Positions 1 through 61,427 of a stretch of DNA of 61,427 nt are shown here, piece by piece. Positions within the stretch are counted from its first letter, which is position 1; the number at the start of each line of letters is the position of its first letter. Origin of the DNA: an uncultured Verrucomicrobiota bacterium (GTDB lineage: Bacteria > Verrucomicrobiota > Verrucomicrobiia > Opitutales > Opitutaceae); NCBI GenBank assembly GCA_903906135.1, contig CAIVJE010000039.1:1-61427 (forward strand), written 5' to 3'. A program made the translations under genes and the position numbers. Under the pieces are notes generated by a model, which worked only from the letters and a program-made list of their open reading frames with translations, was not told where the DNA came from and searched no databases.

Positions 1-105
1 ATTTCAAACCGCCCACCGGCTTAATAAAATACGCCCACCCGACGGCTTGGGGCCGCCGCATTAATCAGCCTAAAAGATTTCTGAGACGCCGTGGCTCGCA
101 CAAAT

Positions 106-486
106 TTAAACACTCGTGCGGGCGTAAATCTTCTGGAGCAGCGCGGGTGAAGGCGCCGGCAGAGCGGTGGCAGCAGGACCGCGGCTTAGACTAACGCGCA
201 GGAGTAATTGTTCATTTTCCTTATCCAGCTGAAGAATTTGCAGAATGCGGCCGCGGATTTTTTCGCCAAGCTGTAATTGTGCTCGGCCGGTGGTAGACTC
301 AGGCTGATCGGCCCGGAGGGAAGTGAGGCTCTGATCGAGCCGCTGTAGGAGATGGCGTTTGCGCTCGAGTAACGCGGCCGGCGGCACGGTCTGCTGCTCC
401 TTGAGATGTCGATTTTCATCATGCGCGAGCTGGTAAAGCTCGGCGCAGACTTGGAGATGCGCGAGGAGAGTTTCCTGATTGGTCAT
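106..486 (-). CDS. hypothetical protein, predicted coiled-coil/helical (weakly FlgN-like heptad pattern)
   Basis: 126-aa ORF; its ATG overlaps the stop of the next upstream minus-strand CDS (ATGA-type overlap at 483-486). Confidence 0.55.
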   Translation of the reverse strand: MTNQETLLAHLQVCAELYQLAHDENRHLKEQQTVPPAALLERKRHLLQRLDQSLTSLRADQPESTTGRAQLQLGEKIRGRILQILQLDKENEQLLLRVSLSRGPAATALPAPSPALLQKIYARTSV

Positions 487-1817
487 GGATGTAAAGAGAC
501 CGTGGGGGCGAGGTTGTTGCTCGCTCGCTGAGGTGACCCCGTCAGCCCAGGAGCGGCGGGGAGGGCGGTAAAAATATCGGTCAATTGGCTATCAATTTGA
601 TTTTGCCAATTCAACTGACTCAAGCGCCACGTGGCCATGCGGGCCAGTTCGCTCAGCTCAGGCGCTACGCCGCGAGTTGCCTCTGTTGGACCGGCGCCTG
701 CTGCGTTCACGCCTGGGGCGGGGTAAGCTACAATGCTTTGATAGGCGGTCATGGCATTTTTAATCATGCGCAGGCGCTCATAGCATAAACCAATCTGGTA
801 GATAATGGGCAGATGCCAAGCCGGCTCGGCGGAAAGCGCAGCCAGACTCTGGTAAATCATGAGAGCATTTTGGGTGTCGCCACTTTGGAAAAAATCATTG
901 GCCAGTTGATTGCCGGTGCGCCGTTGCCAGTAAGACCAGAGTTTCGCATCACCGCTAGCTTGTTGCGTGCGCAGCAACTCGAGCGTGGCATCGAGGGCGG
1001 CTTGTTTCTGGCCGAGGGCGCGGAGGGAGAGGGAAAGTAAGTAGCGGGCTTCCGGACCATTTTCGTCCTGCGGCCATTGCTCGAGGTAGGAACGAAGGGT
1101 TTGGACGGCTCCTTGGGGATCAGCGCCTAAGTAAAGGGCGTAGGCTGATTTGAAATGAGCGCGGGCTCGATCAGCGGGGGCGAGGTCGAGCAAACGCAGT
1201 CGGGTGAAAAATTTATTGGCCTCGGCATAATTACCCTGCTGGAAATGGGTTTCCGCAATTTCGAATTGGGCGGTCTTGGCGAGAACTTGATAGTTGGTGA
1301 AGCCACCTTCTGACAGTTTGAGGGTTGAGTTAATAACACTGTAAAAACGAGCGATCGCCAGTTGGTGCGCGCCGAGGGTGCGTTGCGTCCGGCCCAATTC
1401 CAGGAGGGCTTCGGGCACATGCTCGTTGGCGGGATAATCCTTCAGGTAGCGTTCGTAACTGGCGGCGGCCTTGATGAGCGAGCCTGCGCGGCGGTAGACC
1501 CGCGCCAATCCGAGCAGCGCGCCGGCGAGGTCATCGGCTGCCGCGCGCCGTGACACTAGAATTTCACGGAAAGCAATTTCTGCGGCGGCCCAATCGTTGC
1601 GTTCGGTTAAACTGAGGCCTAGTTTTTGTAGACCGATAATTTCGGCACGGCCGTTCTCTGCCGGAGCGGCTGCCGCGTCGTGCTCGGGAATCTTATTAAC
1701 AGTGGCGGCGCTGGGAACTTTCTCTTTGGTCGGCTCGGCGCAACCATCCACGACCGTACCCATCAGCAGGGCCAGTCCGATGCTGAGAGTGAAAGGCGAC
1801 GGACGAAAAAAAATCAT
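483..1817 (-). CDS. TPR-repeat (BamD/YbgF-like) lipoprotein or secreted protein
   Basis: 444-aa ORF; N-terminal hydrophobic segment ending near LLMGTVVDGCAEP (lipobox-like Cys) and repeated TPR-type helices (ALLGLARVYRRAGSLIKAAASYERYLKDYP). Confidence 0.7.
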   Translation of the reverse strand: MIFFRPSPFTLSIGLALLMGTVVDGCAEPTKEKVPSAATVNKIPEHDAAAAPAENGRAEIIGLQKLGLSLTERNDWAAAEIAFREILVSRRAAADDLAGALLGLARVYRRAGSLIKAAASYERYLKDYPANEHVPEALLELGRTQRTLGAHQLAIARFYSVINSTLKLSEGGFTNYQVLAKTAQFEIAETHFQQGNYAEANKFFTRLRLLDLAPADRARAHFKSAYALYLGADPQGAVQTLRSYLEQWPQDENGPEARYLLSLSLRALGQKQAALDATLELLRTQQASGDAKLWSYWQRRTGNQLANDFFQSGDTQNALMIYQSLAALSAEPAWHLPIIYQIGLCYERLRMIKNAMTAYQSIVAYPAPGVNAAGAGPTEATRGVAPELSELARMATWRLSQLNWQNQIDSQLTDIFTALPAAPGLTGSPQRASNNLAPTVSLHP

Positions 1818-2317
1818 TTTTGCTGATAGGTGGCGGCACTAGGCGGCAAAGAGCCAGGCGTAGGCGGGCGGAAAAAAGGCAATAAATCCTCCACGCGCGA
1901 AGTGGCCGGCGTATCGTCAGATAAGATTTTTATCGGGGGGGCTGCGGTCATTGGCCCCGCTGGCGGGACCACCGGAGTTAAGGGTGGGGCAGAGGGTGGG
2001 CCCACGATTACGGCGAGGGGCTTGGGCATGAGTTCAGTCGTGACCGCGACCGAGGGCACGACGGCGGCGGGCAGTGTAGGCGCACTCAAGGCGGCCACTG
2101 GCGGTAGTCCTTGGAAGCGCAGCGGCGGCGCATCAATGATGTTTAAATAGGGAATGGGCTCAGGTTCCGGCGCGAAAGGGTCCCCTGGCTTAGTGGGTAG
2201 GCGCGAACGTCCGACCGCGCTCGGCGTCACCAGAATCATCTGGATCAGCAGCGCAGCAAACAGCCGGAGCATAGCCCACCGGTCCCCTTGAGAAGTGATG
2301 ACGAAAGGAAAAGACAT
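1814..2317 (-). CDS. hypothetical proline-rich exported protein
   Basis: 167-aa ORF with N-terminal hydrophobic stretch (MLRLFAALLIQMILVTPSAVG) and Pro/Ala-rich body; 4-nt overlap with downstream TPR gene. Confidence 0.5.
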   Translation of the reverse strand: MSFPFVITSQGDRWAMLRLFAALLIQMILVTPSAVGRSRLPTKPGDPFAPEPEPIPYLNIIDAPPLRFQGLPPVAALSAPTLPAAVVPSVAVTTELMPKPLAVIVGPPSAPPLTPVVPPAGPMTAAPPIKILSDDTPATSRVEDLLPFFRPPTPGSLPPSAATYQQK

Positions 2318-2630
2318 AACTAAAACTACGTTCCATGGTGTTGGATCGTTAAGATTCGCGCTAACATCCCTGTTATTCGGCTCACGGGCAGATTTTCTGT
2401 AGGCAGATTATTGCTCTGGGCCGAATTGCAGCCCACCTGACTGAAATTGCCCCATGCGCGTCGGGGTTTCCGCTACATTCAGCGCCTAAACACGAGGCAG
2501 TCGCCCTGATCACCCCAGCCAGCCAGCTGAACGTAATCCGCGGTCTTGAGCACACGAGGGCCGGGCGGTTGGGTCTGGGGGATATATTTCCGCGTTGCCA
2601 AGAACGAGGGCGTGACCGTTGCTTCTCGCT

Positions 2631-4031
2631 ATGGGAAAGCAGTCACAAGTCAGTTGGGGTGGGCGTTTCTCGGCGGGTACCGCCGAGTTGATGCTGCGTT
2701 TTAGCGAATCGGTCAGTTTTGACCATCGCCTCGCCCCGTTTGATATTCAGGGAAGCCAAGCCCATGCGGCCATGTTGGCGCACGTGGGTTTGATCACGCG
2801 GCGCGAACGTGAAGCCATTCATCGTGGCTTAGAAGCCATTCTCAGTGAGGTCAAAAAGGGCAAATTTAAATGGTCCCAGCAGCTGGAAGATGTGCACATG
2901 AACATCGAACAGGCGCTGACCAAGCGCGTGCCGGCGGCCGCTAAGTTGCACACGGCGCGGAGCCGCAACGATCAAGTGGCGACGGATATGCGGCTGTATT
3001 TCAAGGCCGCCTGTGCGGAGGTCATCGCCAGCTTGCAAGCAGCGCAGCGGGCCATCCTCGCCGTAGTTGAAAAAGATGGGAGCGTTTTGCTCCCGGGCTA
3101 CACGCATTTGCAGCGGGCGCAGCCCGTGTATCTGGCGCATCATTTTTTTGCTTACCTAGAAATGTTGGAGCGGGATGCGGCGCGTTTTGCCGTGGTGGCT
3201 GACCATGCTAATTGGTGTCCGCTCGGCTCCGGCGCAATTGCGGGCACAACCTTGCCGATCGATCGGGAATATACGGCTGAATTACTGGGCTTTGTGGATG
3301 CGCAAGGTCGGCCCCGGGTGACCCAAAATAGTATGGATGCGGTCAGTGACCGAGACCTCTATATCGAATTTGCCTCAGCTTGCGCCCTCGTGGGCGTACA
3401 TTTTTCGCGACTCGCCGAGGACTTGATCTTGTGGTCGAGCCAAGAGTTTAAATTTATCGATTTGCCCGATGCTTTCTGCACGGGCTCGAGTCTGATGCCG
3501 CAGAAGAAAAATCCTGACTCGCTTGAATTGCTGCGGGGAAAATCAGCGCGGCTGCAGGGCAATTTGCACACGTTACTGACGTTGGTCAAAGGGCTCCCGT
3601 TGACCTATAATCGCGATTTGCAAGAGGACAAACCGCCAGTGTTTGATAGTCATGATCAAACGGTGCTGTGCCTGGCGGTGCTGGCCGGAACGGTGACTGG
3701 TTTGAAAATGCAGCGGGCTAAATGTGCGGCCGCGGTCGCCGACCCTGCGTTGTTGGCGACAGATTTAGCGGATTATCTCGTGCGGCGGGGCGTGGCCTTC
3801 CGCGCCGCCCATCATGCGGTTGGCGCCGTGGTCAAGTTGGCGGAAAAGCAAGGGGTCGCGCTTAATCGGCTGACTAATGCCGAGGTAAAATCGATTCATC
3901 CCGCTTTGGGTTCGGACTGGACGACCGCCTTTGATCTTTCGGCCGCAATGGCGCGGCGCAAAGGCACGGGGATGCCGGGCCCGGCGCAGATTGCGCGGCA
4001 GTTCAAACGTTGGCAGAAGCTCTTGGGGTAA
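2631..4031 (+). CDS. argH: argininosuccinate lyase
   Basis: [25 protein letters not shown]-terminus and signature [23 protein letters not shown] opens at 2619, ATG at 2631 preferred. Confidence 0.95.
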
Positions 4032-4065
4032 GCGGGAGGGCTCGCGGCCGCGCGTTTTAACCGCC

Positions 4066-5850
4066 ATGTCTGTTATTCGTATTCTCACGGACCGAGTGGC
4101 CAATCAGATCGCGGCGGGCGAAGTGATTGAACGGCCCGCGGCCGTGGTGAAGGAATTGGTCGAAAATTCTTTGGATGCTGGCGCCACGCGCGTGGAAGTG
4201 GAATTTCGTGCCGGTGGCCGGGCGCTGATCCGCGTCGTCGATAATGGCTGCGGGATGACCCAAGAAGACGCCTTGCTCTCGCTCGAGCGGCACGCGACTA
4301 GCAAGTTAGTTGAGACAGCTGACTTGGACCGCCTCGGCACTTTCGGGTTTCGAGGCGAAGCGGTCCCCTCAATCGCGAGTGTCTCCCATTTTGAATTACA
4401 GACGCGCGTGGGGAGCGCCGCGGCCGGCACGGAGATTGTGATTAATGGCGGAAAATTTGTGCACGTGCGTGAATGCGGTCTTGCCCCGGGCACGAGAATT
4501 ACGGTGTCGCATTTATTTAACTCCGTGCCGGCGCGGCGGAAATTTTTAAAAACGGATGCCACCGAGTCGGCGCACATTATTCAGACGGTCCGCTTATATG
4601 CCCTCGCGTGTCCCGCGACGGCTTTTGTGTTGATTGAGGATGGTCGCGTGCTTTTTCAGTCGCCGGTTTGTACCACGCTAGCGGAGCGAGTGGGGGAGAT
4701 TTTTGGCCGGCAATTGGTGGCCGATTTGCTGCCGGTGGCGATGGCGGAGACCGGTTTGAAATTGAGTGGGCTGATTGGTAAACCCGGAGTTAATCGATCT
4801 ACGCGTCACGAATTGCTGATGTTCGTAAACCGGCGGCCGGTTGATAGCCGAACGCTTAATTACGCTTTAATTGAATCCTATGCTACGGCCCTCGCGAAAG
4901 GTCGTTATCCGGTCGCCGTATTATTTCTCGAACTGGATCCGGCCGCGGTCGATGTGAACGTGCATCCAGCCAAGCGAGAGGTGCGTTTTCGCAGTGAAGG
5001 CGCCGTGCGCGGTTTTGTGATTCGGGCAGTATTGCAGCGATTACGCGAGTGGGGTGCGCCGGCCCCCAGAGCGGAACCGGCCAGCGCGGGGCAAGTTCAC
5101 CTAGCGGCGCCGGATGTCATGCCGGGCGATCCCGTGCGCTTGGCCGCTCCCGCAACCGTGAACCTGCCGCCAACCGCGTTTATGATTAAGCCGCCCGAGC
5201 AGAGCTCCGCGCCCGCTATCGTCAGAACGGCTGCAGCCCCTTTACCGGTGAGCGCGCCGAGTGGCTCCGCGGCGTTGTTGGGCTGGCGCTTTCTTGGGAC
5301 CGCGCACGGCGACTATGCCTTATGGGAAACGCCGGGTGGTCTGATGGTCATGGATCGACGGGCCGCGCATGAACGGGTGTGGTTCGAGCGTTTAGAAACG
5401 CAATTTAAGCAAGGAGCCATTGCGAGTCAGCGCCTGCTCTTTGCGATCCCGGTGGAATTTGATGCCATTGCGAGTGCCTTGTTAACCGACCACCTCGCTT
5501 TTTTACAAAGCCATGGATTTGAGGTCGCAGAATTTGGGCGTAATTTCTTCCGCATTGAGGCTGTGCCGGTTTGGTTGGAATCGAGTGATGCCGTTATTTT
5601 CTTACGCGATATCATCGGTTTGATGCGCGACGGGCAGCTCGATGGGAAGAACCTTGATTTAGCCCGGACGGCCTTAGCCCAACTTGCAGCCCAGCAAGCG
5701 GTACGGTTGCCGGTTAGCCTCAACGAGACCGAGGCACTGGTGCTCGTGGCCCAACTTTTCGCCTGCACGCAACCCCACACGAGTCCGGCTGGTCGGCCAA
5801 CTCATTTTGAATTGAGTCGCGGTGAATTGCTGCGGCGGTTTCAGCGGTAA
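4066..5850 (+). CDS. mutL: DNA mismatch repair protein MutL
   Basis: MSVIRILTDRVANQIAAGEVIERPAAVVKELVENSLDAGAT, GFRGEAVPSIASVS; ORF opens at 3931 inside argH, ATG at 4066 matches the family start. Confidence 0.95.
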   Translation: MSVIRILTDRVANQIAAGEVIERPAAVVKELVENSLDAGATRVEVEFRAGGRALIRVVDNGCGMTQEDALLSLERHATSKLVETADLDRLGTFGFRGEAVPSIASVSHFELQTRVGSAAAGTEIVINGGKFVHVRECGLAPGTRITVSHLFNSVPARRKFLKTDATESAHIIQTVRLYALACPATAFVLIEDGRVLFQSPVCTTLAERVGEIFGRQLVADLLPVAMAETGLKLSGLIGKPGVNRSTRHELLMFVNRRPVDSRTLNYALIESYATALAKGRYPVAVLFLELDPAAVDVNVHPAKREVRFRSEGAVRGFVIRAVLQRLREWGAPAPRAEPASAGQVHLAAPDVMPGDPVRLAAPATVNLPPTAFMIKPPEQSSAPAIVRTAAAPLPVSAPSGSAALLGWRFLGTAHGDYALWETPGGLMVMDRRAAHERVWFERLETQFKQGAIASQRLLFAIPVEFDAIASALLTDHLAFLQSHGFEVAEFGRNFFRIEAVPVWLESSDAVIFLRDIIGLMRDGQLDGKNLDLARTALAQLAAQQAVRLPVSLNETEALVLVAQLFACTQPHTSPAGRPTHFELSRGELLRRFQR

Positions 5851-5938
5851 GCTTAGTAAGTGTTCACCAAATCGTAATGTTGGGTCGATATTCCTAACTT
5901 GCCTGCCTCAACGGCACGATTTGTGATATATTCATTCT

Positions 5939-8434
5939 ATGCCTGTTAACAGCAAAGTGAGTCAGTCGGCTAGTCGTGCTCTCGACTCAGCAGCAAAACC
6001 GCCGCAGTTGGACCTGCGCCCGCTGATTGAACGGCATTTGATCTCAACCTTGGCGCGGCATCCGGCCTCGGCGACACCGCGCGACTGGTGGACCGCGACC
6101 GCGCTCGCGGTACGGGACACGATTCATGAGCGCATGTTTGCGACGCAGCAGCGGCATAATAGGAAAAATGTCCGGCGGCTCTATTATTTCTCGCTCGAAT
6201 ATTTGATGGGTCAATTATTAGAAAATAATTTGCTCGCGACCGATCTGTTGGATGCGGCGCGCGTTGCGCTCGAAGCCTTGGGTCAGGATTTTGAGCAAAT
6301 TCGCGAGGCGGAGGCTGATATGGGGTTAGGCAATGGCGGGTTGGGTCGCTTGGCGGCCTGCTTTCTTGATTCCCTCGCGACGTTAGATTATCCTGCGCTT
6401 GGCTACGGGATTTATTATGAATTTGGCCTCTTTAAACAGGCCTTTCATCAAGGACATCAAGTGGAGCACCCCGATAATTGGATAATTTTTGGCAGTCCTT
6501 GGGAAGTGGTGCGGCCAGAAAATGTGCAAAAAGTGCGCCTCTTTGGTCGGGTCGAAAATGTTTTTGATGACCGCGGCAATTCACGTCCCCGCTGGGTAGA
6601 TACGAAGACCATCTTGGGGGTACCGCATGATATTCCCATCGCCGGCTACGGGACCACGACGGTTAACCTGCTGCGACTTTGGGCCTCCAAATCAACGGAG
6701 GATTTTGATCTCGAGGCTTTTAATCGTGGGGGCTACGTCGAGGCCGTGCTGGAGAAAGCTATCGGTGAGACGGTCTCAAAGGTGCTCTATCCCAACGATA
6801 AAACTGAAACGGGCAAAGAGTTACGGCTAATGCAGCAGTATTTTTTTGTGGCGTGCTCATTGCGCGATATCATCCGCCGCCATTTCCGCCAGCCGGCCAA
6901 CTCGTGGGATAATTTTTCGGATAAGGTCGCGGTTCAGCTCAACGACACTCATCCCGCCATCGCGATCGTCGAATTGCTGCGGATTTTGCTCGATGAAGAA
7001 AATATGGCGTGGGCGGCCGCTTGGGCCATTACAAGTCGGACCTTTGCTTACACGAACCATACGCTTTTGCCCGAAGCCATAGAGAAATGGACCGTGGAAC
7101 TCTTTGAGCGGCTTCTGCCCCGTCATTTGCAGATAATCTATATCCTCAATGAGGAACTGCTGCTGGCGGTCGAGCGGCAATGGCCTGGTGATAATTGGAA
7201 GAAAACTGTTTGCTCCCTGATTGAAGAAAATGGCCATAAGCATGTGCGCATGGCGAATCTCTCCGTGGTCGGCTCGCATACGGTTAACGGCGTGGCGGAG
7301 ATTCATACGGCTTTATTAAAGCAGAATATTTTTCCGGAATTTAACGAACTTTACCCCGGTAAATTTCAAAACAAGACCAATGGCATCACCCCGCGTCGTT
7401 GGCTGTTGAAGAGCAACCCGCGCTTGGCCGCTCTGCTGACGCAAAAATTGGGGCAGGCCGATTGGGTGCGTAATCTCGATTTGTTGCGCGGCTTGGAGGA
7501 ATTTGCCGAGGACCCAGATTTCCAACGCGAGTTCATGGCGATCAAACGGGCTAACAAGATCGACTTAGCCGCAGTCATTAAAGCGGAGTGTGGCCTCGTG
7601 GTTTCGCCTGATGCTATTTTCGATGTGCAGATCAAGCGACTGCATGAATATAAGCGGCAGCATTTAAATTTGCTCCATATCATGACGCTCTATCGTCGCT
7701 TGTTGCAAAATCCTTCCCTCGAGGTGGTCCCGCGGGTGTTTATCTTTGGGGCTAAGGCTGCTCCCGGCTATGACCTAGCCAAAAACATTATTCGCGCCAT
7801 TAATGTGATTGGCGCGCACATCAATGCGGACGAGCGCCTGGGCGGTAAGCTGAAGGTGGCGTTCCTGCCGAATTATCGGGTGTCACTCGCGGAGAAAATT
7901 ATTCCAGCGGCGGATCTTTCTGAGCAAATTTCTACCGCGGGCAAAGAAGCTTCGGGCACTGGCAACATGAAGCTCTCGCTTAATGGGGCTCTGACCATCG
8001 GCACACTGGATGGAGCCAATGTGGAGATACGCGACGAAGTGGGGGCAGATAATATTTTTATCTTTGGCCTCACCGTCGAGGAAGTTATTGCGGCAACAGC
8101 TAAAGGCTACCGTTCGCGCGATTATTATCAGGCCGATGAAGAATTGCGCGCGGTCATTGACTGGCTCGGGAGTGATTATTTTACCCCGGGTGAAGTGAGG
8201 GCCTTTGGGTTGGTGCATGACAGTCTCCTCGCGGGGGGAGATCCGTATCTGTTGCTCGCTGATTATCGCAGTTATTGCGACGCGCAGGCTCGAGCCGCTC
8301 AGGTCTACCGTGACCCGCGTGAATGGGCGCGCCGCGCGATTTTAAATACCGCCCGGCTCGGGAAATTTTCTAGCGACCGAACTATTCGGGAATACGCGAA
8401 AGCTATTTGGCAGCTATCACCGGTGAAGGTGTGA
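5939..8434 (+). CDS. glgP: glycogen/starch/alpha-glucan phosphorylase
   Basis: 831 aa; [37 protein letters not shown] and PLP-site [29 protein letters not shown]. Confidence 0.95.
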
Positions 8435-8579
8435 CGCCGCGCGGTTGCGGGAGTGGTGGGGCCGCCATTTAAATTGGTCGTCGGGGCGGAAAGCATGATT
8501 GAATTGCCCGTGGGCTTGGCCCAGCTTGTCGGGCAGTTGGCCGCGTTTAGTAAATATCCTCCCCACCTGAATTAACTCT

Positions 8580-9842
8580 ATGAATCGTCTCCAAGGCTTG
8601 ATTGGTATCGCGCTGATTTTAGGCCTCGCGGTGCTTTTTTCCAATAATCGCCGTCGGATTAATCGGCGACTCGTTTTGAGTGGGATTGCCCTTCAGGTCA
8701 TGATTGCGGTTTTGATTTTTCACGTCGGCCCCGTGGCGCGATTTTTTCAACTCGTGGGCCAAGGCATTGGTAAATTAGAGGGGTTTGCCCGCGCCGGCGC
8801 AGCTTTTGTTTACGGCGGGATTGCCGTCGAACAGGGCCCGGGGCACCTCGCCAATTACATGGGGGGCGGGTTCGTTTTTGCTTTTAATGTTACCGCGACA
8901 ATTATTTTAGTCTGCGCCTTGGTGGCGGTGCTCTACCATTACGGCATCATGCAACGCATCGTGGCACTCGTCGCGCAGGCCATGAATTTTATTATGCGGG
9001 TCAGCGGGGCCGAAGCCTTAAGTAATGTGGCCAGTGCGCTGGTCGGACAAGTGGAGGCGCAGGTCATGATCCGCCCCTATCTGGCGGGGATGACAAAGAG
9101 TGAGTTATTGGCCTCGATGAGTGGCAGTCTCGCCTGCATCGCCGGCGGTATTCTCGTCGTTTACGTCAATATGGGGGCACAAGCCGGCCTCGATTTAGCG
9201 CCGAAATTAATCACCGCTAGTTTAATGGCGGCGCCCGGTGCGCTGGTAATCGCAAAAATTGTTTTCCCGGAAACCGAAGAGAGCCAGACGATGGGGCAGG
9301 TGAAGCTCACCGTTAAAAGTGACTACACGAATGTCATCGATGCTATTTCCCACGGCGCTGGCGATGGCTTCAAAATTGCCATGAACGTGATCGCCATGCT
9401 CATCGGATTCATTGCCGTCATCGCCTGTATTGACTGGGTGATGGTATCAATCGGGCATCTTTTTAATCCGGATTTCGATCTCACCCTGAATTGGATTTTT
9501 GGAAAATTATTTTACCCGATGGCTTGGGCGATGGGCGTGCCGGGAGCTGATCTTAATAATGTGGCGACCCTCCTCGGCCAGAAATTGACGATTAATGAAT
9601 TCGTCGCGTTTAAGAGTCTGACCGATAAAGCGGTCCCGATTATCACCGAGAAAGGGCTGTTGATTGTGAGTATCGCGATCTGCGGCTTTGCGAATTTTAG
9701 CAGCGTCGGGATGCAAATTGGCGGCATCGGCGCGCTGGTGCCAGAACGCCGGGCGGACTTGGCCAATTTGGGGATGAAGGCATTATTTTGTGGAACGTTA
9801 GCCTCCTACCTGTCTGCCACCATCGCGGGCTTAGTCATTTAA
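8580..9842 (+). CDS. concentrative nucleoside transporter (CNT/NupC family)
   Basis: 420-aa polytopic protein; CNT-like motifs (VSGAEALSNVASALVGQVEAQVMIRPYL, CGFANFSSVGMQIGGIGALVPERR). Confidence 0.9.
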   Translation: MNRLQGLIGIALILGLAVLFSNNRRRINRRLVLSGIALQVMIAVLIFHVGPVARFFQLVGQGIGKLEGFARAGAAFVYGGIAVEQGPGHLANYMGGGFVFAFNVTATIILVCALVAVLYHYGIMQRIVALVAQAMNFIMRVSGAEALSNVASALVGQVEAQVMIRPYLAGMTKSELLASMSGSLACIAGGILVVYVNMGAQAGLDLAPKLITASLMAAPGALVIAKIVFPETEESQTMGQVKLTVKSDYTNVIDAISHGAGDGFKIAMNVIAMLIGFIAVIACIDWVMVSIGHLFNPDFDLTLNWIFGKLFYPMAWAMGVPGADLNNVATLLGQKLTINEFVAFKSLTDKAVPIITEKGLLIVSIAICGFANFSSVGMQIGGIGALVPERRADLANLGMKALFCGTLASYLSATIAGLVI

Positions 9843-9846
9843 TCAT

Positions 9847-10371
9847 ATGGATCTGTCACGACAACTTGAACGCCATCTCGGCAAAACGCCGCAGACCGCC
9901 CCCGCGGCATTTGTGGCGCCCAACGCCACGGTGCTGGGGGATGTGACCCTGGGCGCACAGAGCAGCGTCTGGTACGGCGCGGTGCTGCGCGGCGATATTA
10001 ATTCAATCGTGATCGGCGAGGGCACTAACATTCAGGATTTAGCCGTCATTCATTTGGCCGATAATTATGGAGTTACGATTGGCCGCTACACGACGATTGG
10101 TCACAGCGCGATTATTCACGCCTGTGATATTGGCGACGAATGTTTGATTGGCATGGGGGCCACCATTCTGGATGGAGCTAAAATCGGTGATCATTGCATT
10201 GTGGGGGCTAACGCGCTCGTCACTCAGCGCTTTGTGGCGCCCCCCGGTTCCATGATTCTCGGCGCACCGGCGAAGGTCGTGCGTCCCCTGACTGAATTGG
10301 AGAAAAACAGCCTACGGGGCTGGGCGGATAAATACGTGACCACCGCGCGGGCGCATGCGGCCCGATCGTAG
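9847..10371 (+). CDS. gamma-carbonic anhydrase family protein (left-handed beta-helix)
   Basis: VWYGAVLRGDINSIVIGEGTNIQDLAVIH, IGHSAIIHACDIGDECLIGMGATILDGAKIG hexapeptide repeats. Confidence 0.88.
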   Translation: MDLSRQLERHLGKTPQTAPAAFVAPNATVLGDVTLGAQSSVWYGAVLRGDINSIVIGEGTNIQDLAVIHLADNYGVTIGRYTTIGHSAIIHACDIGDECLIGMGATILDGAKIGDHCIVGANALVTQRFVAPPGSMILGAPAKVVRPLTELEKNSLRGWADKYVTTARAHAARS

Positions 10372-10382
10372 AGCTACCGTTC

Positions 10383-10913
10383 CTATCTTTCGAGGTGCAA
10401 AAAGGTGTAGCGATAATTTGCGTCGCTACTTTCGCGGCGCCCCGTCTCGCGCCAGTTTGATTGCCGCCATTCTGGGAAGTAGGTATCGCCGGGTACCTCG
10501 GCGTGAACGAGGGTCAGTAAAATGCGCTGAGCGATGGGCAGGGTTTCTTCGTAGATGCGCTGACCGCCGCAGATCATGATATCCCCAGGTAAGGTTTGCG
10601 CCAACGCCAAGGCGGCGGTGACATTCGTCGCCAGGTGGACGGGCTTCGCCATCTCGCCTGGTCGCGCTCGTTGCAAGTGAGCGATATGTTTATTAACGCG
10701 TTCTGGTTGCGATGTAATGACCACGGACTGGCGCCCCTCGGCGAGCACTTGGGGCCACGTTTCAAAACAAATCCGGCCCAGCACGACAGTCTGGTGGGCG
10801 GTTTTTTCATGAAACCACTGCTGGTCTTCCGGGATGCGAAAAGGAAGTTTGCCGGCACGGCCGATGACGCGATTTTCCGAGCAGGCGACGATTAAAGTAA
10901 GAGGCTTGGACAT
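10383..10913 (-). CDS. folA: dihydrofolate reductase
   Basis: LTLIVACSENRVIGRAGKLPFRIPEDQQWFHEKT and ICGGQRIYEETLP motifs. Confidence 0.9.
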   Translation of the reverse strand: MSKPLTLIVACSENRVIGRAGKLPFRIPEDQQWFHEKTAHQTVVLGRICFETWPQVLAEGRQSVVITSQPERVNKHIAHLQRARPGEMAKPVHLATNVTAALALAQTLPGDIMICGGQRIYEETLPIAQRILLTLVHAEVPGDTYFPEWRQSNWRETGRRESSDANYRYTFLHLER

Positions 10914-11055
10914 CCGTGGGTTAGGTAACTAACAGAACCCGCGCGAGTAGCGGCAAGGATAATTACCACGCGGGCAGTGCCCAAAACAGGATTAGGCTGA
11001 ATGGACTAAGGGAGGTTCCTTGTGTTTCCGGCCGTCGCTGCTATGCCCAACGTCT

Positions 11056-12147
11056 ATGATTATCGGCGTCCCCAAAGAAATTAAAATTGGTGAAACCCGC
11101 GTTTCGATGACGCCGAGTCTTTGTCGCCGAGTGACGGCCCTAGGCGGCCAAGTGCTCATCGAAAAAACAGCCGGCGACAGTGCGGGCTTTACCGATGCGG
11201 AATATAAATCAGCGGGCGCCACTCTCGTGGCCACGGCGGCGAAAGTCTGGAAAAGTGCCGACGTGATTCTCAAAGTTAAAGAGCCGCTCGCCGCCGAATA
11301 TCATTTCCTCCAGCAGGGCCAAACGCTCTTCACTTATCTGCACCTCGCGGCGGGGCCGGCGCTCGCCAAGGAATTGTGTCGGAAAAATATTCTGGGCATT
11401 GCTTATGAAACGGTCGAGGGCTTTGACGGGTCGTTTCCGCTGCTCAAGCCCATGTCGCAGATCGCCGGACGGCTTTCGATTCAGATTGGGGCTTATTTTT
11501 TGCAATCCCAACACGGTGGCTCGGGTGTTCTCCTCGGAGGGATTCCCGGCACCATGCCGGGTCACGTGGTGGTGGTGGGCGCGGGTAATTCCGGCGCGCA
11601 CGCGGTGCAAATGGCGGCAGGCATGGGGGCGCGCGTGACGGTCCTCGATCTGGACATGCGCAAATTAGAGGCGCTCGATACCGAGTATCGCGGCCGTATT
11701 GTCACGCTCATGTCTAATCCGGCCAATATTGAACAAGCCGTGGCAGATGCTGATCTCCTGATCGGCGCCGTCCTGATCCCTGCGGCGAAGGCGCCGATTG
11801 TGGTTTCAGGGAAAATGGTCGCGCAAATGCGTCCCGGCAGTGTGCTCTGCGACATCGCAATCGACCAAGGCGGTTGCATTGAAACGATCCATGCCACTTC
11901 GCACCAAAAGCCCACTTACCAAGAGCATGGGGTTATTCATTATGCGGTGCCCAATATGCCGGCGCTCGTCGGGCGCACGTCCACCATGGGCCTGACGCAG
12001 GCCACCGAGCCTTTTATCGCGATGATGGTGCAGAAAGGCGTGGAGCGGGCGCTGAGCGAGCACAAGGGCTTCGCGCGCGGAGTGAATACGCGCAATGGTC
12101 GCATCACTTATGATGCGGTGGCTAAGGCGGTCGGTTTTGATTCTTAA
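11056..12147 (+). CDS. ald: alanine dehydrogenase
   Basis: MIIGVPKEIKIGETRVSMTP start; VVVVGAGNSGAHAVQMAAGMGARVTVLD Rossmann motif; ORF opens at 11020, ATG at 11056 preferred. Confidence 0.93.
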   Translation: MIIGVPKEIKIGETRVSMTPSLCRRVTALGGQVLIEKTAGDSAGFTDAEYKSAGATLVATAAKVWKSADVILKVKEPLAAEYHFLQQGQTLFTYLHLAAGPALAKELCRKNILGIAYETVEGFDGSFPLLKPMSQIAGRLSIQIGAYFLQSQHGGSGVLLGGIPGTMPGHVVVVGAGNSGAHAVQMAAGMGARVTVLDLDMRKLEALDTEYRGRIVTLMSNPANIEQAVADADLLIGAVLIPAAKAPIVVSGKMVAQMRPGSVLCDIAIDQGGCIETIHATSHQKPTYQEHGVIHYAVPNMPALVGRTSTMGLTQATEPFIAMMVQKGVERALSEHKGFARGVNTRNGRITYDAVAKAVGFDS

Positions 12148-12164
12148 GCGCGCAAGGTAGCCGC

Positions 12165-12199
12165 AAAAAAACCCGGTCGCGCGAGCCACCGGGTTTTTT
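12165..12199 (+). terminator. Rho-independent terminator after ald (potentially bidirectional)
   Basis: AAAAAACCCGGT-cgcgcgagcc-ACCGGGTTTTTT inverted repeat with A- and T-tracts. Confidence 0.85.
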
Positions 12200-12240
12200 A
12201 TGCAAGGAATCGGCTGAGTGAGTTCAGCGCAGTTCCAGCC

Positions 12241-12765
12241 TTATGGCTGGGCAATGATGGTGACGCTTTCGAGGGCGACCCGATCGATCGGGGTGCTCTT
12301 CTCGCCGCCGCCACCGGATTGGGTCGGGACGTTTGCGAGTTGTTCGAGCACATCATCGCCCGCGATCAGTTGGCCGAAGCCGGTGTATTGGTTATCTAAA
12401 AATTTAGCGTCCCCGTGGCAGAGGAAGAATTGTGAACCCGCGGAGTCAGGGTGCGAGGAGCGCGCCATGGAGATGACGCCGCGGACGTGAGATTTTTTGT
12501 TAAACTCAGCCTTGATTTTGTAGCCTGGGTCACCGGTGCCGGGCATGCCGGTCTGGCCAGCCTTGGTGTTGGGGCAACCCCCTTGGATCATAAAGCCCTT
12601 GATGATGCGGTGGAAGGCGGTGCCGTTGTAATAGCCGGCACGGGCGAGCTTTTTGAAATTCTCAACGGTCGCGGGGGCGACGTCGGTCCAGAAAGCGAGG
12701 GTCATTTCGCCGTAGCTAGTTTTCAGCACGGCAACTTCAGTGGTGGAGGGGGAGGCTTTGCTCAT
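12241..12765 (-). CDS. peptidyl-prolyl cis-trans isomerase (cyclophilin type)
   Basis: NFKKLARAGYYNGTAFHRIIKGFMIQGG, SAGSQFFLCHGDAKFLDNQYTGFGQLI; start at MSKASP preferred over ORF start 12810. Confidence 0.93.
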   Translation of the reverse strand: MSKASPSTTEVAVLKTSYGEMTLAFWTDVAPATVENFKKLARAGYYNGTAFHRIIKGFMIQGGCPNTKAGQTGMPGTGDPGYKIKAEFNKKSHVRGVISMARSSHPDSAGSQFFLCHGDAKFLDNQYTGFGQLIAGDDVLEQLANVPTQSGGGGEKSTPIDRVALESVTIIAQP

Positions 12766-12845
12766 AAGGGCGGATAGAAACCTTTCGGTCTGCCATTCCG
12801 CAAGAACCAAATGGACAGCCGCGACGGCCCTTGCCTGACTGACGT

Positions 12846-13916
12846 GTGCGTTTCACCCAGATCACTTTACAAGGCTTTCGCAATCTGCCGCTCGTCGCGG
12901 TTGAGTTGCGGGGTCCACGGACATTTTTGTGTGGGGCAAATGCGCAGGGGAAAACGAATTTTTTAGAAGCGGCCGGTTATGTAACCGCGTTGCGGTCCTT
13001 TCGTGGGGCCGAGACGCGGGCGCTGATCGGGCTCAACCAGACCCAGGCGGGGTTAGCTTTTTCCCTCGAACATGAACAATTTGGCGCGAGCCGGATCACG
13101 GTTATGTTGACGGCGCAAACCCGCGAGGTGCAGTGGGAGCAGGGCCGCGTCACGCGGTTGGCCGATTTTATTGGAAAATTCCCAACCGTGGTTTTTTCCT
13201 CGCACGATAATCAATTTCTCCGGGGCTCTCCCACGCTGCGCCGCCGTTGGTTGGATCTTACTTTGGCGGCGATGAACCCAAGCTATCTTACCGCGCTGCA
13301 AGCGTACACTCGAGCCTTGGCGGAAAGAAATATGCTCTTGAAGCAGGGGGGGCGGGATTTGGGCGCGCTCGACGCTTTTGAGCATGAGTTGTCCGTGCAT
13401 GCGCTCGCTCTGTTTGCGCAACGAGCGGTGGGGGTCACTGAATTGAGCCGACAATTTCAGCTCGCTCATGCCAAGTTGGGCCCAACCGAGGAGACGGCCG
13501 GTTTGATCTATACGCCGGATGCGGCTCCGAGCACCCGAGAGGAATTTGCTGCCTTGCTCCTGAAAAGTCGTCCCCGAGATGGCTTACTGAAATCCACCGA
13601 GCGTGGGCCGCATCGTGATGATTTGGATTTATTGCTCAATGGTCGCCCCGCGAAGCAATTCGCTTCGGAGGGGCAGCAGCGTTGCCTCGTCATCGCTTTG
13701 CGATTGGCGCAGGCGGCTTATTTTAAAGCGAAGAGTGGCGTCACGCCGGTGCTGCTTTGTGATGATGTTTTGGGCGAGCTCGACCCGGAGCGACGCGCGC
13801 GCTTCTGGGCTTCGTTGGAGGGCGCGCCCCAAGTGATCGCAACCGGCACCGGTCTGCCGGCCGAGTCGGCGAGTTGGCAGGTGCTCACGGTGTCTGCCGG
13901 TACCATTTCAATATGA
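12846..13916 (+). CDS. recF: DNA replication and repair protein RecF
   Basis: RFTQITLQGFRNLPLVAVEL, Walker A GANAQGKTNFLEA, ASEGQQRCLVIALRLAQ signature and Walker B LLCDDVLGELD. Confidence 0.93.
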   Translation: MRFTQITLQGFRNLPLVAVELRGPRTFLCGANAQGKTNFLEAAGYVTALRSFRGAETRALIGLNQTQAGLAFSLEHEQFGASRITVMLTAQTREVQWEQGRVTRLADFIGKFPTVVFSSHDNQFLRGSPTLRRRWLDLTLAAMNPSYLTALQAYTRALAERNMLLKQGGRDLGALDAFEHELSVHALALFAQRAVGVTELSRQFQLAHAKLGPTEETAGLIYTPDAAPSTREEFAALLLKSRPRDGLLKSTERGPHRDDLDLLLNGRPAKQFASEGQQRCLVIALRLAQAAYFKAKSGVTPVLLCDDVLGELDPERRARFWASLEGAPQVIATGTGLPAESASWQVLTVSAGTISI

Positions 13917-13974
13917 GAGAAATCAGACCTGGATGCATGCTCTCGCGATCGCGCGCAACGCTGAGGGTAAACCC

Positions 13975-14721
13975 ATGACCTTTGATCTGTGGCAATGGGT
14001 GCTGTTGTTTCTCGGGGCCCTAGTCGTGGGATTGGCCAAGACCGGTATCCCGGGAGTCAGCATTTTATTTGTAGGCCTGCTCGCCAATGCGATGCCGGCC
14101 CGCCAGGCGACCGGCGTGATTTTGCCCCTCCTGATTTTGGGCGATGTTTTTGGGGTTCTGCTTTATCGGCGGCATACCGAGTGGCGGCATTTGTGGAAAT
14201 TGTTTCCCTGGACCATGGCCGGGGTGGTGATTGGTTGGTTGGCGCTCGGCCATATTGACGATGGGCAGACGAGGCGATTACTCGGAGCGATCCTCGCTAC
14301 GATGCTGATCCTGCATTATTGGCGAAAATTTCGCCCAGCTCCGGACGATACCTTGGTGGCGCACGCTCCGCTCTGGGTGGCAGCAGGCACCGGTTTGTTG
14401 GCGGGGTTCACTACGTTGGTGGCGAATGCGGCGGGATCGGTGATGACTATTTACCTGCTGGCTATGCGCCTCCCTAAGCTGGGTTTTTTGGGCACGAATG
14501 CAGTTTTCTTTCTCTTACTCAATTGGTTCAAGGTGCCTTTCATGGTCAATTTAGGACTCATTAACCACGACAGCTTGGCCTTAAATCTTAAGCTGGCCCC
14601 TGCGGTCATGGTGGGTTGCCTCATTGGGCGGTATGCTGCGTCGAAAATGAACCAACAGGTGTTCGAACTGACCGCTTTGCTCTTAACCGGCCTAGCGGCG
14701 ATTAAATTGCTTATTTTTTAG
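13975..14721 (+). CDS. TauE/SafE (sulfite exporter family) membrane protein
   Basis: Polytopic protein; LGALVVGLAKTGIPGVSILFVGLLANAMPARQATGVILPLLILGDVFGVLLYRRH; ORF opens at 13933. Confidence 0.85.
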   Translation: MTFDLWQWVLLFLGALVVGLAKTGIPGVSILFVGLLANAMPARQATGVILPLLILGDVFGVLLYRRHTEWRHLWKLFPWTMAGVVIGWLALGHIDDGQTRRLLGAILATMLILHYWRKFRPAPDDTLVAHAPLWVAAGTGLLAGFTTLVANAAGSVMTIYLLAMRLPKLGFLGTNAVFFLLLNWFKVPFMVNLGLINHDSLALNLKLAPAVMVGCLIGRYAASKMNQQVFELTALLLTGLAAIKLLIF

Positions 14722-14783
14722 GATTTAGGGTCGAATGAATCAGTACGCGTGTCGGGCCTAGTGCTTTGGCACATAATTATTGA

Positions 14784-14807
14784 AAACTAGGTATTAATAC
14801 CTAGTTT
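14784..14807. promoter_or_regulatory. perfect 24-bp palindrome AAACTAGGTATTAATACCTAGTTT, candidate operator/leader element
   Basis: Read directly: AAACTAGGTATT|AATACCTAGTTT is self-reverse-complementary; ends 5 nt before ATG of the 14813 CDS. Confidence 0.6.
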
Positions 14808-14812
14808 GACTT

Positions 14813-15685
14813 ATGGTCTATAAATTAATTATCAGACACGGCTATTTTCTGGCGGCCATTTTTTTATGGTCGGGCAGTCAGGCTTGGGCGGGAACGGCCA
14901 CTGATATTACCGGACTTTATTACACTGGGACAGACAACGTAGGCGGTCTGCTCCCGGGTGGCAATACGGATGGGAACTGGACCGTTAGCTACGCGAGGGT
15001 GAATAGAAATGATTACACTGGTAACAGCACCTACGCCGGTGCCGCTTACGTTTTAGCTTCAACGTATATTAACCCAAATTATGTGGCAAATAGTTCGAAT
15101 GCGCAGTGGATCACCGCACCGGGAGCGAGTACGGCCGTCACGGGGGGTACGATTAATGCGGGCGGAGGTTATTTACCGGGCAATGGTACGACTGGTAACA
15201 GAAGCGCTCGGTATGAATATCGACTCGCTTTTACAGTCGTCGGTACGGGGACCGGCACCGCGACCAATAACATCTCGATTGCTCTCACCTTGGCGGCGGA
15301 CGATCAATATTCTGTTTATGTTAATCCCGTCTTAAATACCAACGGGAGTGTGAATACCGGCAGTAGCACGCTCGGTGGCTCACGCACCACGGCTTGGAGT
15401 AATACCGCCTCGCTTTATCTCCAAAATTTTAGCGACGCAAACGGTGCGACCAATGCAGCTTTTGTGATCGGCACAAATTACATCTATGTGGTGGTTAACA
15501 ACACCAATAACGTGACCGGCGGCTCGTCCTCCACGACTCTGAATACGAGTGGTCTGCTCGTCTATCAGTTAGGCGGAGCTAACACCATTAATGGACAAGT
15601 GATTCCCGAAGTGGGCGTAATCTTGCCGGTGCTGGGAGCGCTCGGTTTATTTGTTTGGCGGCGTTTCCGCGGGCACCGTGATTGA
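14813..15685 (+). CDS. secreted protein with PEP-CTERM-like C-terminal sorting signal
   Basis: Signal peptide MVYKLIIRHGYFLAAIFLWSGSQAWA; Thr/Asn/Gly-rich beta body; C-terminus VIPEVGVILPVLGALGLFVWRRFRGHRD = short motif + TM helix + basic tail. Confidence 0.75.
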   Translation: MVYKLIIRHGYFLAAIFLWSGSQAWAGTATDITGLYYTGTDNVGGLLPGGNTDGNWTVSYARVNRNDYTGNSTYAGAAYVLASTYINPNYVANSSNAQWITAPGASTAVTGGTINAGGGYLPGNGTTGNRSARYEYRLAFTVVGTGTGTATNNISIALTLAADDQYSVYVNPVLNTNGSVNTGSSTLGGSRTTAWSNTASLYLQNFSDANGATNAAFVIGTNYIYVVVNNTNNVTGGSSSTTLNTSGLLVYQLGGANTINGQVIPEVGVILPVLGALGLFVWRRFRGHRD

Positions 15686-15745
15686 TCGGCTTAGCTTAAT
15701 GACGGGGCCGCTGCGCCCGCCTGGGCTAATCAATTACGGAAGCGC

Positions 15746-17566
15746 TCAGCGCTGGGCTAAGGCGGCTTTAATTATTTCAACCTCGCGCAGAGTCAATGAA
15801 GCGGGTGGCAGGGTTTCCAATAGAGAGAGCGCGGCCGTTTTTTGGCCAGTGCCGGCCAGCGCGAGTCCATACGCGAACTTCAAGGCCGGCGACGCGGATA
15901 CTTCGGCAATCCGGGGCTGCAAAAGCGCGAGGGACTCAGCGGCGCGATTTTGCATGAAGAGGGTGAAAGCCGCGGTAGCCAGATACGTTGCTTGATGGGG
16001 AGCGCCGGCAAGGTTCGCTCGGGTGATTTGTTCAGCCTGGCGTTGCTCACGCCCGGTGAGCACCGAGAAAAATGCAAAATTGTTGCCCACATCGGGGTCG
16101 TGAGGACGCAGTGCATACAGTTGACGGAATACGCGGTATTGGCCATCGGCATCGCGTTGCATTTGATAATGGCGCGCCAATGAGCCCAGCGCATCGATGG
16201 CGATGTTGCCTTCATGCGTAGTTACCTGCCACCAGAGGGCCTCAGCTTCAGACGTGCGGCCCCAGCTATAAATCATGGCGGCCGCAAAAAGGGCATGGGC
16301 GCCGTTGCGCTGCGCATGACTCTCCAGTGTTTTCCACAATGCTTCTGCCGTTGCCGGATTATTAAGCTGATGGGCGGCGTGCATGCCGTAAGCCCAGCGC
16401 AAAAAATCCGCATCCGGGCCCCAGTCTTTTTGATCAGTCCACGCATGCAGCGCAGGCCAATCACCCGTTTGCCGCAGGGCTTCGGCGGCCGCGACCACTA
16501 ACGGGGGGCGCTGCATGGCCTCCGCCGGCAAGGTCTGCATCCATTTAACCGCTTCCGCGCTGCGTCCTATCTGGTTTAGCCAACTGAGTAATTGGGTCGC
16601 CGCTTCGGGGGTGGCGGCGTGATCCTTTTCCATGACGGCAAGCACTTGGGCGAAATACGCTGGATCCGCCCGCGCTAGCGCCTGCAGGCAATCCGGCATG
16701 TCGCTGAGGGTGCAGCGGGGATTAACCCGCAAAGCCTCAGCCCATTGGCGCAGCGGAGCTGGCTCCGCATGTTCGAGGGCATCTTTAAGTAAACTGCGCA
16801 AAGCCACGACGCCCCATTCGCGGTCGGGAACCCATTTAGTCAATAACTGGAGGCCGCGTTGACGTTCGGTTGGGTCCGTTGCATTGAGCAAAATGCTCCC
16901 TAGGGGCACTTCATTAATGGCGACGGGGCCATCGAGTGCGCGGGCTGCCTCAAAATACTGTTGGGCGACCGTGAGGCGAACTTGGCGCCGCGCAATTTCT
17001 CCGAGCAGACGCTGAGCATGGGCGGAAATTTTTATTTGCTCAACGGGAATTCCCCTCAGCGCCAGGGTCGCGGCCCCCAGTTGATCATTGCGCAAGGCCG
17101 CGGTCGCCCACGCGAGGTAACGGGCGGGGTTTATTGGGGGCAACTCGGCCGCCCGCTGGGCATAGTCAACCGCCAGATTTTTTTGTCCGCCAATTTCCGC
17201 CAGCTCAGACGCGATGCGCCAGGTTTCAGGGTTTGCGGGCGCAATGCGCATCGCCTCTCGGATAGCCTCCGTGGCGTATTTATAGTGGCCGGTAGTCAGC
17301 CATTGTTGGGCCAGTCGCACCGAGTTGCGTTCGGTCCACCACGGATAGGCCCAGCGCGCCACACTGACTAAGAGCAGCAGAGTGGCTAACAAGCTGTAGA
17401 TCCAACGTCGAAAGGCCTGACTTGATTCCCAGCGGTCTAAAAAATTCCACCAATGGTCGCGCCAATGGAAAATAGCGGCCTGCGCTCGCCACCGCTGCCA
17501 CCGATTAGGGAAAGGCGCTTCGGTGCGATCCCCGGGTTGAGCTTTTTGGTTTTTTCGGGGGGGCAT
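15746..17566 (-). CDS. membrane-anchored TPR-repeat protein
   Basis: 606 aa; single N-terminal TM (WIYSLLATLLLLVSVARWAYPWW), then TPR-like helices (HYKYATEAIREAMRIAPANPETW). Confidence 0.75.
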   Translation of the reverse strand: MPPRKNQKAQPGDRTEAPFPNRWQRWRAQAAIFHWRDHWWNFLDRWESSQAFRRWIYSLLATLLLLVSVARWAYPWWTERNSVRLAQQWLTTGHYKYATEAIREAMRIAPANPETWRIASELAEIGGQKNLAVDYAQRAAELPPINPARYLAWATAALRNDQLGAATLALRGIPVEQIKISAHAQRLLGEIARRQVRLTVAQQYFEAARALDGPVAINEVPLGSILLNATDPTERQRGLQLLTKWVPDREWGVVALRSLLKDALEHAEPAPLRQWAEALRVNPRCTLSDMPDCLQALARADPAYFAQVLAVMEKDHAATPEAATQLLSWLNQIGRSAEAVKWMQTLPAEAMQRPPLVVAAAEALRQTGDWPALHAWTDQKDWGPDADFLRWAYGMHAAHQLNNPATAEALWKTLESHAQRNGAHALFAAAMIYSWGRTSEAEALWWQVTTHEGNIAIDALGSLARHYQMQRDADGQYRVFRQLYALRPHDPDVGNNFAFFSVLTGREQRQAEQITRANLAGAPHQATYLATAAFTLFMQNRAAESLALLQPRIAEVSASPALKFAYGLALAGTGQKTAALSLLETLPPASLTLREVEIIKAALAQR

Positions 17567-17787
17567 CGCAGATAAGTACTATCGGTCAGAAAGGCCGGCG
17601 CGTGAGCCTAAAGATAATGCGCCGTGATCTGGGGCGGGGACCCTGGAACTTGGTGGGCAGGGGGCGTGGCTGGGGCAGATTTTTGGGGGAGAGCCTCGTG
17701 GGGGGAATTGAACAGAAATTTGCCCTCGAAGCCCTGCCTGAATAATTAATTTGTCGGCTTGCAGAAATTGCGGGTGATCGCTCATTA

Positions 17788-19485
17788 ATGAGAAAGAAAA
17801 TTATGTTCTACCCCCTATCGCTACTCAACGGCTCGGGTTATTGTCAGAATTTACTTCACCGCCCCGCTTGGCTGCGAGTCTTGATTTTTGCCGTGCTTGG
17901 TGGGGGGCTTAATTTTGCTCTCGCGGAGCCCACCAATCCGCCCCCCGCGCCCGGCTTGGTGGGGCCGATCTTTAACCAAGATAGCAGTGATTTCTTTTTT
18001 GAGCGTTCACGCGAAGAGATGAGCGGAGAGTTGGTGGATGCTTACATCGACCAACTCGCGCAGGATGGGGTGCAGACCTTTGTTTCTTGCGTTAACGCCA
18101 TGCGTACGAATTACGCAAGCCGGGTGTGGGAGTCGGACTGGACCGGATACGATGAGGCGGGTCCCGACAATCAACCGATTTTGCGCTATTTAGCCCCAGG
18201 GGCCATTGTCCCGACGCGCCGCCGCTTGGACTCCGCTAAGCGCTTAGCCGATCTGGGCGTCAATTTTCATCAACGAGCCTTGGCGCGTTGTCGCCAATTA
18301 GGGGTGGGGGCTTGGGTGAGCGTGCGAATGAATGACGTTCACGACTCCACGTTGGAGGATGCTCCGCTGTTGAGCAGTTTTTTTAAAGCGCAACGGGCGG
18401 CGGGTCAGTTGCGGGCGCCTCATCGCAATGCGTCCTGGACTGATCGGGCGCTCGATTGGGAGCGGCCGGATGTTCAGGAGCACTATTTCAAGTTAGTCTG
18501 TGAACAATTAGAAACCCTCGATCTAGATGGGCTGGAATTAGACTGGATGCGCTTTGTCTATCATTTCCGTCCAGGGCATGAATTGGCCGGCGGGCGCAGC
18601 GTCACGGCTTGGCTCCAACGGGTGCGCGCCGAATGCGCTCGCGCGGCGGTGCGCCTTGGGCATCCCGTGCGTTTGAGTGTGCGCGTGCCCTCGCGGCCGG
18701 AGACGGCGCGGCGGTGCGGTCTCGACGCCGTGGCGTGGGCGCAGGCCGGCCTAATCGACTTAATCGTGGCGACCCCTTTTTGGGCCACGGCGGAATTTGA
18801 TCTGCCAACGGTCGAGTGGAAACGTTTGCTCGCGGGCACGGGGGTTTCGCTAGCCGGCGGTTTGGAGATTCGCTACCAACCCGTCCCCAATGGCAAAGCC
18901 GCTACCATGACGCCAGAATTGGCGGCCGGCGCGGCGATGGCGTTGCTGCACCAAGGCGCGGATTACGTTTATTTATTTAATTATTTTCCGGGTCGGCCGG
19001 GCTCCAATAAAGTCTGGTCGGGCGATTTGTATCGGACTTGGGGAGCGGAGCGCTACCGCGCATTCGTGCAGGCGCTGAGCACTAGCAAAAAACTTGAACC
19101 ACTCGCGCGCACGCATGCGGTGACGTATCGCGATATCCGCGCTCCCGGGGATCCCACTGAATTTACACTCCCCGGGACGGATCCGCGCAAAGATATGCCC
19201 TGGCCTTCTGGCTGTGCCATTCGCTTGCCCACCGGCCCGCAGCCAGTCGGCCGCGCCGTTAAATTAATGATTGAATTTGCGCCGGGGACGACGGCACCGG
19301 AAAAATTAAATGTCTATGTGAATAGCGTGAAATTTACCGCGCAGCCTAGCCCCGCTGGTTTAGAATATACCTATGTCATCCCGAGCCCTGCGATGCAGGA
19401 TGAGGCGCAGGTTATCGAGATCACTGGCGACCAAGGGGCGCTGTTCAGTGTGCTGCGCCTAGAAATGGCCATCGCCGCGCAGTGA
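17788..19485 (+). CDS. secreted protein with putative glycoside-hydrolase-like TIM barrel
   Basis: Signal peptide-like N-terminus (LRVLIFAVLGGGLNFALA); LETLDLDGLELDWMRF acidic strand typical of GH-like barrels; C-terminal beta domain. Confidence 0.6.
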   Translation: MRKKIMFYPLSLLNGSGYCQNLLHRPAWLRVLIFAVLGGGLNFALAEPTNPPPAPGLVGPIFNQDSSDFFFERSREEMSGELVDAYIDQLAQDGVQTFVSCVNAMRTNYASRVWESDWTGYDEAGPDNQPILRYLAPGAIVPTRRRLDSAKRLADLGVNFHQRALARCRQLGVGAWVSVRMNDVHDSTLEDAPLLSSFFKAQRAAGQLRAPHRNASWTDRALDWERPDVQEHYFKLVCEQLETLDLDGLELDWMRFVYHFRPGHELAGGRSVTAWLQRVRAECARAAVRLGHPVRLSVRVPSRPETARRCGLDAVAWAQAGLIDLIVATPFWATAEFDLPTVEWKRLLAGTGVSLAGGLEIRYQPVPNGKAATMTPELAAGAAMALLHQGADYVYLFNYFPGRPGSNKVWSGDLYRTWGAERYRAFVQALSTSKKLEPLARTHAVTYRDIRAPGDPTEFTLPGTDPRKDMPWPSGCAIRLPTGPQPVGRAVKLMIEFAPGTTAPEKLNVYVNSVKFTAQPSPAGLEYTYVIPSPAMQDEAQVIEITGDQGALFSVLRLEMAIAAQ

Positions 19486-19540
19486 GCCTGACAAATGCAT
19501 TTGGTGGCGGGGGCTTTCGTGTATAATTCGAACTTAAAAT

Positions 19541-20119
19541 ATGGCGCGAACTTCAGTCCGACAACTTTGGAAGGCGAAACTCGAAGGTAAAATTGCGCCG
19601 GCCGCTTGGCCGGAGGCGCCGACGCTGACGCGCTCCGCTTTTCAAGGTCGGGTGCTGGGCATCGATCCCAGTTTGCGGGGTACCGGGTTGGCCTTGCTCG
19701 AGTTTAGTCTGGGCCGGTCCCCGGTGATGTTGCGCTGCCAAACAGTTAAGCTGCCCGCGAAGCATTCGATGGCGCAATGTTTGGGGGAGATTCACCGAGC
19801 GGTCGCTCTCTTTGTGGCGGATTTTGATCCCGTGCACGTCGCGCTAGAGCAGACGATCTATGTGCAAAATTTTCAGACCGCCCAGATTTTAGGGGCCGCG
19901 CGCGGGGCGGCAATTTCGGCCGCGGCTTTGCGGGAGAAAGAAGTTTTTGAATATGCGCCTTTGCGCGTTAAACAGGCTGTCACAGGAATGGGCCGTGCGA
20001 GTAAGGAGCAGATGGCGCGGACGGTGATGGCGATGCTGGGGCATGGTCGCACGCTCGCTTTCGATGAAGCCGATGCGGCCGGGGTGGCCTTGTGTCATGC
20101 CTTTACTTGGCGGGCTTAA
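19541..20119 (+). CDS. ruvC: crossover junction endodeoxyribonuclease RuvC
   Basis: RVLGIDPSLRGTGLALLEF, VALEQTIYVQNFQTAQILGAARG, DEADAAGVALCHA catalytic motifs. Confidence 0.92.
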   Translation: MARTSVRQLWKAKLEGKIAPAAWPEAPTLTRSAFQGRVLGIDPSLRGTGLALLEFSLGRSPVMLRCQTVKLPAKHSMAQCLGEIHRAVALFVADFDPVHVALEQTIYVQNFQTAQILGAARGAAISAAALREKEVFEYAPLRVKQAVTGMGRASKEQMARTVMAMLGHGRTLAFDEADAAGVALCHAFTWRA

Positions 20120-20128
20120 CGTACCGCT

Positions 20129-20815
20129 TTACGCCGCTGGTGATTTATCGTGGCGCTCGAAGTGTTTGATGATCGTATAACCAACTCCGGTGATGCCGCT
20201 CAAGCTCGCGGGGAATAGTAAGGTGTTATAACCGTAGTGTTCATAGCTGATCGCGCCACCAACTCCGCCGATAAAGAAGCCGATGAAAAGCACCCCATAG
20301 AGGCGAAAGTTGAACCAATCAACCGTCGCGCCTCGGAAAAAATGGCCGCAGGCTATGCCGAGATCCGTTACCATCCCCGTCATGTGCGTGGTGCGCATCG
20401 TCGAGCCGCTGTAGTTAGAGACCATCGCATTCTGGAGTCCGCAGGCGAGCGCGGCAAAATAATCGCCGGCGCTGACGCCATGATTTAGAAAATAAAGGGC
20501 GGTAAATAATGCGAGTGATTCCAGCGAGAGCGTCACTCCATAACGTCGACCAAGGCGGAGGCGACCTTGGCTGATAATCGCGCCGCTGAATACACAACCG
20601 AGAAAAAATGCCGCTAAAATAGCGAGTGCATGAAAAGCTACCCCATAATGGGCGCGCCCTAGTTCCATGCCGAGCACGGTGACAGTCCCGGTGACATGGC
20701 TAAGCGCCTGATGCTGCAGTCCGAGAAAACCCACCGTGTTGATACTGCCGGCCGTTAAGGTGAGGGTGAAGCCTCCGAGATAAACCCAAGCGGGGGTCGT
20801 ATGCGCGCGAAGCAT
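20129..20815 (-). CDS. DUF1275 (YoaK-like) membrane protein
   Basis: AGSINTVGFLGLQHQALSHVTGTVTVLG, ALACGLQNAMVSNYSGSTMRTTHMTGMVTDLG. Confidence 0.88.
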   Translation of the reverse strand: MLRAHTTPAWVYLGGFTLTLTAGSINTVGFLGLQHQALSHVTGTVTVLGMELGRAHYGVAFHALAILAAFFLGCVFSGAIISQGRLRLGRRYGVTLSLESLALFTALYFLNHGVSAGDYFAALACGLQNAMVSNYSGSTMRTTHMTGMVTDLGIACGHFFRGATVDWFNFRLYGVLFIGFFIGGVGGAISYEHYGYNTLLFPASLSGITGVGYTIIKHFERHDKSPAA

Positions 20816-21095
20816 CGTCTAGGCCGAGGCTGGATTGGTCCGCTTCCGGCTGTCCGGTTGCGACCAGAGGATCAACGTGCGGAGTTTGCATTTAAATCCC
20901 GGGCTTAACCTAGACTTCAAGGGCTCAGGAAATTTCACGACAGGAAAGGCATGGGTAACTGTTTTTTGCAATCTAGGTAGAATGCATTCAGTAATTAATG
21001 ACCGTCTGCCTAGTCGCCTCCACAGTTTTATTTTGGGTCAGTAAGCAACTCGGTTAACCTTGGCTGAGATTAACCGCCGAGCTCGGCGCCTGGCT

Positions 21096-23768
21096 TCACT
21101 TGCCGAGGACTGAGCGCAGGCTTTTCCCGAGGTCACCCACTCGGTAGGGCTTGGTTAAGTAGTCGCAGAAGCCTAAGTCGAGATACTGGCGGCGCATGTC
21201 ATCATTGTCGTACCCGCTGGTCACAATCGCACAAACTTGGGGGTCGAGTTCGCGCAGCAGTTTGAAGGTCTCTTCTCCGCCCATCCCTCCGATGATCGTG
21301 AGGTCCATGATGACGGTGTCGTACGGCCGGCCGATATTGAGATAGCGTTTATAGAATTGGAGGGCTTCCTCGCCGTTTTTGGCGAGGTCAGTTTTGTAGC
21401 CGAGACTCGCGAGCATCCCACTGGTAAGTTCACAGATTTGGGGATCATCATCCATGAAAAGAATGCGGCCGGTGCCAAAGCGCAGACTCGGCGCGCGGCG
21501 CGCTTCAATTTCCTCTGGTTTATCCGCTTGGGGGAGGTAGACGGTGAAGGCTGTACCGACGCCCACTTCTGATTGGACGCTGATCTGCCCATTGTGCTGC
21601 TTGATATTGGCCAAAACTGTCGCGAGCCCGAGGCCCGTGCCCGTTTTTTTGGTCGTAAAAAAAGTGTCGTAAATATTAGCGAGATGCTCGGGCTTGATGC
21701 CGCCGCCATTGTCCCGCACTTCGATGGCGACGTAGGTATCGGCCGGCAGCGGCGGGACTTCGCCTTCCGCCAGCTTGACGTTTTTTGCCCTGATCCAAAT
21801 GCCGCCGCGACCCGTGGTCATGGACTGGATCGCGTTGATGATTAAATTTTGAAAAACCTGCAGGATCTGTCCGCGATCAACGCAAATAGCGCTGAGATCG
21901 GGTTCGATCTGCAGATCAAAGTTCACGGTCGAACCGGCGGCCGCGAGGCGGATGCTATCCTGCAGGAGATCCGCGGGCTTGATTACTTGGCGCACGGTGG
22001 TCCCGCCTTTAGCAAAAGTGAGCAGTTGTTTGCTGAGACTTTTTGCCGCCAGGCAAGCGCGCTCACTATTTTCCAGGCCGGCGGGGTCCCGCGCATCCTT
22101 GGCCATCGAAATTCCGCCCAGAATAGTGGTGAGTAAATTATTAAAGTCGTGCGCGATGCCTCCCGCGAGTTGACCGAGTGATTCAAAGCGGTTGGCGCGT
22201 ACGAGTTCTTCCGGGGTCAGGGTCATCTCGTCGGGATTGCGGAAAACGACGACCGTCCCGATCGCGCGGCCCACTTCGTTAATCACGGCACGGGTACTGA
22301 AAGCGATCGGCACGGCCGGGGCGGCGCCGTGGTCGATGGAAAATTCAGTATTGAGGGTGGTGGCTTCGCCGGTGGTGAGCGCTTTCGCAATCGGGCTTTC
22401 CCCCGGTTGTCCGCTGAGACGATGGGTGAGGCGAAAAAATTCACCCGAGGGTTGTCCGATAATTTCTTCGGCGGTGCCGCCGAGGAATTTTTCTGCTTGG
22501 GCGTTGATGAAAATAATTCGCCCAGTGGCATCAGTCAGCAGCACCGCTTCCTGCATTTCTCCTAAGAGAGTCGCGAGATGGGCGGCGGGTAGTTCTGGGC
22601 TGGGCTCAGTCGATCGCGCAGTTGGGGTGGACCCTTCTGGCATAGGCGCAATGAAGCCCAGCACGCGTTGGAGTTCCTTCCGGCGGGAGATGTGCCGAAC
22701 GATGCCCGCGTGGACTAAGAGCTCGCGCCCATCGTGGTGGCGCAGACGCAAATTATCGAAATAGGCTATCTGATTGGGATGCTGGGCGAGAAAATAGGCG
22801 GGCAGTCCCCCGGCGGTTTCATCCATGGGCAGCGCGCGCAAAAAAGATTCGAGCGTATCAGGTAGCTCATTCTCCGCATAACCGAGTTGGGCGCGAAAAC
22901 CGGCGGAGAGCCAGGCGAGCCCTTGAGAAAAATTAAGGTCAAACACGCCGAGGCGTCCGCGGTCGGCAATTTCGAGCAACCGTTCTTCCGCTCGTAGAGT
23001 GGTTTCTTCTACTTCCTTGCGCTCGCTGATATCGAGATGCGCGCCGATCACACGTTGCAGCGCTCCATTCGGTCCGTAAATCTGCATGCCGACGCTTTGC
23101 AGCCACACGTAGTAACCCGACGCATGCTTCATGCGGAATTCGAGGGCGAATTGCCGCGAGCCGGTGGCGCCGCCTCGACCTTGCCGATCGGGCGCCGCGG
23201 CGGAGTCATCGGGGTGAATTAGGGTTAGCCAAGTTTCATAGGTGTTGGGCAGCGCCGCGTCGGGGTATCCCAGTAAGCGTTTCCAGGTGGGCGAATAATA
23301 AACCTCTTGCTTTAGGAAATTGAGATCAAAGAAACCCAGCGGGCTGCGATCATTGAGTTGCGCGAGAAAATTATCGGGCACGGGGGCCGGCGTGGCCACG
23401 TTCGGCCGCGGGGGAGGCGTGATCGCTGGGCGATTAAGCAGGGCGAGATAGCGCCGGGGCTCATCACTGATTTTTTCGAGGCATAACCAGACGGCAAAAG
23501 CGGGGGCCTCGGTCGGTTGGATTTTCAGTTCCAGGGCTTGGGTTTGCGCGGCGGTCAGGACCACTTCCCATTGTAAGGCGATCCCGTCCGCTCCCTGGGT
23601 CGTCATTTCAAAGCTGAAAAGCGTGGGAAGGAACGCATTGACCGGCGGGGTGGCCGTGCCGGCCCAAAGTTCGCGCGCTGACGCATTGGCAATTTCCACG
23701 CGCCCATCAGCCGCGAGCACCAGCACCGCGGTGGCCAGTTCAGCGGTCGTGGGGCGATGAGTGAGCAT
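21096..23768 (-). CDS. multi-PAS hybrid histidine kinase with C-terminal receiver domain
   Basis: PAS segments, HisKA box LAGGIAHDFNNLLTTILGG, HATPase DNGGGIKPEHLANIYDTFFTTKKTGTGLGLA, REC domain ILFMDDDPQICELTSGMLASLGY...DTVIMDLTIIGGMGGEE. Confidence 0.92.
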   Translation of the reverse strand: MLTHRPTTAELATAVLVLAADGRVEIANASARELWAGTATPPVNAFLPTLFSFEMTTQGADGIALQWEVVLTAAQTQALELKIQPTEAPAFAVWLCLEKISDEPRRYLALLNRPAITPPPRPNVATPAPVPDNFLAQLNDRSPLGFFDLNFLKQEVYYSPTWKRLLGYPDAALPNTYETWLTLIHPDDSAAAPDRQGRGGATGSRQFALEFRMKHASGYYVWLQSVGMQIYGPNGALQRVIGAHLDISERKEVEETTLRAEERLLEIADRGRLGVFDLNFSQGLAWLSAGFRAQLGYAENELPDTLESFLRALPMDETAGGLPAYFLAQHPNQIAYFDNLRLRHHDGRELLVHAGIVRHISRRKELQRVLGFIAPMPEGSTPTARSTEPSPELPAAHLATLLGEMQEAVLLTDATGRIIFINAQAEKFLGGTAEEIIGQPSGEFFRLTHRLSGQPGESPIAKALTTGEATTLNTEFSIDHGAAPAVPIAFSTRAVINEVGRAIGTVVVFRNPDEMTLTPEELVRANRFESLGQLAGGIAHDFNNLLTTILGGISMAKDARDPAGLENSERACLAAKSLSKQLLTFAKGGTTVRQVIKPADLLQDSIRLAAAGSTVNFDLQIEPDLSAICVDRGQILQVFQNLIINAIQSMTTGRGGIWIRAKNVKLAEGEVPPLPADTYVAIEVRDNGGGIKPEHLANIYDTFFTTKKTGTGLGLATVLANIKQHNGQISVQSEVGVGTAFTVYLPQADKPEEIEARRAPSLRFGTGRILFMDDDPQICELTSGMLASLGYKTDLAKNGEEALQFYKRYLNIGRPYDTVIMDLTIIGGMGGEETFKLLRELDPQVCAIVTSGYDNDDMRRQYLDLGFCDYLTKPYRVGDLGKSLRSVLGK

Positions 23769-23782
23769 GGACTGGCCGAGTA

Positions 23783-24844
23783 TTAGACCGAGCGCGGCGC
23801 GAGCTGGGCAGCGCTCAGCGGTTGGCCTTGGGCCCAGCGGCGCACCCGTTGCTCGAGAAAATCAATCCAAACCGGCTGGTCATTGAGGCAGGGGATATGC
23901 TGAAAAGATTCGCCGCCGGCTGCCTTGAAGTCTTCGGCGCCTTCCATGCGAATCTCTTCGAGCGTCTCCAGACAATCGGTCACAAATGCGGGCGTAATAA
24001 CAATCAGACGTTTTTTCCCCTCGCGCGGCAGGCGCTCGAATTCAAAATCCGTGTACGGCGAAATCCATGGTTCACCCGCGATGCGTGATTGGAAGGAGAT
24101 CGACCATTTTTTGGCGTCGAGCCCTGCGCGGTGAACAAATTCGTGGGTGGTGCGGGTGACTTGCGCTTTGTAGCAGGTGGCGTGGGCGGGACTGCAGGTG
24201 GTGCAACAGTCGGGCACGATTTGACAATGGGCGTGCGAGGAGTCGGCCTTGGTTAGGTGCCGGACAGGAATCCCGTGGTAGCTGAAAAGTAGATGGTCGT
24301 GCGGCTGGCTAAAATAGGGGCGGGCGCTTTCGACCAGTGCGTGAATGTAATCCTCGTCCGCATAGTAGGGGAGGACAGATTCAATTTTCATGGCGGGGGC
24401 AATTTTAGCCGCCTCGCGGTATACTTTGGCGACGACCGTTTCCCAGCTCGACATTGCATAATGCGGGTACTGCGGAAAGAGCAGGAGCCGATCTACGCCT
24501 TGCGCGGCTAAGCGGGTCAGCGCGTCTGCGATTGAGGGGCGGCCATAATTCATCGCTAGTTCTATCGGTAGCTCGACCCGCGCTTGGAGCTTGGCCTGCG
24601 CGTGCTGACTGGTGACCACCAAGGGGGAGCCTTCCGCGGTCCAGACTTGCTCATAGGCATGCGCCGATTTTTTCGCGCGGAACGGAATGATGATGCCATT
24701 GACCAGCAGCCAGCGCCCGGGCTGGGCGGGGCGATCAATGACGCGCTCATCGCCCAGAAATTCCCGAAGGTAACGCTTCACATCCGGGACGGAGGTGGAA
24801 TCAGGGGAGCCGAGGTTAAGGAGGAGGACAGCCTGCTTGAACAT
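23783..24844 (-). CDS. hemH: ferrochelatase
   Basis: AVLLLNLGSPDSTSVPDVKRYLREFLGDERVID; LLFSYHGIPVRHL; start at MFKQAVLL preferred over ORF start 24937. Confidence 0.93.
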   Translation of the reverse strand: MFKQAVLLLNLGSPDSTSVPDVKRYLREFLGDERVIDRPAQPGRWLLVNGIIIPFRAKKSAHAYEQVWTAEGSPLVVTSQHAQAKLQARVELPIELAMNYGRPSIADALTRLAAQGVDRLLLFPQYPHYAMSSWETVVAKVYREAAKIAPAMKIESVLPYYADEDYIHALVESARPYFSQPHDHLLFSYHGIPVRHLTKADSSHAHCQIVPDCCTTCSPAHATCYKAQVTRTTHEFVHRAGLDAKKWSISFQSRIAGEPWISPYTDFEFERLPREGKKRLIVITPAFVTDCLETLEEIRMEGAEDFKAAGGESFQHIPCLNDQPVWIDFLEQRVRRWAQGQPLSAAQLAPRSV

Positions 24845-24935
24845 GGTTCTTAAAGGGTCATTTTCGTGCCGAATGTCAATCGACGGAGTAGCATTTTTGA
24901 TTGCTCGAAGTGAAAGTAAATCGGACAACAACCGC

Positions 24936-26528
24936 ATGACTGCGTTGCGTGCTCCTGTCTTGCTGATTATCCGCGATGGCTGGGGCCAAAATCCTCATCC
25001 CGAGCAAAGTAAATTTAATGCAGTGCATTTGGCGCAGAAACCCTGCGATGACCAGCTGCAGGCCCACTATCCTCGCACCTTAGTGGCCGCGAGTGGATTG
25101 GATGTGGGTTTGCCTGATGGCCAGATGGGCAATTCGGAAGTGGGACATGAAAACATCGGCGCGGGGCGCATCGTTGATCAGGAATTGGTGCGGTTGAATA
25201 AATTATTTTCCGAGAAGCAACTCGCGCAGAATCCCGTCTGGCGTGCCGCCGTCGCGCGGGTGCAAGCAGCGCCCTCGGCGAAACTCCACTTAATGGGCAT
25301 CGTTTCTGATGGTGGCGTCCATGGTATGCTGGAGCACCTCTACGGGATTTTGCGCCAGGCGAAAGCGGATGGGCTGACGTCAGCCCAGGTGTTTATTCAC
25401 GCTTTTACCGATGGCCGCGATACGCCGCCGCAGAGCGGGCTCGGCTATATTCAGCAGCTGGAAGTTAAATTGCGGGAGATCGGCCTCGGGCAGATCGCGA
25501 CAGTGTGCGGCCGCTTCTGGGCCATGGATCGCGACAACCGCTGGGAGCGCGTGCAAAAAGCTTATGATCTGCTGACCGGGCGTCAGGCGATGGCGACGGC
25601 CCGCAGCGCGGAAGCGGCCATGGCTAATTATTACGCACATCCACTCAGCCCGACGCAACAAGGCGATGAATTTGTGCCCGCCACCTGGCTGGTGGACGCC
25701 GCCGGCCGACCGCTCGCCACCATCGGCGATGGTGATGCGGTGCTTTTTTATAATTATCGCGGGGATCGTCCGCGGGAGATCACGAAGGCTTTTGTCCTCG
25801 ATGATTTTAAAGAATTTCCCCGTGGGAAGAAGCTCGATCTCTATTACGCCACAATGACTGAGTATGAGGCTGGCTTGCCGGTTCAGGTGATCTCGGGTAA
25901 GCCGGCGGCTTTAAAAAATATCCTAGCCCAAGTGGTGAGTGACGCGGGCATCGGGCAATTTCGCTGCGCGGAGACCGAAAAGAATCCGCACGTTACTTTT
26001 TTCTTTAACAACTATCGCGCCACCCCGTTTCCGGGCGAGGATCGCGCTTGTCCGGCCAGTCCCAAGGTTCCGACTTATGATCTGCAGCCTGAAATGTCTG
26101 CGGCCGAGGTGACCGCCGCCGCCGAAGCAGCGATCCTTTCTGGTCAATACGGTCTCATCGTCGTTAATTACGCTAATCCCGACATGGTCGGCCACACCGG
26201 CTCGCTGCCGGCGGCGATCAAGGCCTGTGAAGCAACTGATCGCGGGGTGGGGATCTTACTTGCCGCCCTGGCTAAGATGAAGGGTCAAGCGGTGATTCTG
26301 GCCGATCACGGCAATGCTGAGCAGATGTGGGATCCGATTAATAACGGACCCCATACTGCGCACACGCTTAACCTGGTTGAAGTTTTCGTCGTCGGCGCAG
26401 GGTTGCTCGCCGGAGAGACCAAGATGCGGTCCGGCGGTCGCTTGGCCGACATTGCGCCCACGGTTCTCCAACTTATGGGGTTGCCCAAACCCGTCGAGAT
26501 GACCGGCCAGAGCTTGATTTTAGGTTAA
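24936..26528 (+). CDS. gpmI: 2,3-bisphosphoglycerate-independent phosphoglycerate mutase
   Basis: VLLIIRDGWGQNPHPEQSKFNAV, DGQMGNSEVGHENIGAGRIV, ILADHGNAEQMWD; ORF opens at 24795. Confidence 0.94.
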   Translation: MTALRAPVLLIIRDGWGQNPHPEQSKFNAVHLAQKPCDDQLQAHYPRTLVAASGLDVGLPDGQMGNSEVGHENIGAGRIVDQELVRLNKLFSEKQLAQNPVWRAAVARVQAAPSAKLHLMGIVSDGGVHGMLEHLYGILRQAKADGLTSAQVFIHAFTDGRDTPPQSGLGYIQQLEVKLREIGLGQIATVCGRFWAMDRDNRWERVQKAYDLLTGRQAMATARSAEAAMANYYAHPLSPTQQGDEFVPATWLVDAAGRPLATIGDGDAVLFYNYRGDRPREITKAFVLDDFKEFPRGKKLDLYYATMTEYEAGLPVQVISGKPAALKNILAQVVSDAGIGQFRCAETEKNPHVTFFFNNYRATPFPGEDRACPASPKVPTYDLQPEMSAAEVTAAAEAAILSGQYGLIVVNYANPDMVGHTGSLPAAIKACEATDRGVGILLAALAKMKGQAVILADHGNAEQMWDPINNGPHTAHTLNLVEVFVVGAGLLAGETKMRSGGRLADIAPTVLQLMGLPKPVEMTGQSLILG

Positions 26529-26801
26529 TCGCTCGCGGTTAGCCAAGGGCCAGCGTGGCGGTTTTTTCTGGAACTACCGGCGATGATGCGGGTGATCTCG
26601 ATGCGTTAGGCTTGGTCTAATAAGATTAATTTAGCGGAGACCTCTCTAGTGGGTAAAAAATAGCCGAAGACTTGGGGCTTTTTTTAGGCCCGATTAGCTG
26701 AGTGGGGAGGGGGGATTTGAAGCGCCCCGTCGCGTGTCATAGGGGGTTAAATTCTGATTGCCCCGATTGAGGACGGGCCGTTTGTTTGCGTGTTCTGCCC
26801 T

Positions 26802-28972
<2,171 letters not shown>

Positions 28973-29001
28973 AAATTATTAGCCACCCGCTTTCGGCGAG
29001 C

Positions 29002-29031
29002 GCCGGTCACTCGATGAGGACCGGCTTTTTT
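29002..29031 (+). terminator. Rho-independent terminator after first PII gene
   Basis: GCCGGTC-actcgatgag-GACCGGC followed by TTTTTT. Confidence 0.8.
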
Positions 29032-29202
29032 ATGCCCCGTCTGCCCGTGGGGCGTATGCGCGGGCGATCTAACGCTGACCCGGTCGCCTGACCGGTTAAA
29101 TGGCTGGGCCGAGGCCTAGGAGTCTTCTCCGGTGTCCATGGTTAAGGTATCGGGCCCGTGGATTTTAAGAAATTACGACGCTCGGCATATATTTTTTATG
29201 CA

Positions 29203-29218
29203 TGGCATCATAGTTGCT
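29203..29218 (+). promoter_or_regulatory. candidate sigma-54 (-24/-12) promoter of amtB
   Basis: TGGCATCATAGTTGCT: GG and GC dinucleotides separated by exactly 10 nt (consensus TGGCAC-N5-TTGC), 20 nt before amtB ATG. Confidence 0.65.
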
Positions 29219-29238
29219 CAAGAGGATGAGCACATCCT

Positions 29239-30690
29239 ATGAAAAAAACCTTATATCGCTTACTCCGTTTCGCCACCTTTGCGGGTCTGGCGTTGCTGGC
29301 GACCCAGACCGCGTTGGCACAAACTAACGTCGTGGCTCCCGCGGCTCCGACGGCTGACGAGCGCATCGCTGCGTTGGAGGCCTACATCAATAATACTGAT
29401 CCGGGGAAATCGCTCACCGGCGTGGCTGGTCCGGGTCACAATGCGTGGATGATGACGAGCGCTGCGTTAGTGCTCTTCATGACTCTGCCTGGTCTCGCGC
29501 TTTTCTATGGTGGTTTGGTCCGCACTAAAAACGTGCTCTCCGTCATGGCGCAATGCTTGGGCATCGCTGGTCTGGTTACCATCTTGTGGTGGGCATTCGG
29601 TTATAGTCTCGTGTTCGGGAAAAATTTCGGGAGCCCATTTTTGGGCGGCTCAGAATTTTTCTTTTTTAAAGGCGTCGAGAGCGCGACGAATACCGATTAT
29701 GCTTATTGGGTCTCGCATAATGTTTTCGCGATTTACCAACTCATGTTCGCGATTATTACCCCGGCGCTCATCGTCGGCGCTATCGCCGAGCGCCTGAAGT
29801 TTTCTGCGCTCATGGTTTTTGTCACGGTCTGGATGTTCGTGGTTTATTTCCCGTTGGCGCACATGATCTGGGGCGTCACGGGCTATATGAACGGTGTTTG
29901 GAACGCTGGGGCCGCGATTAAAGCAATCGATTTTGCCGGCGGCACCGTGGTGCACATGTCTTCAGGGTGGTCAGCCTTGATTCTTTGCTTAATTCTGGGG
30001 CCGCGGCTGGGTTTCGGGAAAACTCCGATGCCGCCGCATAGCTTGGTGCTGTGCATGGTGGGCACTGGCATGCTCTGGGTGGGTTGGTACGGCTTTAATG
30101 CTGGTTCGGCCGTCGCCGCTGACGGCGTGGCGGCGAATGCCTTTACGACGACGACGCTCGCGACCGCCGTGGCTTCGTTCACGTGGGCGGCACTCGAATA
30201 TTTTACCCGTGGCAAAGCGAGCGTCCTCGGCTTTTGCTCCGGGGCGATCGCTGGATTGGTGGTCGTCACCCCAGCGTGCGGTTTCATCACCAGCACCTCT
30301 TCGGTTTGGGTCGGCCTGCTGGCCGGCGCGATTCCGTTTCTCGCCTGTACCAAATTGAAAGGCTGGCTCAAATATGATGACGCGCTTGATACCTTTGGCG
30401 TGCATGCCGTCGGCGGCACCTTGGGGGCTTTTATTACCGGTATCTTTGCCACGGCTTCGGTTAATGGTAACCTCAATACGAATCTCAAGGCTATCGTCGG
30501 TCACTCCCTCTGGTTGGAGCAGCTGAAAGCCATGGGGCTAACCGTTGCTCTTTCGGTGGTTTCAACAGTGATCATTGCCTACGTGATCAAAGCCACGATC
30601 GGTCTGCGCCCTGAGCTCGAGGATGAGCAAACGGGCCTCGATCTCACCGATCACGGGGAGGAAGGCTATATCTACGAAGCCAAATCATAA
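29239..30690 (+). CDS. amtB: ammonium transporter
   Basis: 483 aa; GLALFYGGLVRTKNVLSVMAQCLGI, DFAGGTVVHMSSGWSALI, DTFGVHAVGGTLGAFITGIFA. Confidence 0.95.
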   Translation: MKKTLYRLLRFATFAGLALLATQTALAQTNVVAPAAPTADERIAALEAYINNTDPGKSLTGVAGPGHNAWMMTSAALVLFMTLPGLALFYGGLVRTKNVLSVMAQCLGIAGLVTILWWAFGYSLVFGKNFGSPFLGGSEFFFFKGVESATNTDYAYWVSHNVFAIYQLMFAIITPALIVGAIAERLKFSALMVFVTVWMFVVYFPLAHMIWGVTGYMNGVWNAGAAIKAIDFAGGTVVHMSSGWSALILCLILGPRLGFGKTPMPPHSLVLCMVGTGMLWVGWYGFNAGSAVAADGVAANAFTTTTLATAVASFTWAALEYFTRGKASVLGFCSGAIAGLVVVTPACGFITSTSSVWVGLLAGAIPFLACTKLKGWLKYDDALDTFGVHAVGGTLGAFITGIFATASVNGNLNTNLKAIVGHSLWLEQLKAMGLTVALSVVSTVIIAYVIKATIGLRPELEDEQTGLDLTDHGEEGYIYEAKS

Positions 30691-30698
30691 GCCCTTAA

Positions 30699-31049
<351 letters not shown>

Positions 31050-31071
31050 TTTTTGGGGTTGTCGTCAATCT

Positions 31072-31101
31072 AGCCGGTCTCCGCAGGGAGGCCGGCTTTT
31101 T
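31072..31101 (+). terminator. Rho-independent terminator after amtB-glnK
   Basis: AGCCGGTCTCC-gcag-GGAGGCCGGCT (11 bp with one G-T wobble) followed by a T-rich tract. Confidence 0.85.
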
Positions 31102-31143
31102 CTTTGATAAATGCTGCGAGCTGCCCATGATGAGTTTCTTGTA

Positions 31144-32076
31144 ATGGCTTCATCATTGGCGCTTAAAATTTTAGATTCCCATACTGGAGGTGAGCCGACT
31201 CGGCTCGTGCTCGCGGGAGGTCCAGAGCTGGGCGGGGGTCCACTCGCGGAGCGCGTAAAAATATTTCAGACTGAGTACGATTCCTTTCGATCGGCGATTG
31301 TTAACGAGCCCCGCGGTTCGGCCATGGTGGTGGGCGCGCTGCTCTGCGCCCCGCATGATCTTAGCTGCCAGTTTGGCGTTATTTTTTTTAATAATGTGGG
31401 CTACCTCGGCATGTGCGGGCACGGCACGATGGGCCTGGTAGTGTCACTAGCTTATCTGGGACGGCTCCAGCCTGGCCTGGTGCGGATTGATACGCCCGTG
31501 GGCCCCATCGAGGCGATCCTGCACGCTAATGGAGAAGTCTCGGTGACTAATGTTGCGAGCTATCGCCGCGAGCGCGGGCTCAAGCTCACTTTGCCCGGCG
31601 GCGGGAACGTATCGTGCGACCTCGCTTGGGGCGGCAATTGGTTTTGCCTCATCGAGCAGCATGGACTGTCTCTGGCATTAGCCAATCTAGCTCAATTAAC
31701 CGATTATTGTGGCCGCGTCCGTCAGGCACTCAAGGCCGCGGGTTTTCCGGAAGTTGATCATGTCGAATTGTGTGACCGTTCAGCGCGGGTGGGGGTTGAT
31801 AGTAAGAATTTTGTGCTTTGTCCTGGCCTCGCTTATGATCGTTCCCCTTGCGGCACGGGCACGAGTGCCAAACTCGCTTGCCTCGCCGCTGACGGCAAGC
31901 TGGCCCCCGACGTGGAATGGGTGCAGGAAAGCATCGTGGGCAGCATTTTTCGGGCGAAATATTCTCGGCGCGGGGAGGAAATTATCCCCACCATTACGGG
32001 ATCAGCTCATGTCATGGGGGAGGGCACGCTGATCTTGGATCCAGAAGATCCTTTCTGCTGGGGCCTTCCGGCCTGA
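31144..32076 (+). CDS. proline racemase-family enzyme, probable 4-hydroxyproline 2-epimerase
   Basis: DSHTGGEPTRLV; catalytic motifs MCGHGTMG and SPCGTGTSA with both Cys present. Confidence 0.88.
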   Translation: MASSLALKILDSHTGGEPTRLVLAGGPELGGGPLAERVKIFQTEYDSFRSAIVNEPRGSAMVVGALLCAPHDLSCQFGVIFFNNVGYLGMCGHGTMGLVVSLAYLGRLQPGLVRIDTPVGPIEAILHANGEVSVTNVASYRRERGLKLTLPGGGNVSCDLAWGGNWFCLIEQHGLSLALANLAQLTDYCGRVRQALKAAGFPEVDHVELCDRSARVGVDSKNFVLCPGLAYDRSPCGTGTSAKLACLAADGKLAPDVEWVQESIVGSIFRAKYSRRGEEIIPTITGSAHVMGEGTLILDPEDPFCWGLPA

Positions 32077-32105
32077 TTATCGTAATTATCCATTATATTT
32101 AAGTT

Positions 32106-33368
32106 ATGCGTGAATCAAAATCAGTGATCGTCTGCGGCGGAGGCATCGTGGGCCTGTGCTGTGCCTATTATTTAGCCCGTGAGGGACGCAGTGTCACCGT
32201 GCTGGAGCGCAATGGGGAAGTGCGTGATCATTGTGCGCTCGGCAGCGCTGGTTATGTTTCGCCGAGTCACGTCATTCCCCTCGCGGCGCCGGGCATGGTC
32301 TGGCAGGGCCTGAAGTGGATGCTTAATCCCCGCAGTCCATTCTATATTAAGCCGCGCCTCGATAGCGATTTGCTCCGCTGGAGTTGGCTTTTCATGCGCT
32401 CCGCCAATCGGGCGCACGTGGAGCGCGCTGCGCCAATTTTGCGTGATCTTTGTGTGGCCAGTCGCGCGCTTTTCGAAGAATTAGACGATATTACCGGTCA
32501 TGCTTTTGAGTTTAAAAAAGAGGGTCTGCTCAATCTTTGTAAAACAGCGGCCGGCCTAGATCACGAAGCCCACGGCCTCGCCCGCATTGCCAATGAACTC
32601 GGCGTTGAGGCCCAAATCTTAAATGCCGCGCAGACTGCGGCGCTGGAGCCGGGCATTAAACTGGATGTCGCCGGTTCAGTTTATTTTCCGATTGATGCTC
32701 ACCTGACGCCGTGGCGTTTCGCGCAAACCCTGACGGCTTTGCTCAAGGAGATGGGCGTGCGCTTCCAATGGAATACGACAATTTTTGGTTGGCGAACTGA
32801 GGCCGGACGGATTGCCGCGGTGCAAACCACGGCGGGTGATTTACTCGCCGATGAATTTGTTCTCACGGGTGGTTCGTGGGCCCCTTCGATGCTGACGGGT
32901 TTGGGCCTTCGGCTGCCGTTGCAAGCCGGCAAAGGCTACAGTCTTACTTTGCCGCAGCCGCGCTTTAAAGTTACTAAGCCCATGATCTGTACTGAGCGCC
33001 GGATCGCGGTAACGCCCATGGGGGACACCCTGCGCTTTGGTGGCACGATGGAGTTAAGTGGGATTAACCATCACGTGCGGCTGGAGCGGGTGCAGCAGAT
33101 TATTGATTCTGTGCCGCTTTATTTTCCCGAACTTACGGCCGCAGATTTTTCTGGGATTCAGCCTTGGCATGGTTTGCGGCCAGTGGCCCCCGACGGCATG
33201 CCTTATCTGGGTCGCTTTAATCGTTATCGAAATCTGACGGCGGCTTGTGGCCACGCCATGTTGGGGGTTACAATGGCGCCCATCAGTGGCTTGCTCGTAG
33301 CTGAAATTCTCGCCGGTCGTAAACCCTCGGTAGCTTTGCAGATGCTGGACCCTAATCGGTACGCCTAA
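32106..33368 (+). CDS. FAD-dependent D-amino acid dehydrogenase (DadA-like), probable D-hydroxyproline dehydrogenase
   Basis: VIVCGGGIVGLCCAYYLAREGRSVTVLER dinucleotide fold; C-terminal PWHGLRPVAPDGMPYLG. Confidence 0.87.
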   Translation: MRESKSVIVCGGGIVGLCCAYYLAREGRSVTVLERNGEVRDHCALGSAGYVSPSHVIPLAAPGMVWQGLKWMLNPRSPFYIKPRLDSDLLRWSWLFMRSANRAHVERAAPILRDLCVASRALFEELDDITGHAFEFKKEGLLNLCKTAAGLDHEAHGLARIANELGVEAQILNAAQTAALEPGIKLDVAGSVYFPIDAHLTPWRFAQTLTALLKEMGVRFQWNTTIFGWRTEAGRIAAVQTTAGDLLADEFVLTGGSWAPSMLTGLGLRLPLQAGKGYSLTLPQPRFKVTKPMICTERRIAVTPMGDTLRFGGTMELSGINHHVRLERVQQIIDSVPLYFPELTAADFSGIQPWHGLRPVAPDGMPYLGRFNRYRNLTAACGHAMLGVTMAPISGLLVAEILAGRKPSVALQMLDPNRYA

Positions 33369-33416
33369 TTTTTCTAAATCCAACCCGAGCGAGGACCGCT
33401 GTACCGCAAAAATTAA

Positions 33417-34316
33417 ATGCTTATGAATTGGAAAGGTGTTATTCCTGCTATTACGACTAACCTCGCGGCTGACCTCACCGTCGACCATTCCGCCCTGGCC
33501 GCTCATTGCCGTTGGATGATTGATAGCGGCTGTACGGGGCTCGTTGTTGGCGGTTCGCTGGGAGAAGCGGCGACGCTTAGTTTCGAGGAGAAGATTGCCA
33601 TTGTTCGTACGAGCGTCGCGGCCGTGGCGGGACGCGCCCCCGTGGTGCTGGGCATTGCCTCCCTGAGCACGCTTGAAGCGGTGGCGTTAGCGCAAGCGGC
33701 CGAACGGGCTGGCGCGCAGGGTCTGATGGTCCTGCCGCCTTATGTTTATTCCAGTGATTGGCGTGAAATGAAAACACACGTCAGCGCTGTCATTGCTGCG
33801 ACCAAGCTTTCTTGTCTGCTGTATAATAATCCTCCCGCCTATAAAACTGATTTTCTGCCAGAGCAGATCGCCGAACTTGCGAGTCTGCATCCTAATTTGC
33901 ACGCGGTGAAAGAATCGAGTGGTGACACTCGCCGGGTCACTGCAATTCAAGCGGCGGTTGGCCCCCGCTTGGCGGTCTTAGTGGGAATGGATGACGCCAT
34001 TGTTGAAGGTATCTACGCTGGCGCGGTGGGCTGGATTGCTGGGTTGGTAAATGCGTTTCCGGTTGAATCAGTCGCGCTCTTTAATTTGGCCAGTCGTGGT
34101 GAGAAGGCGCGGGCGGCGGCGCTCTACGCTTGGTTTCTTCCGCTGCTCCGCCTCGATACCGTGCCCAAATTTGTGCAGCTGATTAAATGGGTGCAGGCCG
34201 AGGTTGGCCGCGGTACGCCGTTTGTTCGTGCTCCGCGCTTGGAATTGGCCGGGCCTGATCTGGCCGCGGCGCGGGCGGTGTTGACGGCGGCCTTGCAGCA
34301 TCCTCCGGCTTGGTGA
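33417..34316 (+). CDS. DapA-superfamily lyase/deaminase, probable 1-pyrroline-4-hydroxy-2-carboxylate deaminase
   Basis: GVIPAITTNLAADLTVD, VVGGSLGEAATLSFEEK, LLYNNPPAYKTDFLPEQ, HAVKESSGDTRRV (Schiff-base Lys). Confidence 0.82.
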   Translation: MLMNWKGVIPAITTNLAADLTVDHSALAAHCRWMIDSGCTGLVVGGSLGEAATLSFEEKIAIVRTSVAAVAGRAPVVLGIASLSTLEAVALAQAAERAGAQGLMVLPPYVYSSDWREMKTHVSAVIAATKLSCLLYNNPPAYKTDFLPEQIAELASLHPNLHAVKESSGDTRRVTAIQAAVGPRLAVLVGMDDAIVEGIYAGAVGWIAGLVNAFPVESVALFNLASRGEKARAAALYAWFLPLLRLDTVPKFVQLIKWVQAEVGRGTPFVRAPRLELAGPDLAAARAVLTAALQHPPAW

Positions 34317-34370
34317 GAGGCTCTTTTGACTCGCCGGGTGCCGGGTTGATGGCCAGCTTCAGCGTTTTTT

Positions 34371-35966
34371 ATGAAACCTGATGGAAGTTCACTTATTGGT
34401 TTTGGTTCCAGTGCGCCTGGTGGCGCGGAGTTTTTGGCATTTGATCCCGCCCGCGGAATCTCCTTGGAGCCAACTTTCTGCTCGGCAACGGGCCACGATC
34501 TCGAGCGGGCCGTGCAATTAGCGGCCGCCGCTGCGCCGCTTTGGGCCAAACTTTCTGGAGCTCAGCGCAATAAATTTTTACGCACCATTGCGGATAATCT
34601 TGAAAAAAAATCGGCGGATCTCGTCGCGCGGGCTCAACAAGAAACCGCCTTACCGGAAGCGCGTTTGAAAGGTGAAGTTGCACGGACGGCTGGTCAGTTG
34701 CGTCTTTATGGCGAAACCGCCGAGCGCGGCGATTGGCTCGATGCACGCATTGAGACCGCGCAGCCGGAGCGTCAACCGCTGCCCAAACCCGATCACCGCT
34801 CTTTGCTACGACCCTTGGGTCCCGTCGTGGTATTTGGTTCGAGTAATTTTCCGTTTGCCTACTCGGTGGCCGGGGGTGACACCGCCTCCGCTTTTGCCGC
34901 CGGTTGCCCAGTGATTGTGAAGGCGCATTCCGCTCATCCGGGCACCAGCGAACTCGTGGGACGTTTGATTCTCCATGCGGTCAGAGATTGCGGCCTACCA
35001 GAGGGCACCTTCTCTCTGTTATTCGATGCCGGCTTGGCGGTGGGCCAGGCGTTAGTTCAGCATCCCTTAGTTAAAGCGGTTGGTTTTACGGGATCCCTGC
35101 GCGGCGGTCGTGCGCTAACGGATCTGGCCGCTGCCCGCCCCGAGCCCATTCCCGTCTATGCGGAGATGGGCAGTATTAATCCTGTGTTCATCTTGCCGGG
35201 CGCGTTGGCGGAAAGACCGGCTGCACTCGTTGATGGACTGCATGCGTCCGCTACCGTCGGGGTCGGCCAATTTTGCACCAATCCCGGTTTGATCGTGCTG
35301 GTCCGTTCGACCGCGGCGGAAGATTTCTTGAAAAACGTAGGTGCGAAATTAGCCGCGACTCCCCCCGCCGCGATGTTGACGGCCGCAATCTGTGCTAATT
35401 TCAGGAAAGGAGTAACCGCCCGCGCTCGCATCACCGGGGTTCGCCCGCTGCCTGTCCCATCGGCTGATGACGCGCGACTGTCGACTGTCGCCGCTCCGGT
35501 TTGGTTTGAAACATCGGCGCAAGATTATTCGAGTAATCCAAATTTGGCGGAGGAGATTTTTGGCCCGAGCTCTTTAGTGGTGTGGTGTAAAGATTCTGCT
35601 GAAATGTTGGCGGTGGCGCATGACCTTTCCGGCAATCTCACGGCGACTTTGCACGCCGGCACGGCGGAAGTCGCCGCGCAAGGGGCGCTGCTTGATATTT
35701 TAGCGAACAAAGCCGGCCGGGTGATACTAAACGGATTTCCGACGGGACTCGAAGTGAGCTCAGCTATTGTCCACAGTGGGCCGTATCCTGCCACCAGTGA
35801 TGGTGGCCGCAGCACCTCAGTCGGCACGCGGGCCCTCACCCGTTGGGTGCGGCCCGTCTGTTATCAGAATTTTACCGAGGGATTGCTGCCGCCAGAATTG
35901 CAAAATGCGAATCCCCAGGGCCTGCGTCGATTGGTCAATGGCGCGTGGACGAACGGCGCAATTTGA
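34371..35966 (+). CDS. aldehyde dehydrogenase, probable alpha-ketoglutarate semialdehyde dehydrogenase
   Basis: FGSSNFPFAYSVAGGDTASAFAAGCPVIVKAHSAHPGTSELV; YAEMGSINPVFILPGAL; VGQFCTNPGLIV catalytic Cys. Confidence 0.86.
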   Translation: MKPDGSSLIGFGSSAPGGAEFLAFDPARGISLEPTFCSATGHDLERAVQLAAAAAPLWAKLSGAQRNKFLRTIADNLEKKSADLVARAQQETALPEARLKGEVARTAGQLRLYGETAERGDWLDARIETAQPERQPLPKPDHRSLLRPLGPVVVFGSSNFPFAYSVAGGDTASAFAAGCPVIVKAHSAHPGTSELVGRLILHAVRDCGLPEGTFSLLFDAGLAVGQALVQHPLVKAVGFTGSLRGGRALTDLAAARPEPIPVYAEMGSINPVFILPGALAERPAALVDGLHASATVGVGQFCTNPGLIVLVRSTAAEDFLKNVGAKLAATPPAAMLTAAICANFRKGVTARARITGVRPLPVPSADDARLSTVAAPVWFETSAQDYSSNPNLAEEIFGPSSLVVWCKDSAEMLAVAHDLSGNLTATLHAGTAEVAAQGALLDILANKAGRVILNGFPTGLEVSSAIVHSGPYPATSDGGRSTSVGTRALTRWVRPVCYQNFTEGLLPPELQNANPQGLRRLVNGAWTNGAI

Positions 35967-36015
35967 GGCCAGCAATTTTGTTGGCCCAATCGGCCCCGGA
36001 TCCACGCCGGGTTCG

Positions 36016-36513
36016 TTACAGCTTGGCGGCGGCGTGTCGAATCGCGCGCTGGTAGGCGGTGAGGCCGGGATCTTCCGTCGTGGCGCAGAGCGTTTCCAAG
36101 GCAAGCTGCAGCGCTTCAGTCTGCCGGCCTTGAGCATGGAGGGTTAGCGTCAGAAAAATCGCAAATTCCGGATTATCGGGGAATTGAAGTTGGCCGGAAC
36201 GGAGCACGTCAGCCGAGCGCTGTAATTGACCGAGGAGGCGCAACGTTGAGCCTAATCCCAATTGAGCGCCTGATAGTTCGTTGGGTGACAGGCCGAGGGC
36301 GATTGCTTTTTCGTAGTAGGGCAGGGCCTCGGCCGCGCGATCGAGCACGTCACAGGTCCAAGCTAATTGGAAATTGATCTCGGCGACATTCGGGTAGCGC
36401 TCGTCGAGTGATTTTAGTCGCGGCAAAATTTCCTGCGACTGCCCGTGGGCTCGCGCGCCAACGATGGCGTCGAGTTCAGGTTTCCAAGGTGGAATTGCTG
36501 AAGCGGGGGACAT
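36016..36513 (-). CDS. small TPR-repeat protein
   Basis: LDRAAEALPYYEKAIALGLSPNELSGAQLGLGSTLRLLGQ; start at MSPASA preferred over ORF start 36684, which overlaps thrS. Confidence 0.6.
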   Translation of the reverse strand: MSPASAIPPWKPELDAIVGARAHGQSQEILPRLKSLDERYPNVAEINFQLAWTCDVLDRAAEALPYYEKAIALGLSPNELSGAQLGLGSTLRLLGQLQRSADVLRSGQLQFPDNPEFAIFLTLTLHAQGRQTEALQLALETLCATTEDPGLTAYQRAIRHAAAKL

Positions 36514-36580
36514 GAAACAAGGCTTGGCGGCGAGTGTAGGCCCCGCTGGATCCCACTCGGCGAGAGCGGGATTTGCTGGG

Positions 36581-38527
36581 TTAGGCCTTGGGGGGTTGCT
36601 GGTGGGCGGGCGCCGCCACGATCTTCTTCTCGGGCAGTGCGCGAGTGGCGACCTCCTGTTTAAAGCGGGCGATGACCTCTTCAACTTTTAGGATGCCTTC
36701 GTCGCCTTTGGCGCGGGAGCGGACCGATACGCTCTGGGCTTCCGCTTCCTTTTGGCCGAGCACGAGCACGTAAGGAATTTTTTCAAGTTCAGCCCGGCGG
36801 ATTTTTGCACCAAGCTTATCAGAGTGCGCATCGATTGACACGCGCAGGTCGGCGGCGAGCAATTGCGTATGCAAAGCTTGGGCGTACTCGATCACCTTAT
36901 CGCTGATGGGGACGATCCGGACTTGTTCCGGGGCAAGCCAGAGCGGGAAATCTCCACCGAAATGCTCGATGAGCACGCCGCAGAAACGCTCCATCGAACC
37001 AAAGGGCGCGCGGTGGATCATGACGGGACGGTGCGAGGCGTTGTCGGCTCCGATGTAGGTAAGGTCGAAGCGCACGGGTAAATTATAATCGACCTGCACG
37101 GTGCCGAGCTGCCACTCGCGGCCGATGACATCTTTAATCACGAAGTCGATTTTTGGTCCGTAGAAAGCGGCTTCGCCGGGCTCTTCCGTGAAAGGCACGC
37201 CCAACGTTTTGGCGGCCTCGCGGCAGGCGTTTTCGGCTTTATCCCAATTGGCGGAGTCCCCGGTGTATTTCTGGGAGTCAGGATCGCGCAGGCCAACGCG
37301 GACGCGGTAATCGGCCATACCTAAGGTGGTGAGAACTGTTTTTACCAGAGACAGACAGCCAATAATTTCTTTGGGCACCTGCTCTTCGGTACAGAAAAGA
37401 TGGGCATCATCTTGAGTAAATCCGCGGACGCGAGTCATGCCGCTGAGTTCACCAGACTGTTCCCAACGGTAAACGGTGCCAAACTCCGCCAGCCGCACTG
37501 GTAAGTCGCGGTAGGAATGTGGCTGCGAGGCGAAAATCTTAATGTGATGCGGGCAATTCATCGGCTTCAGCAAAAAGCCATCGATGAGTTGGTCGTCAGG
37601 GAGCACCCGATCCTTGGTGATCGTCTCTTGTCCGGTAAGTCGGTTAACTTTTTCCGCAAGATGGCCCGAGACCGCTTCAATGCGATTCGACATTTCCGCG
37701 CAGGAGCAACCGGCCGAGGTAAGTTGTTCGAGGAATTCTCGCTCAACGACGGGCGGAAATTGGGAGTCTTTGTAGTACGGAAAGTGGCCGGAAGTTTTAT
37801 ACAGTGAGAGTCGGCCAATGTGGGGCGTGAAAACTTGCGAGTAACCCTGCTTGCGCAGTTCCCCCATGATGAAATCTTGCAATTGCTGCCGCAGAATAGA
37901 GCCGTTGGGGGTCCAAAGAATCAGGCCTTGGCCAACATCTTCATCGATGTGAAAAAGCTTTAATTCTTTGCCGAGTTTGCGGTGGTCGCGCAACTTAGCC
38001 TGCTCCATCTGGGTGAGGTAATTAGCCAATTCCTCTTTGGTCGGGAAAGCGGTGCCGTAGATGCGCTGGAGTTGCTTGTTGGTCTCGTCACCGCGGTGGT
38101 AGGCACCGGCGATGGACAGGAGTTTGAAAGCCTTCAGCTTCGCCGTGTAGCGAACGTGGGAGCCGGCGCAGAGATCCGTGAACTCACCGTTGGTGTAGAA
38201 GGAAATTTTCTCATCCGCGGGAATATCCGCGAGGCGGCCGAGTTTGTAACGTTCTTGGCCGCGGGATTTGATGATCTCAATCGCTTCCTCGCGGGAAACT
38301 TCTTTGCGGTCGAAGCGCTGATTCTCCTCAGCGATTTTTTTCATTTCGGCCTCGATCTTAATGAGATCATCGGCGGTGAATTTGTGCTCTAAATCGATGT
38401 CGTAGTAGAAACCAGTATCAGTCGGCGGACCGATATCTAGTTTGGCCTCAGGGAAAAGGCGGAGAATGGCAGTCGCAAGGACGTGCGAGGCCGAGTGGCG
38501 GAGTTCTTCGAGCGGAGACATCGACAT
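36581..38527 (-). CDS. thrS: threonyl-tRNA synthetase (no N-terminal TGS domain visible)
   Basis: HSASHVLATAILRLFPEAKLDIGPPTDTGFYYDID, LLKPMNCPHHIKIF, TRVRGFTQDDAHLFCTEEQ, FGSMERFCGVLIEHFGGDFPLWLAPEQVRIVPIS; ORF opens at 38761. Confidence 0.93.
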   Translation of the reverse strand: MSMSPLEELRHSASHVLATAILRLFPEAKLDIGPPTDTGFYYDIDLEHKFTADDLIKIEAEMKKIAEENQRFDRKEVSREEAIEIIKSRGQERYKLGRLADIPADEKISFYTNGEFTDLCAGSHVRYTAKLKAFKLLSIAGAYHRGDETNKQLQRIYGTAFPTKEELANYLTQMEQAKLRDHRKLGKELKLFHIDEDVGQGLILWTPNGSILRQQLQDFIMGELRKQGYSQVFTPHIGRLSLYKTSGHFPYYKDSQFPPVVEREFLEQLTSAGCSCAEMSNRIEAVSGHLAEKVNRLTGQETITKDRVLPDDQLIDGFLLKPMNCPHHIKIFASQPHSYRDLPVRLAEFGTVYRWEQSGELSGMTRVRGFTQDDAHLFCTEEQVPKEIIGCLSLVKTVLTTLGMADYRVRVGLRDPDSQKYTGDSANWDKAENACREAAKTLGVPFTEEPGEAAFYGPKIDFVIKDVIGREWQLGTVQVDYNLPVRFDLTYIGADNASHRPVMIHRAPFGSMERFCGVLIEHFGGDFPLWLAPEQVRIVPISDKVIEYAQALHTQLLAADLRVSIDAHSDKLGAKIRRAELEKIPYVLVLGQKEAEAQSVSVRSRAKGDEGILKVEEVIARFKQEVATRALPEKKIVAAPAHQQPPKA

Positions 38528-38706
38528 GGTGTGGTTGGGTTTGGTCCTCCTTACGAATGGAGGGCCGAAAGGGTTATTGGCGACAGGGATTGGCTCCTTG
38601 TCAATGCGGACCTGAGTCAAGGCGCGGCAGCTCCTAACGCGTAAAACCCCAAGTGGTCGGGCGACACTGCTCTCCGGTGAGCGGCTCTTTCGGGAATAGG
38701 CGCGAT

Positions 38707-40080
38707 CTACTTCTTCAGCGGTTCGAGGCTGTAGCCGTCTTTGGCATCTTTCATATTCCAACCCGCGGCCGTCAGCTCTTGGCGAAGGGCGTCAGCCCCC
38801 GCAAAGTCCTTCCCTTGCTTCGCGGTCCAGCGTTTGGCGGCGAGAGCCACGATCGCTGCCGGTGCATCCACTGGCGGTAAATCGAGGGCATCTAACTGGA
38901 AGCCGAGCGCAAAAAGCACGCGATCAAAGGCGGCTAGATTAACGCCGGCCGGACCACGATTCACGATGGTGAAGAGGGCCCCGAAGGCTCCGGGTATATT
39001 CAGATCATCAGAGAGGGCGGTAAAAATGGGAGCGAAGATCGTCGTGGCATCAGCACTGCTGCGCACGTCCAAGGCGGCGCGATACGTGCGCAGGGTTTTT
39101 AGGGCGCTTTCGGCCGCGTGCAGCGAGTCGAGGGCAAAGCTTAATTGTTTGCGGGGGTGCCCCATGAGTAAGGCGTAACGGAGCGCCATCGGGGAAAACC
39201 CTTTGGCGACCAATTCATCGAGCGTGTAAAGGTTGCCGAGGCTCTTGCTCATCTTCTTGCCGTCAACTAGGAGGTGCTCGCTGTGATACCAATGATGCGA
39301 GAAGGGGGTGCCGTTGCAGCATTGGCTCTGAGCAATTTCATTTTCGTGGTGAGGGAAGAGTAGATCCACTCCGCCGGTGTGCAGGTCGATCGTCTCGCCG
39401 AGATGTTTTTTACTCATCGCACTGCATTCGATGTGCCAGCCGGGGCGACCGCGACCCCAGGGACTATCCCAAGCATTGGCGCCATCCTCGGGTTTGTGCG
39501 CTTTCCATAACGCAAAGTCACTGACGTCTTCTTTTTCGTCGGCATCAGCAGCCGTGGCCTTGAGGGCGCTCCCCATTTGTAGTTCGCGTTCTTTGACTCG
39601 AGAAAGCGCGCCGTAAGCCTCGAAGGAGTTAACTTTAAAATAAACCGACCCATCCGCCGCGCGATAAGCATTACCCTTTTTCATGAGCACCGCGATCATA
39701 TCAACTTGCTCGGGGATGTGCCCCGTGGCGGTCGGTTCAACGTGGGGCGGTAAGCAATTCAAGCTTGCGCAGTCGGCGTGAAATTTAGCGGTCCATTGTT
39801 GCGTGACGTCGGCGAGCGGGCGCTGTTCATCCCGGGCGCGCTTGATGGTTTTGTCATCAACATCGGTTAAGTTTCGTACGTGTTTTACTTTATTCGCCCC
39901 AAACTCCAACTCCAGTAGTCGGCGAATAATATCATTCACGACAAAGGTGCGAAAATTCCCGATGTGGGCTGGGGCATACACCGTTGGCCCGCAGTTATAG
40001 AAGCGGAAAATACCATCCGGTTGCGCGGGCCGGAGCTCGCGCAGGCTGCGGGTGAGGGAATCGTAAAGGCGGATGGACAT
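38707..40080 (-). CDS. cysS: cysteinyl-tRNA synthetase
   Basis: FYNCGPTVYAPAHIGNFRTFVVNDIIRR, GWHIECSAMS, KMSKSLGN. Confidence 0.95.
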   Translation of the reverse strand: MSIRLYDSLTRSLRELRPAQPDGIFRFYNCGPTVYAPAHIGNFRTFVVNDIIRRLLELEFGANKVKHVRNLTDVDDKTIKRARDEQRPLADVTQQWTAKFHADCASLNCLPPHVEPTATGHIPEQVDMIAVLMKKGNAYRAADGSVYFKVNSFEAYGALSRVKERELQMGSALKATAADADEKEDVSDFALWKAHKPEDGANAWDSPWGRGRPGWHIECSAMSKKHLGETIDLHTGGVDLLFPHHENEIAQSQCCNGTPFSHHWYHSEHLLVDGKKMSKSLGNLYTLDELVAKGFSPMALRYALLMGHPRKQLSFALDSLHAAESALKTLRTYRAALDVRSSADATTIFAPIFTALSDDLNIPGAFGALFTIVNRGPAGVNLAAFDRVLFALGFQLDALDLPPVDAPAAIVALAAKRWTAKQGKDFAGADALRQELTAAGWNMKDAKDGYSLEPLKK

Positions 40081-40339
40081 GCAGCGGGTTAAGTTGCGTC
40101 CAAAAGGCGCAAAAAGTGTAAGATTATCAATCTCGGATTACCTAACTAGCTGGATCAGCTGCCGCGGAACACGGATTACGCAGAGTGCTAGCGTCAAATT
40201 TTGTGCAGAAATAAGACGCGGGGGATTTGCTCTGCCCAATGGGGCAGGGAATCAAGCCTACTTAGGGGGAAGTCTGGGCCGTAAAAGATTAGCGTGAAAT
40301 AATGCCAATTAGTGGTTTAGTATTAGTCTTTCTCTCGCC

Positions 40340-41353
40340 ATGGCCAAAAAATCAAAACTCGCTCTAACACATCGTCCTCGTCGTCTCCGTCGGCAGCCGA
40401 CGCGACGTGCGCTCGTCGCCGAGACGGTGCTGCGGGTGGAGGATCTCATTGCTCCTTTATTTGTGGTGGAGGGGAAAGGGCGGCCTGAGCCCATTGCCTC
40501 GATGCCTGGGGTTAACCGTTTTAATCTGGTTGATCTCGTGCAGGAATGCGCGGAATTGCACGCCCTGGGGGTGCCGGCGGTAGCACTATTCCCTAAGCTA
40601 GAGGCTGCGCTTAAAGATGCGACGGGCACTCAAGCGCTGAATAAAAATACACTCATTCTTCGGGCTGTTCGTGCGGTAAAAAAAGCGCTGCCGACCTTAA
40701 CCGTGATCACCGATGTGGCGCTCGATCCCTATACGAATCATGGGCACGATGGCGTGCTCACCGCCGCGCAGGATGACGTGGATAACGATCGGACCGTAGA
40801 AATTCTTTGCCGCATGGCCGTCTTGCAGGCCGCGGCGGGGGTGGATTTTGTGGCGCCCTCTGACATGATGGATGGGCGGGTCGGCGCAATTCGCCAGGCG
40901 CTCGATGCGGCCGGCTATACGAGCACGGGCATTCTGGCTTATTCCGCTAAATATAATTCAGCCTATTACGGGCCATTTCGTGATGCGGTCGGCAGCGCCC
41001 AGGCCGCCGGTACGCGTTTACTGAGTAAGGCGACCTATCAGATGAATCCGGCTAATCGTCGCGAGGCTCTCAGTGAAGTGGCGCTCGATGAAAGCGAAGG
41101 GGCGGATATCGTCATGGTTAAACCGGCGGGTCCCTACCTCGATATTATCCGGGAGGTGCGTAATGCTTCAAAAAAACCGATCGCGGCGTATCAAGTATCG
41201 GGCGAGTACGCTCAGATTCATGCAGCGGCACGACTCGGTTGGCTCGATCTCGTGCGTTGTCGTGATGAATCATTGTTGGCGATCAAGCGGGCGGGGGCGG
41301 ACATGATTTTAACCTATTTCGCGAAGGATGTAGCGAAGGCCTTGGCGAAGTGA
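40340..41353 (+). CDS. hemB: delta-aminolevulinic acid dehydratase (porphobilinogen synthase)
   Basis: VAPSDMMDGRVGAIRQALD, AYSAKYNSAYYGPFRDAVGS, ADIVMVKPAGPYLDII. Confidence 0.94.
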   Translation: MAKKSKLALTHRPRRLRRQPTRRALVAETVLRVEDLIAPLFVVEGKGRPEPIASMPGVNRFNLVDLVQECAELHALGVPAVALFPKLEAALKDATGTQALNKNTLILRAVRAVKKALPTLTVITDVALDPYTNHGHDGVLTAAQDDVDNDRTVEILCRMAVLQAAAGVDFVAPSDMMDGRVGAIRQALDAAGYTSTGILAYSAKYNSAYYGPFRDAVGSAQAAGTRLLSKATYQMNPANRREALSEVALDESEGADIVMVKPAGPYLDIIREVRNASKKPIAAYQVSGEYAQIHAAARLGWLDLVRCRDESLLAIKRAGADMILTYFAKDVAKALAK

Positions 41354-41440
41354 CGCCAAGCTGGGGCGCTTTTTGTTAGTTGCTTCGCGTCGGCGGCCGA
41401 GCGAATCCCCGCGCGGTACCGCGAGGGATCTGAGCCGCTC

Positions 41441-42889
41441 TTAGCGCAGCTTGCTGTGCTGGCGACTGTAGCCGAAGTACACCATAAAACCGAGGGCCAG
41501 CCAAATTAACAGGTTGAGCCAAGTGATGGTGGGCAGCGCGAACATTTGGGCGATGCAGATCACAATACCTAAGATGGGCACAAAAGGCACCCAGGGTGTC
41601 CGAAATGAGCGCGGGGCCTGGGGTTCGGTGCGGCGAAGGACCAGCACGCCGGCGCAGACGAGGGCAAAGGCCAATAACGTTCCGATCGAAATCAGTTCGC
41701 CCAGAAGGTTCAGGGGAAATAAACCTGAAATAATAGCGCACGCGATACCGGTGATCCACGTGGTTACGTGTGGGGTGCCGTGTTTCGGATGTATCTTCGC
41801 AAAGGTCGCAGGCAGGAGGCCATCCTTGGCCATCGCAAAGAAAATGCGGGGTTGGCCGAGGAGGGAGACGAGAATGACAGACGTAAGGCCCGCGAGCGTG
41901 GCTGCTTCGATTAAGTAGCGAAACAGAGCGGGCGCCTGGACCTGCTGCAGGGCATAGATGAAGGGGGCGTCGACGTTGAGCTTGGAGTAGTGCACGAGCC
42001 CGGTGAGCACCAACGATACGGCAATAAAGAGAAAAGAAACGATGAGCAGCGTCCCGAGTAAGCCAATGGGAAGATCGCGTTGCGGATTTTTTGTCTCCTG
42101 GGCGGCGGCGGAAACGCAGTCAAAGCCCACGTAAGCAAAGAAGATCGCTCCGGCTCCACGGAAGATGCCACTCCAGCCATGTTCACCGAAGACGCCAGAA
42201 TTTGAGGGAATAAAAGGAGACCAGTTGGCGCGGACCAGCTCGCGGTGCCCGCTGAAATACCAAATCCCATAGCCAATGAGCGCGAGCAGGACCCCGACCT
42301 TGATCAGCACCATCACATTATTGAAACTGGCCGATTCTTTGATCCCGATATAAAGGACGTAAGTTAGGACGAGTGAGATAAAAACGGCGGGAAAATTAAT
42401 TAACGCCCCCGTGGTGACGAGCTTGCCGTTGACTACGTCAAGCGGGGCGCTGGCGATGCTCGACGGCAGCACCAGATTAAATTCTGCCAGGATATCACGC
42501 GTCGCGCCGGACCAACTGACTGCCACCGCGGCGCCCGAAAAAAGATATTCTAGGATCAGGCACCAGCCGACGATCCAGGCGAAAATTTCACCTAAGCTGC
42601 CGTAAGTATAGGTGTAGGCGCTCCCCGAGACGGGGATCATTGCGGCCAGTTCAGCGTAGCATAGTCCGGCCAAGAGGCAGGCGAGGCCGGAGATGACGAA
42701 AGAAATGGCAATAGCCGGACCGCCGTAGAGAGCGGCCGCCTGGCCCGTTTGCACAAAAATACCGGCGCCCACCACTGAGCCAATGCCCAAGCTAATCAGA
42801 CTGATCGGTCCTAAGGTGCGTTTATAGCCGTGATCAGCCGCGGCTTCGACTTGCAGTGAAGCGAGGCTTTTAGTGCGCAGCAGGCTCAC
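41441..42889 (-). CDS. APC-superfamily amino acid permease (CAT-like)
   Basis: 482 aa, about 12 TM segments; SLGIGSVVGAGIFVQTGQAAALYGGPAIAISFVISGLACLLAGLCYAELAAMIPVSGSAYTY. Confidence 0.9.
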   Translation of the reverse strand: MSLLRTKSLASLQVEAAADHGYKRTLGPISLISLGIGSVVGAGIFVQTGQAAALYGGPAIAISFVISGLACLLAGLCYAELAAMIPVSGSAYTYTYGSLGEIFAWIVGWCLILEYLFSGAAVAVSWSGATRDILAEFNLVLPSSIASAPLDVVNGKLVTTGALINFPAVFISLVLTYVLYIGIKESASFNNVMVLIKVGVLLALIGYGIWYFSGHRELVRANWSPFIPSNSGVFGEHGWSGIFRGAGAIFFAYVGFDCVSAAAQETKNPQRDLPIGLLGTLLIVSFLFIAVSLVLTGLVHYSKLNVDAPFIYALQQVQAPALFRYLIEAATLAGLTSVILVSLLGQPRIFFAMAKDGLLPATFAKIHPKHGTPHVTTWITGIACAIISGLFPLNLLGELISIGTLLAFALVCAGVLVLRRTEPQAPRSFRTPWVPFVPILGIVICIAQMFALPTITWLNLLIWLALGFMVYFGYSRQHSKLR

Positions 42890-42890
42890 G

Positions 42891-44351
42891 TTATCGGCTC
42901 GATTTGTTCAGTTTGCTGTGATGGCGACTGTAACCGAAGTAAATCGCGATGCCGATCGCCATCCAGATGGCCAGCCGCCACCAAGTATCGGCGGGCAGGG
43001 CATACATTTGGAGAAAGCAGATGCCCGCGCCGAGAATGGGCACGAGCGGCACCCACGGGGTCCGGAACGGCCGCGGGGCATCGGGCCGAGTTTTGCGCAG
43101 CACGATGATGCTGATGCAGACGATGACGAAAGCGAAGAGCGTTCCGATCGAGACCATTTCCCCGAGGATGGAAAGCGGCATCAGCCCGCCGAGGATGGCA
43201 GAAAGAACGCCCGTTATGATGGTGGTCACATAAGGGGTCTTAAAACGTGGGTGAACCTTGGCGAATACCGCGGGGAGTAGGCCATCATTAGCCATTGAGA
43301 AGAAAATGCGCGGTTGGCCCATGAGCATGACCAAGATAACCGAGCTCAAGCCCGCGATGGCCGCAATTTCCACCACAAAGCGAAGGGCAAATGGGGCGCC
43401 GGCCGCTTGCAGGGCATTCACGACCGGGGCGGCGTTATTCAGCTCCGTATATTTCGACATACCCGTTAAGATGACGGAGATCGTAATGAAGAGCACAGTG
43501 CAGATGAGCAAAGAACCGACGATGCCCATGGGCATATCTTTCTGCGGATTCTTGGCCTCCTGTGCAGCCGTCGAGACGGCATCAAATCCGATGTAGGCGA
43601 AGAAAATAACGGCCGCGCCTTTGAAGATTCCGCTCCAACCGAATTGACCGTAAGTCCCCGTGTTGGCGGGAATGAAAGGGGTCCAATTTTTTACGGCTAG
43701 GTCGTGGTGGCCGAGGAGATACCAAATGCCAAAGCCGATAATGGCTAACAGTACGGACACCTTAGTGACGACCATGTAATTATTAAAGGTGGCTGATTCT
43801 TTGATGCCAATCACCAGGAGCCAGGTCAGCACGGCAATGATCCCGACAGCGGGAAGATTTATGAGGTGGCCCGTGCTGACGAGGTGGCCGTTGACATAAT
43901 CGAAAGGCGCTTGGGTCAAATGGACTGGCAGGACGATATTGAATTCCTTTAAAAAAGCGACGAAGTGGCCGGACCAGCCGACGGCGACGGTGGGAGCGAC
44001 AAAAAGATATTCGAGGATCAAATCCCAGCCAATGATCCAAGCGAAGAATTCGCCAAGGGTCGCGTAAGAATAGGTGTAGGCACTGCCGGAGATCGGAATC
44101 ATGGCGGCAAATTCTGCGTAGCAAAGTCCGGCAAACAAACAGCCGAGCCCTGAGATCACAAAAGAAATGGCGATGGCCGGACCCGCATATTGCGCGGCCG
44201 CTTGACCGGTGAGGACGAAAATGCCGGCGCCAATAATTGCGCCGATGCCGAGGCTGACGAGATTCATGCGCGAGAGGCTGCGGCGAAGGCCGACATCAGC
44301 GGCGGCTTCTTTTTGCAGAGACTCGATCGATTTAGTTTGGAACAGACTCAT
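42891..44351 (-). CDS. APC-superfamily amino acid permease (CAT-like), tandem paralogue
   Basis: 486 aa; SLGIGAIIGAGIFVLTGQAAAQYAGPAIAISFVISGLGCLFAGLCYAEFAAMIPISGSAYTY, near-collinear with the adjacent permease. Confidence 0.9.
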   Translation of the reverse strand: MSLFQTKSIESLQKEAAADVGLRRSLSRMNLVSLGIGAIIGAGIFVLTGQAAAQYAGPAIAISFVISGLGCLFAGLCYAEFAAMIPISGSAYTYSYATLGEFFAWIIGWDLILEYLFVAPTVAVGWSGHFVAFLKEFNIVLPVHLTQAPFDYVNGHLVSTGHLINLPAVGIIAVLTWLLVIGIKESATFNNYMVVTKVSVLLAIIGFGIWYLLGHHDLAVKNWTPFIPANTGTYGQFGWSGIFKGAAVIFFAYIGFDAVSTAAQEAKNPQKDMPMGIVGSLLICTVLFITISVILTGMSKYTELNNAAPVVNALQAAGAPFALRFVVEIAAIAGLSSVILVMLMGQPRIFFSMANDGLLPAVFAKVHPRFKTPYVTTIITGVLSAILGGLMPLSILGEMVSIGTLFAFVIVCISIIVLRKTRPDAPRPFRTPWVPLVPILGAGICFLQMYALPADTWWRLAIWMAIGIAIYFGYSRHHSKLNKSSR

Positions 44352-44556
44352 GGGGTGTGGGTTGGTTTCCGTTAGAAGATCTAGGCGAACAGGTTTAAAT
44401 TAGAAGGCTGAGCGAGGGGCATGAATCGAATCCCTGAGGAAAAGCAGGGGGGCTTGCTCGGATTGCGTTGGGCCAGGTGCGGCAACAAACCTTTTTATTG
44501 GCCTAACCTTAAGATGATCAGAGTGAGGTTTCCTCAGTGGGGCTCACTCGATTCGA

Positions 44557-45321
44557 TTAACTGCGGCTGCGTTTACCGCGGCTAGGTTTTTCCTCAGCAT
44601 CGTCGCCGTCATCGTCCTCAGAATCTTTATCTTCTTTTTCCGGCTTGGCATCGCCTTCTTCCTCATCGTCATCCCATTTCAGCGAGGCGTCGCCCTTGAG
44701 TTTAGCTTCTTCGCCTTCTTCCACCTCAGGGAGATCATCCTCCTCGTCTTCCGCGGAACGTTTTTGGGTTTCGTCTTCATCATCGCCGTGACCGGCCGGC
44801 ATGAAATCGAGGATGGCCGTGATTTCCTGAAAGAGATGGACGGCCTTGCCCTCGATGAAATCGTTATTTTGCGCTTCGCGGAGTTGGTCTTCCACCTCGT
44901 CGATGGTGAGTTTCTCCTCAAAATCGAGGAGATCGTTGAGCAGCTTAACGCGGAGGCGGGTGATGTGGTCGAGGAAATCGGCGTAGGGCCCATTTTCTTC
45001 ATCGATCACATCGGGTAGGGCAAAAAGTTTTTCTTCGGACTCGAGTAAAGGTTGTTTGGTCCGAGCGAGCCGAACGCGGCCTTTGCCGAGATCCTTATTA
45101 ATACGGAAGGGAATGAAGGCGCGTTCGAAGAGATTGGCGTCGAAGCCGTATTCGCGGAGCGGCTCAATCAGCTCAATGATATAATCCACTTGCCGCGGAT
45201 CGATAATGCTGAGGCCGTCTACGTCCCAGTGGACGGGATCGCTCGTTTCCCCGACCCACCAATTGTGGTCTTCGCCGAGCCGGACAATGCACCATTCAAG
45301 AAGAGGAGTTCCTTTCGCCAT
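44557..45321 (-). CDS. hypothetical protein with highly acidic low-complexity C-terminus
   Basis: MAKGTPLLEWCIVRLGEDHNWWVGETSDPVHWDVDG...; C-terminal DDDEEEGDAKPEKEDKDSEDDDGDDAEEKPSRGKRSRS; ORF opens at 45369. Confidence 0.65.
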   Translation of the reverse strand: MAKGTPLLEWCIVRLGEDHNWWVGETSDPVHWDVDGLSIIDPRQVDYIIELIEPLREYGFDANLFERAFIPFRINKDLGKGRVRLARTKQPLLESEEKLFALPDVIDEENGPYADFLDHITRLRVKLLNDLLDFEEKLTIDEVEDQLREAQNNDFIEGKAVHLFQEITAILDFMPAGHGDDEDETQKRSAEDEEDDLPEVEEGEEAKLKGDASLKWDDDEEEGDAKPEKEDKDSEDDDGDDAEEKPSRGKRSRS

Positions 45322-45515
45322 ATAGTTAGAATTCGCTGCACGAAAAGGGGTCGGTTCCGTCCTTGTCAAATCTTGAAACGCATAATCGCGTAAATTCTTT
45401 TACCGCCGTGCTCGGGCAGGAATTTTTGGCGGCAGGGTGGGCCGGGGGGCTGAAATAACAAGATCAAAGATTTTGCCCCCGGATCACCGGCGCACGCTTG
45501 TAACTTAGCGCATCA

Positions 45516-46595
45516 ATGCCAGCATTCCCGCCCATGGGTTGGCTTTATCAAAATGCAATCAAACCAGCGCTCTTCCGCCTCGATCCAGAGCAGGCGCACG
45601 AGCTGAGCGTGCAGGCGCTCGCCCTTCTGGGGCGGGTGCGTCCGCTTTGCGCCGCCTTCGAGCGGCTCCAGCAACTGCCCCCGGCGGCCTATCGGCCGAT
45701 CGATTTTTGTGGGCTTAAATTTCCTAACGCAGTTGGCCTAGCCGCCGGTTTTGACAAAAATGGCTGGGCTTGGCCCGCGGCGGCTGCTTTGGGCTTTGGT
45801 CATGTGGAGATCGGGACAGTTACGCTACACGCGCAGCCGGGTAATCCACGGCCTCGGGCCTTTCGTTACCCCGCTGAGGCGGCGGTAATTAATCGTATGG
45901 GCTTCAATAATGCGGGAGCGGCGGCCTTGGCGGCACGGCTGGTTCGATTGCCAGGGCCCGGCCAACGATCAATTCCGCTCGGGATTAATTTAGGTAAAAG
46001 TAAAGTAGCGACGCTTGATCAAGCGACCGAAGATTATCTTGGTAGCTTTCGCTTACTGGCCGACCACGCCGATTATCTCGTCGTTAATGTAAGTAGTCCG
46101 AACACTCCGGGGCTGCGCGAATTGCAGGATGCGGCTTGGCTGAAACCGTTGCTCGCTGCGCTCGTGGCCGAGAATCAAGGGCGCGTCGCGGCGGGTAAAG
46201 CGCGCCGCCCTTTGTTGCTAAAGATCGCGCCGGATCTCACTTTTTCGCAAATCGATGCCGCTCTTGGCGTGATCGATGAGCTGAAGCTGGATGGTATCAT
46301 TGCGACGAACACAACGCTGGCACGACCCGGCGCACTCGCCACGGTTAACCAAGCGGGCGGGCTGAGCGGGCGGCCGGTACGGTCGCGCTCCACCGAGATT
46401 ATTAATTATATCGCGCGGACCACGCAGGGACGTCTGCCCATCATCGGCGTCGGTGGCATCATGGACGAGGTCTCGGCTGGCGAAAAAATGGATGCAGGGG
46501 CGTCGTTAGTGCAGCTTTATACTGGTTTGATTTACCGTGGGCCATTTTTCGCGGCGGAAATTGCCCGCGCTCTCGCCGAGCGGCAGCGCCGGTGA
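45516..46595 (+). CDS. pyrD: dihydroorotate dehydrogenase (quinone, class 2)
   Basis: LFRLDPEQAHELSVQAL, NAVGLAAGFDKNG, INRMGFNNAGA, VVNVSSPNTPGLRELQ; start could be 45534. Confidence 0.93.
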   Translation: MPAFPPMGWLYQNAIKPALFRLDPEQAHELSVQALALLGRVRPLCAAFERLQQLPPAAYRPIDFCGLKFPNAVGLAAGFDKNGWAWPAAAALGFGHVEIGTVTLHAQPGNPRPRAFRYPAEAAVINRMGFNNAGAAALAARLVRLPGPGQRSIPLGINLGKSKVATLDQATEDYLGSFRLLADHADYLVVNVSSPNTPGLRELQDAAWLKPLLAALVAENQGRVAAGKARRPLLLKIAPDLTFSQIDAALGVIDELKLDGIIATNTTLARPGALATVNQAGGLSGRPVRSRSTEIINYIARTTQGRLPIIGVGGIMDEVSAGEKMDAGASLVQLYTGLIYRGPFFAAEIARALAERQRR

Positions 46596-46646
46596 TTTAA
46601 GTTGCTGGCGCGGCAACCGGCGCCGCGTTGCCTGCAATCCCAAGCA

Positions 46647-47564
46647 CTAAATCATCCAATCGCTGGCATCCACGCCGAGCGTATCTTTTTTCTGGCGGGG
46701 ACGAATGACGAGATCTTCGCCTTTATAATAAGCGATGCTGTGCGCCGGGACAGATTCTAGTAACCAAACATTGCCGCCGATAACCGTGTGCGCCCCGATG
46801 CGCGTGTCGCCGCCGAGGATCGTGGCATGCGCATAAATGGTCACATAATCTTCAATGTCGGGATGGCGCTTGCCGCCTTTGATGGGGAGACCGGCGCCAT
46901 CAACCTCGAATGATTTGGCGCCTAGGGTTACTCCTTGATAAAGTTTTACATGTTGGCCGATGGTCGCGGTCTCTCCGATCACTACTCCAGCGCAGTGATC
47001 GATGAAAAAATGCGTATCAATTTGGGCGCCCGGATGAATATCCACTCCGGTGCGCTCATGCCCGTATTCGGTGAGCATTCGTGGCAGCAGGGGGACTTGC
47101 AGTTTATAGAGTACATGCGCAATGCGCTGGAGGGAGATCGCGAGGACGCACGGGTAGGCGACAATGATTTCTTCTACGCTGCGAGCCGCTGGATCGCCTT
47201 CATAGGCCGCGGTGACATCGGTTTGCACGACCCGGCGGATTGCGGGTAATTGGGTGAGGAGATCGGTGGAGATCCGCCGAGCATTGCTCGTGGGGTCAGT
47301 ATCACGCGAGAAGCGCAGGCTTTTTTCTAATTCCGTGGTTAGGCGCTGTTCGATCTTGGCCAAGAGACGATCCAACCAAGCCGGGACATCTTTTTGGGCT
47401 AAGCTGCTTTGTTCGAAATAACCGGGAAACAGCAAATGCATGAAATCACGGGCCAACTCCGCTACGCTGTCTTGGGATGGCAAGTTGACTCCATCGAGAT
47501 GGTTAATGCCCCCATCCCGTGCATAAGATTCCAGCAAGGCCTGTTTGATCGAGTGGGGGTTCAT
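46647..47564 (-). CDS. cysE: serine O-acetyltransferase
   Basis: GVDIHPGAQIDTHFFIDHCAGVVIGETATIGQHVKLYQGVTLGAKSF left-handed beta-helix motif. Confidence 0.9.
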   Translation of the reverse strand: MNPHSIKQALLESYARDGGINHLDGVNLPSQDSVAELARDFMHLLFPGYFEQSSLAQKDVPAWLDRLLAKIEQRLTTELEKSLRFSRDTDPTSNARRISTDLLTQLPAIRRVVQTDVTAAYEGDPAARSVEEIIVAYPCVLAISLQRIAHVLYKLQVPLLPRMLTEYGHERTGVDIHPGAQIDTHFFIDHCAGVVIGETATIGQHVKLYQGVTLGAKSFEVDGAGLPIKGGKRHPDIEDYVTIYAHATILGGDTRIGAHTVIGGNVWLLESVPAHSIAYYKGEDLVIRPRQKKDTLGVDASDWMI

Positions 47565-47752
47565 GGCTAAAAGACTTTAAACACTGTCATGGGATTTAAT
47601 CCACCGGTCAAATGTGTTGGGGTGGATCTTTGTCATATCTAGCCTCGCAACCGGCTGCGTTATTTTCGCATTAAAGAATCGGCGCACTCAACTCGCGTGA
47701 TTTCTTCAACTGGAAGATGTTCACAGTTGCCGATTTCCTCATTGAGGAAAAG

Positions 47753-47838
47753 TGGTGCTCGGGACAGGACTCGAACCTGCACGCCTTACGGCACACGCAC
47801 CTCAAACGTGTGTGTCTACCAATTCCACCACCCGAGCA
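47753..47838 (-). tRNA. tRNA-Leu (anticodon GAG, CCA encoded)
   Basis: Reverse complement TGCTCGGGTGGTGGAATTGGTAGACACACACGTTTGAGGTGCGTGTGCCGTAAGGCGTGCAGGTTCGAGTCCTGTCCCGAGCACCA; 7-bp acceptor stem, long variable arm, loop TTGAGGT. Confidence 0.93.
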
Positions 47839-48021
47839 TTCCAACTTTGGAAGGGTGAGATAGTTAAATCCATTCCGGCTTGTAAAGCCCCGAAATGCGC
47901 TTGCTTCGAGGTTTCTTCTATGGGCAAACTATGCACTTCCCGCACATCTGACCTGATGCTGCGGATCACCAAGCACACCTACGCAATTACACGGGTTAAC
48001 TACGCCCGTTTTCCGCCCTTC

Positions 48022-49938
48022 ATGGACGATATCAAGCCCGCCAACGAATCCAACGACTCTGGTTTAAACAAACTAGACCTGAGTCAGTTGCAATCTTTCA
48101 GCTTCGGCACCCAGTGGTCTGAAGTTAAGCCCGTGTCCCCCGCCGGACGCCGTGAACGCGATTTCGATCGCCCCGGACGCCGCGATGACGCTGGTGGGCA
48201 TGGGGCGCCGCCCCGTGACCGACGCTCGTTTCAAAAACCGGGTGGCCCCACTCCTGGTGGTGCTGGTTTTGCCCCTGGCGGTCCGAGCCGGGAAGGTCAG
48301 CCGCAAGGTGGCGAACATCGTCGCTTCGATCGCGGAGCTCCTCAAGCCGGTGATCGCCGTCAAGAATTTCATGGTGAAGATCGCCGCGAAGGCGGCGGTC
48401 AGTCATTTGATCGGGGGCCTTACATTAGTCCCTATTTTGTGGCGACCTGCTATCCCGAGGACACCGGCTTTGCGGCCATGGTCAAGGCGGTCCGCGCCTC
48501 CTGCCGTACTTATCAGCTGTTTGAGATCACGAAAGCGGTCTTAGAGAAAAATGATCGCTTCATAGTCGTACTGCAGCGCGCTCGCGCGGAGCGGCCAATG
48601 CGTCAGAGCCGCGCCCCAGAGGGTGCGCCGGCGGCCGAAGGTTCGGCGGAGTCGGCGAGCAAGCCTGTGCAGGAAAAGCTCAACCCGATATATATGTCGC
48701 TGCCTGATCATCTGCCTTTCGATACGGAAGATGCCGCGATTCAACACGTCCTGAGTAATAATCTCGGCGCATTTTTTGACATGCAGGAAGTGGAGATCGA
48801 AGCCCCTAAAGGAAATTTCCCCATCATTAATAAATGCGGCATTACGGGTGAATTGCTCGGGCCACCGAATCATCATCGTTATCAGCAGGTTTTACAGCAG
48901 CACTATGAGTCTAAACTCAGCCGCATGCCGTTTGAGCGCTTCCGGGAAAGCATTATCTCCGCGCGCGAACCTGAGGTGCTCGCCGCTTGGATGGAGAAAA
49001 TGAAAAAAGCCACGCGCTATACGTGGAAAACGCCGGTGGCTAAAGCCCCCGCTGTGGCTGCGAGCGAAGGGGCGGTTCCCGCTGATGCTAATATTGCAGA
49101 GGCCGCGGCACCCGAGACGGTGGCCCCCGTGGCGGAGACGCCCGCGCCGGATGCACCTGCTCCTATCAGTTTCGACAGCGTGGAGGAAGCTCGCCTGCAT
49201 CTGCTCGCTAACGTCCGCGACAAATTAGTGCGCGCCGTCGAGAATGTGCGTTTCCAAGGCAAGTTGATTGAGAAACTTCCTGTTGGTGAAATTCGTCGCG
49301 CGCTGGAGGGCCACGTCGAACGCCAGCGTCGTTTCCCCCTCGACACGGCCAACGCGCTCCGCGGTCGTCTGCGCCGCGAGAGTTTTACGATCTTTAAGAA
49401 AGGATCCCGCGGTGTCTCTTATGTTTGCGCCGTTAAACGCCGCTTCCGGATTCCAGGCCAAGTGTTCTCTGAGACCATTACTAAGCTCATCGATTTTATT
49501 GAGAAAAATCCGATGGTGCACATCAAGGATCTGCCTAAGATTTTTCTTTCGATCGAGATCCCCGTAGCCGCACCGGTTGCCGCGGTTCCGGCAGCCGAGC
49601 CCGTAGCACCAGCAGTTGCTTTGACGCCTGAGCAGGCAGAAAAGCTGCGCAAGATGAGCAACGATCTTCGTTGGCTCGTCATGGAAGGCTATGTCACCGA
49701 GTTCTCTGACGGTAAGCTATTTGCCTCGCCGCCTGTGGCCCCTCAGGTGGCTAAGCGCGCCGAGGCCGGCGAAGACGAGAACGACCCGGTTGATTTCCCG
49801 GAGGCCCCGAGTGCCGCGGCGACCCCGGCTGCGGCGGTCGTTCCCGCTCCTGCTGCGGAAGTTGCGGCGACTGCTGCTGAGCCGGCTGCGGCCGCCGAAG
49901 TTCCGGTGGCACCAGTGATTGAAGAGCCCAAGCCTTAA
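48022..49938 (+). CDS. large RG/RGG-rich, Ala/Pro-rich protein of unknown function
   Basis: ORF opens at 47752 across the tRNA; ATG at 48022 (MDDIKPANESNDSG) is the first start clear of it. N-terminal R/G/D/P-rich tract, two Cys/His-containing core segments, C-terminal A/P/E-rich tail. Confidence 0.7.
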   Translation: MDDIKPANESNDSGLNKLDLSQLQSFSFGTQWSEVKPVSPAGRRERDFDRPGRRDDAGGHGAPPRDRRSFQKPGGPTPGGAGFAPGGPSREGQPQGGEHRRFDRGAPQAGDRRQEFHGEDRREGGGQSFDRGPYISPYFVATCYPEDTGFAAMVKAVRASCRTYQLFEITKAVLEKNDRFIVVLQRARAERPMRQSRAPEGAPAAEGSAESASKPVQEKLNPIYMSLPDHLPFDTEDAAIQHVLSNNLGAFFDMQEVEIEAPKGNFPIINKCGITGELLGPPNHHRYQQVLQQHYESKLSRMPFERFRESIISAREPEVLAAWMEKMKKATRYTWKTPVAKAPAVAASEGAVPADANIAEAAAPETVAPVAETPAPDAPAPISFDSVEEARLHLLANVRDKLVRAVENVRFQGKLIEKLPVGEIRRALEGHVERQRRFPLDTANALRGRLRRESFTIFKKGSRGVSYVCAVKRRFRIPGQVFSETITKLIDFIEKNPMVHIKDLPKIFLSIEIPVAAPVAAVPAAEPVAPAVALTPEQAEKLRKMSNDLRWLVMEGYVTEFSDGKLFASPPVAPQVAKRAEAGEDENDPVDFPEAPSAAATPAAAVVPAPAAEVAATAAEPAAAAEVPVAPVIEEPKP

Positions 49939-49958
49939 GCTCGGGTCCATTCATTTTC

Positions 49959-49987
49959 AAAGCCCGCTTTTACGAGCGGGCTTTTTT
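49959..49987. terminator. Rho-independent terminator between convergent genes
   Basis: AAGCCCGCT-tttacg-AGCGGGCTT followed by TTTT. Confidence 0.85.
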
Positions 49988-50005
49988 ATGCCCACGCTGC
50001 CTTGG

Positions 50006-50440
50006 CTAGCGCAGCACCAGATGATGCCGGTCGCCGGCCACAATCGATAACGTCAAGTGCCAGGAATTTGCCGGTAACCAATCTCCGGTTTTATCCGGCC
50101 ATTCCACGGCCAAGCACCAGGGTGTCACCAGAAATTCCTCGAGCAGAAGTTCATCCAGTGCAGATTTTTTATCCAAACGGTAAGCGTCCAAATGCACGAG
50201 GGTGCGCTCGCTGCCTTGATAGATGGAATAAATAGCAAAAGTCGGGCTCGTCACATGCTCACTCACGCCGAAACCCTGCGCGAGGCCCTGCACGAAAGTT
50301 GTTTTGCCGACGCCCATGTCGCCATGCAGCGCCAGTGTGGTGTCCGGCGGCAGCGCGGCCGCTAATTCAGCCGCGAGGGCTCTAGTTTGCTCCGCTGACT
50401 CGGTGGTGACACCAACTTTAAGTTTTTGGAGTATGGTCAT
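50006..50440 (-). CDS. tsaE: tRNA threonylcarbamoyladenosine biosynthesis ATPase TsaE
   Basis: [22 protein letters not shown] Walker [24 protein letters not shown]. Confidence 0.9.
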
Positions 50441-50455
50441 GGCGCGTGGGGCAAA

Positions 50456-51415
50456 TCAGCGCAGGTGCTCATAGCCGCGATAATCTTCTAGGCGCAAGGC
50501 CGCGGGCGGAAATTCCGCGCGGCGAACGAAGTGTCCGAGGAGAGATAATTTTGTCTGGGGGAATCGCCGATGCCATGCGCGGGCTAACTGAGCGGCGTTG
50601 GCGCGGGCCCTCACCACGATGAGCAACTCATAATCTTCGCCGTCACTGAGGGCGTGAAAGAGTGCGCTTTTTTTAGTGGTGCGTGCCCGCTGGCGAGCCG
50701 CCGGACTGAGCGGAATAGCGGTTGCGCCCAGGGCGGGGGTGAGACCGGCGGGGGTGAGGGCGTTGAGATCTTGGGCGAGGCCGTCGCTGACATCCATCAT
50801 GGCGCTAACTTCTGGACGATTAGCCAGCCAAGCGCCTTCGGCTAAACGCGGCGAGAAAGTATAGTGATGCCCCAATAAGCTGCCGCCGAGTTTTCCTGTG
50901 ACGTAAATGCCGTCTCCTCGTTGCGCGCCCGCGCGGGTAACGACTCGCTGGCCGGTGGCCTCGCCATGTAGCGTCAAGAATGCGCCAAAAAAACCAGCGG
51001 GGCCCTGCGTGATATCACCCCCGACAATTTTTACCTGATATTTTAGTGCGCAGCTGGCGAGTCCGCGGTAAAAAGATTTTAGCCAGGCTAAGCTCGTTTC
51101 GGGCGCGAGAGCGAGCGAGACCACGGCGGCGCTGGGCCGTCCGCCCATGGCGGCGATATCGCTGAGATTACGTTTGAGCAGTTTAGCACCGACGGCGCGG
51201 GGGGCGACGTGCTGATCGAAGTGTTGACCGTAGATGACGGGGTCTGTGGTGACGAGTTGATGGCGTCGCGTCGGGGGCAGCACCGCGCAATCATCGCCGA
51301 TACCAAAGGGGGCGGGCGGGGAAGCTGGGCCGAGCCACCGACGAATCTCGGTAATTAAGCGCCGCTCCCCGTAGGCGCTGACTGCGTGGCTGCGATTAGA
51401 AGTAAAAGGCGTCAT
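50456..51415 (-). CDS. thiL: thiamine-monophosphate kinase
   Basis: [66 protein letters not shown]. Confidence 0.92.
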
Positions 51416-51417
51416 GA

Positions 51418-52275
51418 TTACTGCGGCAAACCAGAGAGCACGATGAGGACAGTATTTAAGTTGAACAACCCGTGAGCAATTATTGGGGCGCGAATATCGC
51501 CCGTGGTTTCATAAATCAGTGCAAGAATTATGCCCAGCAGTGCGAGGGGGAGGAAGCTGGCCCAGTTGGCGTGGACTGCCCCAAATAAGGCGCCACTTAA
51601 AATGAGGGCGGTGGGGCGACCGAGATGCTGCCGGCAAAAGCGATAGAGTCCGGCCCGGAAAAGTAATTCTTCGTAGAGCGGGGCGAAGACGCAGGCGACA
51701 AGCAGCATTCCGGCGATCACGTAGGGCGATTTAGTTTGGGCGAAAATAGCGATGAGATCCTGCGGAGCGGCGGGTAAACCCAAGGCTTCAATCAGTAAGG
51801 TCCAAAGCCAATTGGCGGCGACGATGAGCGGCAGGGCTGTTAATAATGCCGTGCTCGCAGCAAGGCTGAGTTTGCTCCACGAACGCGTGGGTGTCGGCGT
51901 GACGGGGGGCGGGGTGCTGGGGCTGGCCCACGTTCTCTGGATCCAGTGGAAGAGGCCCCAGCCGAGCAGACCGCCGCCGTCAAAACTTAAGCCGTTCAAG
52001 CAAAGTTGCAGTCCTTCGCGGTCGACTGATTTTGTGATGATCGTTTTGAAAATACCTTGCGCGGCCAGCTGGCAAAACGCCCCCGTGCCGAGAATAAAGA
52101 AAATAAATAGGCTAAATTCTGCCAGGGTCAGGGGCCACGCTGGTAGAGTTTGGGGCCTGAGCCAACGCGCGCGTTCGGCGGGCTGAGTAACGAGGCGTTG
52201 AAAAAAATAAAGACCGGCCAGCAGCAAGAATAGCTCAAAGAGCATTAAGATTTGCTGGAGGGGTTCAGTCGGCAT
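51418..52275 (-). CDS. CPBP-family intramembrane glutamic endopeptidase-like protein
   Basis: VFAPLYEELLFRAGLYRFCRQHLG, SGALFGAVHANWASFLPLALLGIILALIYETTGDIRAPIIAHGLFN. Confidence 0.88.
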   Translation of the reverse strand: MPTEPLQQILMLFELFLLLAGLYFFQRLVTQPAERARWLRPQTLPAWPLTLAEFSLFIFFILGTGAFCQLAAQGIFKTIITKSVDREGLQLCLNGLSFDGGGLLGWGLFHWIQRTWASPSTPPPVTPTPTRSWSKLSLAASTALLTALPLIVAANWLWTLLIEALGLPAAPQDLIAIFAQTKSPYVIAGMLLVACVFAPLYEELLFRAGLYRFCRQHLGRPTALILSGALFGAVHANWASFLPLALLGIILALIYETTGDIRAPIIAHGLFNLNTVLIVLSGLPQ

Positions 52276-52404
52276 GGCGTGGCTTTATCTTTGGCGGTCT
52301 CGCAGCAAAAAACCAATCAGAAACACCCGATGACCAACCGCCCGCTCACGCGATGGCGACTAGTCTTTATACGCGCCCATGAAAGTAGCGTTAGCCCTGC
52401 GCGC

Positions 52405-53691
52405 TTAAACCATCTTGCCGTTAGCGTAGACGATCTTGCCGGACACGATGGTGGTCTTCACGCGACCGGTCAGTTGTTGCTGATTCCAAGGCGAATTGAT
52501 CGATTTGCTAAAAGCACCGTAGGTATTGTAGAGCCACGTCTCATTGGGATTGAAGATGCAAACATCCGCGACGGCGCCAACCGCGAGAGTGCCGGCCGGG
52601 AGTTTTAGGATATTCGCTGCCTTGCGCGTCATGAGGTCGATGACTTGGGCTAGCTTAAATTTACTTTTCCGTACGAGGACATCGAGGCAGATGGGCAAAG
52701 CCGTCTCGAGCCCGATAATTCCATTCGGGGCATAATCAAATTCGCGGTCTTTTTCCTCGGGGGCGTGGGGCGCGTGGTCGGTGCCGATGCAGTCGAGCGT
52801 TCCATCTTTCAAGCCGGCGATGATCGCTTGGCGATCTGCTTCCGTGCGCAACGGCGGGTTCATCTTGAGGTTGGTGTCGTAAGTGCCGAGCGCATCTTCG
52901 GTCAGGGCAATGTGATGAGGGGTGGCTTCAGCCGTGACGTTGACCTTGTCTTGCTTGGCTCGGCGCATGAGTTCGACGGAGTGAGCCGAACTGATGTGCT
53001 GCATGTGAATATGGGCACCGGTGTAGCGCGAGAGGATGATATTGCGCGCCACGATGATGTCTTCGGCGGCGTGCGGCCAGCCCTTGAGGCCTAAACGGGT
53101 CGACATCACGCCTTCATTCATGACGGCCTTGTCGGTCATCGACTCATCTTGGCAGTGGTCGAGAATAGTCAGGTCGAACATTTTAGCGTATTCGACGGCG
53201 CGGTGCATGAGTTCGTTGGACTGAATGCACAAGCCGTCATCGGTGAGGGCGACGACCCCTGCTTTTTTTAATGAGCCATGGGGGGCAAGTTGTTGCCCCT
53301 TCATCCCCACCGTAATGCAGCCAGTGGCGTAAACATGCACCGGGGCGTTAGCGGCGGCGGCGTTGATGAGTTGAATGGTCCCCGTATTATCAGCGACGGG
53401 GGACGTATTAGGCATGCACACCACCGAAGTGAATCCGCCGGCGGCGGCAGCTTGAGAGCCTGTCAGGATGGTCTCTTTGTGCGTCTGGCCGGGTTCGCGG
53501 AAATGCACATGAATATCCACGAGACCAGGACAAACCACGAGCCCGCGGGCATCGATGACCTGCGCAGTTTTTTTCTGGGCCGGGGTCAGTGTTTTGACGA
53601 ATTTACCGTCGGCAATGAAGACGTCACTGACTTTATCCCGCCGGGAGGCGGGATCGATGACGCGGCCGTTTTTAATGATGAGAAAGCTCAT
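52405..53691 (-). CDS. pyrC: dihydroorotase (class I)
   Basis: GLVVCPGLVDIHVHFREPGQTHKETI HxH metal site; LDCIGTDHAPHAPEEK. Confidence 0.94.
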   Translation of the reverse strand: MSFLIIKNGRVIDPASRRDKVSDVFIADGKFVKTLTPAQKKTAQVIDARGLVVCPGLVDIHVHFREPGQTHKETILTGSQAAAAGGFTSVVCMPNTSPVADNTGTIQLINAAAANAPVHVYATGCITVGMKGQQLAPHGSLKKAGVVALTDDGLCIQSNELMHRAVEYAKMFDLTILDHCQDESMTDKAVMNEGVMSTRLGLKGWPHAAEDIIVARNIILSRYTGAHIHMQHISSAHSVELMRRAKQDKVNVTAEATPHHIALTEDALGTYDTNLKMNPPLRTEADRQAIIAGLKDGTLDCIGTDHAPHAPEEKDREFDYAPNGIIGLETALPICLDVLVRKSKFKLAQVIDLMTRKAANILKLPAGTLAVGAVADVCIFNPNETWLYNTYGAFSKSINSPWNQQQLTGRVKTTIVSGKIVYANGKMV

Positions 53692-53713
53692 GAGAGGGTG
53701 GCCTTAATAAAAA

Positions 53714-54661
53714 TTATTCGACAGGGGAGAGGACGGCTTCAGGTTGGCCGCCGGCGCAGAGGTAGAGAGCGGCCATGCGGACGGCGATACCGTTGGTGAC
53801 TTGCTGGAGGATTACGCTGCGGGGCGAGTCAGCGATATCGCTGTCGATTTCAACGCCGCGGTTGATCGGCCCCGGATGCATGATGATGGCATCCGGTTTG
53901 ACCCAGCTGGCACGGGTATAATTGAGGCCAAACATGCTGGTATATTCGCCAATGGAGGGGAAGTGGCTGACGCCTTGGCGTTCGTGTTGAATGCGGAGCA
54001 GCATGACCACGTCGGCATCCGCGAGGGCGGTGCGGAGATGATGCGAGACTTTGACGCCCATGGATTCGAACCAGCGGGGGACGAGGGTAGAGGGTCCGAC
54101 AATCGTCACATCAGCCCCGAGTTTGGTGAGGGCGTGAATATTAGAGCGGGCCACTCGGCTAAAGAGAATATCGCCGAGGATGACGACCTTGCGGCCTTTC
54201 AGATTGCCGAGTTTCTCGCGCATCGTGAACACATCGAGCAAGGCTTGCGTTGGGTGTTCGTGCGCGCCGTCACCGGCATTGATGACGGGAATATCTAACA
54301 CTCGGCTCAGGTAGAGTGGGGAACCACTCGCCGAATGACGCAAAACGATCATATCGGCATTGAGGGCCTGGATATTTTGCGCGGTATCGCGGAGCGTTTC
54401 GCCCTTGGTCGTGCTGGAGGCGGCGGCGTCGAAGGAGATGACATCTGCGCTCAAAAGTTTGGCCGCCATCTCGAAGGACATGCGGGTGCGGGTGCTGGGC
54501 TCGAGGAAAAGATTAACGATCGTCTTGCCACGCAGCGCGGGGACTTTCTTGACCTTGCGGTCGAGGATGCGGCGGAAGGCGCCGGCCGTGATCAGCAATT
54601 GTTCGATCTCAGCGCGGCTGAGCTCTTCGATGGTCAGGAGATGTTTACGATGCCAGGGCAC
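53714..54661 (-). CDS. pyrB: aspartate carbamoyltransferase catalytic subunit
   Basis: FLEPSTRTRMSFEMAAKLL, VLRHSASGSPLYL, HEHPTQALLDVFTM, IMHPGPINRGVEID. Confidence 0.95.
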   Translation of the reverse strand: MPWHRKHLLTIEELSRAEIEQLLITAGAFRRILDRKVKKVPALRGKTIVNLFLEPSTRTRMSFEMAAKLLSADVISFDAAASSTTKGETLRDTAQNIQALNADMIVLRHSASGSPLYLSRVLDIPVINAGDGAHEHPTQALLDVFTMREKLGNLKGRKVVILGDILFSRVARSNIHALTKLGADVTIVGPSTLVPRWFESMGVKVSHHLRTALADADVVMLLRIQHERQGVSHFPSIGEYTSMFGLNYTRASWVKPDAIIMHPGPINRGVEIDSDIADSPRSVILQQVTNGIAVRMAALYLCAGGQPEAVLSPVE

Positions 54662-55244
54662 GGGCGGAGGGATTTAATTTTTTCTTCACAGGTTTAACTT
54701 TTAAAAGGGCCGAGGCAGCCGGAATAGTAATGGAATCTTGGCTCGACTGCTGGGCATCGAGGTGGACTTTCACTTTTTCTGTGTCGGTTGCGGTAATCGT
54801 GAGGCCACAGTAATTGGCGGCGATAGGCAGTCGGCGGCCACCGCGATCCACGAGTATCGCCAGTTCAACTAACGCTGGGCGGCCATGATCAAATAATTCA
54901 GCGAGGGCCGCCTTGATGGTCCGGCCCGAGTAAAGAACGTCGTCTACGAGAATGACGGTGGCGCCATTAACATCGTGGGGAATGACGGTAGGGGAGAATT
55001 CTTTCGGAATGGGGTGGCGGCCGATGTCATCCCGATGGAACGAGATATCGATCGTGCCGAGTTCGAGCCGCAGGCCGGCTTTTTTTAACCGAGCGGCTAA
55101 GCGCTGTGCGAGATTGAGGCCACCGTTAGCGATACCTAGGAGCAGTAAATTCTTGGTCTGCTGGTGCCGTTGGGCAATGGCGGTAGCGATTCGACCGATG
55201 GCTTGGTCAATGGATTGCGCGTCGTGCTTCAGGAGAGTGGCCAC
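54645..55244 (-). CDS. pyrR: PyrR-type bifunctional regulator/uracil phosphoribosyltransferase
   Basis: PRT signature ATVILVDDVLYSGRTIKAALAELFDHGRPA; overlaps pyrB start by 17 nt. Confidence 0.9.
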   Translation of the reverse strand: MATLLKHDAQSIDQAIGRIATAIAQRHQQTKNLLLLGIANGGLNLAQRLAARLKKAGLRLELGTIDISFHRDDIGRHPIPKEFSPTVIPHDVNGATVILVDDVLYSGRTIKAALAELFDHGRPALVELAILVDRGGRRLPIAANYCGLTITATDTEKVKVHLDAQQSSQDSITIPAASALLKVKPVKKKLNPSARALAS

Positions 55245-55330
55245 GAGACCGAGGTTTTGAGGGGTGGTAGGGGAGGCGTCCAGCGCAAAGCACTATCTCG
55301 TTAAACACGGAGCGAATCGCTCCCTGATTT

Positions 55331-55369
55331 GCCACAAAAAGCACAAAAGGCGCAGAATCGGCCGAGGCA
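55331..55369. repeat. direct repeat copy 1 (GCCACAAAAAGCACAAAAGGCGCAGAATCGGCCGAGGCA)
   Basis: 39 bp matching 55497-55535 with 3 mismatches. Confidence 0.85.
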
Positions 55370-55450
55370 GGCGGCGGAAAAGAAGAAATTGAGAAAGTGG
55401 AAAATTGGGAAACGGCAGCCGAAAGCCAGAGATCGGCTCCATAACCCATA

Positions 55451-55483
55451 ACCTCTGACCTCTGACCTCTGACCTCTCACCTC
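55451..55483. repeat. 7-bp tandem repeat (ACCTCTG)n, about 4.7 units
   Basis: acctctg acctctg acctctg acctctc acctc read directly. Confidence 0.9.
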
Positions 55484-55496
55484 AAGCGCACGAGCC

Positions 55497-55535
55497 GCCA
55501 CAAAAAGCACAGGGGGCGCAGAATCGGCCGAGGCA
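55497..55535. repeat. direct repeat copy 2 (GCCACAAAAAGCACAGGGGGCGCAGAATCGGCCGAGGCA)
   Basis: 39 bp matching 55331-55369 with 3 mismatches. Confidence 0.85.
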
Positions 55536-55549
55536 TGGATCCGTTAAGC

Positions 55550-56212
55550 TCAGAGCGGGGTAACGCAATCGGGTGCTTGGTAGCGGGAATTGTTCATCTT
55601 CGGGTCGACGCGATGGCTCTGCATCATTTCGCTGGGGAGCGGACGGCAGAGTCGGGTAAGCTGAGTTGGGTCGAGCGGGGTATCGCCCAGCCAAGCGGGG
55701 CCGCTATTGGGGCCTAACATCACGGGCATGCGGTCATGAATGGGTTGCAGGAGAAAGTTGGGGGTAGTCGTGACGAGGCAAAATGCCGCAGGGCCCTGCT
55801 CGCTGGCGGGTGACCATAGTCCGGCAAAGAAAAAACCTTGGCCGGTTTTTAAGGTGAAATAATGCGGCAGGCGCGCGGTGTCTTGTTTTTCCCATTCATA
55901 AAAACCATCGGCGAGGACGAGGCAGCGGCGATAGAGCGTCGCTTCACGAAAGCTGCTTTTGCTTAATAAAGTTTCAGCGCGAGCATTGCCCAGTATCAGG
56001 GGGCGCTGAGCCGGGCTGCGGGCGGGTAGGGTTAGGCCGAAGCTCAGTCGCGCCCATTGGGGGGAGCCCTGTTGGGTGATGACGGGCATGAGGCTGGTGA
56101 GAGCCACGTTGTAGTGTGGCGTCCAGTCCGCATCTGCTGCGGGCAAGGTATCCTTGAGGCCAGCCGGCAAGGCCACGCGGTCAATTTTTTTAAGAGTATA
56201 ACGAAGGCACAT
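55550..56212 (-). CDS. SOS response-associated peptidase (SRAP/YedK-HMCES family)
   Basis: MCLRYTLKK (catalytic Cys2); RCLVLADGFYEWEKQ; FFFAGLWSP; CLVTTTPNFLLQPIHDRMPVML; ORF opens at 56302. Confidence 0.9.
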   Translation of the reverse strand: MCLRYTLKKIDRVALPAGLKDTLPAADADWTPHYNVALTSLMPVITQQGSPQWARLSFGLTLPARSPAQRPLILGNARAETLLSKSSFREATLYRRCLVLADGFYEWEKQDTARLPHYFTLKTGQGFFFAGLWSPASEQGPAAFCLVTTTPNFLLQPIHDRMPVMLGPNSGPAWLGDTPLDPTQLTRLCRPLPSEMMQSHRVDPKMNNSRYQAPDCVTPL

Positions 56213-56302
56213 GGCTCGCCAACGCGGGTGGCAGTTGGGTCCCGAGTGTGGCTGGGGAGCACCATAAATCAAGGGGTTGAGCGAAACTATGCTTAAAAAC
56301 AC

Positions 56303-56330
56303 AAAGGCCGCTCACCCCTGAGCGGCCTTT
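56303..56330. terminator. strong hairpin, possible terminator or leader structure
   Basis: AAAGGCCGCTCA-cccc-TGAGCGGCCTTT, perfect 12-bp arms; T-rich run (TGTGTTTTT) follows on the minus strand. Confidence 0.55.
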
Positions 56331-56510
56331 AACCCTAACCTAACACCAAATAACCCTTGAACTACACTGCGTATGATGCGGCCGGCGCGAAAACGTTCAA
56401 AAAATTATAAGCCAAGTGCCTGCGCCAATTCTAGGGTAGGAAATGCCTCGGGGTCATGTCAGCGATGTGCAAGATTGACCGCAGCATCATGCTGGTGCGG
56501 GGGTGCCGAT

Positions 56511-56537
56511 GCAGCGAAATATCGGGTTTTTCGCTGC
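56511..56537. repeat. inverted repeat/hairpin in the long leader before the sigma factor gene
   Basis: GCAGCGAAA-tatcgggtt-TTTCGCTGC, 9-bp perfect arms. Confidence 0.5.
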
Positions 56538-56685
56538 ATACATATACATGGCGCTGATTTTAAGAGACTAGCAGACTCAGGTCGGAGTCGGAGAGTGGCG
56601 CTTCATAGCGGCGAGTATACTTTCTTGTTTTATTGTATGTAAAACTCGCTTGCCCTTTTTTAGTAAGACCGCGAGTTAGTGGGGC

Positions 56686-57204
56686 TTGCTGGAATCCGAT
56701 AATTCTAAATGGTTTACCACTGAACTCGCTCCCCATGAGCAAGCTCTGAGGGCTTATCTTCGCGGCCTGGTCAACCCCTCGGAGATTGATGATATTGTGC
56801 AAGAAACCTATGTGCGTTTGCTCCGCGCGCGCGATCGCGGCAATATTGTTTCACCTCGTGGGCTGCTTTTCGCGACTGCCCGCAATGCCGCGCGCGATCT
56901 GTTTCGTCGTCGGACTACGGCTAATACGATTTCTATAGCGGATTTTGCTGATTCGCGCGTCATCGACAACGCGCCGAATGCCGCAGAGAATGCTAGCCGT
57001 CATCAGGAGACCGACCTCCTTGCGGCTGCGATCGCGGAGCTGCCGCCTCGCTGCCGTGAAATCCTTGTTTTGCGTAAATTTGAAAATCTCTCCCATCGTG
57101 AAATCGCCAAAAAGCTGGGTATCTCTGAGCACACTGTGGAATCGCAGCTTACTAAGGGACTGCACCGCTGCGTGGAATTCTTTGCCCGTCACGGTTTGCC
57201 CTAA
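56686..57204 (+). CDS. ECF-type RNA polymerase sigma factor (FecI-like)
   Basis: EIDDIVQETYVRLLRARDRGNIVSPRGLLFATARNAARDLFRRR; CREILVLRKFENLSHREIAKKLGISEHTVESQLTKGL; start appears to be TTG. Confidence 0.88.
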   Translation: MLESDNSKWFTTELAPHEQALRAYLRGLVNPSEIDDIVQETYVRLLRARDRGNIVSPRGLLFATARNAARDLFRRRTTANTISIADFADSRVIDNAPNAAENASRHQETDLLAAAIAELPPRCREILVLRKFENLSHREIAKKLGISEHTVESQLTKGLHRCVEFFARHGLP

Positions 57205-57207
57205 GCC

Positions 57208-58233
57208 ATGAATCCGCGTTCACCTGATTTTCCTGCCGAGATACTCTGCGCAACTGCCGCGAGCTGGACAGTGCGTCGAGATCGCGGACTTTCTGCGGCA
57301 GAATCCATTGAATACGAGCTCTGGCTCGCGGCCGATCCGCGCCACGCCACTGCCATGAAGCTTTCGTCAGCTGCGTGGTCGAGCCTCGATGGTTTGCCTG
57401 AAAGCGTCGCCATACCCGTGCTGGCTGCCGCCCGCCGGCACCATTCGTTTTGGCGCCAGGCGATCATCGCAAGCACCTTGGCGGCCGCCGCCGCTCTGGC
57501 GATCGGCGTATTTGTTTGGTCGCGTCATGCGCCCGCTAATCCAGCCATTGTTTTTAGCGCGCACAGTGCGGCACGCACGGTGACGCTCGCAGACGGCTCA
57601 TTCGTCCAACTCAACATCGACAGTCAAGTGGTTGAACAGTTTACCGCCAGCGAACGTCACGTCCTACTCGTTCAGGGTGAAGCGCACTTCAGCGTCACAA
57701 AAAATCCCGCACGTCCGTTCATCGTTCGTGCTGGTGCGCTTCAGGTTCGCGCGGTCGGCACCGCTTTTAATATTAAGCTCCAATCCTCGGCTGTTGATGT
57801 CATCGTCACCGAAGGACGCGTTCAAGTTGCCTCGGCTACGGACGCGGATCACTTCGCCCCTAGCTCGGCGCTTAACGTTGGGGGGCGGGCCGTCCTGCGC
57901 AGTGATTTATCGGTTGCGACTGATTTGAGCCAGGCGCTCGTGTGCTCCCAGTTGGCGCCCACTGAGATGGTGCGTGCTTTGGCTTGGCGCGAGCCGCTCC
58001 TTCGGCTTGGTGGCGCTACGCTGGCCGAGCTGGCGCTAGAGTTTGAGCGCAGCACGGGGCGACGGCTCGTGTTTGCCGATCCGGCGATTGCCGAACTCCG
58101 TTTTGGTGGGCGCTTTCGCGCAGGCGACCTCGAAGGGTTTACGCAGGTTTTAGCCAATACCCTAGATATCGAAGTCGAGTACGCGGCGGATGGAACTATT
58201 ACTTTGAGGAAAATAAATCCACTTTCTCGATAA
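57208..58233 (+). CDS. FecR-domain anti-sigma/transmembrane signal transducer
   Basis: One TM (AIIASTLAAAAALAIGVFVW), FecR core GSFVQLNIDSQVVEQFTASERHVLLVQGEAHFSVTKNPARPFIVRAGALQVRAVGTAFNI; C-terminal STN-like segment. Confidence 0.88.
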   Translation: MNPRSPDFPAEILCATAASWTVRRDRGLSAAESIEYELWLAADPRHATAMKLSSAAWSSLDGLPESVAIPVLAAARRHHSFWRQAIIASTLAAAAALAIGVFVWSRHAPANPAIVFSAHSAARTVTLADGSFVQLNIDSQVVEQFTASERHVLLVQGEAHFSVTKNPARPFIVRAGALQVRAVGTAFNIKLQSSAVDVIVTEGRVQVASATDADHFAPSSALNVGGRAVLRSDLSVATDLSQALVCSQLAPTEMVRALAWREPLLRLGGATLAELALEFERSTGRRLVFADPAIAELRFGGRFRAGDLEGFTQVLANTLDIEVEYAADGTITLRKINPLSR

Positions 58234-58236
58234 CGG

Positions 58237-60900
58237 ATGTTACACTTTGTTGCGTCTTCCTCTCGCCGTCGACTTACGAGTCGATGGGTTACCCCCCAGA
58301 TTTCAACCCTTCTTGGCCAGCGAGTCGGCTTTCTCAGCCCGCTCCTGGTGCTCCTGCTAATTTTCTGTTTTGGTGGGCGGGCCTCGCTCCTTATTGGCGC
58401 CGAACCCGTTCGCCAGACCTTTGCCCTCGAGGCGGGGGATGCAGAAATCATGTTGGAGAAATTCTCTGAGCAAGCCGGCGTGCAAATCGTCTACATGCTT
58501 GGTGAAGTGCGCGGTGTGATAACTAATCCGGTCCAAGGTGCCTATGCGATACGTGAGGCGCTCGATCGGTTGGTTGCTCGCACGGCGCTGAGGGTCGAGG
58601 TCGAAGGGAAAACCGGAGCCTACGTGATCAAGCGTGAACGCACCCCGCAGTCACCCACGCCGCTGCCGCCAGTGTCCAGTGCCCCCCCCAACACCACCAT
58701 GAAAAAATCATCCCGCACAATCCTCGCTGTCCTAGCCTCTTGGCTCGCCGCAGCGGTTACTGCTGATGCCCAGACGGCAAACTCATCGACTACGCCGGGC
58801 TCGAGCCAAGGTGCTCAGCCGACACCGCCCAAGGAAGAAGTAATTCAACTTTCAAAATTCGAAGTTACCACCACTCAAGATAAGGGTTATGTAACCTCTA
58901 ATGCGGCTACTGGGTTTAAGACTAACCAGCAATTATTGAGCATCCCTCAAGCCGTGACAGTTGTTACGCGCGACCTCATTGAGGATATCGGATTTAGCGC
59001 TTCGTCTGATGCTTTGCAGTTTGCCGGCGTCGGCCGGTTAACCGTTGGAACGGAGGCCAGTATGTTGCGCGGTAATCGGATCGGGAATCCCATTGTTGAC
59101 GAATTTCCTAACGGCGGGCCGCCTTATCTCGATAATATCAATATTGACTCATACGAAGTCATCCGTGGGGCCGCCGCAGTTTTCTATATTAATTCTAATC
59201 TAGGTGGTGCGGTCCTCAAGACGACCCGCAAACCATTACCGTATAAAGCAACTACCCTCGGATTTAGCACTGACCAGTACGGTACTTATCGAGCGACGAT
59301 CGATACCACCGGGCCGCTTTTTTCTATTGGGGAGGGTAAATTCAGCTACCGATTTGACGGCGTCATGCGCGGAGGAGAGCAATTCTTTAAGTATCGTTCC
59401 GAAGACACGTATGGATTGTTTCCGACGTTACAGTTCAAATATAAAGATACAACCGTACGGGTTGCCATGGATTATATGAAGCTGGAGCATTATCCCCAGT
59501 CTCATTCTTTTTTAACACCTGAAGGCCAAGTCTATACTGGGGCTGGGCGGAGTGAGAATTATCAAGCGCCTGATAACTTAGAAGCTTTCACGGCCAAGCA
59601 AGTGCGACTCTCGCTCTTGCATCGTTTTTCTGAGGATTGGGAAATGAAATTCAGTGCTTCCAATAATAGATATTTGCGCGGGCCGACTGGAATCATTCTT
59701 CCGGGTGGAGGGGTTGATTGGGTTAAGGAAACCGTGACATTTAACGCCCGCCGAAACTTTCAGGATTTCAACAGCAACTACGCCATGGGTGACGTTAGCG
59801 GAAAATATGTGATCGCTGGGGTAAAAGCTCAAACGCTGGCAGGCTTTCAGTTTACGGAAGGCACCTCCGATGCCCTTTTCCAAAGTTCAACCACTTTCGG
59901 CGACGGCACGAACCGAGTCACCCGGTCAATCAGCGCTCCGAATATGGGCTCAGTTATTATTCCCAATTTAGCATCGTATCCGCAGTCAGCTAATCCCGGT
60001 GGCAGAAGCATCGGCAACGCCTTAATCGCATATGTCCAGCAGCAAGCCGACGTCATCCCTGATCGTCTGTCGTTGGTGGCGGGTTGGTCAAGTTGGGGCA
60101 ACCAGAGTACTTCGATTCCAAATCCTTCAGCGGCTCGCCCGGCGCCTTCAACCACCACGAGAAGCAGCGGTCTCCTTCATCGCTATGGTTTGGTCGGATA
60201 TATTACGAAAGAAATCTCTGTGTACGCTCTTGAGTCGACCACTCTGCAACCCAACACCTTCGGGATTATGGCTAATGGTCAGCAGCTACCAAATCAAATA
60301 GGCAATGCGCAGGAAGTCGGTATTAAGTTTGCCCTTTTTGGCGGCAAAATTTCTTCGACCTTCTCCCTCTTTGATATGGGTCTTACCAATCAGTCGACTT
60401 TTGCTGGCGTGCTGCCTGACGGTAGAAGCTATTCCAATCTCATTGGGTCCACCGTTCAAAAGGGCTGGGACGTAGACTTGGAGGTCAGGCTGCTCCCTAA
60501 CTGGCAATTAATAGCAACGGCCTTCAGTGGTGATAATAAAACTGCGACGGGAGCTCCGGTCTCAGCTAGCTATCGCTCATCTTGGAGTCTTTTCACGCGC
60601 TACGATTTTACGCCCAACACACTTAAGGGGCTCTCGATCGGCGGTGGAGCTACCACTAAGACAGGTTGGATCGTTTCTAGCGGTGGCCTTATTTTGCCCA
60701 CGCCCAAAGCATTCATCGATGTGCAAGATGGTCTCTTGGTTAATGTCTTCGCTAGTCTCAAGATTGGCCGGCATTGGACGGCGCGGATTAATATTGAAAA
60801 TCTCTTAGATGAGACTTTTCCCGCTGGTTTTCAAGCTGCCTGGTTAGTTGATCCAAGTAATCCTCGGACCACTTCGCTAGGCACAACGTATAAATTCTAA
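58237..60900 (+). CDS. TonB-dependent (siderophore-type) outer-membrane receptor with N-terminal STN domain
   Basis: STN QTFALEAGDAEIMLEKFSEQAGVQIVYM; plug LLSIPQAVTVVTRDLIEDIGFSASSDALQFAGV; beta-barrel C-terminus ARINIENLLDETFPAGF...TYKF; second signal peptide at internal Met 58699. Confidence 0.9.
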   Translation: MLHFVASSSRRRLTSRWVTPQISTLLGQRVGFLSPLLVLLLIFCFGGRASLLIGAEPVRQTFALEAGDAEIMLEKFSEQAGVQIVYMLGEVRGVITNPVQGAYAIREALDRLVARTALRVEVEGKTGAYVIKRERTPQSPTPLPPVSSAPPNTTMKKSSRTILAVLASWLAAAVTADAQTANSSTTPGSSQGAQPTPPKEEVIQLSKFEVTTTQDKGYVTSNAATGFKTNQQLLSIPQAVTVVTRDLIEDIGFSASSDALQFAGVGRLTVGTEASMLRGNRIGNPIVDEFPNGGPPYLDNINIDSYEVIRGAAAVFYINSNLGGAVLKTTRKPLPYKATTLGFSTDQYGTYRATIDTTGPLFSIGEGKFSYRFDGVMRGGEQFFKYRSEDTYGLFPTLQFKYKDTTVRVAMDYMKLEHYPQSHSFLTPEGQVYTGAGRSENYQAPDNLEAFTAKQVRLSLLHRFSEDWEMKFSASNNRYLRGPTGIILPGGGVDWVKETVTFNARRNFQDFNSNYAMGDVSGKYVIAGVKAQTLAGFQFTEGTSDALFQSSTTFGDGTNRVTRSISAPNMGSVIIPNLASYPQSANPGGRSIGNALIAYVQQQADVIPDRLSLVAGWSSWGNQSTSIPNPSAARPAPSTTTRSSGLLHRYGLVGYITKEISVYALESTTLQPNTFGIMANGQQLPNQIGNAQEVGIKFALFGGKISSTFSLFDMGLTNQSTFAGVLPDGRSYSNLIGSTVQKGWDVDLEVRLLPNWQLIATAFSGDNKTATGAPVSASYRSSWSLFTRYDFTPNTLKGLSIGGGATTKTGWIVSSGGLILPTPKAFIDVQDGLLVNVFASLKIGRHWTARINIENLLDETFPAGFQAAWLVDPSNPRTTSLGTTYKF

Positions 60901-60926
60901 AGTGGTTTAGCGCGAAATGATTTACG

Positions 60927-60961
60927 TTAGCACTCCGAGCGAATGTCGCTCGGAGTGCTAA
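60927..60961. repeat. perfect 16-bp-arm hairpin downstream of the TonB receptor
   Basis: TTAGCACTCCGAGCGA-atg-TCGCTCGGAGTGCTAA. Confidence 0.8.
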
Positions 60962-61016
60962 TTTGGGATCACGTGATCGCATTGCACGATAAGTCTGCCT
61001 AGCTTAAAATTATCCC

Positions 61017-61034
61017 GCCTGGCTGAAGCCAGGC
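61017..61034. repeat. short palindromic element GCCTGGCT-ga-AGCCAGGC
   Basis: 8-bp perfect arms with 2-nt spacer. Confidence 0.6.
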
Positions 61035-61219
61035 CTACTTAATTGGCGCTTGAGGGCGTCTTTTAGGTTTGATCGCCTCGATGGTGATGGGCAGTAGTGG
61101 AAAATAGTTGAGCTACTCCAAGCCTCAAAGGGAAGTAGCGAGAGCAGGATTTGATGTGAAAACGAGATGATACGATTGAGCCTCGGTTTTTTACTAAATT
61201 CATTGGTCACCATAATTCT

Positions 61220-61427
61220 ATGCAAATTCATTTTCATATAAGCGCTCTGGCCGTGACGGCCCGTTTCGTTGCGATTATTTATCTGACGGGCCCTCTGCTG
61301 AACGCAGCGCCCGCGCGGCGCGAAATTTATGAGCCTACAACTGCTCCTGCGGCTTCCAGCGCTCAGACTGGTGGATTAACTGCAATATTGGATGGTGGCA
61401 TCGGTAGCACTGACGTGCGCTATCCGC
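61220..61427 (+). CDS. partial secreted protein, runs off the window end
   Basis: Open frame from ATG 61220: MQIHFHISALAVTARFVAIIYLTGPLLNAAPARREIYEPTTAPAASSAQTGGLTAILDGGIGSTDVRYP; signal-peptide-like N-terminus; not in ORF track because no stop lies in the window. Confidence 0.5.
   Translation, partial: MQIHFHISALAVTARFVAIIYLTGPLLNAAPARREIYEPTTAPAASSAQTGGLTAILDGGIGSTDVRYP

Follow-up and report, generated by a model that had tools for sequence, protein, structure and literature searches.

The locus and its receptor gene

The window analysed here, the whole 61,427-nucleotide stretch from an uncultured member of the Opitutaceae, contains an operon of which the first gene (56686–57204, + strand) encodes a FecI-like ECF sigma factor (Sigma70_r2, 1e-10; Sigma70_r4_2, 8.8e-18; NCBIfam sigma70-ECF, 3e-26) and the next (57208–58233, +) a FecR-like anti-sigma factor (FecR, 3.7e-19; NCBIfam FecR, 1.2e-19; FecR_C, 0.0051, under its cut-off) with one transmembrane segment and a C-terminal STN-like domain. 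The third gene, which begins 3 nt past the FecR stop codon, is a long receptor open reading frame (58237–60900, +; 887 residues). The presence of ECF sigma factor and FecR genes upstream marks this as a cell-surface-signalling operon, in which contact of the receptor's STN domain with FecR, and control of the sigma factor, are putative.

Translation of the frame 58237–60900, which is stop-free throughout, confirms the domain order signal peptide 1 (SP1), STN domain, Pro/Thr linker, ATG 58699, signal peptide 2 (SP2), TonB box, plug and barrel. An earlier note on this DNA, which had described an export signal, an STN domain and a Pro/Thr linker followed, with no intervening stop, by a signal peptide at ATG 58699, is thus borne out by sequence, profile and fold. 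As judged from sequence, SP1 lies in an N-terminal extension (58237–58401, +) with predicted cleavage after residue 55, between GFLSPLLVLLLIFCFGGRASLLIGA and EP, and a maximum 19-residue Kyte-Doolittle mean of 2.27. The STN signalling domain (58399–58638, +; residues 55–134) is joined to a linker (58639–58698, +) whose C/A-rich DNA includes a C8 run and no stops, and the internal ATG (58699–58701, +; residue 155) opens SP2 (MKKSSRTILAVLASWLAAAVTADA; 58699–58770, +), with predicted cleavage before QT. Beyond SP2 lie a TonB-box-like VIQLSKFEV (58840–58866, +), recognised by its sequence only and kept in STN-less relatives, a plug domain (58936–59211, +; residues 234–325; PF07715, Pfam E 1.1e-5, over its cut-off) and a siderophore-receptor-like beta-barrel region (59254–60897, +) with partial NCBIfam siderophore receptor matches, the best at 2.1e-25 and under the equivalog cut-offs. 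The receptor does follow SP2, though not directly as had been stated: the cut and PPKEEVIQLSKFEV are separated by some 20 residues rich in Ser, Thr, Pro and Gln.

As the Pfam match to STN is weak (E 0.016, under its cut-off), the identity of this domain was tested separately by profile and fold. A profile of the domain matches the signalling domains of PupA (2a02, 4e-12), FpvA, HasR, FoxA, PupB and FecA, and its AlphaFold model (pLDDT 92.9) superposes on those of PupB, FpvA, FoxA and FecA with TM scores of 0.77–0.88 (Foldseek); profile and predicted fold together settle the assignment. Within the STN coding region an 81-nt stretch (58509–58590) is far stabler than its synonymous shuffles (MFE -42, z -4.2), a feature atypical for the family.

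The whole segment and its arrangement are kept in two 98%-identical relatives from other assemblies, and the open frame that they share rules out a stop or frameshift missed in assembly. Slippage on the C8 run, with an ATGA stop/start overlap, was also considered and dropped, since other relatives without the run remain in frame.

Origin of the fused gene

The receptor half of the gene has three full-length, STN-less relatives in its own genome (L002–L004, 37–43% identity), and neither FecR nor sigma factor genes adjoin these or similar genes elsewhere (L013–L015). SP2 is homologous to the genuine N-terminal signal peptide of one of the three, L003 (MNSSSRTILVIIASWLSAVVPAYAQT), with an alignment that spans all of SP2. 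For the STN-plus-linker half the nearest relative is L018, in which a different receptor follows (34% over the whole protein). Since the nearest receptors are complete, STN-less and without FecR or sigma neighbours, and the nearest STN domain sits on a different receptor, comparison of the sequences supports an origin by fusion of an STN module before a complete receptor gene. The close similarity to L018 covers 58237–58698, with differing receptors behind, and points to module swapping with its breakpoint at the internal start.

Between relatives, STN identity and receptor identity are largely uncorrelated, which indicates that pairings have often been reshuffled, and part of the conservation of the start described below could come from repeated young fusions. 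Amino-acid and silent changes in the window gene stand at 5/6 and 7/8 in the STN part versus 10/49 and 4/39 in the receptor, and the higher ratio in the former makes relaxation of the STN domain possible in this lineage. The STN-less nearest receptors, the different receptor behind the nearest STN domain, the lack of correlation and the relaxed ratios would all also suit a recent fusion in which the old start codon and SP2 are functionless leftovers. The earlier note had proposed a recent in-frame fusion; fusion as the origin stands, and recency holds for this particular pairing, but not for the architecture, which is common in the order.

Recurrence of the double-signal-peptide architecture

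The survey used a profile from an eight-sequence alignment of the N-terminal part, built from double-signal-peptide genes and so trained on the architecture itself, and covered 252 genomes of the family together with samples of the phylum and order, all within Verrucomicrobiota and mostly drafts. In an even sample of the order it gave 92 matches at E below 1e-36, spread over 18 of 100 genera and four families, and none of these 92 strong matches contains an internal stop. Altogether 110 genes, partly related and hence not independent, were inspected (93 distinct examples and 17 added later from unselected sets). FecR lies upstream of the double-signal-peptide receptor at 79 of the 81 loci with enough flank. 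The architecture, which the earlier note had suggested looking for in other Opitutaceae receptors and whose lack of conservation would have told against it, is therefore common in the order, with more than 100 genes keeping it. A chance segment resembling a signal peptide is ruled out by this recurrence and by the homology of SP2 to the true signal peptide of a paralogue. We found no account of double-signal-peptide or internal-start TonB receptors in the literature.

Several further observations were made in these genomes. One double-signal-peptide receptor (L182; G226:C1:2339625-2345849) has a frameshift just past the SP2 core, and is either a pseudogene or the product of a sequencing indel. 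A second class of STN receptor (L164–L194) has a single signal peptide, no SP2 and a linker that often reads DPNGxRAAP. Small stand-alone STN proteins (126–169 residues) with export signals, some of them lipoprotein-like, are encoded near some operons, either between FecR and the double-signal-peptide receptor or just 5′ of the sigma factor gene (L118:2299-2733; L144:2373-2834; L030, minus strand, offset 892; L126, L128, L142 and L162); these are possibly free STN regulators.

Conservation of a start codon and its initiation context

At the position that opens SP2, 106 of the 110 genes carry a start codon (ATG in 96, GTG in nine, TTG in one), a clear one being missing from L124 (GTA), L125, L140 and L141. 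Where valine replaces methionine the codon is GTG in nine cases out of ten, versus 36% GTG in the receptor bodies (p = 7e-4, the effective number behind this test being smaller because the genes are related). To judge from the codons, then, the conserved element is a start codon, not methionine.

The nucleotides around this codon carry a signature of their own. Positions -30 to -1 are rich in C and A and poor in G across the family (A.35, C.42, G.12, T.11; G over the whole open reading frame,.275), and the avoidance of G extends to synonymous choices: CCG accounts for 14% of proline codons at -30 to -1, versus 56% at -90 to -46 and 42% in the receptor body. When 81-nt windows were folded against synonymous shuffles, the RNA proved open at the start codon (z = +2.00, positive in 96% of 89 genes), and the values dropped to near zero by 90 nt on either side. 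The result persisted with one representative per cluster (+1.66 ± 0.19, n = 31) and was replicated in 17 previously unused genes (+2.24); the linkers of 30 single-signal-peptide STN receptors gave no openness signal. For the window gene alone the value is weak (z only +0.35). The signature is accordingly a result for the family, from which a putative initiation region without a Shine-Dalgarno motif is assigned to 58669–58731 (+; -30 to +33 around ATG 58699) by homology, on the strength of the family fold z, and the gene's own case would rest on its ATG, SP2, context and homology.

A Shine-Dalgarno motif accompanies the internal start in only four of 89 genes. Ordinary STN-less receptor starts in the same genomes have a similar C/A-rich context and a Shine-Dalgarno motif in one of 17, so that its absence is not evidence against internal initiation; some Verrucomicrobia are described as Shine-Dalgarno-scarce (PMC10783764). 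A scan limited to sigma-70-like promoter types found none just upstream of ATG 58699.

Divergence of the linker does not remove the start. Across 46 pairs whose receptors are related (62% identity on average) mean linker identity is 39%, versus 32% for random pairs, and the start is kept, other methionines being kept in 47%; these pairs were defined by having a start, for which the general figure is that of the 110 genes. L143 and L155 both retain GTG despite differing linkers. These data bear on the reading in which the old start and SP2 are relics of a recent fusion, since pairs alike in both STN and receptor parts at moderate identity (e.g. L105/L116, L135/L136 and L143/L155) retain start codon, SP2 and open context while their linkers have diverged. 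Moreover, SP2 has shifted to lower hydrophobicity (see below), which is not decay, and we consider the relic reading very unlikely. The earlier note's proposal of two products from alternative starts, by contrast, gains support from the conservation of the start codon and from the open, G-poor initiation region centred on it.

It is also conceivable that the gene makes mainly the long form, and that signal peptidase cuts this polyprotein at SP2 into a free STN domain, which acts on FecR, and a mature receptor no different from the short form. SP2 retains n-region charge and a cleavage motif, although the regular expression for the motif matched every sequence and is uninformative, and the stand-alone STN proteins beside some of these operons would fit such a scheme. 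A free, cleaved signalling domain has moreover been reported to bind the anti-sigma factor FoxR and to shield it, release of the domain probably being due to CtpA (PMC11637429). Cleavage of a polyprotein, however, leaves unexplained both the conservation of GTG and TTG as start codons and a nucleotide initiation signature centred on that codon. In addition, with the STN domain exported, the N side of SP2 would face outside, and signal peptidase needs the opposite orientation. On balance we regard processing of this kind as unlikely.

Maintenance of the frame and properties of SP2

When the STN profile alone was applied to three genomes, 27 STN-SP2-receptor genes were found in frame versus one split, where at most one third would be expected in frame without constraint. 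In the split case (L178; G125:C77, minus strand, about 2871–3330) the STN open reading frame terminates at a TGA lying 5 nt ahead of the ATG that begins the SP2-bearing receptor, which is in another frame. The T content of the internal start regions is.11, versus.21 at ordinary receptor starts, as would be expected if stops are avoided.

SP2 also differs from other signal peptides in hydrophobicity. On the Kyte-Doolittle scale, which is crude, its 19-residue mean is 1.27, versus 1.75 for SP1 and 1.57 for signal peptides from STN-less receptors encoded in the same genomes (p = 1e-4 for the latter comparison), and 8% of SP2 sequences exceed 1.6 versus 47% of those from STN-less receptors. Lower hydrophobicity is what would be expected if SP2 must traverse the translocon in a long form and yet function N-terminally in a short one.

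Were the short receptor alone to matter at the protein level, its translation beginning at the internal start of either a shared mRNA or one of its own, the long form would be rare or degraded, and a hydrophobic SP2 within it could indeed hinder export. For a useless long form, however, the near absence of stops and frameshifts between STN and SP2 would be unexpected, and every one of these genes retains SP1 and STN, almost invariably with FecR upstream; such a reading strikes us as highly improbable.

A model for one gene encoding two receptors

The explanation that we favour, and consider probable, is that one gene encodes two receptors, one a long transducer and the other a short transporter that lacks STN. 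An STN module with its own signal peptide, coupled to FecR, would have been fused in frame before a complete TonB-dependent receptor gene that kept both its original translation initiation region and its own signal peptide. Initiation at 58237 would then give the long form, from which SP1 is removed as the STN domain enters the periplasm, the weakly hydrophobic SP2 being carried through Sec within the linker to yield a FecA-type transducer that touches FecR. Initiation at ATG 58699, in its open, G-poor context without a Shine-Dalgarno motif, would give the short form, a receptor for transport only, in which SP2 serves as a signal peptide of the ordinary kind. Computation establishes the architecture and its recurrence, the conservation of the start codon, the initiation signature across the family, the maintenance of the frame and the lowered hydrophobicity of SP2. 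We infer that the gene yields both products, that its long form is exported intact, and that the arrangement serves to set the ratio of transducer to transporter, so that transporters could be plentiful while FecR is not swamped by STN domains.

A more far-reaching version may also be entertained, in which the architecture is an order-wide design with SP2 tuned to act at the N-terminus and yet stay silent internally and, in its strongest form, the long product is in addition split at SP2 to release a free STN regulator of FecR; this we offer as a doubtful, if intriguing, extension.

Relation to known systems and implications

The window gene resembles the TonB-dependent transducers FecA, FpvA, PupB and FoxA in its STN fold, plug and barrel, in the TonB box between STN and plug, and in the order sigma factor, FecR, receptor. 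It departs from them in one respect: known transducers have one N-terminal signal peptide, one start and a soluble linker between STN and plug, whereas here the linker includes a further start codon together with an entire signal peptide. The single-signal-peptide STN receptors of the same genomes (L164, L166 and L184–L194) likewise combine STN and receptor, most of them behind FecR, but unlike the window family have no SP2, internal start or open-RNA linker signature.

Separation of STN domain and receptor has a precedent in FoxA of Pseudomonas, which is reported to lose its signalling domain by cleavage and whose transport is unimpaired by the removal of that domain (PMC11637429). Free STN made in excess in Pseudomonas blocks signalling and shields the anti-sigma factor (PMC11637429), and these two results together make such separation biologically meaningful. 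In both FoxA and the window family the STN domain is parted from a receptor still competent for transport; in FoxA, however, this occurs by proteolysis after export, whilst in the window family it would apparently occur at translation initiation, some receptors never having had an STN domain. Genes with internal starts, such as SpaO (PMC13059759), ClpB (PMC6168691) and the two-polypeptide endolysins (PMC9430671), and those covered by a survey (PMC11005335), similarly have one frame, two starts and a shared C-terminal part. The window family has a start codon conserved at the internal position and, as a family, a nucleotide initiation signature. It differs in that both of its products would need export signals of their own, so that the internal start carries a signal peptide that would have to be silent in the long product.

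Cell-surface signalling still lacks an answer to how STN reaches the anti-sigma factor at the inner membrane, and to whether it acts attached to the receptor or free (PMC11637429). In this order, evolution appears to have parted signalling and transport inside one gene, many times, providing a natural series in which the two might be uncoupled by a change of one codon. For annotation, tools that assign a single start either lose the STN domain or conceal the short receptor. For protein export, the genes raise the question of how weak a signal peptide needs to be for internal passage through Sec while still functioning at the N-terminus.
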